Notes under the pieces: generated by a model
The model's database searches: none
What the model was told of the DNA's origin: nothing
Seen by the model: the letters and a program-made list of their open reading frames with translations, nothing else
Assembly (NCBI RefSeq): GCF_037013735.1
Contig: NZ_CP135136.1
Span: forward strand, 248,001-312,000
DNA from: Candidatus Legionella polyplacis
Lineage (GTDB): Bacteria; Pseudomonadota; Gammaproteobacteria; Legionellales; Legionellaceae
Direction: 5' to 3'
Length of the DNA: 64,000 nt
In this document: positions 1 through 64,000 of the stretch, one piece after another
Layout of the letters: each line of letters opens with the position of its first letter
Position numbering within the stretch: the stretch's first letter is position 1
Made by a program: the position numbers and the translations under genes

Positions 1-629
1 CTGATTTTAATTCCTCATTCATTCTACCTTGTGACGTAACACAAGATAAAGAAATATATCTAACTTTTGACAAAATAAAAAAAAAATGGGGAACATTAAA
101 CGGATTAATACATTCTATTGCCTTTACTCCAACAAATCAAATAAAAGGAGGAAATTTTATTAAAAATATAAACAAAAAAGATTATTTAATATCCCAAGAA
201 ATAAGTACTTATAGTCTTATAGAAATATCTAAAAATGCATTTCCGTTAATGAAAAACTCCAACGGGTCTATAGTAACTCTAAGTTACTATGGTGCTGAAA
301 AAGTAATACCTAATTATAATACAATGGGAATTACAAAATCTAGTTTAGAATCTTCTGTTCGTTATTTGTCATTTAATTTAGGAAAAATGAACATACGTGT
401 TAATGCAATTTCTCCCGGTCCAATAAAAACTATATCTTCATCAAGAATAAAAGATTTCAATAAAATTAAAACAATTTATAAAAATTCTACACCACTACAA
501 CGCAATGTATCTATAAAAGAAATAGGGCAAGTTGCAGTATTTTTATGTTCAGATTTATCATCAGGAATTACCGGAGAAATTGTACATGTAGATGCCGGTT
601 ATCATGTAATGGGGATAACAAGATATTAA
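1..629 (+). CDS. fabI: Enoyl-[acyl-carrier-protein] reductase (NADH), 3' part, cut by the window edge
   Basis: The reading frame is open from base 3 and ends with TAA at 627-629, giving the last 208 residues of a protein usually about 260 long. FabI performs the final NADH-dependent reduction of each fatty-acid elongation cycle in the cytosol. The short-chain dehydrogenase active site is visible as SYYGAEKVIPNYNTMGITK, with the catalytic Tyr and the Lys seven residues later in the usual Y-x6-K spacing. It is followed by RVNAISPGPIKT and the C-terminal FLCSDLSSGITGE and HVDAGYHVMG, all typical of FabI rather than FabG. The N-terminal nucleotide-binding part lies outside the window. I see no sign of decay. 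Confidence 0.95.
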   Translation, partial: DFNSSFILPCDVTQDKEIYLTFDKIKKKWGTLNGLIHSIAFTPTNQIKGGNFIKNINKKDYLISQEISTYSLIEISKNAFPLMKNSNGSIVTLSYYGAEKVIPNYNTMGITKSSLESSVRYLSFNLGKMNIRVNAISPGPIKTISSSRIKDFNKIKTIYKNSTPLQRNVSIKEIGQVAVFLCSDLSSGITGEIVHVDAGYHVMGITRY

Positions 630-819
630 ATTTTTTATAAAAAGACTTTAATAACACACAACATAACAATATATTCTTTTTCGTAATTACTATAAAAACA
701 TAAATAAAAAATTTTTATTATAAAATCGTATACATTCAAATAAATAAAAAGAATTATTTTTAATAATAAAAATACCGACTATAAAATAAATCTGTAATAA
801 ATTCTACTATATCAAAAAA

Positions 820-892
820 CGGAGTGAACGGGACTCGAACCCGCGACCCCCGGCGTGACAGGCCGGTATTCTACCAACTGAACTACCACTCC
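820..892 (-). tRNA. tRNA-Asp (GTC)
   Basis: On the minus strand the sequence begins GGAGTGGTAGTTCAG and folds as a cloverleaf with anticodon GTC in the loop CTGTCAC. The T-arm is GCGGGTTCGAGTCCCGT and the discriminator base is G73, as expected for Asp. The CCA end is not encoded, since a T-run follows. It lies about 60 bases from tRNA-Val on the same strand, downstream of hupB. Confidence 0.97.
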
Positions 893-950
893 ACAATTTT
901 TTTAATTAATAAATACTTAAAAAAAAATATAAAAATACGAAATAAAATCC

Positions 951-1024
951 TAGGTACTGCAGGAATTGAACCTGCGACCCTCGCCTTGTAAGGACGATGC
1001 TCTCCCAAACTGAGCTAAGTACCC
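951..1024 (-). tRNA. tRNA-Val (TAC)
   Basis: The minus-strand sequence starts GGGTACTTAGCTCAG, has anticodon TAC in the loop CTTACAA, and ends with discriminator A73. The acceptor stem pairs throughout, with a G-U at the first position. CCA is not encoded. It sits between hupB and tRNA-Asp. Confidence 0.97.
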
Positions 1025-1121
1025 AATAATGATCTTATTCATAAAATACTTATTCAATAAAAAACCAAAACATTAATCTTTTTAATTTAATTAAAAATAT
1101 AACAATCAAAAAAATAAATTC

Positions 1122-1391
1122 CTATAAAAAATTTTTCAATTTCTTTCCAGCTCTAAACTTTATAATTTTTGAAGCTTTAATATGAATCATTTTACCATTT
1201 TGTGGATTTCTACCCATACGTTCAGAACGTAAAACCGTATAAAAAGAACCAAATCCAGGTAATACAACAGTATCTCCATGTTTTAAAGTATTGACAATAG
1301 ATGATATTAAAGAATCAATAATACAATTTACACTAGTTTTAGTAATACCAGAATTTTTTGAAATTACTTTAACTAATTCACTTTTATTCAT
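1122..1391 (-). CDS. hupB: DNA-binding protein HU
   Basis: A complete 89-residue histone-like protein that bends and compacts DNA as a dimer. It shows the family core: an N-terminal helical part (MNKSELVKVISKNSG), the turn GDTVVLPGFGSF, and the DNA-binding beta arm with GRNPQNGK, where the Pro intercalates into the minor groove. The start ATG at 1391 is preceded by a purine-rich GAGATGAGATAAG. It follows lon on the same strand, as in many gammaproteobacteria, but has its own promoter-like sequence at 1431-1459. I see no ppiD downstream, only two tRNAs. Confidence 0.95.
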   Translation of the reverse strand: MNKSELVKVISKNSGITKTSVNCIIDSLISSIVNTLKHGDTVVLPGFGSFYTVLRSERMGRNPQNGKMIHIKASKIIKFRAGKKLKNFL

Positions 1392-1430
1392 CTTATCTCA
1401 TCTCTTTTTTTTTAATATTAAAAAATCTTG

Positions 1431-1459
1431 ATTTAACCAAATTTATTACATAGAGTCAA
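1431..1459 (-). promoter_or_regulatory. Candidate sigma-70 promoter of hupB
   Basis: On the minus strand, TTGACT is followed after 17 bases by TTAAAT, about 40 bases upstream of the hupB start. The -35 matches five of six consensus bases and the spacing is ideal. The -10 is weaker. In such AT-rich DNA -10-like words are common, so the support comes mainly from the -35 and the spacing. Confidence 0.45.
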
Positions 1460-1507
1460 GTATTTACTCGTAAAAATCTAATAAAATAAAAAACCTACTA
1501 TTTTTTT

Positions 1508-3871
1508 TCAAATTTTTTTAATCAAAGAAAAACGAAATACTTCTTCTATATCTTTCACAGTATGTATATTAATTTTTTTTAAAACATTACTAGGAACATC
1601 TTCTAAATCCTTGTAATTTTCTTCTGGAATAAGGACATCTTTAATATTAAAACGACAAGCCGCTAATAACTTTTCTTTCAAACCTCCTATAGGAAGTATC
1701 TTTCCCAATAAAGTAATCTCACCAGTCATAGCTATATCATAACGCACAGGAATTTTCGTTACAACAGAAATCAAAGCCACACAAACACCTATTCCAGCAC
1801 TTGGACCATCTTTTGGTATAGCACCCTCTGGTATATGAATATGAAAATCATTTTCATCATAAAAATCCCTTTCTAACTTCAAAAAGTTAGCATAACTCCT
1901 AACTACAGTCATAGCTGCATAAATAGATTCTTGCATAACTTTACCTAGCTGACCTGTACGAATAATTTTTCCTTTACCAGGAACCATTAATGCTTCTATT
2001 ATCAATACTTCACCACCTACAGATGTCCATGCAAGTCCATTTACGCGACCAACATAATTAAATTTACATTTAATATGTTCATAAGTATATTTTTTAACTC
2101 CTAAATATTTTTTTACATTAAAAGATGATACAACAAGTCTATTTTTTTTATTTTTAACCAATAAATTTTTAACTACCTTTCTACAAATACTAGAAATTTC
2201 TCTTTCTAAATTCCTAACACCAGCTTCACGTGTATAATAATAAATTATTTCATAAATAGCACTTTCTGTAATATTTAATTCATTTTTTTTTAATCCATTC
2301 AAATTTATTTGCTTTGGAACAAGATACTTCTTAGCAATAAACAATTTCTCTTGATCAGTATAACCAGGCAAACGAATAATCTCCATCCTATCTAATAACG
2401 GAACTGGAATATCCAAAGAATTTGCAGTAGCAATAAACATTACTTCACTTAAATCATAATCAACTTCCAAATAATGATCATTAAACATATAATTTTGCTC
2501 TGCATCTAACACTTCCAACAATGCAGATGATGGATCTCCACGAAAATCCATAGCCATTTTATCTACTTCATCCAACATCATCAAAGGATTTTTTACTTTT
2601 GCTTTACATAATTTTTGAATAATCTTTCCAGGCATAGATCCAATATATGTTTTTCTATGGCCCCTAATTTCAGCTTCATCACGTAATCCACCCAATGAAA
2701 ATCTAATAAAAGTCCTACCAATTGCTCTAGCAATTGATCTTCCTAATGAAGTTTTACCAACACCTGGTGGTCCAACAAAACATAAAATAGGACCTTTTAA
2801 ATTCTTAACTCTTTTTTGAACAGCTAAATATTCAATTATACGATCTTTTATTTTATCTAGACCATAATGTTCTTCATTTAACAAAAATTCTGCTTTTTGT
2901 AAATCAAACTCTATTTTATTTCTTTTTTTCCAAGGAACAGATAACATCCAATCAAGATAATTTCTAATCACTGTAGCTTCTGCTGATATAGAAGACATCA
3001 TTTTTAATTTATATAATTCCGATAATGACTTATCCATAGCTTCATGATGCATACCAGAATTTTTTATATTATTCTCTAATTTTTTAATTTCATCTCCCTC
3101 ATCACTAATTTTACTAAGTTCTTTTTGAATTGCTTTTATTTGTTCATTTAAATAATATTCACGTTGAGTTTTTTCCATCTGCTTTTTTACACGTTCCCTA
3201 ATTTTTTTTTCTGCGCACAACAAATCAATTTCTATCTCTAATTTAGCGATAAGATTTTCTAATCTTTTTCTCACATCAATAATTTCTAAAAAACTTTGTT
3301 TATCTGAAACTTTTAAAGTTAAATTAGAAACAATAGTATCAGATAATTTTCCAGGATTTTCTATTGCTGAAACAACATTAATCACCTCTAAAGGAATTTT
3401 TTTATTTAAACTTATATATTGTTCAAACTGAGATATTAAAGTACGTTTTAAAATTAAAATATCTTTACTATCATCAATATAAAATTGATTAACTTCTACT
3501 AGAATATCTAATTCCACTTCCAAATAACCTTTATCTTTACACGAATAAATAACCCTAGCACGTTTATCTCCTTCAACCAATATCTTAACAGTTCCATCTG
3601 GTAATTTTAATAATTGTAAAATATTAGAAATTGTTCCTACAGAATAAATATCCTCTAAATTAGGATCATCATCAGATGATTCCTTCTGAGCCACTAAAAA
3701 AATCTGTTTACTATCAATCATAGAAGCTTCTAAAGCTTTAATAGACTTTTCTCTTCCAACAAATAAAGGAACAACCATATTTGGATATACTACTACATCT
3801 CTAAGAGGTAAAACAGGAAATAACAACTTTCCATGTATATTATCTTTTATCGTTAATTTAGTTTCAGACAT
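1508..3871 (-). CDS. lon: ATP-dependent protease Lon
   Basis: A full-length 787-residue Lon, a homo-oligomeric cytosolic protease that unfolds and degrades damaged and regulatory proteins. The N-terminal substrate-binding domain starts at LFPVLPLRDVVVYPNM, followed by a long coiled region and the AAA+ module with Walker A GPPGVGKT (Lys373) and Walker B-type MMLDEVDKM. The C-terminal protease domain carries PKDGPSAG with catalytic Ser691 and the catalytic Lys about residue 734 in GGLKEKLL. The ATG at 3871 matches the usual Lon N-terminus. It lies between clpX and hupB. A promoter-like pair lies about 100 bases upstream. Confidence 0.97.
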   Translation of the reverse strand: MSETKLTIKDNIHGKLLFPVLPLRDVVVYPNMVVPLFVGREKSIKALEASMIDSKQIFLVAQKESSDDDPNLEDIYSVGTISNILQLLKLPDGTVKILVEGDKRARVIYSCKDKGYLEVELDILVEVNQFYIDDSKDILILKRTLISQFEQYISLNKKIPLEVINVVSAIENPGKLSDTIVSNLTLKVSDKQSFLEIIDVRKRLENLIAKLEIEIDLLCAEKKIRERVKKQMEKTQREYYLNEQIKAIQKELSKISDEGDEIKKLENNIKNSGMHHEAMDKSLSELYKLKMMSSISAEATVIRNYLDWMLSVPWKKRNKIEFDLQKAEFLLNEEHYGLDKIKDRIIEYLAVQKRVKNLKGPILCFVGPPGVGKTSLGRSIARAIGRTFIRFSLGGLRDEAEIRGHRKTYIGSMPGKIIQKLCKAKVKNPLMMLDEVDKMAMDFRGDPSSALLEVLDAEQNYMFNDHYLEVDYDLSEVMFIATANSLDIPVPLLDRMEIIRLPGYTDQEKLFIAKKYLVPKQINLNGLKKNELNITESAIYEIIYYYTREAGVRNLEREISSICRKVVKNLLVKNKKNRLVVSSFNVKKYLGVKKYTYEHIKCKFNYVGRVNGLAWTSVGGEVLIIEALMVPGKGKIIRTGQLGKVMQESIYAAMTVVRSYANFLKLERDFYDENDFHIHIPEGAIPKDGPSAGIGVCVALISVVTKIPVRYDIAMTGEITLLGKILPIGGLKEKLLAACRFNIKDVLIPEENYKDLEDVPSNVLKKINIHTVKDIEEVFRFSLIKKI

Positions 3872-3970
3872 ACTGTTTATTTAAAATCCTTAAATAACTT
3901 TATTATATAACACAGCAAAATTATAAATTTATAAAAAATTCATATATTATTAAAATATAATATACCCAAT

Positions 3971-3999
3971 TTATAAATAAAATCTAACCCGCCAATCAA
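3971..3999 (-). promoter_or_regulatory. Candidate promoter of lon with a GC-rich spacer
   Basis: On the minus strand TTGATT is followed after 17 bases by TTATAA, about 100 bases upstream of the lon start. The spacer starts with GGCGGGTTAG, an unusually GC-rich patch for this genome. No clear sigma-32 heat-shock consensus is present, although lon is often a heat-shock gene. Support is moderate to low. Confidence 0.35.
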
Positions 4000-4034
4000 T
4001 TAGTACAATAACCATATAATTAATATATAAAATT

Positions 4035-5297
4035 TTAACTTTGTTCATTCTTATTATTATAAAGAATAATAGGTTTTATTACATTATTTATTACATTTTC
4101 ATTAATAATTACTTTATAAACATTGTCAATAGAAGGTAATTCATACATTATATCTAATAAAATATTTTCTAAAATAGATCTTAAACCTCTAGCACCTAAT
4201 TTTTTTTCTAGAGCCATTTTGGCAATTAAAGATAAAGATCTATCACAAAACTCTAATTCAACATTATCAATTTTAAATAAACTGTAAAACTGTTTTACCA
4301 ATGCATTTTTAGGTTTAGTTAAAACATTTATTAAATCTTCCTCATCTAATTCATTTAAAACAGTCACAATAGGCAGCCTTCCAACAAACTCAGGAATTAA
4401 ACCATACTTAATTAAATCTTCTGATTCTAAATTATTAAAAATTTTTTGTGTAAATTGATTACTATTTGTATTTCTTAATGTAGAAATAAAACCAATACCA
4501 GAAAATTTTTTTTCACGATCTTTAATAATATTATCTAATCCAGAAAATGCACCACCACAAATAAACAAAATATTAGAAGTATCAACTTGCAAAAATTCTT
4601 GATGAGGATGTTTTCTACCACCCTTCGGTGGTATATACGCAATAGTCCCCTCCATTATTTTTAATAATGCTTGCTGTACTCCCTCCCCAGAAACGTCCCT
4701 AGTTATAGAAGGATTATCAGATTTTTTAGAAATTTTATCGATTTCATCTATATATACAATCCCTTTTTGTGCTTTACCAATATCATAGTCACATTTTTGC
4801 AATAATTTTTGAATAACATTTTCTACATCTTCCCCAACATATCCTGCTTCAGTAAGCGTAGTAGCATCAGAAATAGAAAAAGGCACATCCAAAAATCTAG
4901 CTAAAGTTTGAGCTAACAAGGTTTTTCCACACCCTGTTGGTCCTATTAACAAAATATTACTTTTACTTATCTCAACATCATCATCTGTAATATTTTTGAA
5001 TAAACGTTTATAATGATTATAAACACCGACAGACAAAATTTTTTTTGTATGAAATTGACCAACTACATACTGATTTAAAAAATTCATTATCTCCTTAGGT
5101 TTCGGTAACTTTTGACTTTTGTTTATATAAGAAGAACCATTATATTGTTCATCATTAATTATATCATTACACAATGAAACACACTCATTACAAACAAAAA
5201 CAGAAGGACCGGCAATTAACTTTTTAACTTCTAATTGATTTTTCCCACAAAACGAACAACATAAAATCTTATTTTCCCCATTATTAGATTTATTCAC
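4035..5297 (-). CDS. clpX: ATP-dependent Clp protease ATP-binding subunit ClpX
   Basis: A 420-residue AAA+ unfoldase that feeds substrates to ClpP. The N-terminal zinc-binding domain has four cysteines (about residues 14, 17, 36, 39) in CSFCGKNQ and VFVCNECV. Next come Walker A GPTGCGKT, Walker B YIDEIDKI, and the ClpP-docking loop with the IGF tripeptide in FSGIGFIS. The start codon is GTG: a strong Shine-Dalgarno AAGGAG lies nine bases upstream, and starting there gives the normal N-terminus. It is encoded downstream of clpP with a gap of about 200 bases. Confidence 0.97.
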
Positions 5298-5505
5298 CCA
5301 AATAAACTCCTTTTATGATTAAAATTCATCTAACAACTTTCAAAAATTTATAAAAAATTTGAACAAAATCACACTCTTCAAAATTATTATAAAAATTATC
5401 AAAAACCATATAATAATTATATATTATTAATCTATAACCTAAAGATCAATAAATACCAAATTTAATAAAATTTAACTAACAAAACATAATCTTTTTTACA
5501 AAAAA

Positions 5506-6123
5506 TTAACGATTATAAAGAATCTTATCAATTAAACCATACTTAATAGCTTCTACAGCATTCATAAAATTGTCACGTTCTGTATCTACTTTAATTTTTT
5601 CAGATGTATTATTTGTATGTTTTGCTAAAATATCATTTAGACGATTTCTCATTAATAATATTTCTCTAGCATGTATTTCTATATCAGAAGCTTGTCCTTT
5701 ATATCCACCCAAAGGTTGATGAATCATCATTACCGCGTTTGGCAAACAAAATCTCTTTCCTTTTGCACCAGCACAAAGTAATAAAGCAGCTGCACTAGAT
5801 GCCTGACCAATACATATTGTACTAACATCTGGTTTTACATATTGCATGGTATCATAAATTGCAAGACCAGAAGTAACCATACCACCAGGAGAATTAATAT
5901 ATAAAAATATATCTTTCATAGAATTTTCCGATTCCAAAAACAATAATTGTGCAATAATTAAATTAGCCATAAAATCTTCTATTTCTCCCATAAGAAAAAT
6001 AATACGATCTTTTAATAATTTCGAATATATATCAAAAGATCTTTCTCCTTTAAATGTTTTTTCAATTACCATTGGAACAAAATTGGAAAAAAAATGCATT
6101 TTTTTACTTAAATAATCTGTCAT
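5506..6123 (-). CDS. clpP: ATP-dependent Clp protease proteolytic subunit ClpP
   Basis: A complete 205-residue serine protease that forms the double-ring chamber of ClpXP. The catalytic triad is visible: Ser110 in [10 protein letters not shown], His135 in [10 protein letters not shown], and Asp184 in DTERDNF. The oxyanion region NSPGG is also present. The start overlaps the 3' end of tig by 20 bases. An internal Met at position 9 is an alternative start and would shorten the propeptide. The overlap suggests translation coupled to trigger factor, so a nascent-chain chaperone and the protease are made together. Confidence 0.96.
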
Positions 6124-7465
6124 ATGTAAACATATATTGTTTTTTATTTTTCATAATATTAATTATATCCTTATAATTTACAAATTCTGTAATTAAATTT
6201 GCATTTTTACTGATTTTTTTAGCTAAAATCTTCTCTAATGCTAAAGATCTTATTTTTTTATTATAATCATATTTCTTATTATATAAAAATTTAATCTCAT
6301 TTGGATCTTTACATAACTTAGATAATTCATTAATCGTTTTATTAATTATATTTTGATTTAATGTTAAATTATTTTTTTTTATATATTCAGATAATAATAA
6401 ATATCGATGTACACGTTTTCTTGCCTGATTATAAAATATTGAATCATACATATTATCAAAAATCTTTTTATTTATTATATTCTTATCTTTGAATATATGT
6501 AAACTTAATTCATTTTTTAAAAAGTTCATTTCTTGATTAACTAAAGATTCCGGTAATTCAAATTCATTAAGTAATGTAAATGTTTCAAAAATTTCTTCCC
6601 TATTTATTAAATCAATATATTGATTCATTTCATTATTCATAATATTTTTAATATATTTTTTAAAATCCTCAATATCTCCATTATTAATATTAAATTTTCT
6701 TAAAAAAGTATTATTTAAATTCGGCAATTTACCTTCAAATATCTTATGAACAGTTATCTCAAAAATAAAAAAATTTTCTCTATCTAATGGATTTACCGAC
6801 AAAATTTTAGAAATAGGTATCTTAAGAATAAAAGTCTCACCAATTTTTTTGTTAATTAATCCATCTTCAAAACCAGGAAACATAGTTCTAGAACCTATAA
6901 TACATTCACAATTTTTAACACTCCTTTTAAAATGAAAATAATTACTAAAATTCTCTTTAAAACTAACTACAACCTTATCACCATCATGAACAACAGATCT
7001 ATTTACTTCATACCAATTTTTATTTTGAATTCTTAAATTCTCTAACACATACATTACATCTTCATCAGTTATTTTTGATACAAAATATTTTATATTTCTT
7101 CCATTTAAATCTAAATATTGGATATCTGGAAAAACCTCAAAAATAGCTGTATAAACTAAATCTTTCTTAAAATCAAAAGTATCACATTCTATAATAGGAG
7201 TATTGACTGGTGATATTTTTTTATCTTTAAACACCTGTTTCAGAGAAGATTCAATCATTTTCCATACAACATCTCTTGTAACTATATTACCATATCTCTT
7301 TTGTAAAATATATAAAGGAACTTTCCCAGTTCTAAAACCATTAATTCCAACTTTTTTAGAAAAATTTTTTAAATAAATATCCATATTATCTTTCAATAAT
7401 TTTAAAGGTATAGATACCGTAAGTTTTCTCTTCAATTTTTCTAAAACGTCAATTGATACCTGCAT
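6104..7465 (-). CDS. tig: Trigger factor (ribosome-associated chaperone, peptidyl-prolyl isomerase)
   Basis: I place the start at ATG 7465 (453 residues). The protein then begins [20 protein letters not shown] like other trigger factors, with AAGAGA a few bases upstream. The frame stays open upstream, but that extension runs into the tRNA-Leu gene and is not credible. The ribosome-binding N-terminal domain contains [17 protein letters not shown], matching the signature GFRxGKxP. The FKBP-like isomerase domain follows (GDKVVVSF... [15 protein letters not shown]), then a long helical, Lys/Asn-rich C-terminal part that is poorly conserved. It overlaps clpP by 20 bases. Confidence 0.94.
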
Positions 7466-7495
7466 TAAAATTCTCTTAAAATTATATATTTTAAA

Positions 7496-7582
7496 TGCGA
7501 AAGGAGAGACTCGAACTCTCAAGAGAAATATATCTCATTGGAATCTAAATCCAACGTGTATACCAAATTCCACCACTTTCGC
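7496..7582 (-). tRNA. tRNA-Leu (TAG)
   Basis: An 87-base class II tRNA on the minus strand starting GCGAAAGTGGTGGAATTTGG, with anticodon TAG in the stem-loop TTGGA-TTTAGAT-TCCAA. It has a long variable arm, the T-arm GAGAGTTCGAGTCTCTC, and discriminator A73. CCA is not encoded. Only 30 bases separate it from the start of tig, so it may be processed from a transcript shared with tig. Confidence 0.97.
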
Positions 7583-7662
7583 GTATACAATATAATATAT
7601 CTAACCTAAAAATATATTTTTTTACAAAAAATATACTAAAAAATATTCAATTCTAAAATATG

Positions 7663-7736
7663 GGTGAATGATGGGGATCGAACCCACAACAACCGGGACC
7701 ACAACCCGATGCTCTACCAATTGAGCTACATTCACC
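7663..7736 (-). tRNA. tRNA-His (GTG)
   Basis: Minus-strand cloverleaf starting GGTGAATGTAGCTCAATTGG, with anticodon GTG in TTGTGGT. The extra 5' G (position -1) is encoded and faces C73, the identity element for histidyl-tRNA synthetase. The full CCA end is not encoded. Confidence 0.97.
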
Positions 7737-7820
7737 ACAAAATTATATTAGTAAAATATTTAATAAACAAAAATCCATTTAAAAAATAAGTTAAAAACCA
7801 TATTAATTATGATATAAAAT

Positions 7821-7895
7821 CGCGCCTGACAGGATTCGAACCTGTTACCATCGGCTTAGAAGGCCGATACTCTATCCTAAATGAGCTACAGGCGC
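7821..7895 (-). tRNA. tRNA-Arg (TCT)
   Basis: Minus-strand cloverleaf starting GCGCCTGTAGCTCATTTAGG, with anticodon TCT in CTTCTAA. The T-arm is ACAGGTTCGAATCCTGT and the discriminator is G73. It reads AGA, the arginine codon favoured in AT-rich genomes. CCA is not encoded. Confidence 0.97.
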
Positions 7896-7922
7896 ATAAA
7901 ATATATAAAAAACAAAACTCTA

Positions 7923-7996
7923 TCGGGGTAGAGGGATTTGAACCCACGACATTCTGCTCCCAAAGCAGACGCGCTACCAAACTGCGCTATACCCCG
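7923..7996 (-). tRNA. tRNA-Pro (TGG)
   Basis: Minus-strand cloverleaf starting CGGGGTATAGCGCAGTTTGG, with anticodon TGG in CTTTGGGA. The T-arm is GTGGGTTCAAATCCCTC and the discriminator is A73. It is the most upstream member of the tRNA-Pro/Arg/His/Leu group that leads into tig. Confidence 0.97.
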
Positions 7997-8454
7997 AAAA
8001 AACATTCTAACTTAAAAATAAAAAAAATTATATTACAATAAATACACTACAATAAATTTCTCTCTTTGATTAAATTTTTTAATAATCTATATAATATTTA
8101 TCTCTAATAAAATTTTAATAATATATTAACAAAAAATATTTTATATATTAATAGTATAAATTATTTATATTTTAAATATAAATCATATATTTAGCTATAG
8201 TTCAATATAAAATAACAAATTTTAAAAAAATAAATACATTAAAATTACATTTTTTTTTATAAAACTTTTTTATATAATATTTTTATAAAATTTTAACAAT
8301 TAATTATATTGACCAATTTTTGAATTGTAAAACAAAGATAAAATATTAATTAAAACAATGTTCTTTCATGTAAAATATGTTTATATCTAAAACTAAATAC
8401 TATATAAAATATAACCATTCTTTGACAGAACATTAACATAAGAGATATTCTAAA
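7997..8454. other. Intergenic region between tRNA-Pro and accB
   Basis: About 460 bases of AT-rich DNA between divergent transcription units. It should hold the promoter of the tRNA-tig block and that of accBC. A perfect TTGACA lies at 8422-8427, but its best -10 (TATTCT at 8446) would end only three bases before the accB ATG, so it may not be the promoter. I see no ORF or structured RNA. Confidence 0.5.
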
Positions 8455-8916
8455 ATGAATATTAAAAAAATACAAAAACTTATCAACCTACTAAAAAAAA
8501 ATAAAATTTATTCAATTGAAATTAAAGAAAATGAGAATCTTATAAAAATTAAAAATAACAACTGCTATCACGATAATAATAATATACCAAATAAACGTAC
8601 AATAAATAATGTAATGCCACAAACATCTATAAAGAATAAAAAACAAAATCTATCTAATAGTAAAAATAAAAATAAACTATATACAATATATTCTCCTATG
8701 GTAGGAACCCTATATACAGCTCCATCCCCAAATAAACCTCCATTTGTAAAAATAGGACAATTAATTAAAAAAGGAGATCCATTATGCATTATAGAAGCAA
8801 TGAAAATGTTTAATGAAATAGAAACTGATCATAATGGAATTATTAAAAATATACTAATCAAAAATAATGAACCAGTAGAATATAAACAACCACTATTTAT
8901 AATCGAGTTAACATAA
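8455..8916 (+). CDS. accB: Acetyl-CoA carboxylase biotin carboxyl carrier protein
   Basis: A 153-residue BCCP, the carrier whose biotin is carboxylated by AccC and hands CO2 to acetyl-CoA in the first committed step of fatty-acid synthesis. The C-terminal biotinyl domain (about residues 78-153) has the biotin-attachment motif EAMKM and the thumb-type insert YTAPSPNKPPFVKIGQ. The N-terminal segment is followed by a low-complexity Asn/Lys linker where Pro/Ala is usual, which fits the base composition. One base separates it from accC, so the pair is an operon. Confidence 0.96.
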   Translation: MNIKKIQKLINLLKKNKIYSIEIKENENLIKIKNNNCYHDNNNIPNKRTINNVMPQTSIKNKKQNLSNSKNKNKLYTIYSPMVGTLYTAPSPNKPPFVKIGQLIKKGDPLCIIEAMKMFNEIETDHNGIIKNILIKNNEPVEYKQPLFIIELT

Positions 8917-8917
8917 A

Positions 8918-10267
8918 ATGTTTGAAAAAATTCTTATTGCAAATAGAGGAGAAATAGCTTTACGAATTCTTCGAGCATGCAAAGAATTAGGAATAAAAAC
9001 AGTTGCAATTCATTCTGATATTGATAAAAATTTATTACATGTACGATTAGCTGATGAAACAGTCTGTATAGGCCCGAATAACCTGCAAAAAAGTTACCTA
9101 AATATACCAGCAATTATATCAGCAGCTAAAATAACCAACTCTACAGCCATACATCCAGGATATGGATTTTTATCAGAAAATGCAGACTTTGCAGATATTG
9201 TTGAAAAAAGTGGTATTCACTTTATAGGGCCAAAAGGAGACACAATAAGATTGATGGGAAATAAACTATCAGCTATCAATACTATGAAACAACTAAAAAT
9301 TCCATGCATACCAGGAACTAATCTTATTTCAAATCATAATAACAAAATAAACATAGAAACCGCAAGAAAAATTGGATATCCAATTGTTATTAAAGCAATT
9401 AATGGAGGAGGGGGGAGAGGTATTCACATAATATATGAAGAAAATAATTTAATAAAAACAATTGAATCAACATACAATCAATTAAAACAAACTCATAATA
9501 ATACAAATCTTTATATGGAAAAATATATTTCAAATCCACGTCATATTGAATTTCAAATACTAGGTGATGGAAACGGAAACATTATTTATTTAGGAGACAG
9601 AGATTGCTCTATTCAACGTTATAATCAAAAAATTCTAGAAGAAGCTCCAGCACTAAATATCCCTGATAAAATCAAACAAAAAATAAAAAAATCAATCATA
9701 AAAATTGGTAAAAAAATTAAATATAGAAATGCTGGGACCTTTGAATTTCTTTATAAAAAAGAAAAATTCTATTTTTTAGAAATGAATACACGTATCCAAG
9801 TAGAACACCCAATAACAGAAATGATTACAAAAATTGATTTAATCAAAGAACAAATTAAAATTTGTAACAATTCAAATTTAAATTTGCAACAAAAAAGTAT
9901 TAAAATAAATGGTCATTCTATTGAATGTAGAATTAATGCAGAAAATCCACAAACCTTTATACCATCTTCTGGAAAAATAAACATTCTACATCAACCAGGA
10001 GGGCCAGGAATTAGATTTGACTCTCATTTATACAATAAATATATCATTCCTCCATACTATGATTCTATAATTGGAAAAATTATTAGCTATGGAAATACAA
10101 GAGAAGAAGCAATAGCAAAAATGCGAAATGCACTTGACGAAATTATTATTGACGGAGTAGAAACAAATATCGAACTACACAAAAAAATACTTAAAGATCC
10201 AAATTTTTTAAATGGAAATATAAACATCCACTATTTAAACAAACTTTTAAATATAAAAAAAAACTAA
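8918..10267 (+). CDS. accC: Acetyl-CoA carboxylase, biotin carboxylase subunit
   Basis: A full-length 449-residue biotin carboxylase that uses ATP and bicarbonate to carboxylate the biotin on AccB. Visible features are the N-terminal MFEKILIANRGEIALRILRA, the glycine-rich ATP-grasp loop NGGGGRGIHI, the catalytic region FLEMNTRIQVEHPITEM with the conserved Glu and Arg-Gln-Glu-His, and the C-terminal GHSIECRINAENP. It starts one base after accB stops. The transferase subunits accA and accD are not in this window. Confidence 0.97.
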   Translation: MFEKILIANRGEIALRILRACKELGIKTVAIHSDIDKNLLHVRLADETVCIGPNNLQKSYLNIPAIISAAKITNSTAIHPGYGFLSENADFADIVEKSGIHFIGPKGDTIRLMGNKLSAINTMKQLKIPCIPGTNLISNHNNKINIETARKIGYPIVIKAINGGGGRGIHIIYEENNLIKTIESTYNQLKQTHNNTNLYMEKYISNPRHIEFQILGDGNGNIIYLGDRDCSIQRYNQKILEEAPALNIPDKIKQKIKKSIIKIGKKIKYRNAGTFEFLYKKEKFYFLEMNTRIQVEHPITEMITKIDLIKEQIKICNNSNLNLQQKSIKINGHSIECRINAENPQTFIPSSGKINILHQPGGPGIRFDSHLYNKYIIPPYYDSIIGKIISYGNTREEAIAKMRNALDEIIIDGVETNIELHKKILKDPNFLNGNINIHYLNKLLNIKKN

Positions 10268-10368
10268 ACTAAGATCTATATTTTTATTCTAACTTATATG
10301 AATTAATCTTAATTCAATATTAATCATTAATAAACTTTATAAAATTCAAACAATCTTTTAAAACCTAA

Positions 10369-11376
10369 TTAAACAATAAATCGAAAATACTTCGCCATTT
10401 TCTTTTCTTCTCGTAATTCATTTAAAGTATTTTTAAAATAAATTTTACTAAATTTATTAAATTTTAAACCATCTACAATACATAATTTTTTTTTATCATA
10501 AAAACATGGGAAAGAAAAAATTAAACCATCATCTACATCGTACTCCCCATTAGATCTTAAAGCAATAGAAAAAAAATCATCTTTTCTCAAAAAACTACTA
10601 TTTGTTAAAAAAGAAACACTATAAATGATTGCATTTGCCGCAGAAGCCGCTGAAGAAAATCCACATAATTTAATAATATCCATTCCACGTTTTTGAACCA
10701 ATTTAATAAATTTTTTTCTTAGCCATTGTTTATCATTAATGACTTCCATAATTGGCTTACCAGATATTCTAACGTAATGAAAATCAGGATATTGAGTATT
10801 AGAATGATTTCCCCAAATAATAACTCTACTTATCTCTGAAACATTAACTCCAGCTTTTTTGGCTAATTGAGCTTTTGCACGTAACTCATCTAAAGACATT
10901 AAAGCATAAAATCTATCACTCGGAATATCACAAGCATTATTCATACAAATTAAACAATTAGTATTTGAAGGATTACCAACAACAACAACACGAACACTAC
11001 TATCTGCATAACTATTTATTATTTTTGCATATTCCATAAATATTACACCATTTACCTTTAATAAATCTATTCTATTCATATTTATACTTCTAGGAACCGC
11101 GCCTACTAAAAATGCCCAATGAATACCATTAACAGCCATCCGAATATTAGATGTAATATGAACATACTTCAATAATGGAAAAGCACAATCTTCTAATTCT
11201 TTCACTATACTTTCTAAAACAGAAAGAACTCTATCTACATCACATAAATGCAACTCTATTTCTGTAAAAGGACCGAACATTTCTCCAGAAGCTATTCTAA
11301 AAATTAAAGCATAACTAACTCTTCCAGCAGCACCTGTAATTAAAACTCGAACCTTATTCTTTGCCTCTAAAAACAT
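10369..11376 (-). CDS. mdh: Malate dehydrogenase (NAD)
   Basis: Oxidises malate to oxaloacetate in the TCA cycle. It is the roughly 330-residue form found in Legionella rather than the E. coli type. Visible are the Rossmann loop TGAAGRVSYALIFRIASGEMFG, the substrate arginines in PRSINMNRIDLL, Asp and Arg in LDELRAKAQLA, and the catalytic His in IWGNHSNTQYPDF. The mobile loop is usually PRGPGMER but reads PRSINMNR here, keeping both arginines and losing the glycines. I start at ATG 11376, which gives the usual distance to the Rossmann fold. An in-frame TTG at 11394 is the alternative. Confidence 0.92.
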   Translation of the reverse strand: MFLEAKNKVRVLITGAAGRVSYALIFRIASGEMFGPFTEIELHLCDVDRVLSVLESIVKELEDCAFPLLKYVHITSNIRMAVNGIHWAFLVGAVPRSINMNRIDLLKVNGVIFMEYAKIINSYADSSVRVVVVGNPSNTNCLICMNNACDIPSDRFYALMSLDELRAKAQLAKKAGVNVSEISRVIIWGNHSNTQYPDFHYVRISGKPIMEVINDKQWLRKKFIKLVQKRGMDIIKLCGFSSAASAANAIIYSVSFLTNSSFLRKDDFFSIALRSNGEYDVDDGLIFSFPCFYDKKKLCIVDGLKFNKFSKIYFKNTLNELREEKKMAKYFRFIV

Positions 11377-11464
11377 AAATATTCTATTCTCCAATAACTT
11401 AAATCATTTCAACAATTTTTAGATTCATAAACTTATTAAAAGATACAAATACTATAACATAGAG

Positions 11465-12427
11465 CTAACACCTATCAAAATCAAAAGACATGACATCAGA
11501 AATTTTTGAATATCCCAATTTCAAAGCCAATAATCTATCAATACCAATAGCAACACCACTACATACTGGAAGTCCAAACTCCAATGCTTTTAAAAATCTA
11601 TAATCAATTTCTAATGAATTCAAACCCATTTTTTTTCTATTCATTAAATTGATATTAAATCTTTCAACATGAGAATTAAAATCAATTAATTCATTAAATC
11701 CATTTGCTAATTCAATACCTTTAAAATATATTTCAAATCTTTTAGCAAAACCTTCTTTACTAACCTGAGCTAACAAAGCCTGTGACAAAGGAAAATCATA
11801 TATAGCTACTGGTTCATCTATCTCTTTAGTAAATTTAGGAACCACAACATGTGTCATTAATAAAAATAAATACTGATCACGATCAACAATATCTTGGTTG
11901 CAAAAAACAGATTCTAAATTATTCTCTTGTATAACCCATTTTAAATCCTCTATAGAAGAAGATATCGGATCTATATTGCAATAATCTATAAAAACTTGTT
12001 TATAACTCTTCTTAACTAATCTGTTACATGCTAAAAATATCTTTAAAAAAATTTCAACTTCATCTAACAATTGGTAGTGATTTACATTCAAACAATACCA
12101 TTCAAGTAATGTAAATTCAGGATTATGCCAATTACCAATTTCATTATCTCTAAAGACACGAGCTATTTGAAAAATAGATCCACTACCAAATGCTAATAAT
12201 CTTTTCATATGGTATTCAGGAGACGTTTGTAAATAAACAAATTTCGAACAAGAATAAGCTCTAATATTTTCTATATATACATCAGTAACTCCAAAGTGAC
12301 TTAGAATCGGAGTTTCCACTTCTAAATATCCCTTGTCATAAAAAAATTTTCTAATCTTCATTAAGAAATTTGCTCTTTTACGTAAAACTCCTATATTAGA
12401 TGATGGTTTCCAATCAATATCTTTCAT
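11465..12427 (-). CDS. epmA: Elongation factor P--(R)-beta-lysine ligase EpmA (PoxA/GenX)
   Basis: A lysyl-tRNA-synthetase paralogue without the anticodon domain (about 320 residues) that attaches beta-lysine to a lysine of elongation factor P, which helps ribosomes through polyproline. Class II motifs are visible: LEVETPILS (motif 1), FQIARVFRDNEIGNWHNPEFTLLEW (motif 2) and GVAIGIDRLLAL (motif 3). I choose ATG 12427 because KDIDWKPSSNIGVLRKRA then aligns with the EpmA N-terminus. A TTG at 12463 overlaps the sufT-like gene and has AGGA upstream, so it cannot be excluded. EF-P and EpmB are not in this window. Confidence 0.9.
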   Translation of the reverse strand: MKDIDWKPSSNIGVLRKRANFLMKIRKFFYDKGYLEVETPILSHFGVTDVYIENIRAYSCSKFVYLQTSPEYHMKRLLAFGSGSIFQIARVFRDNEIGNWHNPEFTLLEWYCLNVNHYQLLDEVEIFLKIFLACNRLVKKSYKQVFIDYCNIDPISSSIEDLKWVIQENNLESVFCNQDIVDRDQYLFLLMTHVVVPKFTKEIDEPVAIYDFPLSQALLAQVSKEGFAKRFEIYFKGIELANGFNELIDFNSHVERFNINLMNRKKMGLNSLEIDYRFLKALEFGLPVCSGVAIGIDRLLALKLGYSKISDVMSFDFDRC

Positions 12428-12455
12428 TACATATAAATAAAAATTTACAATATTT

Positions 12456-12761
12456 TTAATCAAAAATTCCTAACTCTAATCTAGCAATTTTAGACATTCT
12501 ATTTCTATTCCAAGGAGGATCCCAAACTAATTTAACCTCACAAGAATTCACATCAACTGCACTAATTATCTTATCTTTAACCATAGATGGAAAAAAATGT
12601 GCCATAGGACATGATGGAGTTGTTAACGTCATTTCAATACAAATATTCTGTCTTTTATCAATCAAAATATTATATATCAATCCCAAATCATAAATATTAA
12701 TAGAAATTTCCGGATCTATTATTGTTTTCAATACATCAATTATATCCTTTTTTAAAGACAT
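12456..12761 (-). CDS. sufT: SufT-like MIP18/PaaD family (DUF59) Fe-S assembly protein
   Basis: A 101-residue protein of the MIP18 family, whose members help deliver or mature Fe-S clusters. It shows the family pattern DPEISINIYDLGLIY near the N-terminus and LTTPSCPMAH with the conserved Cys. VWDPPWNRNRMS lies near the end. It is the last gene of the suf operon, about 20 bases after sufU, and this position supports an Fe-S role. The exact biochemical step of this family in bacteria is unsettled. Confidence 0.88.
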   Translation of the reverse strand: MSLKKDIIDVLKTIIDPEISINIYDLGLIYNILIDKRQNICIEMTLTTPSCPMAHFFPSMVKDKIISAVDVNSCEVKLVWDPPWNRNRMSKIARLELGIFD

Positions 12762-12783
12762 AAACCATATTACCTGTTTAAAT

Positions 12784-13224
12784 TTACAAACTCATTCTAT
12801 CTATAAGAATTTTATTTAAAGTATTCCATGCTAATATAGCACATTTTATTCTGGAAGGATGATATTTTATTCCTGACAATATAGCAAGTTTGTCTGGTAT
12901 TTCCTTATCAATCATTCTATTAGTTAACATATTATAAACAATATTAAATAATTTATGAGCTTGAAAAATACTTTTTTCTAATACAAGATCTGTCATCAAC
13001 GATGCAGAAGCTTTAGATATAGCACAACCTATACCTAAAAAACTAATTTTTTCTATAATTTTTTGATTACTTTCAAAAAATTTTAAATATATCATTAAAG
13101 AATCGCCACAAAAAGGATTATAGCCTTTTACTTTTATATCATAATTTACCATCTCATAATAATTATGAGGATATTTATTATGATCCATTATTATTTCATG
13201 ATAAAGTTCAGATAAATTTTTCAT
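12784..13224 (-). CDS. sufU: SufU-type Fe-S assembly protein (NifU-like, sulfur acceptor)
   Basis: A 146-residue IscU-fold protein. Three conserved cysteines are visible in NPFCGDSL, GIGCAISKASASLM and RIKCAILAW, the SufU pattern in which zinc-bound SufU accepts sulfur from SufS. The start codon shares one base with the sufS stop (TAATG), so translation is probably coupled. This indicates a SufS-SufU sulfur relay in place of the SufS-SufE pair of E. coli. No sufE is seen in the cluster. Confidence 0.93.
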   Translation of the reverse strand: MKNLSELYHEIIMDHNKYPHNYYEMVNYDIKVKGYNPFCGDSLMIYLKFFESNQKIIEKISFLGIGCAISKASASLMTDLVLEKSIFQAHKLFNIVYNMLTNRMIDKEIPDKLAILSGIKYHPSRIKCAILAWNTLNKILIDRMSL

Positions 13225-14447
13225 TAAAAAAAACTCTTCAGTTTATATAAAGATTCTATTAAAAAATCTATTTCTTCTATAGTATTATAAAACGACAAAG
13301 AAATACGAGTTGTAGAAGATAAACCTAAAAAACTCATTAATGGCATAGCACAATGATGGCCGCTTCTTACAGCTATTCCATAACTATCTAACATAGTATC
13401 AATATCATGAGAATGTATTGTTTTGTGTATAAAAGAAACAATTGGAACTTTATTAAAAGATGTACCAACTATACTAAATTCATTATTCAATGAGTTCATA
13501 GCATCAATCAAATATCTTAACAAATGTGCTTCATAATTTGTAACCAAATTTATATCTAAAGAAGTAAAGTAATCAATAGCTGATCCCAATCCAATCACAC
13601 CAGATATATTCGGTGTACCTGATTCAAACTTATAAGGCAAAGAAGCATATTCTACATCCTGAATTGTAACAGAATTTATCATTCTACCACCATACTGATA
13701 AGGATCCATATCATTTAATAAACATTCTTTACCCCATAAAATTCCTACTCCAGTAGGACCATACAATTTATGACCAGAAAATACATAAAAATCACAATCC
13801 AAATGTTTAACATCAATTGGAATATGTGGAACTGCTTGAGTTCCATCTATCAATACAAATGCACCATATGAATGAGCCATTTCAATCATTTTACATATAG
13901 GATTTATTGTACCCAAAACATTCGAAGCATGTATTAAAGATACAAACATAGTATTTTCATTAAGTTTTTTTTCATAATCTTCCAAAACAATCTCTCCACA
14001 ATTTGAAACTGAAATTGCCCTTAACTTAGCACCAGTCTTTTTACATACAATCTGCCAAGGAATAATATTAGAATGATGTTCCATATATGAAATTAAAATT
14101 TCTTTAGAAGAAGAAATCCTAGACAACAAAAAACTTTCTGCCACTAAATTAATCGCCTCTGTTGCACCTTTAACAAAAATACATTCTTTTACAGAATAAG
14201 CATTAATAAACATTTTTACTTTTTTTCTAACATTTTCAAACTGTCTTGTAGCTTCATATCCTAATGTATGTATAGATCTATGTATATTAGAATTGCTAAA
14301 TGAATAAAAAGAAACCATATTATCAATAACAGATTTTGGCTTATGCGTAGTTGCAGCATTATCCAAATAAATCAAATTATTATTGTTAACTCTCTGATTA
14401 ATAGCAGGAAAATCTTTTCTAACAATTTTCATATTTACAAAATTCAC
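13224..14447 (-). CDS. sufS: Cysteine desulfurase SufS
   Basis: A 407-residue pyridoxal-phosphate enzyme that removes sulfur from cysteine for Fe-S cluster building. The PLP-binding Lys is in FSGHKLYGPTGVG and the persulfide-forming Cys in VRSGHHCAMPLM. IYLDNAATTHKPKSV is near the N-terminus. The first codon is GTG, with AGAGGG a few bases upstream. An ATG five codons later is the alternative start. It lies between sufD and sufU in the operon. Confidence 0.95.
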   Translation of the reverse strand: MNFVNMKIVRKDFPAINQRVNNNNLIYLDNAATTHKPKSVIDNMVSFYSFSNSNIHRSIHTLGYEATRQFENVRKKVKMFINAYSVKECIFVKGATEAINLVAESFLLSRISSSKEILISYMEHHSNIIPWQIVCKKTGAKLRAISVSNCGEIVLEDYEKKLNENTMFVSLIHASNVLGTINPICKMIEMAHSYGAFVLIDGTQAVPHIPIDVKHLDCDFYVFSGHKLYGPTGVGILWGKECLLNDMDPYQYGGRMINSVTIQDVEYASLPYKFESGTPNISGVIGLGSAIDYFTSLDINLVTNYEAHLLRYLIDAMNSLNNEFSIVGTSFNKVPIVSFIHKTIHSHDIDTMLDSYGIAVRSGHHCAMPLMSFLGLSSTTRISLSFYNTIEEIDFLIESLYKLKSFF

Positions 14448-14483
14448 TTATACCCTCTCTAACAAAACAATTTTTCTTACATT

Positions 14484-15791
14484 TTATCTATAAATATCTA
14501 TTAACTTATAAAACCAATCTAAAATATATTTATTCGATATAAATTTAAAATTTTCTTTAATAAAAGCTTGTATTAAATAATTCCTAGCCATTACATCATC
14601 TATTCCTCTAGTTAGAAAATAAAACAAAGAATCGTCATCAATTTTTCCTATAGTAGCGCCATGAGAACAAAATATATCATTAGTTAAGATATTTAACTGA
14701 GGACTTGTATGTAATTCTACATTATCAGACAACAATAAATTTCTATTATATTGTTTTGCAACATTAAATCTTAAATATTTAGACATAACCACTTTATCAT
14801 CAAAAACTGCTTTGGAACTATCAAATAAAACACTCCTATAATTTTGTTCGCTCTCACATTGAGAATCATTATGATGCACAATAGTAAAATTATTTATATT
14901 CTGCTTTTTTTTAATTATATAAATTCCATTCAATAAACATTTAGATTTTTCCTCATTTAAATATACATTAATACTGTTTCGAACTAAATTACCTCCAAAA
15001 TTTAAAGAATGATGTTCAAAAACACTCTCCTTTTTTTGCTTAATAAAAAAATGATTAATATGAAAAGATCGTTCGCTATCTTGCTGATATTTATAATAAA
15101 AAAACCTTGAACTTTCATTCATATATATTTCTGTAACACTATTTGTAGTATAACAACATTTATTATCTCCATAATAACATTCTAATAAGGACAATTCACT
15201 TCCTTCTTCTAATACAATTATATTACGACTACAAACAATTTTATTATCTTTATCTTGAGTATAAAATATTGAAATAGGCTCTTTCAATTGCACAAATGAT
15301 GGTATATACAATAAAAAACCAGAATTCAATAATCCAATATTTAAAGCATGAAAACTATTATCGCATTTAAATATTTTATTTAAGTATGGTTGAATTTTTT
15401 GTGGATATTTTTTAATTGCTTCAAACAAAGGCATAAACAAAACATTATCAGGTAAATAATTATCTATATCACTTTGATTATTCAAAAAATATCCATTTCC
15501 AACATTTACTTTTAAATTAAATAATGGAAAATCCGAAATAAACATATTTTGCATGTTACAATCATTTCTAACTAATCCTGAAAACTTATATTTCAAAAAA
15601 GATTCAATTAAAGAAAACTTCCAATTATTATTTAAATTAGCAAAAAATTTATATTTCATGAATTTTTTTAATCCATCTTTTTGCAATTGTAATAACCAAG
15701 GAATACTAAAATAATTCTCAACAATCTGTCTTTTATAAAAATTAATTATTTCATCTAAAAAAAAATTATTTTTTGAAAAAGCTGTATCCAT
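14484..15791 (-). CDS. sufD: Fe-S cluster assembly protein SufD
   Basis: A 435-residue partner of SufB in the SufBC2D scaffold. The C-terminal beta-helix is recognisable in VVMSKYLRFNVAKQYNRNLLLSDN, HTSPQLNILTNDIFCSHGATIGKID and FYFLTRGIDDVMARNYLIQAF. The His in CSHGATIG is conserved in SufD and takes part in cluster formation. The N-terminal half is strongly diverged and Asn/Lys-rich. Its start overlaps the sufC end by 26 bases. Confidence 0.93.
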   Translation of the reverse strand: MDTAFSKNNFFLDEIINFYKRQIVENYFSIPWLLQLQKDGLKKFMKYKFFANLNNNWKFSLIESFLKYKFSGLVRNDCNMQNMFISDFPLFNLKVNVGNGYFLNNQSDIDNYLPDNVLFMPLFEAIKKYPQKIQPYLNKIFKCDNSFHALNIGLLNSGFLLYIPSFVQLKEPISIFYTQDKDNKIVCSRNIIVLEEGSELSLLECYYGDNKCCYTTNSVTEIYMNESSRFFYYKYQQDSERSFHINHFFIKQKKESVFEHHSLNFGGNLVRNSINVYLNEEKSKCLLNGIYIIKKKQNINNFTIVHHNDSQCESEQNYRSVLFDSSKAVFDDKVVMSKYLRFNVAKQYNRNLLLSDNVELHTSPQLNILTNDIFCSHGATIGKIDDDSLFYFLTRGIDDVMARNYLIQAFIKENFKFISNKYILDWFYKLIDIYR

Positions 15792-16506
15792 TTTTCTCTA
15801 TTTCCAAAGAAAGCAATTTTCCTCCAGTTCTAACAATAGAACCATCTAACAAAATATGAACAAAATCTGGCTCAATATACTCAAGTAACTTTTGATAATG
15901 AGTTATTATAATAATAGAACGATCATACGATCGCATAAAATTTATTCCTTTAGAAATTACAGATAATGAATCAATATCTAGTCCAGAATCTATCTCATCT
16001 AATATTAACAACTTAGGTTTAAGTAACATCATTTGTAATATTTCATTTTTCTTCTTTTCTCCACCAGAAAAACCCTCATTTATGCTTCGATAAAGAAAAT
16101 CCTCTTTAATATTAAGAAATTTACATATTTTTTTGACTTTTTCAAGAAAATTAAAAGTATCTAATGGATTTTTCCCATTACTTTTTCTTATAGCATTCAA
16201 GGAAGATTTTAAAAAACTAATATTTGTTACTCCAGGAATTTCAATTGAATATTGAAAAGATATAAAAATACCAGATCTAGCACGTTCTGATGGAGTTAAA
16301 GGTAATAAATCTCTATCAAAATAAGTAATAACACCACCAATCACATGATAATTCGGATGCCCAGACAATGTTTTTACTAAAGTAGTTTTACCTGAACCAT
16401 TAGAACCCATAATTACATGAATACTTCCAGGTTTTACATAAAGATTTATATTATTTAAAATTTTCTTTTTATCTAAAGAAACACTAAGTTGCATAATTTT
16501 CAACAT
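15766..16506 (-). CDS. sufC: Fe-S assembly ATPase SufC
   Basis: A 246-residue ABC-type ATPase that drives conformational change in the SufBC2D scaffold. Walker A is GSNGSGKTT, the ABC signature is FSGGEKKKNEILQMM, and Walker B is LLILDEIDSGLDIDSL. These match SufC closely, including the typical ISFQYSIEIPGV segment. Five bases separate it from sufB and it overlaps sufD, so all are co-transcribed. Confidence 0.97.
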   Translation of the reverse strand: MLKIMQLSVSLDKKKILNNINLYVKPGSIHVIMGSNGSGKTTLVKTLSGHPNYHVIGGVITYFDRDLLPLTPSERARSGIFISFQYSIEIPGVTNISFLKSSLNAIRKSNGKNPLDTFNFLEKVKKICKFLNIKEDFLYRSINEGFSGGEKKKNEILQMMLLKPKLLILDEIDSGLDIDSLSVISKGINFMRSYDRSIIIITHYQKLLEYIEPDFVHILLDGSIVRTGGKLLSLEIEKNGYSFFKK

Positions 16507-16511
16507 ATTTT

Positions 16512-17954
16512 TTAACCTATTGCTCCTTCCAAATTAATACCTAACAATTTTGTTGCTTCCACAGCAAATTCCATAGGAAGTTCTTTTAAAACTTTTTTGC
16601 AATAACCATTTACTATAATAGATATAGAATCTTCCAAACTAAGCCCTCTTTGTTGACAATAAAACAATTGTTCTTCATTAATTTTAGTAGTCATAGCTTC
16701 ATGTTCAGTTATAGAACTAGAATTTTTTACCTTAATATAAGGAAAAGTATAAGCAGAGCATTTATTTCCTATCAATAATGAATCACATTGTGTATAGTTA
16801 CGTGAACTAATAGAATCTTTACCAATACTAACTAATCCACGGTAAGAATTCCTTGAATATCCAGCACAAATGCTTTTAGAAATAATAGTAGATCTAGTAC
16901 ATTTACCTAAATGAATCATTTTCGTACCAGTATCAAATTGTTGATAATTATTGGATAATGCTACTGAATAAAATTCTCCAACAGAATTATCTCCTTTTAA
17001 AATAACACTTGGATATTTCCACGTTATTAACGAACCAGTTTCAATCTGAGTCCAAGATATTTTAGAATTATTTCCATAACATATACCTCTTTTAGTTACA
17101 AAATTATAAATCCCACCTTTTCCATTTTTATTACCTGGATACCAATTTTGTATTGTAGAATACTTAATTCTAGCACCATCTAATGCAATTAATTCAACAA
17201 CAGCAGCATGAAGTTGATTATCATCCCTCATAGGAGCAGTACATCCTTCCAAATAAGAAACATAACTATCTTTATCTGCAATAATTAATGTTCTTTCAAA
17301 TTGACCAATATTAAAAGAATTAATCCTAAAATACGTTGAAAGTTCCATAGGACAACGAACTCCTTTTGGAATATAAACAAATGATCCATCACTAAACACA
17401 GCAGAATTAAGTGCAGCATAAAAATTATCCTTATAAGGTACAACAGAACCTAAATATTTCTTAATTAAATCTGGATAATTTTTAACTGCCTCAGAAAAAG
17501 AACAAAAAATAACACCAATACGAGATAATTGCTCTTTAAAAGTAGTAATTACCGATACACTATCAAATATGGCGTCTACAGCTACCCCAGAAAGTATTTT
17601 TTGTTCACTTAAAGTAATTCCCAATTTTTTATAAACACGCAGCAACTCAGGATCAACCTCTTCTAATTTAGAAAATGATTTTTTTTTAGGGGACGAATAA
17701 TAAGATATATTTTGATAATCAATTTTTGGAAAATTCACATTGCCCCAATCAGGATGTGATAATGTTTTCCAATAATTAAAAGCATCTAATCTCCATGACA
17801 ATAAAAAATCAGGCTCTTCTTTTATAGAAGAAATTCTACATATAATTTCTTCATTTAAAGAGGGCTCAAAAGAATCCACATCAATTGCAGTTACAAAACC
17901 ATGCTTATATTTTTTATTTAGAAAATAACTAATTTCCTCATTATTATCAGACAT
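16512..17954 (-). CDS. sufB: Fe-S cluster assembly protein SufB
   Basis: The 480-residue main scaffold subunit on which clusters form. Family segments are visible: [43 protein letters not shown], and the C-terminal [21 protein letters not shown]. The conserved Cys in EGCTAP, in the core of the protein, is thought to pass sulfur. It is the first gene of the operon sufB-C-D-S-U-T. Upstream lies a candidate Fur-like site and no Rrf2-type regulator gene. Confidence 0.97.
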
Positions 17955-18313
17955 AAAATTCCTAATCTTTAAAAATATTTTTTATAAATCAACAAATATA
18001 AATCACTATCAAAAAAACAAGTTCTTATAAAACTTCATTATAAATTCTTTATTAAGAATCTATTCTAAACTATAAATGATAAAATAACACTTTTTTATAA
18101 AAAGATTCTTCATAAAATGATTATCAATATTATTATTCTCTTACAATCTTTTTATAAAAAAAACTACCCCGCTAAAAAAAATAGTAACTTAAACAAGTCT
18201 TACTAAAAATAAAATTTTTTACAAGCATTACTAACCTTTCATTTCATTAATGTCTAATATATAACTTTTTATAAAATAAATAAATACAATAAAACTAACT
18301 TAATGATAGTTTT
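17955..18313. other. Leader region of the suf operon
   Basis: This 359-base gap lies between greA and sufB, both on the minus strand. It contains the Fur-like dyad at 18113-18131 and, about 20 bases upstream of it on the minus strand, a TATAAA (18151-18156) preceded by a GC-rich GCGGGGTAG (CCCGC at 18168-18172). It probably holds the greA end and the suf promoter. No ORF is visible. Confidence 0.5.
18113..18131 (-). promoter_or_regulatory. Candidate Fur box (iron-responsive operator) upstream of sufB
   Basis: The minus-strand 19-mer AATATTGATAATCATTTTA matches 15 of 19 positions of the classical Fur box GATAATGATAATCATTATC, including the unbroken core TGATAATCATT. It lies about 160 bases upstream of sufB and just downstream of a TATAAA, where a repressor could block transcription. 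Suf operons are known Fur targets in enterobacteria. In AT-rich DNA chance matches are likelier, and whether fur is kept in this genome is unknown. Confidence 0.35.
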
Positions 18314-18787
18314 TTAATAAAAAATTTTTAAAATTTTATATTGAACTACACCATCAGGTATTTTTACAGAAACTAAATCTCCTAAAGATTTTCCCAACAA
18401 AGATTTACCAATTGGAGAGATATAAGAAATCTTATTTAATTTAATATCAGCCTCATCTTCTCCAACAATCTGATAATTCATTGTTATATTAATAGTTATA
18501 TTATGAAGACAAACAGTAGATCCAAAAATTACTTTTCCATTATCTATTAATTTACTAGTATCAATTACCTGAGAATTCATTAATTTTATCTCAATATCCT
18601 TAATTTTCTTTTCATTAAAATTTTGTTGCTCACAAGCAGCATGATATTCTGCATTTTCTTTTAAATCTCCATGAGCACGAGCCTCAATTAAAGATTCAAT
18701 AATTCTAGGTCTTTCAATAGTTTTTAAATAATGCAATTGATTTTTTAACTCTTCTAATCCTTTTGTTGTCATAGGATACCTTTTCAT
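18314..18787 (-). CDS. greA: Transcription elongation factor GreA
   Basis: A complete 157-residue factor that rescues backtracked RNA polymerase by stimulating transcript cleavage. The N-terminal coiled coil carries the acidic tip GDLKENAEYHAA, with the Asp and Glu that act in the polymerase channel. The C-terminal FKBP-like domain contains YISPIGKSLLGKSLGD. The start is supported by a strong Shine-Dalgarno GGAGGT. It lies upstream of the suf operon, separated by a long leader, and is probably a separate unit. Confidence 0.96.
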   Translation of the reverse strand: MKRYPMTTKGLEELKNQLHYLKTIERPRIIESLIEARAHGDLKENAEYHAACEQQNFNEKKIKDIEIKLMNSQVIDTSKLIDNGKVIFGSTVCLHNITINITMNYQIVGEDEADIKLNKISYISPIGKSLLGKSLGDLVSVKIPDGVVQYKILKIFY

Positions 18788-19253
18788 TATTTACCTCCAA
18801 AAATCTTAAATTTTGTAATAACATATAAAAATAACATTGCTATGAACAATATGTCTTCAATACCATTGCAAAAAAATAAATTTATGTCATTTATGAAAAA
18901 AAACATTTATCAAAATTTCTAATACAGTATAAAAATATAAATAAAACGTATTTAAATTCAATATCGATCAATATTACTAATAACTTATTAAATATTTTGT
19001 AATAAGATATCCTAAAATTAATTTTTTTTAAACAACAGTTTTAAAAAATTCAAAATATATAATTTAAATCAAATATAAAACTTAAATAAAAAAACAAAAT
19101 ATTTTACAAAACAAATACAAAAAACAACATAACTACAAAATATTTTCCTTAAATAATTGTATTATAGATATATAATAGTTATAATTTGATCTAATCATTA
19201 GTATTACTATAAAATAAAGAAAAACACCATTTTTCTAACTCAAAAAAATATAT
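18788..19253. other. Divergent intergenic region greA / pepA
   Basis: A 466-base gap with promoters expected in both directions. A pepA promoter-like pair is at 19186-19213. The rest is AT-rich, with homopolymer runs and no ORF or clear hairpin. Confidence 0.5.
19186..19213 (+). promoter_or_regulatory. Candidate promoter of pepA
   Basis: TTGATC is followed after 16 bases by TATAAA, 40 bases before the pepA ATG. Both elements are near consensus with acceptable spacing. AT-richness limits certainty. Confidence 0.35.
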
Positions 19254-20738
19254 ATGAAATACGAAATCATTGATGAACCATCATTACAATCTAGTGAATG
19301 TTTAATTATAGGATTTCTATCTGATCTGGAATTTCCAGAGTCTATAAAAAAAATAAATAAAAGTAATTCAGATATTTTAACAATATTACAAAATAAAATC
19401 AAAGAAACAACAAAATATATATGGCAACATAATATACAAAATACAAGCATAATGTTAATAAATTGTGGAAAAGAAAATGCATTTGATGAAAATCAATTTA
19501 ATAAATGTTTATTAAATATTAATCTTAACTTATCTAATCACAATTTTTCTTCATCAACTGTATATTTACCAAATATAAAAAATAAGAATAAAAATTGGCA
19601 AATACAACAAACTATTTTAAAGATAGAAAACTACTTTTACGAAGCAATAAATTTTAAAAGAAAAAATAAAATCAATTCTAAAAAATCATTAAAAACAATA
19701 AAATTATGTTTCCAAAACGTAAAAAATGATAATATAGTGAATATTAGCACATCTATAGCAAATGGAATAAAATTTTCACGCATTTTATCAGATTTACCAT
19801 CAAACAAATGCACTCCGTATTATATAGGATATCAATCCAAAAACTTAGAAAAAACATATCAAAAAATAACAACAAAAATAATAAAAGAAAAAGAAATAGA
19901 AAAAATAGGAATGAAATTACTTTCTCATGTATCAAAAGGAAGTATAGAAAAACCTTGTTTTATTGAAATAAAATACACTGGATCCAAAAAAATTAATATT
20001 AAACCAATAATACTAGTTGGAAAAGGAATAACATTTGATTCAGGCGGAATATCATTAAAACCATCAAATTCTATGGATGAAATGAAATACGATATGACAG
20101 GAGCATCATGTGTTTTAGGAGTAATAAAAGCCTGCGCAAATATTAATTTGCCTATAAATATAGTAGGATTAATCGCAAGCGCAGAAAACATGCCAAGTGG
20201 ATCTGCAATGAAACCAGGAGATATCATTGAAAGCTTATCTGGAAAAACAATTGAAATTATCAATACTGATGCAGAAGGTAGATTAATATTAGCCGATACT
20301 TTAACATACGCAGAGCGTTTTAATCCGGAAATAGTTATTGACATAGCAACCTTAACAGGAGCAATAACAATTGCACTTGGTGATGTATATTCTGGGCTAA
20401 TGACAAACGACGAAATACTTGCAAAACAGATAATACATGCTTCTAAAGAAATAAATGATAAAATTTGGAGATTACCAATAGATGACGAACAATATAAAAA
20501 ATTATTAAACAGTTCTCTCGCAGATATGGTAAACTGTCCAACAAACGATCGAAATGCTGGAGCGATAACGGCTGCATGTTTTTTATCTAAATTTACCAAA
20601 AACTATCGTTGGGCTCATATAGATATTGCTGGAACTGCATGGAAAACCAAAAATAACAAAAATATATCTACAGGAAGACCTGTAGCTTTACTAGTACAAT
20701 TTTTATATAACATTGTATTGCAACAAAATAACCATTAA
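19254..20738 (+). CDS. pepA: Leucyl aminopeptidase PepA (M17)
   Basis: A 494-residue cytosolic metallo-aminopeptidase that removes N-terminal residues from peptides. In E. coli PepA also binds DNA in site-specific recombination. The M17 signature NTDAEGRLILADTLTYAE is intact, with metal ligands in VGKGITFDSGGISLKPS and in the signature itself. The N-terminal macro-like domain is diverged and rich in Asn/Lys. It ends seven bases from the convergent end of murJ. In a host-restricted cell it is likely to recycle peptide amino acids. Confidence 0.96.
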   Translation: MKYEIIDEPSLQSSECLIIGFLSDLEFPESIKKINKSNSDILTILQNKIKETTKYIWQHNIQNTSIMLINCGKENAFDENQFNKCLLNINLNLSNHNFSSSTVYLPNIKNKNKNWQIQQTILKIENYFYEAINFKRKNKINSKKSLKTIKLCFQNVKNDNIVNISTSIANGIKFSRILSDLPSNKCTPYYIGYQSKNLEKTYQKITTKIIKEKEIEKIGMKLLSHVSKGSIEKPCFIEIKYTGSKKINIKPIILVGKGITFDSGGISLKPSNSMDEMKYDMTGASCVLGVIKACANINLPINIVGLIASAENMPSGSAMKPGDIIESLSGKTIEIINTDAEGRLILADTLTYAERFNPEIVIDIATLTGAITIALGDVYSGLMTNDEILAKQIIHASKEINDKIWRLPIDDEQYKKLLNSSLADMVNCPTNDRNAGAITAACFLSKFTKNYRWAHIDIAGTAWKTKNNKNISTGRPVALLVQFLYNIVLQQNNH

Positions 20739-20745
20739 AAATAAA

Positions 20746-22338
20746 TTAAATTTTATTTGTTAAATAATTATTTTTTTTCAACCTAAAATCCAAATCAGAT
20801 AAACGAATTCCAACAATATATAATACTAGCCAATAAATTATTATTATTAAAGCAATATGTTGAAACAAAGTAATCAATTTCATATAAATGGTCGTTTGAG
20901 TTAAATAAACCAAAGTATTAACATCATCTAATGATGTATATAAATAACTTACAACCACTAAATTAGCCATAATTAATTGAATAATAAACTTTCTCCATCC
21001 ATATAAAGGATAATAAAGCTTAAAACGTACTAAAAAAAATAACAAAAATCCAAAATTTATATATCCAGATATAACAGACATAAATGCAAGCATTATATAA
21101 GTTAAATTTTTTATAAAAAATAAACAAAAAATACAATTAAAAACTGTAGAAAAAACAGTTATTTTTAACGGAGTTTTAGAATCTCTAGAAGCATAAAATG
21201 CGACAGATAACACTTTAGTTAACATAAAAGCTGGAATACCAAAACTAAATATAATCAAACTTTTCTGAGTTTGCAATAAATCATAAAAAGAAAAATTTCC
21301 ATAAAAAAAACAAATTGCAATTAATGGCTTAGAATAATATATCAACCCTATAGTTGAAGGTATTGCAATTAATAATATCAAACGAAAACCTTTATCTAAA
21401 ATATAAAAAAATAATTCCTTATTCTCCTTAAAAAAAACTTTAGATAATCTAGGAAATATCACCGTAGAAACAGATACACCAAAAACTCCAATAGGAAAAT
21501 TTATTAATCTATCAGTATAATATAACCAAACAATACTACCTCCAGACAAAAATGAAGAAAAAAATAGATCAATTATAATATTAATTTGTAAAATAGATAC
21601 TCCAAACAATCCAGGAATCATCAACTTTAAAATATTATTTACCTCTAAATCATTCCAAACAATTTTTATTGTAAATAACAATTTTTTTTTATATAAAAAA
21701 GATAATTGAAACAGAAATTGTATAATACCAGATATTAATACCCCCCAAGACAAAGACAATACAGGATATTTGAAATAAGGAGATAAATACAACGCAAATA
21801 AAATTAAACTAATATTAACTATAACAGGAGCAATGGCAGACACTCCAAAAAAACCATAAATATTTAATATAACACTAGACATTGCAGTTAATGGTATAAA
21901 TACCAATAAAGGAAGAATAATTTTTAACATTTCTGATGCTAAATAAAAGTGTTCACTATTTTTTATAAAACCAGGAGCAAAAACAAATACTATCAAAGGA
22001 GATACAAATATTCCAATTACTGAAACAATAAAAAAAACTAATACTAACTTTCCAATAATTCTAGAAATTAAATCTTTAATTAAAAAAAAACTATTATCTT
22101 TGTGATTTTCAAATAATATTGGTATCAATATTTGAACAAAAGCATTCTCAGAAAACAAACATTTTATAACATTAAGTATCCTAAATACTACATAAAATAC
22201 ATCAATATTAGATTGTACTCCAAATAAATTAGCCAATACTATATCACGAAAAACCCCTAATATTCGTGAAAATAAAGTATTTATCGCTATCAATATAATA
22301 GAATAAAATGAATTATTATGCTTTTTTAACGAAATCAT
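20746..22338 (-). CDS. murJ: Lipid II flippase MurJ (MviN)
   Basis: A roughly 530-residue membrane protein with about 14 hydrophobic segments that moves lipid-linked peptidoglycan precursor across the inner membrane. Family segments include TLFSRILGVFRDIVLANLFG and YTDRLINFPIGVFGVSVSTV. I start at ATG 22338; an in-frame TTG at 22362 would add eight residues. It implies that peptidoglycan synthesis is retained. It is divergent from rpsT and convergent with pepA. Confidence 0.95.
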   Translation of the reverse strand: MISLKKHNNSFYSIILIAINTLFSRILGVFRDIVLANLFGVQSNIDVFYVVFRILNVIKCLFSENAFVQILIPILFENHKDNSFFLIKDLISRIIGKLVLVFFIVSVIGIFVSPLIVFVFAPGFIKNSEHFYLASEMLKIILPLLVFIPLTAMSSVILNIYGFFGVSAIAPVIVNISLILFALYLSPYFKYPVLSLSWGVLISGIIQFLFQLSFLYKKKLLFTIKIVWNDLEVNNILKLMIPGLFGVSILQINIIIDLFFSSFLSGGSIVWLYYTDRLINFPIGVFGVSVSTVIFPRLSKVFFKENKELFFYILDKGFRLILLIAIPSTIGLIYYSKPLIAICFFYGNFSFYDLLQTQKSLIIFSFGIPAFMLTKVLSVAFYASRDSKTPLKITVFSTVFNCIFCLFFIKNLTYIMLAFMSVISGYINFGFLLFFLVRFKLYYPLYGWRKFIIQLIMANLVVVSYLYTSLDDVNTLVYLTQTTIYMKLITLFQHIALIIIIYWLVLYIVGIRLSDLDFRLKKNNYLTNKI

Positions 22339-22429
22339 TTCAAATTTCAAATAAAAACTCAAAAAACTTTTTTAGAGATATAAAATATGTACATACCATA
22401 TACACATTAACATAAAATTAATAAATTTA

Positions 22430-22458
22430 TTGACATTAATAAATAATTTAGCGATATT
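22430..22458 (+). promoter_or_regulatory. Candidate promoter of rpsT
   Basis: A perfect -35 TTGACA is followed after 17 bases by GATATT, about 35 bases before the rpsT ATG. It is among the best sigma-70-like promoters in the window and fits a highly expressed ribosomal gene. Confidence 0.5.
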
Positions 22459-22492
22459 AAGCAATATACAATAAAATTGGAACTATATAATA

Positions 22493-22777
22493 ATGGCTAA
22501 TATTAAATCATCAATAAAACGTGCTAATCAAAATAAAAAAAAACGTCAATACAATAACAAAATAAAATCTAAATATAAAACACTGATAAAACGTGTTTTA
22601 CAAAACATAGAAAAAAAAGATAACAAAAATATTAAACCATCTTATAAAAAAGCACAATCTGCAATAGATAAAGCATCAAACAAAAAAATAATACATAAAA
22701 ATAAAGCTTCTAGAATAAAAAAACGTTTAAACAAACATATAAAAAAATATTTTCAATATCAAAATAAAACAATATAA
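22493..22777 (+). CDS. rpsT: 30S ribosomal protein S20
   Basis: A 94-residue, very basic all-helical protein that binds 16S rRNA. It starts MANIKSSIKRANQNKKKRQYN, typical of S20, and keeps YKKAQSAIDKASNKKIIHKNKASRIKKRLNKH near the end. The AT bias has raised Lys and Asn beyond the usual level. It is transcribed away from murJ, the common arrangement in gammaproteobacteria. Confidence 0.96.
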   Translation: MANIKSSIKRANQNKKKRQYNNKIKSKYKTLIKRVLQNIEKKDNKNIKPSYKKAQSAIDKASNKKIIHKNKASRIKKRLNKHIKKYFQYQNKTI

Positions 22778-23041
22778 CAAACCAAAATATATATAATATT
22801 TTAACCAATTTATAATCAAATTTATTATAAAACGATAAATACTATCTATAAAATAGTAATATTAAATATCAGTAAAATAATTAATACTAATTTTGCTCAC
22901 AAGAAAAATAAATTTTGATTAAAATCAAACAAAAAAATTTTTTTATTTGTCAAAATAACAATAAACATACTTAATACTTTTAAAAGTATTTAAAACAAGA
23001 AACAACACTAAGAAAAACTAAATTTTTAAATTTAACATATA

Positions 23042-23851
23042 CTATTTTTTCCATGCATTACCGTATAAAATCTCGTAAGTAAAAAAACTTATACAATTTA
23101 ATATTGTTTTCTTATATAAATATTTTAAAAATATATCAAAATTTTTATTATCTATTAAACAATCATTAAATGATACATAAATATCATATTCATTTTCCTT
23201 TAAAAACTTTAATAAATATCCTACATTAGGAATACATAATTTTAATATCTCTCTATCAATAACAGGATCTAAAAAAGACTTAGACAACAACAAATTACCA
23301 ATACTAAAAATAGTTTCAAAATTTTTTATATACATATATTTATCATCAACAAACCAAAATCTTCTTAATTCCTTAAAAGTATCAAAACCCAACATAGAAA
23401 ATAGCAAACATCCTCTATAATTCATCACTCTATATATTTCCTCAATAAATAAATATAAAGAATTTTTCTTTAATCCTATTTTTTCAATAAAAACAAGATC
23501 AAAAAAATTATCTTTAAAAGGAAGATATAATGGATTGCAACAAACTTTTAAAAATTTCTTATCTAATTCTATATTCTCTCTTATTTTACATTTGTTTCTT
23601 ATACAAAAATCTAAATTTAGATTAACATTAATCAACGTTGAACTTGGATATAATTTAAATAATCTTAATGTAGATGATTTCATAGAATCATATCCCAAAT
23701 TTAAAATCTTCTTAGGTTTAATTTTAAAAAAATTTAATTTACAAAACAATTGTTCCCTAATTGAATTTTGAATAGAAACAAACTTTCTTACACTTAATCT
23801 TGGAAAATAATATAAAAACATTAATTTTATATTTCTTAACAATTTAAACAT
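23042..23851 (-). CDS. BioC-like SAM-dependent methyltransferase, diverged
   Basis: A 269-residue class I methyltransferase. Its central and C-terminal parts match the BioC/NDUFAF5 group: LLFSMLGFDTFKELRRFW, FSIGNLLLSKSFLDPVID and the end FTYEILYGNAWKK. BioC methylates malonyl-ACP to prime pimelate synthesis for biotin. The SAM-binding motif I is degenerate: where families have DLGCGTG this one reads LNLGYDSMKS, losing the glycines. It may therefore be a weak, repurposed or decaying enzyme. It is a single gene with no other bio genes nearby. BioC is likely by similarity, but a BioC-like paralogue is equally possible. Confidence 0.7.
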   Translation of the reverse strand: MFKLLRNIKLMFLYYFPRLSVRKFVSIQNSIREQLFCKLNFFKIKPKKILNLGYDSMKSSTLRLFKLYPSSTLINVNLNLDFCIRNKCKIRENIELDKKFLKVCCNPLYLPFKDNFFDLVFIEKIGLKKNSLYLFIEEIYRVMNYRGCLLFSMLGFDTFKELRRFWFVDDKYMYIKNFETIFSIGNLLLSKSFLDPVIDREILKLCIPNVGYLLKFLKENEYDIYVSFNDCLIDNKNFDIFLKYLYKKTILNCISFFTYEILYGNAWKK

Positions 23852-24097
23852 AATAAAAAACCATCAAAAAAAATAAACTATATACTTAAAATAACAGTCA
23901 CAAAATAAAAAACATTATCATTAATCATTATCAATAAAAACCAATAAATAAAATTTAGTATCACTATTTCGAAAATATAAAACTTTATATTTTGAAAATA
24001 AAAATCAAATGTAGTATCATAAATACTTTGTCGATAAATAATCTAAATTAGAAATTTTTTATTCAATTATCTATATAAAATATCATAATAAATATTT

Positions 24098-25162
24098 ATG
24101 CAAAACTTTCTTCAAAAAAAATTAGAAAAACTACAAAAACGCTTTAATCAAATTAATAAATTATTTCTAAATACAACTATTGTTACTGATTACAAAAAAT
24201 CAAAAAAATTATTAAAAGAATTTACAAAATTAAAACCAATAATAGAATTATATAATACATATAAAAATCAAAAAAACACCATAAAAAACTTAATAGAAAT
24301 CTCTAAAGATAATGATAAAGAACTTGTTTTTTTAGCAAAAGAAGAAATAGAACAAACTAAAAAAACAATACTTTCTATTGAAAAAAAAATAGAATCATTT
24401 TTTTCTATTAAAAATATACAAACTAACAGAAATGTATATTTAGAAATAAGAGCTGGAATTGGCGGGCAAGAAGCCTCAATATTTTCTAAAAACTTATTTA
24501 GAATGTATAATCGATATGCAGAAATTAGAGGATGGAATTTAGATATCATTAACATTAGTTATAATGAATGTGGAGGATATAAAGAAATAATTGCCAAAAT
24601 TCAAGGAAAAGAAGTTTATTCAAATTTAAAATTCGAATCAGGAGTACACAGAGTACAACGTATACCAAAAACAGAATCTCAAGGACGTATACATACTTCA
24701 GCATGTACAGTTGCTGTTTTACCAGAAGCAGTAGATATAGATGAAATAATAATTCATAATAATGATCTACGCATAGATACTTTCAAAGCATCAGGAGCTG
24801 GAGGGCAACATGTAAATAAAACAGATTCAGCTATACGTATCACTCATATTCCCAGTAACATATCTGTAGAATGCCAAGACGAAAGATCTCAACATAAAAA
24901 CAAATCCAAAGCTATAGCACTTCTCAAAGCAAAATTACTGAATATAAAAAAAAACAAAACACAAAAGCAACAAGCAAAAACTAGAAAATCCCTTATTGGA
25001 ACAGGAGATAGATCAGAACGAATACGTACCTACAACTTCCCAAAAAAAAGACTAACAGATCACAGAATTAACTTAACATTATATACACTCAATGATATTT
25101 TAGAAGGAAATTTACATCCAGTAATTGACGCATTAAAACAAAAATATCTTAACTCAATATAA
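24098..25162 (+). CDS. prfA: Peptide chain release factor 1
   Basis: A 354-residue class I release factor that reads UAA and UAG. The GGQ motif that triggers peptide release is in SGAGGQHVNKTDSAIR (about residue 234). The codon-reading tripeptide is PKT in RIPKTESQGRIHTSACT, where bacteria usually have PAT or PVT. The C-terminal NFPKKRLTDHRINLTLY is intact. Its natural partner prmC, which methylates the GGQ glutamine, follows after 18 bases. hemA, which often precedes prfA, is not present. Confidence 0.96.
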   Translation: MQNFLQKKLEKLQKRFNQINKLFLNTTIVTDYKKSKKLLKEFTKLKPIIELYNTYKNQKNTIKNLIEISKDNDKELVFLAKEEIEQTKKTILSIEKKIESFFSIKNIQTNRNVYLEIRAGIGGQEASIFSKNLFRMYNRYAEIRGWNLDIINISYNECGGYKEIIAKIQGKEVYSNLKFESGVHRVQRIPKTESQGRIHTSACTVAVLPEAVDIDEIIIHNNDLRIDTFKASGAGGQHVNKTDSAIRITHIPSNISVECQDERSQHKNKSKAIALLKAKLLNIKKNKTQKQQAKTRKSLIGTGDRSERIRTYNFPKKRLTDHRINLTLYTLNDILEGNLHPVIDALKQKYLNSI

Positions 25163-25180
25163 AATTCTTATAAAATATAT

Positions 25181-26021
25181 ATGAAAATTAGAGAAGCCTT
25201 AACAATAGCTACAAAAAAATTAAAAAAAAATAACTCAATACTAGATGCAACAATACTATTGTCATATACTTTGATGAAAACTAAAAAATACATTTATCTT
25301 AACCTAAATAAAATTTTATCAACACAGCAAATACAAATATTTTTTTCTTTAATCAAAAAACGTTCGCAAAATATACCATTATCTTATTTAACTGGAATTC
25401 AAGAATTTTGGTCTATACCTCTGTATATATCTAAGTATACTTTTATACCAAGGCCAGAAACAGAACTTCTAGTAGAAATAGCACTTAAGACTTTAAAAAA
25501 AAAAAGCATCAATTATAGACCTAGGTACAGGAAGTGGAGCAATAGCAATAGCATTAGCATCTGAAAATCCAAAATGGAATATAATAGCATGTGATTGCAG
25601 TAAAAAAGCTTTAAAAATTGCAAAATATAATGGTATTAAATTAAATTTAAACAATATAAAATACATTCTTTCCAATTGGTTTAATTCCATTGATCATCCA
25701 AAATACTTTGACATGATTGTATCTAATCCACCTTATGTCTCTATATATGACTTACACTATCTAAATCATGAAGTATATTTTGAACCAAATATTGCTTTAT
25801 TTGGAGGAAAAAACGGATTACAAAAAATTTATACAATTATTAAAAAAAGCTTAAATAGACTAAAGCCAGGAGGATATCTTCTAATAGAACACGGATTTAA
25901 TCAAAAATATCCAATCCAACTATTTCTAAAAAAACACAATTTTATTAATATAAACTCATGGAATGATTTAAATAATCAACCCAGAATAACAATAGGAATG
26001 AAACCCATAAAAATTAATTAA
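25181..26021 (+). CDS. prmC: Release factor glutamine methyltransferase PrmC, interrupted by a +1 frameshift in a run of 11 A
   Basis: PrmC methylates the GGQ glutamine of RF1 and RF2. The first frame (25181-25564) gives the N-terminal helical domain up to YTFIPRPETELLVEIALKTLKKK. At the A-run 25495-25505 the frame must change by one base. From 25506 the frame then reads ASIIDLGTGSGAIAIALASE (motif I), then IVSNPPYVSIYDLH with the catalytic NPPY, and ends at 26021. Removing one A restores a complete protein of about 280 residues with all motifs and no other stop. It could be a recent pseudogene or be expressed by polymerase slippage on the A-run. Confidence 0.85.
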
Positions 26022-26094
26022 TGTAAAATATTCTTTATATTAAATACTATTAAACTTTTTTAACAAACAAATCTTTATTCTAAGGTAATAATAT

Positions 26095-26586
26095 ATGCAA
26101 AAAAAATCATCATCAGATCCAATATATAAAAAAATTTTAAAACATAACCAAAATTACAGTTATAATATTGAAGCTCAAAAAAATACTATTAATTTCAAAA
26201 AAACTCAAAAAAATGCATACATAAACAATAATCAATTAAATCATATTAAAAAAATATTGTTTAATTCTTTAAATTATTTAAAAAACAAGATAAATGGTAC
26301 AGTACAACATATCAAAAATGAAACACCAAATCTGTCAGATTTATCTGATAGAGCCAGTCAAGAAGAAGAATTAAACCTAAAATTAAAAACATTTAATAGA
26401 GAAAAAAAATTAATTAAAAAAATAAAAAAAGCAATTATACGTTTAAATAGTAATTATTTCGGATACTGCAAAATATGTGGAATAGAAATCGGAATTAAAC
26501 GACTAAAAATACAACCAACAACAACACTATGCATTGACTGTAAAACTTTATATGAAATTAAAAAAAATAAATATAGTAAATTATAA
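26095..26586 (+). CDS. dksA: RNA polymerase-binding transcription factor DksA
   Basis: A 163-residue secondary-channel factor that works with ppGpp on RNA polymerase, chiefly at rRNA promoters. The coiled coil ends in DLSDRASQEEELNLKL, which keeps the two acidic tip residues. The zinc finger has four cysteines in YCKICGIEIG and LCIDCKTLYEIKK. The N-terminal 70 residues are diverged. A Shine-Dalgarno AAGGT lies upstream of the ATG. Whether a ppGpp synthetase is kept cannot be told from this window. Confidence 0.95.
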   Translation: MQKKSSSDPIYKKILKHNQNYSYNIEAQKNTINFKKTQKNAYINNNQLNHIKKILFNSLNYLKNKINGTVQHIKNETPNLSDLSDRASQEEELNLKLKTFNREKKLIKKIKKAIIRLNSNYFGYCKICGIEIGIKRLKIQPTTTLCIDCKTLYEIKKNKYSKL

Positions 26587-26884
26587 CATTACAACTTTGT
26601 TAAATATAAAAATTATTTTTTTTATAAAATTCTCTTAACTAAAAAATATTAACCTCAAAAATAATAAAATATAATTTACATAATAAATATTATTTACAGT
26701 TATTTTTTATATAAAAAACAATTATAATATTGTATAATATTGAGAATTATACGTATTTTTAATAAATTTTAAAAATTTTATATATACGATATATATAATA
26801 TAGAATAAATCTTCTATATAAATAAAAAAATATTATTAATCTATAAAAAATTTTTTTAAAAAATCCAATTAAGGTTATTCTTTT

Positions 26885-28192
26885 ATGAATATTACAAAAA
26901 TATTTTCATTTCATAGCCACTGTATAGATCACATAAGCATACTAATTATTTTATCTACCATATTTTTTTTTCTTATGACATGGGGAATCGGAGCAAATGA
27001 CTTAGGAAATATAATGAGTACAACTATTGGAGCAAAAATTATTAACTTACAACAAATAACATTTCTAATTATAATATTTGAATTTACTGGTGCATTTATA
27101 GGTGGAAACAATGTAACAAACACAATTAGAGACAATATAATTGATATTAATCAATTACATAACTATCCTATCATAATTATAAAAGGTATGTTAAGTTCAT
27201 TAATATCCTGCACAATATGGATGAATCTATCTAGCTATTTTGGGTTACCAGTATCCATAACTAACGCTTTAGTTGGATCCATGATAGGATTTGGAACAAT
27301 AGTATTGGGACCACACTCTATAAACTGGAAAGAAATAATCCACATAACAACGGGATGGATAATATCTCCTTTTATATCAGGAATTACAAGTTATATCATT
27401 TTATTATATATAAAAAAAAATATTCTTCATCAAAAAAAACTAACTCAATCAATAAAATATAAACTTAATTTATATTTATTTTTAGTAATCTCACTTTTAA
27501 CTTTCATAATAATTTTTAAAATCCTAAATCATTTTAATATACAATTAAGGATTGATAAACTTATCATATTAAATTTACTAATTGGAATATTAATAACAAT
27601 AATTATATATTATATTTTTATAAACAAAAAAATCTACTTAAACCAATTAAATAAAGAAAAAAATAATACACAAATAAAAAAATATTTTTCAATACTAATG
27701 ATATTAACAGCATGTGCTATGATATTCGCACATGGATCCAATGATATATCATTGGCTATAGGACCATTATCTGTGATATACAAATTAATAGCAAAATTGA
27801 ATTTGTATAATCATAAAAATTATATTATAAATCATCACAACTTAAATTTAATTAAAATTATAGGATGTATAGGAGTAATTTCTGGTTTTTTAACATATGG
27901 GAAAAAAGTTATAGATACAGTAGGGAATTCTATAACATCTTTAAACTCTATTAAATCTTTTGTTGCAACATTCTCTACTGCCACTATTGTAGTAATTGCA
28001 AATAACACAGGATTACCAATATCAGTAACACAAACATTAGTAGGTTCTATATTTGGAATAGGAATGGAAAAAGGAAAAAAATCAATAAATTTATTTATCG
28101 TATCCAATATCATATTATCATGGATAATCACAATGCCCGCTACATCTATATTGTCTATAATATTTTTTAAAATATTAATGCTACTTACATAA
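26885..28192 (+). CDS. pit: Inorganic phosphate transporter, Pit family
   Basis: A 435-residue inner-membrane protein with two inverted PiT repeats: WGIGANDLGNIMSTTIGAK near the N-terminus and FAHGSNDISLAIGPLS in the middle, each carrying the GxND signature. About 10-12 hydrophobic segments are visible. It imports phosphate using the proton gradient, with metal-phosphate as substrate in well-studied members. AAGG precedes the ATG. It is convergent with rpoH, with 47 bases between them. It may be the only phosphate uptake route, although that needs the whole genome. Confidence 0.93.
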   Translation: MNITKIFSFHSHCIDHISILIILSTIFFFLMTWGIGANDLGNIMSTTIGAKIINLQQITFLIIIFEFTGAFIGGNNVTNTIRDNIIDINQLHNYPIIIIKGMLSSLISCTIWMNLSSYFGLPVSITNALVGSMIGFGTIVLGPHSINWKEIIHITTGWIISPFISGITSYIILLYIKKNILHQKKLTQSIKYKLNLYLFLVISLLTFIIIFKILNHFNIQLRIDKLIILNLLIGILITIIIYYIFINKKIYLNQLNKEKNNTQIKKYFSILMILTACAMIFAHGSNDISLAIGPLSVIYKLIAKLNLYNHKNYIINHHNLNLIKIIGCIGVISGFLTYGKKVIDTVGNSITSLNSIKSFVATFSTATIVVIANNTGLPISVTQTLVGSIFGIGMEKGKKSINLFIVSNIILSWIITMPATSILSIIFFKILMLLT

Positions 28193-28239
28193 GAATACTA
28201 ACATTACCTATAACTATCAAAAAAACATTAAAAAAAAAA

Positions 28240-29130
28240 TTAATTAAAATAATTTTTTTCAATATACAAACGTATTTTTTTCATAGCATTTTTTTCAAGT
28301 TGACGAATACGTTCCGCAGAAACATTATATTTTTTTGCTAAATCATTTAAAGTAAATTTCTTATTATTTGTTAACCATCTCTTTACCAAAATATCTTTAC
28401 TTCTATTATCAAGTTGCTCTATTGCTAAAAATAATCTCTCTTTATCTTTTAAATTACTAACTTCTTTTTCAATTAAATAAGCTGGATCATTATTACTATT
28501 ATTAAATAAATAATTTAACGAAAAAAATTTCATATTATCTTCATTCTCTATACTAGGAATAGTAGAATCATATGAAACATCTATATTACCTCTAAATAAC
28601 CTTTGCTCCATTACCAACACATCTTCCTTTTGAACCCCTAAATTACTTGCTACCATCTCAATTTCCTCTTTACTAAACCAATTTCCCAAACATTTTTTTA
28701 TTTGACGCAAATTAAAAAATAACTTACGCTGAGCCTTAGTAGTAGCCACCTTAACTATACGCCAATTTTTCAAAACAAATTCATGGATTTCTGCTTTAAT
28801 CCAATGTACAGCAAAAGAAACTAATCTAACCCCTAATTTCGGATTAAATCTCTTAACAGCCTTCATCAAACCTATGTTTCCTTCTTGAATTAAATCATTA
28901 AGAGGTAATCCATAGCCCAAATAACCTTTAGCAACACGAACTACATACCGCAAATGAGATAAAACTAAATATCGAGCAGCACGCAAATCACCTGTCAATT
29001 TAAACTGTTTTGCATATTTATATTCTTCTTCCGCAGTCAATATTTTTATTTGACTAATATAATGAATATAATTTTCATAAGTCTCACAATGGAACTTCAA
29101 TGAAGTTAACTCCAATTTTTGTTTCATCAT
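28240..29130 (-). CDS. rpoH: RNA polymerase sigma factor RpoH (sigma-32)
   Basis: A 296-residue heat-shock sigma factor. Region 2 contains LVLSHLRYVVRVAKGYLGYGLPLNDLIQEGNIGLMKAVKRF. The RpoH box follows as QRKLFFNLRQIKK, which separates it from RpoD and RpoS. Region 4.2 ends with FTLNDLAKKYNVSAERIRQLEKNAMKKIR. Two Met codons begin the frame and either could serve. It lies downstream of ftsY. It should control chaperone and protease genes such as those at 1.5-7.5 kb, though I see no clear sigma-32 promoter there. Confidence 0.96.
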   Translation of the reverse strand: MMKQKLELTSLKFHCETYENYIHYISQIKILTAEEEYKYAKQFKLTGDLRAARYLVLSHLRYVVRVAKGYLGYGLPLNDLIQEGNIGLMKAVKRFNPKLGVRLVSFAVHWIKAEIHEFVLKNWRIVKVATTKAQRKLFFNLRQIKKCLGNWFSKEEIEMVASNLGVQKEDVLVMEQRLFRGNIDVSYDSTIPSIENEDNMKFFSLNYLFNNSNNDPAYLIEKEVSNLKDKERLFLAIEQLDNRSKDILVKRWLTNNKKFTLNDLAKKYNVSAERIRQLEKNAMKKIRLYIEKNYFN

Positions 29131-29210
29131 AAATTCTTAAAATAAAAGATAAAATTAATTATAAAATATATATTTTAATATTAATCTAATAATAAACTAA
29201 AAAAATCTAT

Positions 29211-30143
29211 TTAAAAATTCTTATTAATATCAAAAAAACTTTTTACAAACAATTTAGCATTAAACGGAGAAATATCATCCATTTTTTCACCAAAACTTAA
29301 ATAACGAAATGGAATATCAAATTCATTTGCAATATTAAATAATATACCTCCTTTAGAGGTACTATCTAATTTTGTCATAACAATTCCAGTTACACCAATA
29401 AAATCATTAAATTTACGTACTTGATTTAATGTACTTTGTCCTAAAGTAGCATCTAAAACTAATAAAACTTCATTTGGAGCTCTATTATCTATTCTAAATA
29501 ACACTCGTTTAATTTTTTTTAATTCTGACATCAAATTATACTCAGTATGCAAACGTCCAGAAGTATCAATAAATAACATATCAACCTTTTCAGATTTAGA
29601 AATTTGCATAGCATTATAAACAACAGACGCACTATCAGATTTATATTTACCAAAAATAACCCTAACATCATTAATGTTAGCTAAATACTTTATTTGTTCA
29701 ATAGCTCCGGATCTAAAAGTATCTCCAGCACATAAGGCAATACTTTTACCTAATGTTTTATAATATCTGCTAAGTTTTCCTATAATTGTTGTCTTACCAA
29801 CTCCATTAACCCCAACTACTAATATAGTATATGGACCACCATTAGATATATCAAAATCATTAAACAACCCCTCATTTTTTTCTAAAAATGACTCCATATA
29901 ATTAGATAATCTAAATATTACCTCATTATAATCATTGTATTTTTCCTTACGTAAATTTAACTTAATATCATTTAATATAACTTTTGATAAACTTAATCCA
30001 ACATCAGATTTTATTAATAGTTCTTCTAATTCTTCAATAGAAACACAACCATTATTATTTTTTTTAAATAAACCCAAAAGATTTTTTTTAAAATAATTTT
30101 TTGTTTTGTCCAAATTAAATTTTAATTTCTCAAACAAATTCAT
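29211..30143 (-). CDS. ftsY: Signal recognition particle receptor FtsY
   Basis: A 310-residue GTPase that docks ribosome-SRP complexes at the inner membrane. It has only the N and G domains; the long acidic A domain of E. coli FtsY is absent, as in many bacteria. Motifs are GVNGVGKTTIIGKLS (G1), AGDTFRSGAIEQIK, DTSGRLHTEYNLMSELKK (G3) and TKLDSTSKGGILF (G4). Downstream comes rpoH directly; ftsE and ftsX, usually between them, are missing. It is divergent from rsmD, the ancestral order. Confidence 0.96.
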   Translation of the reverse strand: MNLFEKLKFNLDKTKNYFKKNLLGLFKKNNNGCVSIEELEELLIKSDVGLSLSKVILNDIKLNLRKEKYNDYNEVIFRLSNYMESFLEKNEGLFNDFDISNGGPYTILVVGVNGVGKTTIIGKLSRYYKTLGKSIALCAGDTFRSGAIEQIKYLANINDVRVIFGKYKSDSASVVYNAMQISKSEKVDMLFIDTSGRLHTEYNLMSELKKIKRVLFRIDNRAPNEVLLVLDATLGQSTLNQVRKFNDFIGVTGIVMTKLDSTSKGGILFNIANEFDIPFRYLSFGEKMDDISPFNAKLFVKSFFDINKNF

Positions 30144-30507
30144 ACTATAATTTTATATACTAATAAACTATTAATTATCATAAAAATAATAACGAAACTC
30201 ACCAAAATTTTTTACCAAAAATAAAAATATTAACCATAAAACATATTTTCTATATAAATATTCTTTAATATAAATAAAATATTTAAAAAACATATATAAT
30301 GATCAATAGCTAATTGTAACATATCTTACAAACATAAATAACTACTAATTAAAATTACAATAAAACATTATATTATAATATAATCTTCAAAAAAAGATTT
30401 GAAAGACATTAAAAAAATTACTCATTAAAATATTTGTTTCAATAAAAACAAAAAAAATAATTTAATAACACTAAATATATCTTTCTAAGAAAAATAAATA
30501 TATAAAA
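30144..30507. other. Divergent intergenic region ftsY / rsmD
   Basis: A 364-base AT-rich gap. It should carry promoters for both flanking genes. No ORF, tRNA or clear hairpin is seen. Confidence 0.45.
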
Positions 30508-31050
30508 ATGCCAAACATTAAAATCATTGGTGGAAACTATAAAGGAAAGATAATAAATTTTCCAAATATCAAAAAATTAAGACCAACTCTTAGCATTGCA
30601 AGAGAAAGACTATTTAATTGGCTAATGTATGACATTAAAGGATCAAAATGTCTTGATGCATTTTCCGGAAGTGGATCACTTGGATTTGAAGCATATTCAA
30701 GAGGTGCTAAAACAATTACTTTCATAGAAATTTCAAAAAAAATATTTATTAACTTAAAAAAAAATGCTTTATCTTTTAAAAATAACAAATTTACCATTAT
30801 TAATGAAAACGCTATAAGTTTCCTTAAAAAAAAAAAAGATAATTTTAATATCATTTTTTTAGATCCACCATTTAAAAAAAAATATATAAATAAACTCATA
30901 AATACACCAATATTACATCAATGCCTATATAGAAATGGATTATTGTATACTGAATCAAATTCTGCTGCTATAATTAGTACAAATTTGTGGAAAAAAATAA
31001 AATTTAAAAAACAAAATAATATCTTCTATGGATTATATATGAAAATATAG
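30508..31050 (+). CDS. rsmD: 16S rRNA (guanine966-N2)-methyltransferase RsmD
   Basis: A 180-residue SAM-dependent enzyme that methylates G966 of 16S rRNA. It has IIGGNYKGKIINFPN near the start, RPTLSIARERLFNWL, motif I DAFSGSGSLGFEAYSRGA, and the catalytic motif FLDPPFKK, matching the DPPF of the family. The frame passes a run of 12 A at 30826-30837 without being broken, which is notable given the frameshifts in similar runs elsewhere in the window. Confidence 0.94.
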   Translation: MPNIKIIGGNYKGKIINFPNIKKLRPTLSIARERLFNWLMYDIKGSKCLDAFSGSGSLGFEAYSRGAKTITFIEISKKIFINLKKNALSFKNNKFTIINENAISFLKKKKDNFNIIFLDPPFKKKYINKLINTPILHQCLYRNGLLYTESNSAAIISTNLWKKIKFKKQNNIFYGLYMKI

Positions 31051-31418
31051 TAAAATTACATTAATAGATTATTTTACTATATTAAACTAAATAACACGCA
31101 AAATATTTTTTTTAAAAAAAACTTTTTAAACCTAAAAAATATACAAAAACTATATATTTCACTAAAAAAACAAAATATTTCAATATAAAATATTCAATAA
31201 CTTATTTTACTAAAATAAAACAATTAACTTTTTTATAAAAAAACAGAAATTTATTTAAAAAAACAATCAAATAAAATGAAATATTTTAAAAATTAAAAAA
31301 ACCTTTATAAAAAAAGAAAAATATTTCATAATACTAATTTAAATAAATATTTTTAACTAAAAAAATAAACATTAAATTCTTAATCAATAAAAAAATATAA
31401 TTTAATATAATCAAATTT
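31051..31418. other. Intergenic region rsmD / yqhA
   Basis: A 368-base, extremely AT-rich gap with many A-runs and no clear promoter. Nothing recognisable remains; it may be eroded sequence of a lost gene. Confidence 0.4.
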
Positions 31419-31925
31419 ATGCAAAAAAAAATAACTCAGACCATTAATAAATTAATCTTTTCAGGAAGATGGTTACAAGCACCATTATATATAGGACTAC
31501 TATTAATATTAGTAGCATATGTGTACAGATTTATAAAAGAATTATTAAATTTAATACAACACATTAATATAGAAGACAATACACAGATAATGCTTGGAGT
31601 ATTAGATCTAATAGATGTAGTAATGATCGCTAATTTACTAATAATGGTAATAATGGGAGGATATGAAACGTTCGTTTCTAAACTCAACCTAAATAACCAC
31701 CCCGATCAACCAGAATGGCTAGATCATATAGATGCAGGTGCAATGAAAATTAAATTAGCATTAGCATTAATCGGAATATCCTCTATACACTTATTAAGAA
31801 CATTTATTGATCCAAGTAAATTAAGTTACGATAACACTATGTGGCAAGTTATTATTCATATAACATTACTCATATCAGCTCTATCAATAGCATATACAAA
31901 TAAAATATTATCTCAAACACATTAA
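31419..31925 (+). CDS. yqhA: YqhA family (UPF0114) membrane protein
   Basis: A 168-residue inner-membrane protein of unknown function. The family features are clear: FSGRWLQAPLYIGLLLILVA at the N-terminus, VLDLIDVVMIANLLIMVIMGGYE, HPDQPEWLDHIDAGAMKIKLA, and three to four hydrophobic segments. Despite the long AT-rich flanks the protein is well conserved, which suggests real selection. It is convergent with nth. Confidence 0.92.
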   Translation: MQKKITQTINKLIFSGRWLQAPLYIGLLLILVAYVYRFIKELLNLIQHINIEDNTQIMLGVLDLIDVVMIANLLIMVIMGGYETFVSKLNLNNHPDQPEWLDHIDAGAMKIKLALALIGISSIHLLRTFIDPSKLSYDNTMWQVIIHITLLISALSIAYTNKILSQTH

Positions 31926-32034
31926 AAAATTATATAATTTTCATTATTATAATTAGTCCATAAAAAATTCTAAAAATTAATTTTTGTTAAGTAAATAAAA
32001 AAATAATCTTATATTCATTCAAAACAACATTCAC

Positions 32035-32056
32035 ATTTACTTATTACTAAGTAAAT
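32035..32056. terminator. Perfect 9-bp hairpin between convergent yqhA and nth
   Basis: ATTTACTTA and TAAGTAAAT pair perfectly around the loop TTAC, overlapping the nth stop codon. It lies where two transcription units meet head-on, so it could end transcription from both sides. It lacks a strong T-run and is AT-only apart from one G-C pair, so it is weak. Confidence 0.35.
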
Positions 32057-32685
32057 TTAAAATTAAATTCACATAAATCACTTATTATACATATATGACA
32101 TAAAGGTTTTCTAGATAAGCAAATATAACGACCATGCAAAAGTAAATAATTATGAAGATTTTTCATAAACTTTTTATCAACATTTCTCAATAAATTTCTC
32201 TCAACTTCAAAAGTATCTTTTCCTCTACCAATTCCAATTCTATTAGAAACACGAAAAACATGTGTATCTATAGCTATAGTCAAATATCCAAAAGCTATAT
32301 TTAAAAAAAGATTAGCAGTTTTCCTCCCAACACCAGGTAAATTTTTTAAATTTTCAAAAACAAAAGGAACTTTATTGCAATAATCTTTCATTATTAAATA
32401 AGAAGTTTTAATAATATTTTTAGATTTACTTCTATAAAATCCTAAAGGTTTAATAATTTCTTGTAACCTCTTCTCTCCCAAAAAAAACATTTTTTTTGGA
32501 GTATTAGCCACTGCAAATAATCTATGTATCACTTCATTTACTTTTAAATCTGTTGTTCTTGCAGATAAAATAATTGTAATTAACAACTCAAAATTAGACA
32601 ATTTTTTATTTAAATTCAAAATACTAATAGGAATTATATTCTCACTTAAACGAGTTAAAACTTCATAACACTCATCTTTATTCAT
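32047..32685 (-). CDS. nth: Endonuclease III (base-excision repair DNA glycosylase/AP lyase)
   Basis: A 212-residue enzyme that removes oxidised pyrimidines. The helix-hairpin-helix is LPGVGRKTANLFLN, with the catalytic Lys. The catalytic Asp is in AIDTHVFRV. The 4Fe-4S loop CLSRKPLCHICIISDLC has the family spacing C-x6-C-x2-C-x5-C. Its start lies four bases after the end of rsxB, so metG-rsxB-nth form an operon. Its cluster would depend on the SUF genes in this window. Confidence 0.96.
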   Translation of the reverse strand: MNKDECYEVLTRLSENIIPISILNLNKKLSNFELLITIILSARTTDLKVNEVIHRLFAVANTPKKMFFLGEKRLQEIIKPLGFYRSKSKNIIKTSYLIMKDYCNKVPFVFENLKNLPGVGRKTANLFLNIAFGYLTIAIDTHVFRVSNRIGIGRGKDTFEVERNLLRNVDKKFMKNLHNYLLLHGRYICLSRKPLCHICIISDLCEFNFKFT

Positions 32686-32689
32686 ATTA

Positions 32690-33292
32690 TTATTTTAAAC
32701 CTGATGATATATTTTTAATATAATCTTGCATAAGTTTTTTTTCTTGATCCAAATTTTTATTACAACCATTATTTAATATTTCTTTACTACAAAATAGATC
32801 TTTATTTTTTATCCTACTTTTTAAAAGTCTTTTTTTCTTTAAAATAAATCTCTTATAAGATTTTTCTTTATCATAAATTTTCTTTAAAGAAGGAACTAAT
32901 TGTATACAATTCATAGGACATATCTCTATACATAAACCACAACCAGTACACTCATATGGTATAACCGCATGCATTAATTTACGTGAACCAATAATTGCAT
33001 CTACGGGGCAATATTTAATACATTTACTACACCCTATACATTCAAATACATCAATTTTTGCTATAAATACATTCTTATGATATTTATCAATATCTTTTAA
33101 ATATAAATTAACATCAATATTCAATAGTTTTCCTAATTTTTTTACTAATTCTATTCCTCCAAAAAAACAACGACCAATATCTTTAGTAGTTCCTCTCTTC
33201 AAAGCTCTCGCATAAGACAAACATCCGGAATAACTACATTTTCCACACTGAGATTGAGGCAATAAATTATTAATTTCTTTTACTGAAATCAT
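32690..33292 (-). CDS. rsxB: RsxB/RnfB-like ferredoxin-type iron-sulfur protein
   Basis: About 200 residues. It starts with the four-Cys domain CGKCSYSGCLSYARALKRG ... CFFGG, followed by two 4Fe-4S ferredoxin motifs, CIGCSKCIKYCPVDAI and CTGCGLCIEICPMNCI. These match RnfB/RsxB, part of a membrane electron-transfer complex. The N-terminal membrane helix of E. coli RsxB is missing, and no rsxA, C, D, E or G is nearby. It may therefore work as a soluble electron carrier; Legionella and Coxiella also keep a single RnfB-like gene (from memory). I start at ATG 33292; a TTG at 33307 is possible. Confidence 0.88.
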   Translation of the reverse strand: MISVKEINNLLPQSQCGKCSYSGCLSYARALKRGTTKDIGRCFFGGIELVKKLGKLLNIDVNLYLKDIDKYHKNVFIAKIDVFECIGCSKCIKYCPVDAIIGSRKLMHAVIPYECTGCGLCIEICPMNCIQLVPSLKKIYDKEKSYKRFILKKKRLLKSRIKNKDLFCSKEILNNGCNKNLDQEKKLMQDYIKNISSGLK

Positions 33293-33311
33293 AAAACAAT
33301 ATACCAAAATA

Positions 33312-34970
33312 TCAATTATTTAAAAAAACTTTTTCTATATCTTTTTTACTTACCCTAAATATCATGGGATAAAAATTATTTATTCTGATATCTAATATGG
33401 GATTTTCTATAGAATCCCAATTCAATGAACCACAATTTAAAAATTTCTCACTCATTTCAGCCAAATTTGGAAGTACAGGCTTCAAATATCCAATTAACAA
33501 ACGATATAAATTTAATCCCATTGTACAAACTTTATGCACCTCAAATAATAAAGACGAATTCTTAATCATAATCCAAGGTTTTTTCTCATTAATATACCAA
33601 TTACTTTTATCAGCACACTTCATAATATATGAAATAGCTATTGAATATTTATGATCTAAAAAGGATTGTATAATTATAGATTTATTTTCTAATAAATCTT
33701 CATACAACTTTAAACTATCTAATACACTAGATAATTTATTGCTATAATACTTTTTTATAAAACTAGAACAACGACTTGCTATATTAATTACTTTTCCAAC
33801 TAAATCAGAATTCACTTTTACTAAAAAATCATCAAAATTTAAATCAATATCCTCAATAGTATCATTTAATTTAGAAGCAAAATAATAACGTAAATATTCT
33901 GGATTTAAATATTTTTTATAAATTGAAGCTTTAATAAAAGTACCACTAGATTTAGACATTTTTTTTCCATTAATAGTAAGAAAACCATGAACAAAAATAG
34001 ATGTTGGTAACCTATAACCACTTGCAATCAATAAAGCCGGCCAAAATAAATAATGAAAATAAATAACATCCTTCCCTATAAAATGATATAACTCTGTTTC
34101 AGAATCAATATTCCAATATTTATTGAACCAAAATAAATTATTACTATTTATACAATATTTTTTAAAAATAGACATATAACTTATAGAAGCATCAAACCAA
34201 ACATAAAAATATTTTTCACTACTATCATTGGGAATTTTGAACCCAAAATAAGGACTATCACGAGATATATTCCAATCTTTTAATCCTAAAAAAAACCACT
34301 CATTCAATTTATTTAAAATCTCTTTTTGCAAAAATTTCCTATTCTTAATCCATTTTTGCAAGATTAAACTATATTTAGATAAAGAAAAAAAATAATGTTC
34401 TGACCCTTTTTTTATTGGACAAACACCAGAAATAGAAGATACAGGATTAATAATATCATTAATATTATGAACACTTCCGCAAATCACACAACTATCTCCA
34501 TGTTGATTCTTAGAATTACATTTAGGACAAATCCCTATAATATAGCGATCTGGTAAAAACATTTTTTCAATAGGATCATAAAACTGATAAATAAATTTCT
34601 TAACAATATCTCCATTATTTAGCAAACGAGAATATATAAAATTAACTAACTTTTCATTTTCAATAGAATGAGTAGTATGATAATAGTCATAATTTATATA
34701 AAAATCTTTAAAATCCTCCTCATGAGACTTCTTGATATCAATAATCAATTCTTCAGAAAGAATACCTAATTTTTTTGCATATAACATAATTGGAGTACCA
34801 TGAGCATCATCTCCACATATAAAAATACACTTATTACCAATCATTTTATTTGCACGAACCCAAATATCAGATTTAATATGTTCAAGTAAATGCCCTAAGT
34901 GTAATAAGCCATTTGCATATGGTAATGCAGTTGTAACCAAAATTTGACGACCACTATCTTTTCTATTCAT
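33312..34970 (-). CDS. metG: Methionyl-tRNA synthetase
   Basis: A 552-residue class I synthetase. The HIGH-type motif is HLGHLLEHI and the KMSKS motif is intact in GKKMSKSSGTF. The zinc knuckle is CPKCNSKNQHGDSCVICG. The C-terminal tRNA-binding, dimerising domain of the 677-residue E. coli enzyme is absent, so it is probably a monomer, as in several other bacteria. It is the first gene of metG-rsxB-nth. A long gap of over 700 bases lies upstream. Confidence 0.96.
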   Translation of the reverse strand: MNRKDSGRQILVTTALPYANGLLHLGHLLEHIKSDIWVRANKMIGNKCIFICGDDAHGTPIMLYAKKLGILSEELIIDIKKSHEEDFKDFYINYDYYHTTHSIENEKLVNFIYSRLLNNGDIVKKFIYQFYDPIEKMFLPDRYIIGICPKCNSKNQHGDSCVICGSVHNINDIINPVSSISGVCPIKKGSEHYFFSLSKYSLILQKWIKNRKFLQKEILNKLNEWFFLGLKDWNISRDSPYFGFKIPNDSSEKYFYVWFDASISYMSIFKKYCINSNNLFWFNKYWNIDSETELYHFIGKDVIYFHYLFWPALLIASGYRLPTSIFVHGFLTINGKKMSKSSGTFIKASIYKKYLNPEYLRYYFASKLNDTIEDIDLNFDDFLVKVNSDLVGKVINIASRCSSFIKKYYSNKLSSVLDSLKLYEDLLENKSIIIQSFLDHKYSIAISYIMKCADKSNWYINEKKPWIMIKNSSLLFEVHKVCTMGLNLYRLLIGYLKPVLPNLAEMSEKFLNCGSLNWDSIENPILDIRINNFYPMIFRVSKKDIEKVFLNN

Positions 34971-35712
34971 ATATAAAATTACTAAAAAACCTCTTTTAAT
35001 AAAATTATCATTTTTTTTTTAATCTTAATAAGGACCAAAACAAAATACTTCAAATAATTACTTTTATTAAATATAAAACATATATACTCTATATATATTT
35101 AAAAGTTTTCTCTTTTTAAAATTATGTTATACAATAAAATTTCATATTAAAAACTATTTAATTCATTAAATTAACCTTAAATTTTATCTATAAATTATTT
35201 ATACATAAAAATATATACTACTCTTAATAATACCTATAAAACATATCCTTTATGTAATTAAAGAATAAAAAATACTTACTAACATTTTTTATATTCTATA
35301 AAAAATTTTAATAAACTTCATACTTTTTAATAAACACTAATCCTTTATGTTACATAATTTATCTAAAAATTAAATATTTACCATAATACTATATTTAGTA
35401 TTTAACTATTACTTTTGTTCACTCAATATTTTTAAAGATTAATCATAACATAACTATATACGAAGTATTTTATACACTTTTTTTTAAACAATATTTATAT
35501 ATTTTTATTCTTAATTTATATCTATTTTTAAAATAAAACTAAATTTCCCAACTTATATCAAATTAACTACTAAACATAAAATAATACAATCATAAAAAAT
35601 CAAAATAATATAATCTTTTTCTAAAAAACCTAATACTTAAAATATTAATTACTTTTATTCAAAAATAACTATTAAACTAATTTTTTCTTTTATTTATAAC
35701 AAAATTATAAAA
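34971..35712. other. Long intergenic region mnmG / metG
   Basis: 742 bases of AT-rich DNA without an ORF, tRNA or recognisable RNA. The word TCCTTTATGT occurs twice, near 35255 and 35341. It must hold the metG promoter and may be the remains of lost genes. Although it lies next to mnmG, a gene often close to oriC, I see no DnaA-box cluster (TTATCCACA-like). Confidence 0.45.
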
Positions 35713-37590
35713 CTACTTATAAATACCTATTTTTTTTAAATAAATTAATAATATAAATAAAGATGATGAAGTAACACCAAAGATTCTTTTAGCCTGACCT
35801 AAAGTTACTGGTCTAATCTCACTTAATCTCTGAATTGCCTCTGTTGATAATCCAGATATTTTTGCATAATCTAAATCAACAGGTAATTTTATATTCTCAT
35901 ATACATAAAGTCGTTCAATATCCAATAATTGGCGTTCAATATATCCAAAATATTTTCCATCAATATTAATCTGCTCTTCTACTGAATCTGACAATTTAGG
36001 AAAATTTAAATCATGCAACACACTCTGCAAAAAGCCATACGTAACTCCAGAATATTTTAATAACTCAATTGCAAAATATTTTTTTTTCTTTAAAAAATTT
36101 ACTTTTTTAAATAAAGATTTGTAACGGTCAACATTCACTAATGTTGATTTTAATAATAACTTAACTTCATTAATAGAATCTCTTTTCTTACAAAAATTTC
36201 TCCAACGTATATCATCAACCAAACCTAATTTCCTACCTTTATCCATTAATCTCAAATCAGCATTATCTTCTCTCAATATCAATCTATATTCCGCTCTAGA
36301 AGTAAACATACGATAAGGTTCATCCACTCCACAATTTATTAAGTCATCAATTAAAACACCAATATAAGATTCGTTTCTTCCCGGACACCATAATTCCTTT
36401 TCTTTAGCTAATAAAGAAGCATTCATACCAGCAATTAATCCTTGAGCAGCAGCCTCTTCATATCCAGTTGTTCCATTAATCTGACCAGCAAAAAATAAAT
36501 TATTAATAATTTTTGTCTGTAAAAAATTAGTTAATCCTCTAGGATCAAAGTAATCATACTCTACAGCATAACCAGGTCTAGTAATAAAAGCTTTTTCAAA
36601 TCCTACAATAGTACGAATAAACTTTAATTGAGTAACAAAAGGCAAACTCGTTGATATACCATTGGGATATATCTCATCTGTATATAATCCTTCTGGCTCT
36701 ACAAAAATTTGATGAGACGACTTACTAGAAAATCTTACAATTTTATCCTCAATAGACGGACAATAACGAGGCCCTTTTCCCTTAATATTTCCAGAATATA
36801 CTGAAGACAAATGTAAATTTTCTCTAATAATATCATGTGTTTGTGTAGTTGTATAAGTAATATAACAAGGAATTTGACTTGGCCTATCTACTAAATGTCC
36901 CAAATAAGAAAAAGGAATAACAGGATCTTGTCCCAATTGTTTTTTCATCTTACTATAATCAATAGACCGTCCATCAATTCTTGGAGGTGTTCCAGTTTTT
37001 AACCTGCCAACAGGAAAAGATAATTTTCGTAAATAATCAGCCAACATTACTGATGAATGATCTCCAAATCTTCCAGAAAAATATTGACTAATTCCTATAT
37101 GAATTTTCCCTCTTAAAAAAGTACCAACTGTTAAAACAATTGATCTAGCATAAATACTTAATCCCAAACTAGTAATCACTCCAACAACATAATCCTTATC
37201 TATTATTAATTCTATTACTTCCTCCTGCAAAAAACTCAAATTATCTTGTTTTTGCAATAACTTATAAATAGATTGTTTATATAAAATTCTATCAACTTGT
37301 ATTCTTGTAGAACGAACAGCTGGACCTTTTGAAGAATTAAGAATATGAAAATGAATACCAGAATAATCAGATGCTAAAGCCATTAAACCACCTAACGCAT
37401 CAATTTCTTTTACTAATTGACTCTTCCCTATTCCACCAATTGCTGGATTGCAAGATAATTGGCCTAAACTATCAATACTTTGTGTAATCAACAATGTACA
37501 TGATCCAATCCTAGCAGAAGCAGAAGCAGCTTCTATTCCAGCATGTCCACCACCAATTACAATAACATCATATTTGTTATTAAAATACAT
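35713..37590 (-). CDS. mnmG: tRNA uridine-5-carboxymethylaminomethyl modification enzyme MnmG (GidA)
   Basis: A full-length 625-residue FAD protein that acts with MnmE to modify the wobble uridine of several tRNAs. The FAD-binding loop VIGGGHAGIEAASASARIG is at the N-terminus. Signatures GPRYCPSIEDKIVRF and GQINGTTGYEEAAAQG are present, and the C-terminal helical MnmE-binding domain is complete. mnmE is not in the window. Such tRNA modification is commonly kept even in very small genomes. Confidence 0.97.
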   Translation of the reverse strand: MYFNNKYDVIVIGGGHAGIEAASASARIGSCTLLITQSIDSLGQLSCNPAIGGIGKSQLVKEIDALGGLMALASDYSGIHFHILNSSKGPAVRSTRIQVDRILYKQSIYKLLQKQDNLSFLQEEVIELIIDKDYVVGVITSLGLSIYARSIVLTVGTFLRGKIHIGISQYFSGRFGDHSSVMLADYLRKLSFPVGRLKTGTPPRIDGRSIDYSKMKKQLGQDPVIPFSYLGHLVDRPSQIPCYITYTTTQTHDIIRENLHLSSVYSGNIKGKGPRYCPSIEDKIVRFSSKSSHQIFVEPEGLYTDEIYPNGISTSLPFVTQLKFIRTIVGFEKAFITRPGYAVEYDYFDPRGLTNFLQTKIINNLFFAGQINGTTGYEEAAAQGLIAGMNASLLAKEKELWCPGRNESYIGVLIDDLINCGVDEPYRMFTSRAEYRLILREDNADLRLMDKGRKLGLVDDIRWRNFCKKRDSINEVKLLLKSTLVNVDRYKSLFKKVNFLKKKKYFAIELLKYSGVTYGFLQSVLHDLNFPKLSDSVEEQINIDGKYFGYIERQLLDIERLYVYENIKLPVDLDYAKISGLSTEAIQRLSEIRPVTLGQAKRIFGVTSSSLFILLIYLKKIGIYK

Positions 37591-37695
37591 AATAAAAAAT
37601 TTTAAAAAAGTAAATTTTCAATTTTTTATTATAAGTAAATGAAAAATCTAATTCAAACTAATTACAATAATTTTACTATACATAGTATAATTAAT

Positions 37696-38250
37696 TTATG
37701 ATAACAAATCTACTTTAATAAAAGTTTCACGATAATAAATAAGTTCCAAAATCGAATCTCTAATATCATTTAAAGCTAAATGTCTAGATTCTTTTACAAA
37801 TCCATTTAATAATTTTGGATTCCAACGTTTCACTAATTCTCTTAATGTACTAACATCAAGATTTCTATAATGAAAATAAGAAAAAAGATTTGGCATATAT
37901 TTATATAAAAATCTTCTATCTTGACACACCGTATTCCCGCACATAGGAGATTTTCCTTTATCTATATAATTTTTTAAAAAATTTATAGTTTGTAACTCCG
38001 CCTCATTTTCAGAAATTTTAGAATCTAAAACCCTAGAAAACAAACCAGAACTCTTATGCTGATTGGTATTCCAAATATCCATATTATCCAAAATAAATTT
38101 CTCCTGATAAATAACTAAATCAGGACCTTCCGATATAATATTTAAATTAACATCTGTAATAATTGTAGCAATTTCAATTATTTTATCTCTATCAGGTATA
38201 AGTCCTGTCATTTCTAAATCTATCCAAATTAAATTATTATTATTTTTCAT
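37696..38250 (-). CDS. orn: Oligoribonuclease
   Basis: A DEDDh 3'-5' exonuclease of 184 residues that degrades dinucleotides at the end of RNA decay. Active-site residues are visible: Asp and Glu in WIDLEMTGL, Asp in [11 protein letters not shown], and His with Asp in [12 protein letters not shown] start at ATG 38250, which gives the usual N-terminus. The open frame upstream is only an extension into cca. The start overlaps the cca end by 11 bases, so the two are probably coupled. Confidence 0.95.
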
Positions 38251-39487
38251 AAAATACTTTTTTTTTCCAATAAACACAAATATACTTTGCATATTTCACA
38301 CGTTTTTTATGCATTTCTTCTCTAATATCTTTTTTTTTGTATCCCATTTCTATAAAAAACTTAGAATTAATACTAGCACACTTTTCCAATAAAATCTTCC
38401 AAAAACTATACTGTATATAATAATTACCTATATAAGTATTACAACTACAAAAATCTATTTTACATACTAACAAACATTTAATAAATAAATCTGGATTACG
38501 AAAAGCATTATTTATCTCTAAAATTTTAATCAAAGTTTCTGGATTTAAATTCCATGCCATATAAATACTTTGAAAAAAACGAGCACTCATAATAGCTAAT
38601 TTTCGATAAATTAAAGGAACTTTTAATCTATTACAAAAATTATAAATAACATTAGACCTATCCTGATTATAAAAAAAATGAATAGGCCAATATTTCATAT
38701 TGATTATAGATTTTTCTAAATGACATAAAAATACTGCAAAACGTACTATAGGATCATAAGTCAAATTTACAGAATTGCGTAAAGCCATCAAAGCATGAAC
38801 TCCACTATCTATTTCTGGATGAAATTTGCTAACATTAGGAACTCCAAATAATCTATTAATTTCAGGAAAAATAATTTCTAATGCTCCACAAGATCTTAAA
38901 ACTTCAATAAAAATTTCTGGATTTTTTTCAGATAAACTTCTATTCCATTCTTGCCAAATACGCTCAATAGTTATATATTTCAACTCACCAAGTTTCACTA
39001 TTTTATACATCAAACTTTCTGTTTCATTAGCAATTTTAAATCCTAAATGATGATAACGAGCTTTAAATCTAGCAATACGCAAAACACGTATCGGATCTTC
39101 TATAAATGCAGAAGACACATGTCTTAAAATTTTTTTTCTTAAATCACTTATTCCATTATACGGATCAATCAATACACCGTGTGAATCTATAGCCATAGCA
39201 TTAATAGTAAGATCTCGACGTTTTAAATCTTCTTCTAAAGTAATATTAGGATTAAAATCACATTTAAAACCATAATAACCAGGAGCATACTTATATTCTG
39301 TTCTCGCTAAAGCATATTCTTCACTAGTTATTGGATGTAAAAACACAGGAAAACTCTTTCCAATACATCTGTAACCTTTTTGCTTTAATAATTCTTTAGT
39401 TGCTCCAACAACAACCCAATCCCGTTCTTTAACTGGATATCCAAGCAATCTATCTCTTACAGCTCCACCCACAAGATATATCTTCAT
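38240..39487 (-). CDS. cca: CCA-adding enzyme (tRNA nucleotidyltransferase), HD motif degenerate
   Basis: A 415-residue enzyme that adds or repairs the CCA end of tRNAs. This is essential here because none of the seven tRNA genes in the window encodes CCA. The catalytic head is intact: [23 protein letters not shown] (DxD-type region) and [12 protein letters not shown]. The C-terminal HD domain is present by length. Where E. coli has CHDLGKG, however, this protein reads CHLEKS, losing the metal-binding Asp, and the later HHGH is HFFY. Phosphatase/phosphodiesterase activity has probably been lost while nucleotide addition is kept. Confidence 0.95.
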
Positions 39488-39845
39488 TCAGTTTTCCCAT
39501 AATCTAAAATAAAAAATTTGAAAAAATTATTTTTATAATATATTTATGTTATAAATAAAGTACTTAACTATAACCCAACTAACAAAAACAACCTAAACCA
39601 TAATAAATAAATTACATAATTTATTTTTATCATTGAATAATACAACAAACAACATTACTTAAAATAAAAACTATTGCAAATGAATTAAACAATTTTTTTT
39701 ATCGCTAAACGATAATTAATTGTTTTCTTTAAAAAAAACTATTATTATAAATATAATTTAATTATTAACAGTCTAATAAAAAAGTAAAATCTTTAATTTT
39801 AAAAAAATATTTATAAAAAATTATTTTAATATACTCTAAATATTA
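39488..39845. other. Divergent intergenic region cca / cytochrome c gene, with a hairpin
   Basis: A 358-base AT-rich gap. At 39699-39715 TTATCG and CGATAA pair perfectly around CTAAA. It should contain promoters for both neighbours, but no good -35/-10 pair stands out. No ORF is seen. Confidence 0.45.
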
Positions 39846-41240
39846 ATGTTATATATAATAAAGCACACGATATTAATATCACTAATATTGTTAACCATAA
39901 CAACATCTACTAAAACACAAATTATTCCGAATAATAATAAAACAAACAATAATAACAATATTTATTGCATGAAAAGTAAGAACACATGCACCTCATATAA
40001 AAAAAAAAAAATAAGTATCAACACTCATAATAATTATACAAAAAATAAAAAAATATTACATATTAACCAAAACTACTACAATGATAAAGATAGAATTCAA
40101 TATCCTATATTGCATACATATAATATAAAAGATAAATTACTTATACAAAAAGGAGAATACATAGCTAAAATAGCCGATTGTATTTCATGTCATACAAATA
40201 CAAAAAATCATCCTTTTTCTGGAGGATTAAAAATTTCAACTCCATTCGGAAATTTTTATACTCCTAATATAACACCAGATAAAAAAACTGGAATAGGAAA
40301 CTGGAGTGAAAAAGATTTCATTAACGCTATGAAAAACGGAAAAAGCCCAAATGGAAAAAATTATTTTCCCGTATTTCCATATACTTATTTCTCCAAAATT
40401 ACAAATAATGATTTGCATGCACTATATGTATATTTTATGCATATACCTCCAATAAAACAAAAAAATAAACCATTATCATTTCCATTTAACTTACCAGGTT
40501 TTAGATATATAATACATGGATGGAATTTTCTATTTTTCAACAAATCAAAAAATGAAGAAAACTTTTTTCCTAATAAAAAACAAAATTTTTATTGGAAAAG
40601 AGGAGAATATATTGTCAACAGTCTCGGACATTGTGGAATGTGTCATACTCCAATAAATATATTTGGAGCACCAAAGAAAAATTTTTTCCTTTCAGGTGCA
40701 TTCATTAATGGACATTGGGCACCTAATATTACAAAAGATGGACTATCATATTTTCACATAAACGATATTATAGATATTTTTAATAAAAATAAATTATTAG
40801 GTCAAAACAGCCCAATAACAGGTCCAATGGCAGAAGTTAATCATAACAGCCTTATTTATCTTACAAAAAAAGACAAAATATCTATTGCAACATATTTAAA
40901 AAATATAAATAGTATTAATCCAACATGGATTAATCATAAAAATAAAAAACAATCTAATTCTTCAATAGGAAAGATTATATATAAAAACAGTTGTATAATG
41001 TGTCATTATAACGGAGAAATGGGTGCTCCAACAATTTTTGATGCAGAAAATTGGTTTATGCGAATTAAATATTCCAATTTTAAAACACTATATAAACATA
41101 CTATTTATGGATACAATAGCATGCCAATTAAAGGAAATTGTTTAAATTGCTCTAAAACAGATATTATCAATGCAGTTAATTACATATTAAATAACTCTTT
41201 AAATATCTCCCAATGGAGAAATATAATTAATAAAAAATAA
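39846..41240 (+). CDS. Triheme c-type cytochrome with C-terminal cytochrome c5-like domain
   Basis: A 464-residue periplasmic protein. A signal-like hydrophobic segment (about residues 8-22) is followed by a low-complexity Asn/Lys stretch to about residue 95. Three heme sites follow: CISCH (Cys112, Cys115), CGMCH (Cys263, Cys266) and CIMCH (Cys383, Cys386). The first two domains resemble dehydrogenase cytochrome subunits (alcohol or gluconate dehydrogenase type). The last domain resembles cytochrome c5, with MGAPTIFDAENWFMRI, the axial Met in YNSMPIKGNC, and CSKTDIINAVNYIL. It lies directly upstream of the cox genes and could donate electrons to the oxidase. The dehydrogenase partner, if any, is not in the window. 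Confidence 0.85.
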   Translation: MLYIIKHTILISLILLTITTSTKTQIIPNNNKTNNNNNIYCMKSKNTCTSYKKKKISINTHNNYTKNKKILHINQNYYNDKDRIQYPILHTYNIKDKLLIQKGEYIAKIADCISCHTNTKNHPFSGGLKISTPFGNFYTPNITPDKKTGIGNWSEKDFINAMKNGKSPNGKNYFPVFPYTYFSKITNNDLHALYVYFMHIPPIKQKNKPLSFPFNLPGFRYIIHGWNFLFFNKSKNEENFFPNKKQNFYWKRGEYIVNSLGHCGMCHTPINIFGAPKKNFFLSGAFINGHWAPNITKDGLSYFHINDIIDIFNKNKLLGQNSPITGPMAEVNHNSLIYLTKKDKISIATYLKNINSINPTWINHKNKKQSNSSIGKIIYKNSCIMCHYNGEMGAPTIFDAENWFMRIKYSNFKTLYKHTIYGYNSMPIKGNCLNCSKTDIINAVNYILNNSLNISQWRNIINKK

Positions 41241-41595
41241 AACAATCTAACTAAAAATATAAAATTCTTATAAAAAACAATAAAACATATCAAATATGCA
41301 ATGAAAACAACTACTAAAAATAACATATAAAATATAAAATAAAACTTTTTAAAAAAAATTTATTATTAAATACAGTATTTACTGTATTTAATAATACAAC
41401 AAAATACATTTTGTAATATAAGTATTATACAATTATTAAAGACTAAGAAAAAATCTGTAAAAAACACAATTTACCTATAAAATAAATCATGAATAATAAT
41501 ATTATTCTTTATGATAATATATCTATATAATCCCTATATATAAATATGTATAATAAAAATAAAAATTTTAAAATCATTAATTTTACAAAATATTT
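41241..41595. other. Intergenic region cytochrome c gene / coxB with strong dyad symmetry
   Basis: A 355-base gap between two plus-strand genes. It contains a perfect 16-bp inverted repeat (41361-41396) and, three bases further, a 7-bp inverted repeat (41399-41414). It should carry the coxB promoter. No ORF is seen. Confidence 0.5.
41361..41396. promoter_or_regulatory. Perfect 16-bp inverted repeat with 4-base loop upstream of coxB
   Basis: TATTATTAAATACAGT and ACTGTATTTAATAATA are exact reverse complements around ATTT. On the minus strand an eight-base T-run follows it, so it resembles an intrinsic terminator for that strand, but no minus-strand gene feeds into it. It could be an operator (ACAGT-N4-ACTGT at its centre), an mRNA-protecting hairpin behind the cytochrome gene, or a terminator. 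The repeat itself is certain; its role is unknown. Confidence 0.6.
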
Positions 41596-42714
41596 ATGAT
41601 TAACAAAATTATAATTCAACCTAATAATTGGCAAATTAATATGCATCAAGGGGTAACTCCTGTAAGCAAAGCTATATATAATCTACATATGATTGCATTA
41701 ATAATATGTACAATAATAGGATTATTTATATTTACCATAGTAACTTATACACTTATAAAACACAGAAAACATAAAAATCACAAAGCAAGTAATTTTCATA
41801 AAAATACATTGTTAGAAATAATATGGATTATTATTCCATTCATTATTTTAATAGGCCTAGCAATACCTGCCACAAAGACATTACAATACATGGAAAACAC
41901 CGATGACAATCCATATATCACAATTAAAATTACAGGATATCAATGGAAATGGCAATATGAATATCTCAATAAAGGAATTAATTTTTTCAGTTCACTATCT
42001 ACTCCATATAATCAAATTCACAATGAAAAAAAGAAAAACATTTGGTACTTATTAGAAGTAGATAAACCACTTATACTTCCAATCAACAAAAAAATACGAT
42101 TTTTAATAACTTCTAACGATGTTATACACTCATGGTGGATTCCAGAATTAGGAATTAAACAAGATGCTATACCAGGATATATAAACGAAGCTTGGACAAT
42201 AATAAGAAACATTGGTGTATATAGGGGGCAATGCGCTGAACTATGCGGGATTAATCACTCTTATATGCCAATAGTAATTAAAGCAATAAACCAATCAGAT
42301 TTTCAAAAATGGATTAATAAAAACAAAAAACTAAATAAAAAAAATAAAAACTATGAACATAAAAAAAACTTAAAAAAATTTATAAAGCTTACACATATAA
42401 CATTAATGAAAATAGGTAAAGAAAAATATGAACAAACATGCTCTCCATGCCATCAAATAAATGGAGAAGGATTACCACCTATATATCCAGCATTAAAAAA
42501 TAGCTCAATAACAACAGGACGTCCTATATCTAGACATATTAATATCATATTATATGGAATACCAGGTACAGCTATGCAATCCTTTAAAGACCAATTAACA
42601 AGTTCTGATATTGCAGCTATAGTTACATATGAAAGAAACGCTTGGGGTAATAATACAAATGAAGATATACAAGAACAAGACATAGAAAATATAAAAAACA
42701 ATACCAAACATTAG
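41596..42714 (+). CDS. coxB: Cytochrome c oxidase subunit II with fused cytochrome c domain
   Basis: A 372-residue protein that takes electrons into the aa3 oxidase. Two transmembrane segments (about residues 34-55 and 73-93) precede the cupredoxin domain, with the CuA ligands in QCAELCGINHSYM. The aromatic path YQWKWQYEY is present. A C-terminal cytochrome c domain holds heme site CSPCH (about residue 282) and Met in AMQSF. The usual N-terminal signal sequence is missing: the protein starts about 12 residues before the mature-like NWQINMHQGVT, and an in-frame stop lies just upstream. Confidence 0.95.
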   Translation: MINKIIIQPNNWQINMHQGVTPVSKAIYNLHMIALIICTIIGLFIFTIVTYTLIKHRKHKNHKASNFHKNTLLEIIWIIIPFIILIGLAIPATKTLQYMENTDDNPYITIKITGYQWKWQYEYLNKGINFFSSLSTPYNQIHNEKKKNIWYLLEVDKPLILPINKKIRFLITSNDVIHSWWIPELGIKQDAIPGYINEAWTIIRNIGVYRGQCAELCGINHSYMPIVIKAINQSDFQKWINKNKKLNKKNKNYEHKKNLKKFIKLTHITLMKIGKEKYEQTCSPCHQINGEGLPPIYPALKNSSITTGRPISRHINIILYGIPGTAMQSFKDQLTSSDIAAIVTYERNAWGNNTNEDIQEQDIENIKNNTKH

Positions 42715-42792
42715 TAAATTACTATAAGAAAACATATCACAATATTGATAAACTTATAGATCAAACATAATACTTTTTTTTAAAAAATATAT

Positions 42793-44403
42793 ATGAACAA
42801 ACATCATGACATAAAAAAATATAAATTATTTTCAACAAAAACTATTAAAAAAATTTTTAACTTTATAAAAAAATGGTCTTCTACAACTAACCACAAAAAC
42901 ATAGGAAGCTTATATTTATACTTCTCCATAATAAATCTCTTTATAGGTGGATTCATGGCTTTAATCATTAGATTAGAGTTATTTCAACCAGGGCAACAAT
43001 TCATAAATTCAAACTTCTTTAATCAAATGACTACTATGCATGGACTAATTATGGTATTCGGAGTCGTTATGCCAGCATTCACAGGTTTAGCAAACTGGCA
43101 AATCCCAATGATGATCGGAGCTCCAGACATGGCTTTTCCAAGATTAAATAACCTTAGTTTTTGGTTATTACCATTTGCCTTTATTATGCTAATATCTACT
43201 ATATTTCAAAAAGGAGGTGGCCCTAACTTTGGATGGACAATGTATGCACCATTATCTACTAAATATGCACCTCCAAGTACTGATTATATGATATTCTCTA
43301 TTCATATTATAGGTATATCATCTATATTAGGAGCAATCAATATTGTAACAACAATTATAAATTTAAGAGCTCCAGGAATGAAATATATGAAAATGCCTAT
43401 GTTTGTCTGGACTTGGTTCATTACATCCTTTTTATTGCTAGCTATTATACCAGTATTAGCAGCTGCAATAACTATGATGTTAGCTGATCGTCATTTAGGA
43501 ACAAGTTTTTTCGAAGCATCAGGTGGTGGCGATCCAATACTTTTTCAACATATTTTTTGGTTTTTTGGTCACCCAGAAGTCTATGTACTAGTATTACCAG
43601 CTTTTGGTGTAATATCTGAGGTTATTCCCACATTTAGTAGAAAACCATTATTTGGATACAAATCCATGGTTTATGCAATAGTTGTTATTGCATTTTTATC
43701 ATTCATTGTATGGGCACATCATATGTTCACAGCAGGTATTTCTATAAACGCCGAACTATTTTTTATGTACACAACAATGTTAATAGCCATACCTACTGGA
43801 ATAAAAATTTTTAATTGGATTAGTACAATGTACAAAGGATCTATTACATTTGAAACTCCTATGTTATTTGCAATATCCTTTATATTACTATTCATGATTG
43901 GAGGATTCACTGGAATAATGTCTTCTTTAGTTCCATCCGATTATCAATATCAAGATACCTACTTTATTGTAGCTCATTTTCATTATACATTAGTACCAGG
44001 AGTTATCTTTGCATTATTCTCAGGAATATATTATTGGATTCCAAAATGGAGTGGATATAAGTACAATGAAAAATTAGGTAAATGGCATTTTTGGTTATCA
44101 GTAATTTCAGTAAACATTCTTTTTTTTCCAATGCACTTTTTAGGATTAGCTGGGATGCCTAGAAGAGTATCAGATTACTCTATACAATTCACTAATTTTA
44201 ATATGATCTCATCAATAGGAGCATTTATATTTGGAATATCCCAAATAATATTTTTAATAAATATATTACAGACTATTTTTAATTACAAAAATAAATCTAA
44301 AAAAGTCAATAATATAGTATGGGATGGAGCAAAAGGACTAGAATGGACTTTATCATCCCCTCCACCTTATCATAGCTTCAAAACACCACCAAAAATTAAT
44401 TAG
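42793..44403 (+). CDS. coxA: Cytochrome c oxidase subunit I
   Basis: The 536-residue catalytic subunit, with 12 membrane segments, that reduces oxygen to water and pumps protons. The heme and copper ligands are present: the His of TTMHGLIMVFG and the two histidines of VAHFHYTLV (hemes), HPEVYVLVLPAFG with the cross-linked His-Tyr pair (CuB), and WAHHMFTAG (CuB). The protein is much better conserved than its neighbours. It lies 78 bases after coxB, in the order coxB-coxA-ctaG-coxC. Confidence 0.98.
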   Translation: MNKHHDIKKYKLFSTKTIKKIFNFIKKWSSTTNHKNIGSLYLYFSIINLFIGGFMALIIRLELFQPGQQFINSNFFNQMTTMHGLIMVFGVVMPAFTGLANWQIPMMIGAPDMAFPRLNNLSFWLLPFAFIMLISTIFQKGGGPNFGWTMYAPLSTKYAPPSTDYMIFSIHIIGISSILGAINIVTTIINLRAPGMKYMKMPMFVWTWFITSFLLLAIIPVLAAAITMMLADRHLGTSFFEASGGGDPILFQHIFWFFGHPEVYVLVLPAFGVISEVIPTFSRKPLFGYKSMVYAIVVIAFLSFIVWAHHMFTAGISINAELFFMYTTMLIAIPTGIKIFNWISTMYKGSITFETPMLFAISFILLFMIGGFTGIMSSLVPSDYQYQDTYFIVAHFHYTLVPGVIFALFSGIYYWIPKWSGYKYNEKLGKWHFWLSVISVNILFFPMHFLGLAGMPRRVSDYSIQFTNFNMISSIGAFIFGISQIIFLINILQTIFNYKNKSKKVNNIVWDGAKGLEWTLSSPPPYHSFKTPPKIN

Positions 44404-44430
44404 AAAAAATATTTTTTTTCAAATATAAAC

Positions 44431-44946
44431 ATGAGAACAAAAAATAAAAAAATATTAATTATATTAATACTTATAGAGATATTAATGTTTGGATTCGGAT
44501 TTACATTAATCCCAATATACAACAAATTTTGTAAAGCTTTAAAAAATAACAAAAAAAACCTATTATCAAACAATTTCTATCAAAAAAATAATGAAATCTT
44601 TCTCAGAAAGAAAATAACGATAGAATTTATTACAAATTATGATAGCAGTCTACCATGGAGGTTCTATCCTAAAATACCAAAAATCACAATATATTCTGGT
44701 CAAAAAACTAAAATAATTTTTTATGCAGAAAATAATAGCAAAAAAATAATTTATATTAGAGCTATACCAAATATTATACCAATCAACTCAAAACAATTTT
44801 TTAAAAAAATAAAATGCTTTTGCTTTACAAAACAAACATTAAATCCAAATCAAACCACAGAAATGACATTAATATTTTACATTGACATAAACATACCAAA
44901 AAATATTAAAAATATAATTCTAAGCTACACTTTTTATAAAATATAA
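44431..44946 (+). CDS. ctaG: Cytochrome c oxidase assembly protein CtaG (Cox11)
   Basis: A 171-residue copper chaperone that inserts CuB into subunit I. It has one N-terminal membrane anchor, the YNKFCKAL copper-binding Cys, and the paired cysteines in KCFCFTKQTL typical of Cox11. The rest is diverged. It is 27 bases after coxA and 24 before coxC, so it is part of the cox operon. Confidence 0.93.
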   Translation: MRTKNKKILIILILIEILMFGFGFTLIPIYNKFCKALKNNKKNLLSNNFYQKNNEIFLRKKITIEFITNYDSSLPWRFYPKIPKITIYSGQKTKIIFYAENNSKKIIYIRAIPNIIPINSKQFFKKIKCFCFTKQTLNPNQTTEMTLIFYIDINIPKNIKNIILSYTFYKI

Positions 44947-44970
44947 ACTTTATCCTATAAAATACGAACA

Positions 44971-45861
44971 ATGAAAAACATTATAAAAAATAGTTATTAC
45001 ATTCCAAAACCTACTTTACTTCCAATATCAATAGCAATCGGAATAACAACTATACTAATATCTTTTGCCTTGTTTTTTCATAAAAAAATATATTCGCAAT
45101 ACTATTGCTTATCTGGAAGTATCATTATGCTAATCTCTATAACACAATGGATCATTTACATCAATAAAGAAAACAAATTTTATACATCACAAGTTAATAA
45201 ATCTTATACAATATGTATAAAATGGATTATTTTTTCTGAAACTTGTTTTTTTTGTACATTACTATTTTCTTTATTTTTTATTAAAAATTGGTCTATACCA
45301 ATATTAGGAGGAATTATCCATCCAGCAACAACACATATTCTTATATGGCCAAAATTTAAATCACAATGGCCATTAATCATTAATCCAAATAACTATTTAT
45401 TTTATGGTCCAACACAATATATAAAACCTCATGGTATCGCACTAATAAACACTATCATTTTATCAATGTCAGGAATAACTATTTATCTATCAGAAAAAAA
45501 CTTAAAAGCCAAAAAAATACTTTATTTTAATATAAACATATTAATAACTATATTATTTGGAATAATATTTATTATACTTCAATATATAGAATATGAACAT
45601 GCATATAAAAAAATTTATTTAACTTTAAATTCAGGAATCTACGGATCAATATTTTATATATTGACAGGATTTCATGGAATACACGTACTTATAGGTATAA
45701 TAATATTAACTATTATTTTTATATACAACATAAACACAAACAAATTTTTTTCTAAAAAAAATAATTATTCAAATTTAAGCTTAAAACTATCATCATTATA
45801 TTGGCATTTCGTTGATATTATTTGGATAATTTTATATATTTTTGTATATTGTTTCCATTAA
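44971..45861 (+). CDS. coxC: Cytochrome c oxidase subunit III
   Basis: A 296-residue membrane protein with seven hydrophobic segments that stabilises the oxidase. Recognisable segments are YIPKPTLLPISIAIG, FYILTGFHGIHVLIGIIIL and SLYWHFVDIIWIILYIF. It ends the cox operon. The genes that often follow in relatives for heme A synthesis (ctaA, ctaB) and surf1 are absent here. They must lie elsewhere if the oxidase uses heme a. Confidence 0.95.
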   Translation: MKNIIKNSYYIPKPTLLPISIAIGITTILISFALFFHKKIYSQYYCLSGSIIMLISITQWIIYINKENKFYTSQVNKSYTICIKWIIFSETCFFCTLLFSLFFIKNWSIPILGGIIHPATTHILIWPKFKSQWPLIINPNNYLFYGPTQYIKPHGIALINTIILSMSGITIYLSEKNLKAKKILYFNINILITILFGIIFIILQYIEYEHAYKKIYLTLNSGIYGSIFYILTGFHGIHVLIGIIILTIIFIYNINTNKFFSKKNNYSNLSLKLSSLYWHFVDIIWIILYIFVYCFH

Positions 45862-45937
45862 AATTTAAAAATAAATATACTAAAATATACTACCTATAAA
45901 AAATATAATTTCTTAAAATTCTATAATAAAATATGAA

Positions 45938-45954
45938 TTATCACAAAATGATAA
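45938..45954. terminator. Small hairpin between convergent coxC and coq7
   Basis: TTATCA and TGATAA pair perfectly around CAAAA between two genes that face each other. The position fits a bidirectional terminator, but the stem is short and there is no strong T-run. Confidence 0.25.
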
Positions 45955-46028
45955 ACAAAAATCTATAAAAAAAATCAAATAAATTTTGAAATATATAAAT
46001 ATATTTTAAACATATTTTGTTTTATAAA

Positions 46029-46673
46029 TTAAATATAATAACTAGAAAAAATCATCACCTTAGATAAATATTTCATTACTTTTCTTAAAAAGAAAGGAAA
46101 TATCATTCCACCATAATTTTTAGCAAAATTATAATGACTATATTCATCTTTTATCATTTTTTTCAAAATAATTCTAGTTTTTTTATCTTGAATAGGTATT
46201 TTATTTAAATGACTTTTTAAATGATTCACTACTTGCCTTTCAGATTCAGAAATAAAACCCAGACTTATATTTTCACCAAATAAACTAATAAATAAACCTA
46301 TAATAAACGAACATATATAAAAAAACAAATTCAACTTACTAACACTTCCTCCTAACTCTGTTAAACGTTGTTTGCACCAAAATAAATGATCTATTTCTTC
46401 TATTCCAATCTTTATATATTTCTTTCTTATTCCAAAATTTCTTATAAAAAATAATTGACTCCTATAAAGTGCTTGAGCACATATTTCACCAGTATGATCT
46501 ATTCTTATTAAACCAATAATATATTTAATATCTTTTATATTAAGAAATAAACAATCATTAACATTATATGATGGATTATCTCTAACAATAGATCTTGGAA
46601 CATATAATGGAAATAATATTCTTAATAAAAAATCTAATTCACGAACAAAATATCTTAAATATCTAAATTGCAC
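46029..46673 (-). CDS. coq7: Ubiquinone 5-demethoxy hydroxylase Coq7 (UbiF-equivalent)
   Basis: A 214-residue di-iron hydroxylase for the last hydroxylation in ubiquinone synthesis; it replaces UbiF in Legionella and many other proteobacteria. Iron ligands are visible in RIDHTGEICAQALY, IEEIDHLFW, SERQVVNHL and KDEYSHYNFA, the two ExxH pairs of the family. The start is GTG with AGGAAAG eight bases upstream. A hydrophobic segment (FFYICSFIIGLFISLFG) fits its membrane association. Confidence 0.93.
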   Translation of the reverse strand: MQFRYLRYFVRELDFLLRILFPLYVPRSIVRDNPSYNVNDCLFLNIKDIKYIIGLIRIDHTGEICAQALYRSQLFFIRNFGIRKKYIKIGIEEIDHLFWCKQRLTELGGSVSKLNLFFYICSFIIGLFISLFGENISLGFISESERQVVNHLKSHLNKIPIQDKKTRIILKKMIKDEYSHYNFAKNYGGMIFPFFLRKVMKYLSKVMIFSSYYI

Positions 46674-46949
46674 AATTACTTTCCTATAAAAAGATAAAAC
46701 TCTTATAACTATTAATTCTTAATTTCTATTAAATTTCTTAAAATATATTTAATATTATAAAATATTTAAATATTTTAAAATATATTAATTCTTATTTTAA
46801 ATAAAATTAAAATTTTTATCAAAATAATAGTATTTATATAAATATATATTGTAAAATATAAAAAAAATTTTATTTATAAAGTTATAAATAAATATCTAAT
46901 CTAAAATAAATTAATAAGAATACTAAAATTATATAAAATAAAAAATAAA

Positions 46950-47483
46950 ATGAATTTAACAAATATAAATATAGGAAATAAAATACCTAACGAAATCAAT
47001 GTCATTATTGAAATTCCTATGTATAGTAAACCAATAAAATATGAAATAGATAAAAAAACAGAAACTTTATTTGTAGATAGATTTCTATCTACCTCTATGT
47101 GCTATCCAAGTAACTATGGATATATACCAAACACATTATCAGAAGATGGAGATCCAATTGATGCATTAGTAATTACTCCGATACCATTAGTTAGTTGTTC
47201 AGTAATCACCTGCAGGCCAATAGGATTACTTGAAATGAATGATGAAAAAGGAATAGATATAAAAATCTTAACAGTACCTATAACAAAAATTACTAAATAT
47301 TATAAAAACATTAAATCTTACAAAGATCTTCCAGAAAACTTATTATCATCTTTAAAACATTTTTTTCAACATTACAAAGATTTGGAAGAAAATAAATGGG
47401 TAACAATAGGAAACTGGAAAAATAAAGATTCGGCCATCCAAACAATTTTAAATGGAATCAAAAACTTTAAAAACATAAAATAA
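46950..47483 (+). CDS. ppa: Inorganic pyrophosphatase
   Basis: A complete 177-residue family I pyrophosphatase that hydrolyses PPi and so pulls biosynthetic reactions forward. The signature DGDPIDALVITP carries the metal-binding aspartates. Also visible are CYPSNYGYIPNTLSEDG and the active-site region NEKG-like MNDEKGIDIKIL. It is a single gene. Confidence 0.96.
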   Translation: MNLTNINIGNKIPNEINVIIEIPMYSKPIKYEIDKKTETLFVDRFLSTSMCYPSNYGYIPNTLSEDGDPIDALVITPIPLVSCSVITCRPIGLLEMNDEKGIDIKILTVPITKITKYYKNIKSYKDLPENLLSSLKHFFQHYKDLEENKWVTIGNWKNKDSAIQTILNGIKNFKNIK

Positions 47484-47586
47484 TACTATACTTTTGATAA
47501 AAATTCGTTCATAAAAATCAATTTTAAAAAAAAACTATTTATAAAATTTTATCTACAAAGTAGATAACATTTTTTTTTTAAAAACA

Positions 47587-48996
47587 ATGAAAAATAAGCA
47601 ATATTTACTTAATAATTTTAGTTTTACAATGATTATTGTAAATTCTATAGGTAGCATTAGAAATTTATCAATCACTGCTTTATTTGGCAATAAAATTATA
47701 ATATTTTTTATATTAGGAACTATATTTTTCTTAATTCCAATGGCATTAATAACAGCAGAATTGTCTTCGAAAATTAATAAAAAAGAAAATAATATTTATT
47801 ATCAAATAAAAAAAGCATTAGGAAAAAAAATAGCATTTTTAATAATTTGGATACAATGGATAGAAAATATCATTTGGTATCCAACAATATTATCTTTTAT
47901 ATCTGGAACAATAATATACTCGATATTTCCTTTAAAAGCTAATAACCCATATTTTATATGGGCAACAATCTTAATTTCCTTTTGGTTAGTAACCATAATC
48001 AACCTTAATGGTATTTATGTATCATCATTATTTAACAATATATGTACTATATTAGGATTATTTACACCTATATTGTTAATAATATCCGTAGGATTTTTAT
48101 GGATTATATTAAAAAACCCTATACAAATTTCATTAAAAATAAAAAATATTAATATTAATTGGTTCGATCAAAATATGTGGTCATCACTAACATCTGTTAT
48201 AATGTCATTTTGTGGAATTGAAATAGCAACAGCATATGTAAATAATATTTATAACCCTCAATATAACTTTATACGAGTATTATCTTATTCCATATCAATT
48301 TTACTTATTATTTTCATACTAGGATCTTTGTCTATTGCAATAATTTTGCCCAAAAAAAATATCGATTTAATAAAAGGTATTATGCAAATTTTTAATATTT
48401 TTTTAAAAAAATATCATTTAGATCATCTATTCATTGTTCAAACCATAGGAATATTATTATCTATAGGATGTCTTGGAAGTGTTAACAATTGGATTATAGT
48501 ACCTACTAAAGGATTACTATTCGCTGCTAAAGATAAAAACCTTCCAAATTTCTTAACAAAAATAAACTCCAATGGATCACCTGTAATAATATTAATTATA
48601 CAAGGAATTATTGTCAGTCTAATATCAACATTATTTCTATTTATACCAAACATAAATAATTCTTATTGGATACTAAATACCATAACAACACAACTTTACA
48701 TGCTAATGTATTTATTCATGATCATTACAGTAGTTAAATTACGTATAATAAATACCTCACCAAAAAAATCTTCACATTTTCAAATTCCAGGAGGTATTAC
48801 TGGATTAACAATTACAGTCCTATTAGGGAGCATCGGAGAATTAATTACATTAATATATAGTTTTATACCACCTAAAAATATTTATCTTTCTAAAAGAATA
48901 TACTATAAATCAATTCTTATAATTGGAATCATAATAATTTGTATAATCCCTATATTGATTCAGTTTTTAAAAACAAAAAATTACATAAAAAAATAA
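47587..48996 (+). CDS. APC-family amino acid permease/antiporter
   Basis: A 469-residue membrane protein with about 12 hydrophobic segments. It belongs to the amino acid-polyamine-organocation superfamily and resembles the GadC-like transporters common in Legionella. Visible features are NSIGSIRNLSITALFG in the first helix, where GxG-type glycines unwind the helix for substrate, and SFCGIEIATAYVNNIYNP in the sixth. The substrate cannot be told from sequence alone. In a host-dependent cell it probably imports an amino acid. Confidence 0.85.
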   Translation: MKNKQYLLNNFSFTMIIVNSIGSIRNLSITALFGNKIIIFFILGTIFFLIPMALITAELSSKINKKENNIYYQIKKALGKKIAFLIIWIQWIENIIWYPTILSFISGTIIYSIFPLKANNPYFIWATILISFWLVTIINLNGIYVSSLFNNICTILGLFTPILLIISVGFLWIILKNPIQISLKIKNININWFDQNMWSSLTSVIMSFCGIEIATAYVNNIYNPQYNFIRVLSYSISILLIIFILGSLSIAIILPKKNIDLIKGIMQIFNIFLKKYHLDHLFIVQTIGILLSIGCLGSVNNWIIVPTKGLLFAAKDKNLPNFLTKINSNGSPVIILIIQGIIVSLISTLFLFIPNINNSYWILNTITTQLYMLMYLFMIITVVKLRIINTSPKKSSHFQIPGGITGLTITVLLGSIGELITLIYSFIPPKNIYLSKRIYYKSILIIGIIIICIIPILIQFLKTKNYIKK

Positions 48997-49060
48997 CTTC
49001 CACAATAAATATACTACCACTATATCTTCTCATCAATCCTCTAAAAAAAAATAATTAATG

Positions 49061-49133
49061 CTCCCCGGGCAGGCTTCGAACCTGCGACCTAATGATTAAC
49101 AGTCATCCGCTCTACCAACTGAGCTACCGGGAA
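49061..49133 (-). tRNA. tRNA-Asn (GTT)
   Basis: Minus-strand cloverleaf starting TTCCCGGTAGCTCAGTTGG, with anticodon GTT in CTGTTAA. The T-arm is GCAGGTTCGAAGCCTGC and the discriminator is G73. The acceptor stem pairs fully, with one T-G wobble. CCA is not encoded. It stands alone beside a gap of about 1 kb. Confidence 0.97.
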
Positions 49134-50177
49134 AAAATACCATAAATTATAAATTTATAATTAATAAACCTATTAATATATTATTATTTTACTTCAAATA
49201 CTTTATACTTAACATTACATTATATATTATATCATACTATTATATAGTAATAATTAAAATTAACCTTTACAGGAATAAAACCCTTTATTTTAAACTCAAA
49301 AAAATATATTTTTCAATACTTAATTATTATAAAACATATAACTTTATTCATAAAAAAAAATACATTTAAATTTTATACATATAAAAATATGATTTTTAAT
49401 CACAAACATCTTAAAATTTATAATCAATTTATATATTGATAATGAACACTTAATTTCTCAATGTTATATATTTTAATCAATATATAAATCTCTAAAAAAT
49501 ATATATTACAAAACCATTTAATGTCTACTAAAAAAATAAATAATATTTAACATACACCTAAAATATTTATTTATATATAACAATGTAACAAAACTAATTG
49601 AAAAATCAATTTAAAAATTCTATCCTATAAATATTTTTCTATTCCATTAAAACAACACAAAACATCAAAACTACTATTCTTTTTGCTAAACTAAAAAAGT
49701 TTCACTACCTAAACCTAATATAGATCAAATCTAAATATTAAAACTAAATTTTAAATAATCAATAAACTATTAGCATTATTTTTAAACTTTTCAAACTTGT
49801 GAATTAATAAATCTAACACTAAAACAAAAATATAAAAATCTTTTAAATAAAATATTTATACAACATAATTTTAATTTAATTAACATTAAAAACAAAATTT
49901 ATTTAAAAAACTATATACATAGTAATATTATTTTATTGAAATCAATTTGAATTGAATACCTATATTTCCATAAAAACAATCATTATATTACTTTAATAAA
50001 AATAACAATAAATACAAAAATTATATAAATTTAAAAAACAAATAATGTAATTATTTACAAATATAAATAAATAATATATAAAAAAATATAAGTAAAATAT
50101 ATTTACTAAATTAATAAATAAATATAAAAAACTTATATAAAATATATATTAAAAAATAATTATTCAATTTTATCAAA
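49134..50177. other. Longest gene-free stretch (about 1 kb) between tRNA-Asn and ubiH
   Basis: 1,044 bases without an ORF, tRNA or GC-rich structured RNA. A perfect 14-bp inverted repeat (49427-49440 with 49476-49489, one G-C pair) is present. No DnaA-box cluster is seen. It is probably eroded DNA; promoters for tRNA-Asn and ubiH must lie at its ends. Confidence 0.45.
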
Positions 50178-51353
50178 ATGATAATAGAAACTGATATTCT
50201 TATCATTGGAAGTGGAATTATAGGGATGATACTAGCTTTAACATTAAAAAACAATGGCTATAAAGTATTATTGATAGAAAAAAATTCTATAAGCAATAAA
50301 AAATCTTCTACAAACTATTATTCAAAAAACATCTTTTTGTCTTTGAATAGTATTTATATTCTAAAAAAACTAAAAATTTGGAATTTTTTACAAAAAAAAT
50401 CAACTCCAATTTATAAAATATACATTTCAGCATATCAACATTTCGGAAAAATTTGCATAGAAAGAAAAACAAATAAACCCGTTGGATATATTATAGAGGC
50501 TAATACAATAAATAAAATTTTATATAAAATAATAGATAAAAATTTTATATTATGTTCTTCAATACTTAAAGACATAAATACTCTTAAAAGAACTGCAACT
50601 ATTTACAATATAGATTCTAAAATAAAAACATATATTAACTTTCAATTAATTGTTGCATCAGACGGAACCACATCATCTGTAAGAAAAATGATTGGATCAG
50701 AAAATAAAATAGAAAAAATTCATAAACAAAAAGCTATTACAGCAAATATAACTATAAAAAAAAATTATTCATACACAGCATATAAATATTTTAAATATTC
50801 TGAATCTTTAGCTGTACTTCCAATTAATCCATCTCAAATAACTATTATTTGGATATTACCAACTAAAAAAGCTCAATGGCTTTTGAATACAAATAAAAAA
50901 TTTTTTTTAAAATATTTACAAAAACATTTTGGATACAAGTTAGGAAAATTTATATGTATAAGCAAAAAACGTTTATTACATCAACTATATCAATCTGCTA
51001 TGCCAAAAGTAACTCTATGGCCAATAATATTTATTGGAAATGCTGCAAATACTTTACATCCCATTGGAGCACAAGGATTTAATTTAGGATTGCGTGATAT
51101 AAATATACTAATAAAATACATAATTCAACATAAAATAACACCAAAAATGCTTATTTCATATCAAAACAATCGTGAAAAAGATCATAAAATTACCATTAAT
51201 ATCACCAAAATCATAACAAAAATTTTTAAAAATAAATCTCATAAAACAAATTTTTTAAGAAGTTTAGGTTTTTTAGCAATAAACAATATAAAATTTTTAA
51301 AAAAAATTTTAATACATTATACATTAGGTTACAATACCAATTTATACAATTAA
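50178..51353 (+). CDS. ubiH: UbiH-type FAD-dependent ubiquinone hydroxylase
   Basis: A 391-residue flavin monooxygenase of the UbiH/UbiI family that hydroxylates the ubiquinone ring. The N-terminal FAD loop is LIIGSGIIGMILALTLKNNG. The middle has VASDGTTSSVRKM and the third motif is GNAANTLHPIGAQGFNLGLRD. In most homologues this last motif reads GxAAHxxHP, so the first His is Asn here. It precedes a second family member, the ubiH-visC order of gammaproteobacteria. This order suggests UbiH, but assignment between UbiH and UbiI rests on position. Confidence 0.85.
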   Translation: MIIETDILIIGSGIIGMILALTLKNNGYKVLLIEKNSISNKKSSTNYYSKNIFLSLNSIYILKKLKIWNFLQKKSTPIYKIYISAYQHFGKICIERKTNKPVGYIIEANTINKILYKIIDKNFILCSSILKDINTLKRTATIYNIDSKIKTYINFQLIVASDGTTSSVRKMIGSENKIEKIHKQKAITANITIKKNYSYTAYKYFKYSESLAVLPINPSQITIIWILPTKKAQWLLNTNKKFFLKYLQKHFGYKLGKFICISKKRLLHQLYQSAMPKVTLWPIIFIGNAANTLHPIGAQGFNLGLRDINILIKYIIQHKITPKMLISYQNNREKDHKITINITKIITKIFKNKSHKTNFLRSLGFLAINNIKFLKKILIHYTLGYNTNLYN

Positions 51354-51378
51354 AACTTAAAGTATTTAATCATTTTAA

Positions 51379-52558
51379 ATGATACATAAAAAAAAAATTC
51401 GATATCATTATTATAGGAGGAGGATTAATAGGATTAATATCAGCTATTGCCCTAGCAAAAAACAATTTTTCTATTGCAATTATCGAAAAAAATGCTATTC
51501 CAAAAAAATCCATCATTAAAACCCCAAAAATTTATACTATTACTTCCACATCAAAAAAATTTTTAAAACATATCGGTATATGGAACGCATTAAAGAAAAA
51601 TCCATTTAAAAAAATATATCTATATGATTCCATAGGAAAATCTTCCATTACATTTGACTCTAAAACAATACAATTACCTCAACTAGGATATATAATTTCC
51701 GATTATAATATAAGAATTACCTTACTAAAAAAAGCCCATCAATTACAAAATATCTTTTTTTTTTCAATAAACACTATAAACAGTATTATAGATACTAATA
51801 CCGGAATCAATGTAAGCAATCAAAAAAATACATGGATTGGAAAATTATTACTAATTACAGATGGAAAAAAATCTATTGCAAAAAAAATATTAAAAATTCC
51901 TACAATATCTTGGCCATACAAACAAAATGCTATCACTGCTATTATCCTTACAGAAAAACCTCATCATTATATAGCCTATCAAAAAACTAGTATTAACGAA
52001 TCATTAGCTATTTTACCATTAAAAAACAAAAAAATATCATCTATAATATGGTCTTTGCCTTGTAATATATCAAAAAAAATGATGTGTTTTAAAGAACAAG
52101 AATTTACTTCTAAACTACAAACAATATTAAATAATAAACTTGGAAAAATAATATTAAAAAGTAAACGACACATATTTCCAATAAAAATACATAACACAAA
52201 GCAATATTCTGGAAATAAATGGATATTATTAGGAGATGCAGCTCATACAATTCATCCAATAACTGGAATGGGATTTAACATAGGAATATATGATATATTA
52301 GTTTGGATTAACTGTTTAAAAAAATTTAATAATAATCTAAACTCAAAAAAAGCTTTACAACTATATAATTGCAAAAGAAAAAAACATGTATGGAAAGCTA
52401 TATGTACAACAGAAATATTAAAATACACTTTATATCATCCAAAAAAATCTATTATTAAATTACGATCATTAGGATTAAAAATATTAAATAACATAATTCC
52501 AATTAAAAATAAAATTATTAAAGATGCAAATGGAGAAAGATATATTAAATTTTTATAA
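51379..52558 (+). CDS. ubiI: Second ubiquinone FAD hydroxylase (UbiI/VisC-like), frameshifted in a run of 10 A after the start
   Basis: ATG 51379 is followed by ATA CAT and a run of 10 A (51388-51397). Just after it, from TTC 51398, one frame stays open to 52558 and encodes FDIIIIGGGLIGLISAIALA, ITDGKKSIAKK and LLGDAAHTIHPITGMGFNIG, the three FAD motifs of the family. Nine A would join ATG to this frame and give about 392 residues, the normal length. In that frame a TGA lies at 51380 and no ATG occurs before the FAD loop. So it is a very recent frameshift, read by slippage, or started at a rare codon such as ATA or ATT. Confidence 0.8.
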
Positions 52559-52642
52559 AAAAATTTTTTATATAAAACATATTCCAATAAAAATCTAATA
52601 AATATAAAACTCTACAACCCAAAATAAAATAAAAATACTTTA

Positions 52643-53395
52643 ATGAAAAAAATATACAATAAAACACATTTTGGATATAGATTAATAAATCTAAAAGAAA
52701 AAGAAAAAAAAATAATGAATATCTTTACAAGAATATCAAAAAAATATGATTTAATGAACAACATTATGTCTTTAGGATTACATTATAAATGGAAAAAATT
52801 TACAGTTAAAAATAGCCAAGTAAAACCTGGACAAATAATACTAGATTTAGCCAGTGGTACAGGAGATATAACAATTTTATTGAAAAAAAAAATAAAAGGA
52901 ATAGGAAAGTTCTTTCTCGTAGATTTAAATTATGAAATGCTTAAAATATCAAGAAACAAACTACTAGATTTAGGCATAATTAAAAACACTTTTTTTATCC
53001 AAGCAAATGCTCAATCTTTACCATTTCATAAAAACAGCTTCGATTGCATCATAATTAGTTTCGGACTAAGAAATATAACTAACCAAGAAAAAACATTGAG
53101 ATCGATGTTTAACATTTGTAAACCAGGAGGAAAAATATTAATTTTAGAATTTTCACATCCAAAACCTATATTAATTAAAAAATTATATAATTGGTATTCA
53201 ATTCATATAATACCAAAACTAGGAAAAATATTTGCCAAAGACGAAAATAGCTATAAATACTTAGTAGAATCCATTCAAATGCATCCTTCGCAAAAAGAAT
53301 TAAAATTTATGATTGAAAAATCAGGATTTCAAAATTGTTCATATTATGATTTACATTATGGTATTGTATCTCTACATACAGCTTATAAATATTAA
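52643..53395 (+). CDS. ubiE: Ubiquinone/menaquinone biosynthesis C-methyltransferase UbiE
   Basis: A complete 250-residue SAM methyltransferase that adds the C2 methyl of the ubiquinone ring. It starts with the family THFGYRLINL region, then has motif I LDLASGTGDITILL, YEMLKISRNKLLDLG, ISFGLRNITNQEKTL and the C-terminal GIVSLHTAYKY. The next gene is ubiB; ubiJ, usually between them, is absent. Confidence 0.96.
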   Translation: MKKIYNKTHFGYRLINLKEKEKKIMNIFTRISKKYDLMNNIMSLGLHYKWKKFTVKNSQVKPGQIILDLASGTGDITILLKKKIKGIGKFFLVDLNYEMLKISRNKLLDLGIIKNTFFIQANAQSLPFHKNSFDCIIISFGLRNITNQEKTLRSMFNICKPGGKILILEFSHPKPILIKKLYNWYSIHIIPKLGKIFAKDENSYKYLVESIQMHPSQKELKFMIEKSGFQNCSYYDLHYGIVSLHTAYKY

Positions 53396-53579
53396 ATACT
53401 TATAAATAAAAAAAACTACAAAAAAATAAATCAGAAAATAAAATTAAAAAATAAATAAAAAATTTAAATATAATAAAATTAACTATTATTAACAATGAAT
53501 GTATATTACCAATATTTATTTCAGTAAATTCTATATATAAATTTATAACATACACAATTTACAATATAATTATATAAAT

Positions 53580-55142
53580 ATGAATAAAATAAAGCAACTT
53601 ATTAGAATAATATATATATACAAAATAATTTTAAAAAACAACTTAGATCAAATAATTTTATCACTAAACTTTTTTTCTTCTTTTAAATTTATTATTTATT
53701 TAAATCCATGGATATGGTTCAAAAAAAAACCAATCAATCGAGGAAAATCTATAAGAAAAGCTCTAGAAACATTGGGTCCTGTCTTTATTAAATTAGGACA
53801 AATTCTCTCCATGAGATCAGATATTTTTCCTCAAGACATTATCACAGAACTATATAAACTTCAAGATAAAGTACCTCCATTTCCAGGAGAACATGCACTT
53901 TCTATAATAGAAACTTCATTTAAACAACCTGTACATAAAATTTTTTCTAAATTTAATATAAACCCAATCGCATCAGCATCTATAGCACAAGTTCACATTG
54001 CTAAACTAAAAAATGGAAAAGAAGTTGCTGTAAAAATTTTACGACCAAACATCAAAAAAATTATAGAACAAGATATAAATATTATCTTTAACACCATAAA
54101 GATATTCAATTTTTTTTATAAAAAAATAAAATGGTTAAATTTAAAAGAAATTATCGATTCAATTAAAAAAAATTTTTCATATGAACTTAATTTAAAATAT
54201 GAAGCAGCAAATGCTAGTAAATTAAAACAAAATTTTAAAAACTCTAATTATCTTTATATTCCAAAAATTTTTTGGGATTATACTAAAGAAAATATTTTAG
54301 TAATGGAACGTATATATGGAATTCCAATTTCAAATATTGATAAATTGATAAACAATAAAATAGATCTAAAAAAAATAGCTAAAATAGGATTAAAAATTTT
54401 CTTTACTCAAATCTTTAGAGATTGTTTTTTTCATGCAGACATGCATCCTGGAAATATATTTATTTCTACATTATATTCTAAAAATCATGAACCAAAATAT
54501 GTTCTCATTGATTTTGGAATCATAGGAACAATAAATGATCATGATAAAACATATCTTATTGAAAATTTACATGCCTTTATAAATAAAGATTATCAAAAAA
54601 TTGTTCGATTACACATAGAATCTGGATGGATTCCCATTGAAACCTCTCAAGAAGAATTAGAAAATTCCATTAGAATCATATTTGAACCAATTTTTAAAAA
54701 AACCATAAAAGATATTAAAATTTCAGAAATTTTATTACATATTTTAGAAATAGCTAATGCATTTAAAATAAAAATATTACCTCAACTGATTCTGCTACAA
54801 AAAACCCTATTTTCAATAGAAGGGTTAATAAGACAATTATATCCAGAACTAAACTTTTTAAATACACTAAAACCATTACTAGAAAAATGGATTAAAGAAC
54901 AAATAGGAATCAAATCATTCATAAAAAAAATAAAAAAAAAAATAACCTCATTAAACAAAAAAGTTCCATATATTCCAGATTTAATATATGATACTTTACA
55001 ACTGATTAAAGAAAAAGAAATAAAAAATAATACCAAAAAAGCTGATCAAAAAAATATTTTGCACATAAAAAATTTTCTATTAAAAAAAATAAAAATAACA
55101 TACATTTTACTTATTATAATAATCATTTTTTATTTAAAATAA
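53580..55142 (+). CDS. ubiB: Ubiquinone biosynthesis protein UbiB (atypical kinase/ATPase)
   Basis: A 520-residue member of the ABC1/ADCK family, needed for ubiquinone synthesis probably as an ATPase that helps extract lipid intermediates. The family KxGQ motif is in GPVFIKLGQILSMRSD, the Ala-rich nucleotide loop is PIASASIAQVHIAKL, and VAVKILRPNI follows. The catalytic part is FFHADMHPGNIF and VLIDFGIIG. The C-terminus keeps a single obvious membrane segment (ITYILLIIIIIFYL) where E. coli has two. Confidence 0.95.
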   Translation: MNKIKQLIRIIYIYKIILKNNLDQIILSLNFFSSFKFIIYLNPWIWFKKKPINRGKSIRKALETLGPVFIKLGQILSMRSDIFPQDIITELYKLQDKVPPFPGEHALSIIETSFKQPVHKIFSKFNINPIASASIAQVHIAKLKNGKEVAVKILRPNIKKIIEQDINIIFNTIKIFNFFYKKIKWLNLKEIIDSIKKNFSYELNLKYEAANASKLKQNFKNSNYLYIPKIFWDYTKENILVMERIYGIPISNIDKLINNKIDLKKIAKIGLKIFFTQIFRDCFFHADMHPGNIFISTLYSKNHEPKYVLIDFGIIGTINDHDKTYLIENLHAFINKDYQKIVRLHIESGWIPIETSQEELENSIRIIFEPIFKKTIKDIKISEILLHILEIANAFKIKILPQLILLQKTLFSIEGLIRQLYPELNFLNTLKPLLEKWIKEQIGIKSFIKKIKKKITSLNKKVPYIPDLIYDTLQLIKEKEIKNNTKKADQKNILHIKNFLLKKIKITYILLIIIIIFYLK

Positions 55143-55510
55143 AACCTATAAATAATCAATTAAAAATATTAATTTAATTAAATTAGCTATTACAATAGCA
55201 TATAATGAAATTTTTCAAGTATTACAATTTTTAAAAAAATATTTTTTAATTTAAATTTTATCAGAATAAAAATTCATAAAACTATTTAAGATAACATTTT
55301 AGATGTTATATAATTTATATTTTAAAAATACAAACTTACGATTAAACTTTATTTACAGTAAATATTTTTCATAAATTACTAACAAACTTTAGAAAAGTAT
55401 TTAAATAATTATTAAAATTATGTGTAATAAAATTACATGTTTTATAACGCTAAAATATTAAAAAATAAACTTAATATTTTTAAAAATATTTAAATTCAAA
55501 AATAGAAATA
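55143..55510. other. Intergenic region ubiB / polA
   Basis: A 368-base AT-rich gap. A 6-bp dyad GCTATT-AC-AATAGC lies at 55186-55199. No ORF is seen and no convincing promoter can be picked out. Confidence 0.4.
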
Positions 55511-56341
55511 ATGAAACCTTTAATACTAATAGATGGATCTTCTTATCTTTTTCGTGCATTCCATGCTATACCAATATTAAAAACTTCTACAAATTTCCCA
55601 ACTAATGCTATATATGGAGTGATAAAAATGATCAAACAAATATTAAAAGTTTTCTCTCCAGAAAAAATGGCTATTATATTTGATTGTAAAGAAAAAACTT
55701 TCAGGCATAAACTTTATCCTCAATATAAAAAAAATAGAAATAAAACCCCAAGCCAATTAATCTGTCAATTCATACCTCTAATAAAAATATTAAATGCCAT
55801 GGGCATTCATACTTTATTTATTAAAGGAATAGAAGCAGACGATATAATAGGAACAATTGCAAACCAATATGAAAAAAATAATATTCCAGTAATTATTTCA
55901 ACAACAGACAAAGATATGCTACAACTAGTTAATAAAACAACCACGATCATTAACACAAAAAATAATGAAATTATTGATGAAAATAAAATTTTAAAAAAAT
56001 TCAGTATTAGACCAACTCAATTTATAGATTATTTATCTTTAATCGGAGATCAATCAGATAATATACCTGGAATATTTCAATGTGGTCCAAAAACAGCTGT
56101 AAAATGGATTAAAACTTATAACACATTAGAAAATATAATTAAAAACTCTCATTCTATTAAAGGGAAAATCGGATATTACCTACAAAAATCTATAAAATAT
56201 CTCCCTATATATAAAAAACTAATTACTATACAAAAAAATATTAATTTACCCCATAATATTAAAAATTTAAATATAAAAAAACCAAATAAACAATTATTAA
56301 ATCAATTAAGTAAAAAAATGGAATTTAAAATAAATATATAA
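55511..56341 (+). CDS. polA: DNA polymerase I, 5'-3' exonuclease (flap endonuclease) domain as a separate protein
   Basis: A 276-residue protein equal to the N-terminal nuclease domain of Pol I, which removes RNA primers. Metal-binding and helical motifs are visible: LILIDGSSYLFRAFHA, IIFDCKEKTFRHKLYPQYKKNR, KGIEADDIIGTIA, STTDKDMLQLV and SLIGDQSDNIPGIFQCGPKTA. It stops with TAA at 56339-56341 after QLSKKMEFKINI, which is where the nuclease domain ends in full-length Pol I. The polymerase part begins 28 bases on in a different frame. The nuclease looks fully functional. Confidence 0.92.
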   Translation: MKPLILIDGSSYLFRAFHAIPILKTSTNFPTNAIYGVIKMIKQILKVFSPEKMAIIFDCKEKTFRHKLYPQYKKNRNKTPSQLICQFIPLIKILNAMGIHTLFIKGIEADDIIGTIANQYEKNNIPVIISTTDKDMLQLVNKTTTIINTKNNEIIDENKILKKFSIRPTQFIDYLSLIGDQSDNIPGIFQCGPKTAVKWIKTYNTLENIIKNSHSIKGKIGYYLQKSIKYLPIYKKLITIQKNINLPHNIKNLNIKKPNKQLLNQLSKKMEFKINI

Positions 56342-56369
56342 ATTTAATTTTTTATTCAACAAAAAATTT

Positions 56370-58193
56370 ATGTACAAAATCAAACAAAAAAACAATAAAG
56401 AATACTTAATAATACCTATAGATCACTACAAAACTTTTAAAAATTTCATCAATCATTTAAACTCCTCTAAAGAGTGCTTAATTAAAATTAAAAACCATCA
56501 AAACTTACACAACACAAACAAAACAACTATAACAATTCTAATCATTATAAAAAATAATATTTACTATATACCAATAAACATGAATAAAAACAACCACGAA
56601 ACAAAATTAAACCAATATAAAATTTTAGATATATTAAAAATAATATTAGAAAATCCAAAAATAAATAAAATTGGATTTAATATAAAAAATGAATATAAAA
56701 TTCTAAAACAATTCAATATCAATTTAAATGGAAATCTTTTTGATATAACAATTGAATCTTTTATCATAAATAATTCCATTAATTCCAATAATTTACACGA
56801 TCTTTCAAATAGATATTTAAAATATGATTTATCAAAAAATGAATATAAAATTAAATGCATTTCAAAACCTACTTTTAACATCGAATTTGATTTAATAAAA
56901 CAAACTATCATCATCAATATGATTCATAAAAAATTATTTAAAATGTTAAATATTAAAGAAAAAAAAATATTACTGGACACTGAAATTCCAATCATAAAAA
57001 TACTTTCATCAATAGAAAACAAAGGAATCTTAATAAATAAAAAAATACTATTAAATCATAAAGATCTCTTAGAAAAACGTATATCTATAGTTAAAAAAAA
57101 AATTTTTTCTTTAACAAATAAACCATTCAATTTAAATTCTACTAAACAATTACAAGAAATTTTATTTAAAAACTTAAAAATCCCTGTACTAGAAAGGACA
57201 TCAAAAGGCAAACCATCTACATCAGAATCTGTATTAAAAAAAATATCTCATAAATATAAAATATCAAATTTAATACTAGAATATAGAACCTTATATAATA
57301 CTATTACAACATATATACAATCATTACTACAACATATACATCCAATCAAAAAGAAAATTCATACTAATTACAATCAAACAACAACTATTACCGGAAGATT
57401 ATCTTCAAACAAACCTAATTTACAAAATATTCCAATTAAAAAAGAACAAGCCAAAATGATTAGACAAGCATTTATCTCTCATAAAAAATTCACTCTTATA
57501 TCTGCAGATTATTCACAAATAGAATTACGTATTGCTGCATTTTTATCTAAAGAAAAAAAACTTATTCAAAACTTCAACAAAGGAATAGATATTCATACAT
57601 TAACAGCCAGCGAAATATTCTCTACAAAAATAAAAGAAATTACCTATGATCAACGTCAATATGCAAAAAAAATTAATTTTAGTTTACTTTATGGAATATC
57701 AGCATTTGGCTTATCAAAACAATTAAATACAGACCAAAAAAAAGCACAACAATATATTGAATCCTATTATAAAACATATCCTAAATTAAAAAAATACTTA
57801 AAAAGTACACAAAAAAAAGCTATAAAAAAAAAATATGTAAAAACATTATTTGGAAGACGTATATACTTGATAAACAACAAAAAAAAACTTATTAAAAACA
57901 CATCTTTAGAACGAACAGCAATTAATGCTCCTATACAAGGAACAGCATCAGATATTATGAAAAAAGCAATGATCTTAACTTATAACTGGTGTAAATCACA
58001 AAAATTTCCTATATGGATAATTATGCAAATACACGACGAATTAATTTTCGAAGTTTGTGACTCTCACTTAATTGAAGCAACTCACAAAATAAAGCTCATT
58101 ATGGAAAATGTTGTTACTAGCATAAACATTCCATTAAAAATAACAATTAACATAGGAAAAAATCTAAAAGACCTTAAACCATTATCTATATAA
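56370..58193 (+). CDS. polA: DNA polymerase I, Klenow-like part (inactive proofreading domain plus polymerase) as a separate protein
   Basis: A 607-residue protein matching the large fragment of Pol I. Polymerase motifs are intact: motif A ADYSQIELRIAAFLS (Asp380), motif B RQYAKKINFSLLYGISAFGL, and motif C MQIHDELIFEV (Asp556). The 3'-5' exonuclease fold is present by length, but its first metal site (FDTET in E. coli) reads LIKIKNHQNL and the last (YAAEDAD) reads TIIINMI, so proofreading is almost surely lost. There is no clear Shine-Dalgarno before ATG 56370. Joining it to the nuclease ORF needs a +1 shift with no homopolymer in the short window available, so true gene fission is likelier than slippage. 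Confidence 0.9.
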   Translation: MYKIKQKNNKEYLIIPIDHYKTFKNFINHLNSSKECLIKIKNHQNLHNTNKTTITILIIIKNNIYYIPINMNKNNHETKLNQYKILDILKIILENPKINKIGFNIKNEYKILKQFNINLNGNLFDITIESFIINNSINSNNLHDLSNRYLKYDLSKNEYKIKCISKPTFNIEFDLIKQTIIINMIHKKLFKMLNIKEKKILLDTEIPIIKILSSIENKGILINKKILLNHKDLLEKRISIVKKKIFSLTNKPFNLNSTKQLQEILFKNLKIPVLERTSKGKPSTSESVLKKISHKYKISNLILEYRTLYNTITTYIQSLLQHIHPIKKKIHTNYNQTTTITGRLSSNKPNLQNIPIKKEQAKMIRQAFISHKKFTLISADYSQIELRIAAFLSKEKKLIQNFNKGIDIHTLTASEIFSTKIKEITYDQRQYAKKINFSLLYGISAFGLSKQLNTDQKKAQQYIESYYKTYPKLKKYLKSTQKKAIKKKYVKTLFGRRIYLINNKKKLIKNTSLERTAINAPIQGTASDIMKKAMILTYNWCKSQKFPIWIIMQIHDELIFEVCDSHLIEATHKIKLIMENVVTSINIPLKITINIGKNLKDLKPLSI

Positions 58194-58311
58194 TAATAAA
58201 TAAAAATATTTTCCATAATAAAAAAATATTTTACAATACATAAAATATTATTAATCATCTACATAATGTATATTACATATATAAAAAACACTTTTACATT
58301 AAATTCATATT

Positions 58312-59277
58312 ATGAAATGGATCGCACAAGCACCATCTAATATTGCACTGATTAAATATATGGGGAAAAAAAATAAAATCAATAACTTACCTATAAATTC
58401 ATCATTATCTTATACTTTAAACCGTTTTAAAAGTACAGTTTTATTAGAATATAATAAAAAAATAAAACAAGATTTATGGAAACCGCTATCAATAACAAAA
58501 ACTAACCATACAAAAAATATTTTTTTACTATCTATATCAGAACAAAAACGTTTTTTAAAACATTTATCTAGGATAAAATCATATTTTAACTATAAAGGAT
58601 CATTTATTGTTCAATCAAACAATAATTTTCCGATAAGTGCTGGCATATCAAGTTCTGCATCAAGTTTTGCAGCATTAACTAAATGTGCAATATTAGCAAT
58701 CAGTACAATTAAGCAGTGTCCTATCCCATCAATTACAAAACAAGCTAACATAAGCAGAATGGCATCAGGATCATCTTGCAGATCATTTTTTTCTCCATGG
58801 ACACTATGGAAAAAAAATAATTTGGTTTTATCACCAAAAATAAATTATAATAATCTAAAACATCAAATTATTCTCATTGATAAAAAAAAAAAATACATAT
58901 CATCAACCCAAGCACATAATTTAATAGAAACTAGTACCTATTTTAAAACACGACACAAAAGAGCAAATAATAACCTAAAAAAATTATTTAAAGCCATCAA
59001 ATATAAACATTGGAAAAATATTTATAAAATATGTTGGGAAGAATTTTTTGATCTACATAGATTATTTATAACTAGTAAACCATCTTTTTCCTATATAAAT
59101 CAAAAAACAGAAAATGCACTTTTAATGTTAAAAGAATTATGGAAAGTAAAAAAAGACGGACCTATCATAACGATGGATGCAGGTCCAAATATACACCTAT
59201 TATATAGAAATGACCAAACAAAATTAGCTTTAAATTTTAAAAATTACTGTATAAAACAAAATTATGACATACTTTAA
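58312..59277 (+). CDS. mvaD: Diphosphomevalonate decarboxylase
   Basis: A 321-residue GHMP-family enzyme that makes isopentenyl diphosphate from mevalonate diphosphate. It starts WIAQAPSNIALIKYMGK, has the phosphate loop FPISAGISSSASSFAAL, RMASGSSCRSFFSPW, and the catalytic Asp in ITMDAGPNIHLLY. All are typical of MvaD. Its end overlaps mvk by 14 bases. Most Gammaproteobacteria use the MEP route; Legionella and Coxiella are among those with a mevalonate route (known). Confidence 0.95.
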   Translation: MKWIAQAPSNIALIKYMGKKNKINNLPINSSLSYTLNRFKSTVLLEYNKKIKQDLWKPLSITKTNHTKNIFLLSISEQKRFLKHLSRIKSYFNYKGSFIVQSNNNFPISAGISSSASSFAALTKCAILAISTIKQCPIPSITKQANISRMASGSSCRSFFSPWTLWKKNNLVLSPKINYNNLKHQIILIDKKKKYISSTQAHNLIETSTYFKTRHKRANNNLKKLFKAIKYKHWKNIYKICWEEFFDLHRLFITSKPSFSYINQKTENALLMLKELWKVKKDGPIITMDAGPNIHLLYRNDQTKLALNFKNYCIKQNYDIL

Positions 59278-60160
59278 TGATATTAAAATTATTGCTCATG
59301 GAAAATGGATATTAACTGGAGAACATTCAGTATTAAGAGGATATGGAGCTATAGTTTATCCTATAAAAAGTAAAATACTTTATTTAAAATATAAAAATAT
59401 CAATTCTAACACATTACATATATCCTGTAATAATAACAATATAAAAACAAATATATCTAAAATCTTTCGAAAAACACTTAAATATGGACTAAAATTAATA
59501 GAAAAAAAAACAAATAACTTTAATGGCTATATAAATATATATAACAATATTCCAATGGGAATGGGAATGGGCTCATCTGCTGCTATTTCATTTGTAATAG
59601 CAAAATTACTTACTAGAGTATATAATTTACAACCAGAATTAATTTATCCTTTTGCAAAAAAAATAGAGATGCGTTTTCATAAAAAAAGTAGTGGAATTGA
59701 TATCATTGGAGTCTCATCAAAAATAGGTACTTATTTTAAAAATGGAACAAATAAAATAATTAATCAAACTTGGAAACCAAAATGGTTTTTATCTTCCTGT
59801 GGAAAAACAAGTAAAACCTCTTTTTGCATTAATAAAGTTAATAATTTATGGAAAAAAAATAAAAAAAAAGCTAAAAGAATTGATATAGAAATGAAAAATA
59901 GCGTAACAAAAGCTATTTTTTCTTTAGAAAAAAAAGACCCAAAAAATTCTATTTATTATTTAGCTCAATCTATACAACAGGCACATAACTGCTTTAAAGA
60001 ATGGGGTTTAATTAATATACATCTTAAAAAACACATAAACTTATTACTAAATTTAGGTGCTATTACAGCAAAACCTACAGGATCAGGACTTGGTGGGTAT
60101 GTAATTAGTCTATGGAAACAATCTCCACCAACAACATCAATTAAATTAATTCCTATATAA
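59264..60160 (+). CDS. mvk: Mevalonate kinase (GHMP kinase)
   Basis: A 298-residue GHMP kinase. It has IIAHGKWILTGEHSVLRGYG near the start, the ATP loop IPMGMGMGSSAAISF, KKSSGIDIIGVSS with the likely catalytic Asp, and the C-terminal AKPTGSGLGGYVISLW. GEHSVLRG and the pairing with mvaD favour mevalonate kinase over phosphomevalonate kinase, though the latter cannot be fully excluded. The start overlaps mvaD by 14 bases, so both are coupled. The third kinase of the pathway is not in the window. Confidence 0.85.
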   Translation: MTYFNDIKIIAHGKWILTGEHSVLRGYGAIVYPIKSKILYLKYKNINSNTLHISCNNNNIKTNISKIFRKTLKYGLKLIEKKTNNFNGYINIYNNIPMGMGMGSSAAISFVIAKLLTRVYNLQPELIYPFAKKIEMRFHKKSSGIDIIGVSSKIGTYFKNGTNKIINQTWKPKWFLSSCGKTSKTSFCINKVNNLWKKNKKKAKRIDIEMKNSVTKAIFSLEKKDPKNSIYYLAQSIQQAHNCFKEWGLINIHLKKHINLLLNLGAITAKPTGSGLGGYVISLWKQSPPTTSIKLIPI

Positions 60161-60300
60161 AATATATATACATTGTTTTATAAACAATAAAATTTAAAAT
60201 AAACAACTCTCTTACTAAAAATAAATATAATATATGTACTACGTACATAAACTTACATTTCATTTTTTACTAATTCTTGCAATATTTATTTAAAAATATC

Positions 60301-60759
60301 TTATCTACCAGTACTTCCAAATCCATGATCAGATCTCTTACTTTTTTTAAAAGAACTTACAATATTAAATTTTACTTTTTTAATTGATATAAATACTAAC
60401 TGAGCAATTCTCTCTCCAGGATTAATTAAATAATTACTTCCACCTCTGTTCCAACAAGAAATTTTTATCTCTCCTTGATAATCTGAATCAATTAATCCAA
60501 CTAAATTTCCTAATACTATCCCATTATTATGGCCCAAACCAGATCTAGGCAAAATGATCCCAGCAATATTTCTATATTTAATATATATAGCAATTCCAGT
60601 TTCTAATAAAATAGTACTATTAGGATGTATACAAACAGGACTATCAATACATACTCTTAAATCTAATCCAGAAGAACCTAAAGTAGCATATCTAGGAATT
60701 ATATCATCAATGTATACTTTTTTTTTGATTATTTTAATTTCAATTAACTTATCTTTCAT
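60301..60759 (-). CDS. dut: Deoxyuridine 5'-triphosphate nucleotidohydrolase (dUTPase)
   Basis: A complete 152-residue trimeric dUTPase that keeps uracil out of DNA and supplies dUMP. The five motifs are visible, including SSGLDLRVC, PRSGLGHNNGIVLGN, GLIDSDYQGEI, RIAQLVFI and the C-terminal arm RSDHGFGSTGR. It is divergent from the nuclease gene and convergent with mvk. Confidence 0.96.
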   Translation of the reverse strand: MKDKLIEIKIIKKKVYIDDIIPRYATLGSSGLDLRVCIDSPVCIHPNSTILLETGIAIYIKYRNIAGIILPRSGLGHNNGIVLGNLVGLIDSDYQGEIKISCWNRGGSNYLINPGERIAQLVFISIKKVKFNIVSSFKKSKRSDHGFGSTGR

Positions 60760-61045
60760 ATATAAATATTTAATAAATTACTATATATATTATTTTATAA
60801 TATATAAAAAAATATATTTCTACTTTATACTTTACAAAATAAAATTTTTTATTTAAAATAAAAAATTCCAATAAACATTTTATAAACAAATAAATCTCTA
60901 TAAAATGAAATTATAAATTTTCCCATACCAATCTTTTTTTTATAAATAAAATAAAGATATAAAGTTATCTAATAAATCTACCATAGCTCTCATCTATTAA
61001 AAATAATAATATATTAATCTTATAACAAAATTATATATAAATAAA

Positions 61046-63595
61046 ATGAATTTTTTATATAAAAAAAAAATACTTTTTGAATTAATGAAAAAATCCGCTA
61101 TAGTAATAGTTCCAAATTTCATAATCAAAAAAGAATTATTATTAGAATATTTTTATAAAAAAGCGAAAAAAAAAATAGCTATAAAAAAACCCAATTGTTT
61201 TTCATATTCTGAGTTTTTAAGATACACTTTTAAAAATATCATAAATCAGCATCCTCAATATAACCATCCTAATATACTAGAAAATTTTCAAATACGCTTC
61301 CTATGGAGACAAATTTTATCTAAAAAAAAAATTAACGAAAGTATACTTCTATCTATTGAAAAAGGATGGAAGCAATGTAATGCATGGAATATAAATTATA
61401 AACATCCTAATTTTTCATTAACAAAAAAAACAAAAGAATTCCAACATTGGATTTCCCAATTAAAAAAAAAGTTATTTAAATTAAATTCTATAAGTGAAAC
61501 AGAAATAGCTAACTATATATTAAACTGGAAATTTAAATTAAATTCAAAAATTATAATATGGTTATACTTTGACTATTACACATATCAACAAAAAAAAATA
61601 CAAAAATCAATGATCAAACAACAATATATAATAAAACATTTTGATGTTGTTACTAAACATGATTCGTTTTCTAAAATATCAAAATCACACATTTTTTTAT
61701 GTAAAAATTTAAATGAGAAAGAAGAAAATAAAAAAATCCTTCAATGGGCAAAAAAACAATCACAACAAAATAATAATATTGGCATAATCATTCCTGAATT
61801 AAAAAAACAATCAAAAAATATTAAACGAAACTTACAACAAAATTTCATCAAAAATTTTGAAATTTTTTCAGAAAACTTATTAGAAAATTATCCAATAATT
61901 TCTCATGCACTAACATGGATCAATATTGATAAAAAAAAAATGACCAACGAAGAATATTATTTATTATTACAATCCCCCTACTTAATAGGATCAAAAAGTG
62001 AAATGTTACCTAGAATAGAACTAATGCAAAACAGTTTTTTCCTTGAAGAAAAAAAAAATAATTACAATTTTTTTTGTAAAAAAATTTCTAAAAAATCACC
62101 AAAACTTAGTTATGCATTAAAAACAATTACAACATATCCACAAAAAACATCTCCAAAACAATGGATAATAATTTTTAAAAAACGTCTTAAAAATTTAGGA
62201 TTTCCAGGAGAATATCCTCTCACCAAGAATAATTATCAATGCTATCAATATTTACTAGCAACATTGGATAAATTAAGACAATATAAATTACTTATTTCAA
62301 ATATGAATAAAAATCAAGCAATTACAGCATTAAAAGATTTAATAGAATTTAACTCTTTGCTATTAAACAAATATACTAATATTAAAATATTAAATCCACT
62401 TAAAACATCAGGAACCTTTATGAAAGAGATATGGATTAAAAATATGGATACACAATATCATTACAAAATTTTTAATCTCTCTTCGTTTATACCAAATAAC
62501 TTAAAAAAAAAAATAATATTCTACAATTATAAAAAATCCTTAAATATAATAAAAAAAAATATAATACGTTTACGAAAAAATAAATCGAATATTATTATTA
62601 GTTATTCCAAATACAATAATGCAGGACAATTACAAATTGTAAATTCAATCATTAAAAACCTAAAAAATATCTATCCAATATTTTTAAACACAAATAAACA
62701 AAAAAATAATAAGTTAATAAATTTTTCTGAAAATTATCGAATATCATTTAAAAAAAATAATATATTAACAGATGGAATTAACGTATTAAACAATTTTATT
62801 CAATGTCCATTTAAAGCACTATCTTTTTATCATTTGAATATAAAAAAACAATTTTATCAATTCTCAGAAGAAATAATTAATAAAGAAAAAGGAATTCTTC
62901 TTCATAAAACAATGGAAATACTGTGGAAATACTTAAAAAACCAACATAATTTATTAAAATTTAATAAAAAAACAATAAAATACCTAATAAATTTATCTAT
63001 TAAAAATAGTATCAACCTATTACAAAAAAAATTTTTATTTCTATTAAATCCATTAGTAAAAAAAAATGAAATAACACGATTAAAACAAATAATAAAATTA
63101 TCTCTAAAATGGGAAAAAAAAAGAGAACCTTTTAAAATAAAATATCTAGAAAACAAACATCTTATTCACATAAACAACATTAATTTTTATATCAGAACTG
63201 ATAGAATTGACGAAGATAAAAACAAAAAATTATGGATTATTGATTATAAAAGTAATTTACCAAAAAACTTTCTACATGAAAATACAAACAACATAATAAA
63301 TAACTTACAATTATCATTATTTACCTTGTTAAAAAATAATATTAGTATTATATTATTTCAAAAATTAAAAACTAATTCTTTTTCATACAAAGGAATTAGT
63401 TTTAATAAAAATCTACCAAATTCTTGCAATAATCTAATTATAAAAAATAATTTACACTATTATCAAAAAAAATATTACAATCAAATTGTCAACCTTTTAA
63501 ATAATTTTAATAAAGGACACTATCCACCAAATCCTCATACACCATCTATTTGTAATAAATGTAAATATAAAATTCTTTGTAGAAAAAATATATAA
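61046..63595 (+). CDS. AddB/RecB-like PD-(D/E)XK nuclease (probable DNA repair protein)
   Basis: An 849-residue protein resembling the family of probable DNA repair nucleases (TIGR03623-like, from memory) related to AddB. The N-terminal part has a degenerate helicase-like fold. The C-terminal nuclease domain shows EKGILLHKTMEILW, RTDRIDEDKNKKLWIIDYKSN with the catalytic Asp733 and Lys735, then LQLSLFTLL. Four cysteines fit the AddB Fe-S clasp: one in FIQCPFKAL (about residue 586) and three in CNKCKYKILC at the end. An AddA/UvrD-like helicase partner often sits next door, but here fabF follows. Confidence 0.8.
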   Translation: MNFLYKKKILFELMKKSAIVIVPNFIIKKELLLEYFYKKAKKKIAIKKPNCFSYSEFLRYTFKNIINQHPQYNHPNILENFQIRFLWRQILSKKKINESILLSIEKGWKQCNAWNINYKHPNFSLTKKTKEFQHWISQLKKKLFKLNSISETEIANYILNWKFKLNSKIIIWLYFDYYTYQQKKIQKSMIKQQYIIKHFDVVTKHDSFSKISKSHIFLCKNLNEKEENKKILQWAKKQSQQNNNIGIIIPELKKQSKNIKRNLQQNFIKNFEIFSENLLENYPIISHALTWINIDKKKMTNEEYYLLLQSPYLIGSKSEMLPRIELMQNSFFLEEKKNNYNFFCKKISKKSPKLSYALKTITTYPQKTSPKQWIIIFKKRLKNLGFPGEYPLTKNNYQCYQYLLATLDKLRQYKLLISNMNKNQAITALKDLIEFNSLLLNKYTNIKILNPLKTSGTFMKEIWIKNMDTQYHYKIFNLSSFIPNNLKKKIIFYNYKKSLNIIKKNIIRLRKNKSNIIISYSKYNNAGQLQIVNSIIKNLKNIYPIFLNTNKQKNNKLINFSENYRISFKKNNILTDGINVLNNFIQCPFKALSFYHLNIKKQFYQFSEEIINKEKGILLHKTMEILWKYLKNQHNLLKFNKKTIKYLINLSIKNSINLLQKKFLFLLNPLVKKNEITRLKQIIKLSLKWEKKREPFKIKYLENKHLIHINNINFYIRTDRIDEDKNKKLWIIDYKSNLPKNFLHENTNNIINNLQLSLFTLLKNNISIILFQKLKTNSFSYKGISFNKNLPNSCNNLIIKNNLHYYQKKYYNQIVNLLNNFNKGHYPPNPHTPSICNKCKYKILCRKNI

Positions 63596-63790
63596 AATAT
63601 TTATTTTACCATTCATATATAAAATTTAATTATGTTTAATTAAAATTAATATCATATATACTTAACTATTCTCACAACGTAAAACCAAAATCTATTGTAA
63701 AATAAAATCAAATATTAATTAACAATCAATCACTGATATGTTTATAAAATAAAATATTTCACTTCAAAACTAATCAAAAATATAATAATA

Positions 63791-64000
63791 ATGAAAAAAA
63801 GAGTAGTTGTAACAGGAATGGAAATAATTTCCTCCATTGGAATTGGAATCGAATCATTTTGGAAATCCGCAATAAAAGGAAAAAGTGGAATAAATCGCAT
63901 TAAAAATTATAATCCAACTCCATATCCAACACAAATTGCTGGAGAAATACAAGATTTACCTATAATAGATATTCCAAAATTCAAAAATAAAAATTATTAC
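63791..64000 (+). CDS. fabF: 3-oxoacyl-[acyl-carrier-protein] synthase II, 5' part, cut by the window edge
   Basis: The first 70 codons of a condensing enzyme of fatty-acid elongation. The N-terminus KKRVVVTGMEIISSIGIGIESFW and GKSGINRIKNYNP are typical of FabF/FabB; the form suggests FabF. The frame is open to the last base. The active-site Cys and two His lie beyond the window, so the exact subtype is not settled. Confidence 0.85.
   Translation, partial: MKKRVVVTGMEIISSIGIGIESFWKSAIKGKSGINRIKNYNPTPYPTQIAGEIQDLPIIDIPKFKNKNYY

Follow-up and report, generated by a model that had tools for sequence, protein, structure and literature searches.

Legionella polyplacis PsAG lives in the louse Polyplax serrata as a symbiont (PMC12175528). 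The genome studied here, that of a sister louse symbiont, is tiny, a single contig of 530,980 bases, and the window which we have analysed is a stretch of 64,000 nt (bases 248001–312000). Here polA is found as two neighbouring ORFs, both in the + strand and both with an ATG start. ORF1 (55511–56341) has 276 aa and corresponds to a stand-alone 5'-3' (flap) nuclease, with matches to PF02739 (1.8e-55) and PF01367 (1.8e-27). ORF2 (56370–58193) has 607 aa: it contains a 3'-5' exonuclease domain, catalytically dead by prediction, followed by the DNA polymerase domain; its matches are PF00476 (4.8e-130) and PF22619 (8.8e-10). Between them there is a spacer of 28 nt (56342–56369), a remnant of the inter-domain linker; its length is the one given in the original prediction, which had been made from the DNA alone.

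When the two ORFs are compared with the Pol I model (889 positions), ORF1 aligns to positions 2–275 and ORF2 to 300–888, so that the break is placed in the linker. Together with the ORF coordinates and the Pfam matches, this confirms that the gene is split at the nuclease/Klenow boundary and that the nuclease ORF stops at the end of its domain, as had been proposed. The best solved relative of ORF2 is the E. coli Klenow fragment (1kln): by alignment ORF2 starts at about E. coli residue 317–319, while Klenow starts at 324. Thus both halves are present and adjacent, but not in the single polypeptide of a canonical PolA, and neither ORF alone reaches the cut-off of the PolA equivalog (720 bits): ORF1 scores 322.5 and ORF2 570.8 bits. 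The top-scoring model for ORF1 is also PolA (322 bits). It was compared with Xni and other stand-alone 5' exonuclease paralogues, an assignment which we reject: it obtains 159.3 of 261 bits for Xni and 174–238 of 305–434 bits for the PRK14976 families. ORF1 shares with Xni and the Mycoplasma-type 5'-3' exonucleases the character of a free-standing flap nuclease, but it scores best to PolA and adjoins its own polymerase half.

The distance from the EFK motif, at the end of the nuclease domain, to the exonuclease motif is 45–59 codons in relatives and 69 in E. coli. In this genome a manual count gives about 51 codon lengths (3 codons, the stop, 28 nt and 38 codons). The total codon distance between the nuclease and the exonuclease/polymerase domains is therefore unchanged with respect to relatives, and no long deletion is needed for the split: it would be enough for a variable linker to acquire a stop and a change of frame.

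Several features of the neighbourhood may be mentioned. Upstream of polA a gap of 368 nt (55143–55510) separates it from ubiB; it has no ORF or Rfam match, and it can be aligned with the sister genome described below, with many indels. Downstream, genes of the mevalonate pathway (diphosphomevalonate decarboxylase and a GHMP kinase, 58312–60160) are kept in spite of genome reduction. A UbiH-like FAD monooxygenase gene (51396–52558, + strand) lacks 2 nt of an A run close to the start, as seen by comparison with the intact gene of the sister (297792–298973). About its first 21 codons are out of frame: it may be a lineage-specific break or a gene corrected by slippage.

Distribution of the split and the sister genome

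A polA match is present in 137 of the 140 genomes of Legionellales. Apart from the split ones, the near-complete genes consist of one frame of about 850–970 aa; those short ones which we checked are found at the ends of contigs or in fragmented assemblies. Since polA is a single frame in the other Legionellales, the split is derived in the louse-symbiont lineage. One large family, with large genomes only, has single frames of at least 900 aa, apart from breaks in the polymerase domain, fragments and one frame of 743 aa (G638). In a family of very small genomes neither polA domain was found in its three genomes. In two members of the class (G605:C2:470564-471687 and G562:C69:12073-13198) the frame of polA is interrupted within the polymerase domain, not in the linker as in the genome described here.

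The only neighbour of the same genus in the genome collection, G001, was used as sister genome. The original prediction had proposed that the split be looked for in related symbionts, and the sister indeed carries it: polA is divided into ORFs of 276 and 606 aa (87% identical; open frame 620 aa), both of them open. A tblastn search of genome contigs for related loci found no relative. The spacer has 29 nt in the sister and 28 nt here; therefore ORF2 lies in a different frame relative to ORF1, +2 in the sister and +1 here. The alignment of both species from the start of ORF1 to the end of ORF2 (2.68 kb) has only two indels. One has 3 nt and is near the C-terminus of ORF2; the other has 1 nt and is found in the spacer, just after ORF1. 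The latter is the only one which changes the frame. Such a change was tolerated in the spacer only, as expected if the spacer is non-coding and its flanks code for separate proteins. The ATG of ORF2 and the bases before it are common to both species. As the split is shared, it is most simply placed, by parsimony, before the two species diverged.

Single-base errors are common in A+T-rich runs, and a sequencing or assembly error might have divided one intact polA. However two independent genomes are split, with different spacers and frames, and the loss or gain of one base could not join the frames, since both stop codons would remain in between. For practical purposes the sister genome refutes an error.

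In A+T-rich symbionts there are known cases of recoding and of slippage, and ORF1 contains an A7 run (56312–56318); a full-length Pol I might then arise if the two halves were connected during expression, through transcriptional slippage or programmed ribosomal frameshifting. The geometry of the junction is against it. The open frame of ORF2 overlaps ORF1 by only five nucleotides, ATATA (56334–56338, + strand), limited by a TAA in the frame of ORF2 (56331–56333) and by the TAA of ORF1 (56339–56341), and the shift would have to occur there. The original prediction was right that this overlap has no homopolymer, nor is there any other slippery run in it. Slippage in the A7 run would lead translation into the stop at 56331, and read-through of the ORF1 stop leads to more stops or to a wrong frame in both species. 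The required shift is not conserved either, being +1 here and +2 in the sister. Recoding to a full-length protein appears very unlikely from this arrangement.

Catalytic residues and selection

Conserved residues were compared with E. coli PolA and nine relatives. ORF1 keeps all nine acidic residues of the 5' nuclease domain (E. coli D13, D63, E113, D115, D116, D138, D140, D185 and D188), and the three basic residues tested are also conserved. In ORF2 the family A polymerase domain, with motifs A, B and C, keeps D705, R754, K758, F762, Y766, Q849, D882 and E883. The claim that all polymerase motifs are present thus holds for most motif residues, but two have changed: R682K is shared with the sister, G763S is found in the present genome only. 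G763S replaces a glycine in the O-helix of motif B (INFGLLYG), which is conserved in the sister and in all relatives examined.

The 3'-5' exonuclease site is in a different state. The five DEDDy residues of ORF2 have been replaced (D355K, E357K, D424E, Y497D and D501Q) in both split species, so that no active proofreading site is left; eight of the nine relatives keep all five and the ninth has changed at two. The exonuclease domain is retained as sequence but should not proofread, and ORF2, with all five residues lost, probably polymerises without proofreading. The Pol I of Taq and Bacillus stearothermophilus similarly retain the domain without its catalytic residues, although there it is part of a single full-length protein. 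About half of bacterial PolA (PolA1) proteins have substitutions in the DEDDy motif (PMC12926913); for this reason the loss excludes no membership in PolA. It was overlooked in the original prediction, but it is not rare in itself.

Selection was estimated as pairwise Nei-Gojobori omega against the sister genome, with bootstrap 95% ranges; the values are simple estimates, uncorrected for the strong A+T bias. Omega is 0.122 for ORF1 (0.07–0.20; dS 0.40) and 0.181 for ORF2 (0.13–0.25; dS 0.37). The 47 genes of the same region have a median of 0.143, and the two ORFs rank 17th and 34th among them. The polymerase part of ORF2 alone has 0.167. ORF2 has evolved somewhat faster than ORF1, but the values indicate that each half has been under purifying selection from the time when the two species separated. 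The exonuclease domain (residues 61–170 of ORF2) has an omega of 0.147: it is still under purifying selection in spite of the DEDDy loss. That both halves look functional, as had been suggested, is supported at the level of sequence by intact nuclease residues, nearly intact polymerase residues and selection on each.

These data bear on a possible decay of the polymerase half, which might be a pseudogene on its way to the state of Buchnera, with only the nuclease half. The nuclease half alone is kept in 23 of 81 endosymbiont genomes (PMC6403173), and the proofreading site of ORF2 is gone and its evolution is faster than that of ORF1. However the reading frame of ORF2 is uninterrupted in both species, over 607 codons; the two copies differ by a single triplet indel and by no frameshift. 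Omega of ORF2 is 0.18 (0.17 in the polymerase part), and the catalytic residues D705, R754, K758, F762, Y766, Q849 and D882 are kept. We consider a decaying pseudogene unlikely. Nevertheless the polymerase half may slowly be on its way to loss, since ORF2 is faster than ORF1, has R682K and G763S and carries a dead exonuclease site.

A loss of ORF1 is unlikely, because 99.8% of bacterial genomes retain a 5' nuclease (PMC12926913) and because in E. coli, in rich medium, this domain is the part of polA which is essential (PMC9713433). A family search of the genome finds no PF02739 protein besides ORF1; RNase HI and two RNase_T (DnaQ-like) proteins are also kept.

Translation of the second ORF

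No Shine-Dalgarno sequence precedes ORF2, where the original prediction had seen no clear one; this carries no weight, since nearly all + strand genes are without one. Among 48 genes tested in the window it is weak or absent in 32; a reasonable one is found in only 1 of 23 + strand genes and in 11 of 25 – strand genes (P = 0.002). Even cytochrome oxidase subunit I (42793–44403) has none. The 16S 3' end retains the anti-Shine-Dalgarno sequence GGATCACCTCCTTA. The contrast between strands follows a strong GC skew, which has left the + strand poor in G.

The start region of ORF2 is weakly structured (MFE –0.8 kcal/mol, versus a median of –3.6). Gaps of 18–36 nt between genes in the same strand are common in the window, and a promoter scan of the polA region found sites no more numerous than in shuffles. 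It is likely that ORF2 is made by independent initiation, or by reinitiation, on an mRNA shared with ORF1.

A probable Pol I in two proteins

The best explanation is a stable fission of polA in its linker, which took place in the common ancestor and left two separately made proteins; we give it a probability of about 0.87. Fission is preferred to decay, as it was in the original prediction, because the sister has the same split with its ORFs in another relative frame, because purifying selection acts on both halves and because the catalytic residues are intact or nearly so. A single ancestral polA would have been broken in the non-conserved linker between the 5' nuclease and the exonuclease/polymerase part, before the two louse-symbiont species separated, and its two products would now be made as separate proteins. 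ORF1, the only member of the flap-nuclease family in the cell, would act with RNase HI in the removal of RNA primers and flaps. ORF2 would start at its own ATG (56370), probably on the same A+T-rich unstructured mRNA, and would fill gaps as a polymerase without proofreading. The two parts, no longer joined covalently, would then act one after the other on DNA.

E. coli Pol I and bacterial PolA in general (PRK05755/TIGR00593) have the same domain order and the same nuclease and polymerase residues; here there are two genes instead of one and the proofreading site has been lost. In Buchnera a stand-alone 5' nuclease is also found in a reduced symbiont, but the polymerase half has been lost in 16 of 18 strains, which have PolA.1 only (PMC6403173). 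The present species does differ from Buchnera by keeping both halves, as had been claimed, but this outcome is not unprecedented: in a clustering of 2,307 proteobacterial genomes, frameshifts in polA usually separate PolA.1 from PolA.2, and separated genes are listed for Ishikawaella capsulata and two genomes of Pantoea carbekii (PMC6403173, Table 6). As described there, these are also insect symbionts which keep both parts, broken at the nuclease/Klenow boundary. They are listed as a frameshift or annotation issue, whereas here the split is common to two species and under selection. The present case is a well-supported example of a kind of polA split already recorded; what it adds is the presence in two species, the changed frame, the selection kept on both halves and the loss of proofreading.

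We see about an even chance that this is a stable, selected two-subunit Pol I which has given up both its covalent link and its proofreading, with the parts working in Okazaki fragment maturation either as free enzymes or by re-association without a linker. In one model the linker of Pol I brings the nuclease to the flap (PMC3021548). Nuclease and polymerase are tethered in Pol I, and an untethered pair kept across speciation offers a natural test of the need for such a tether. The split, accompanied by the loss of proofreading, adds a stage between a full Pol I and the nuclease-only state which is common in symbionts.
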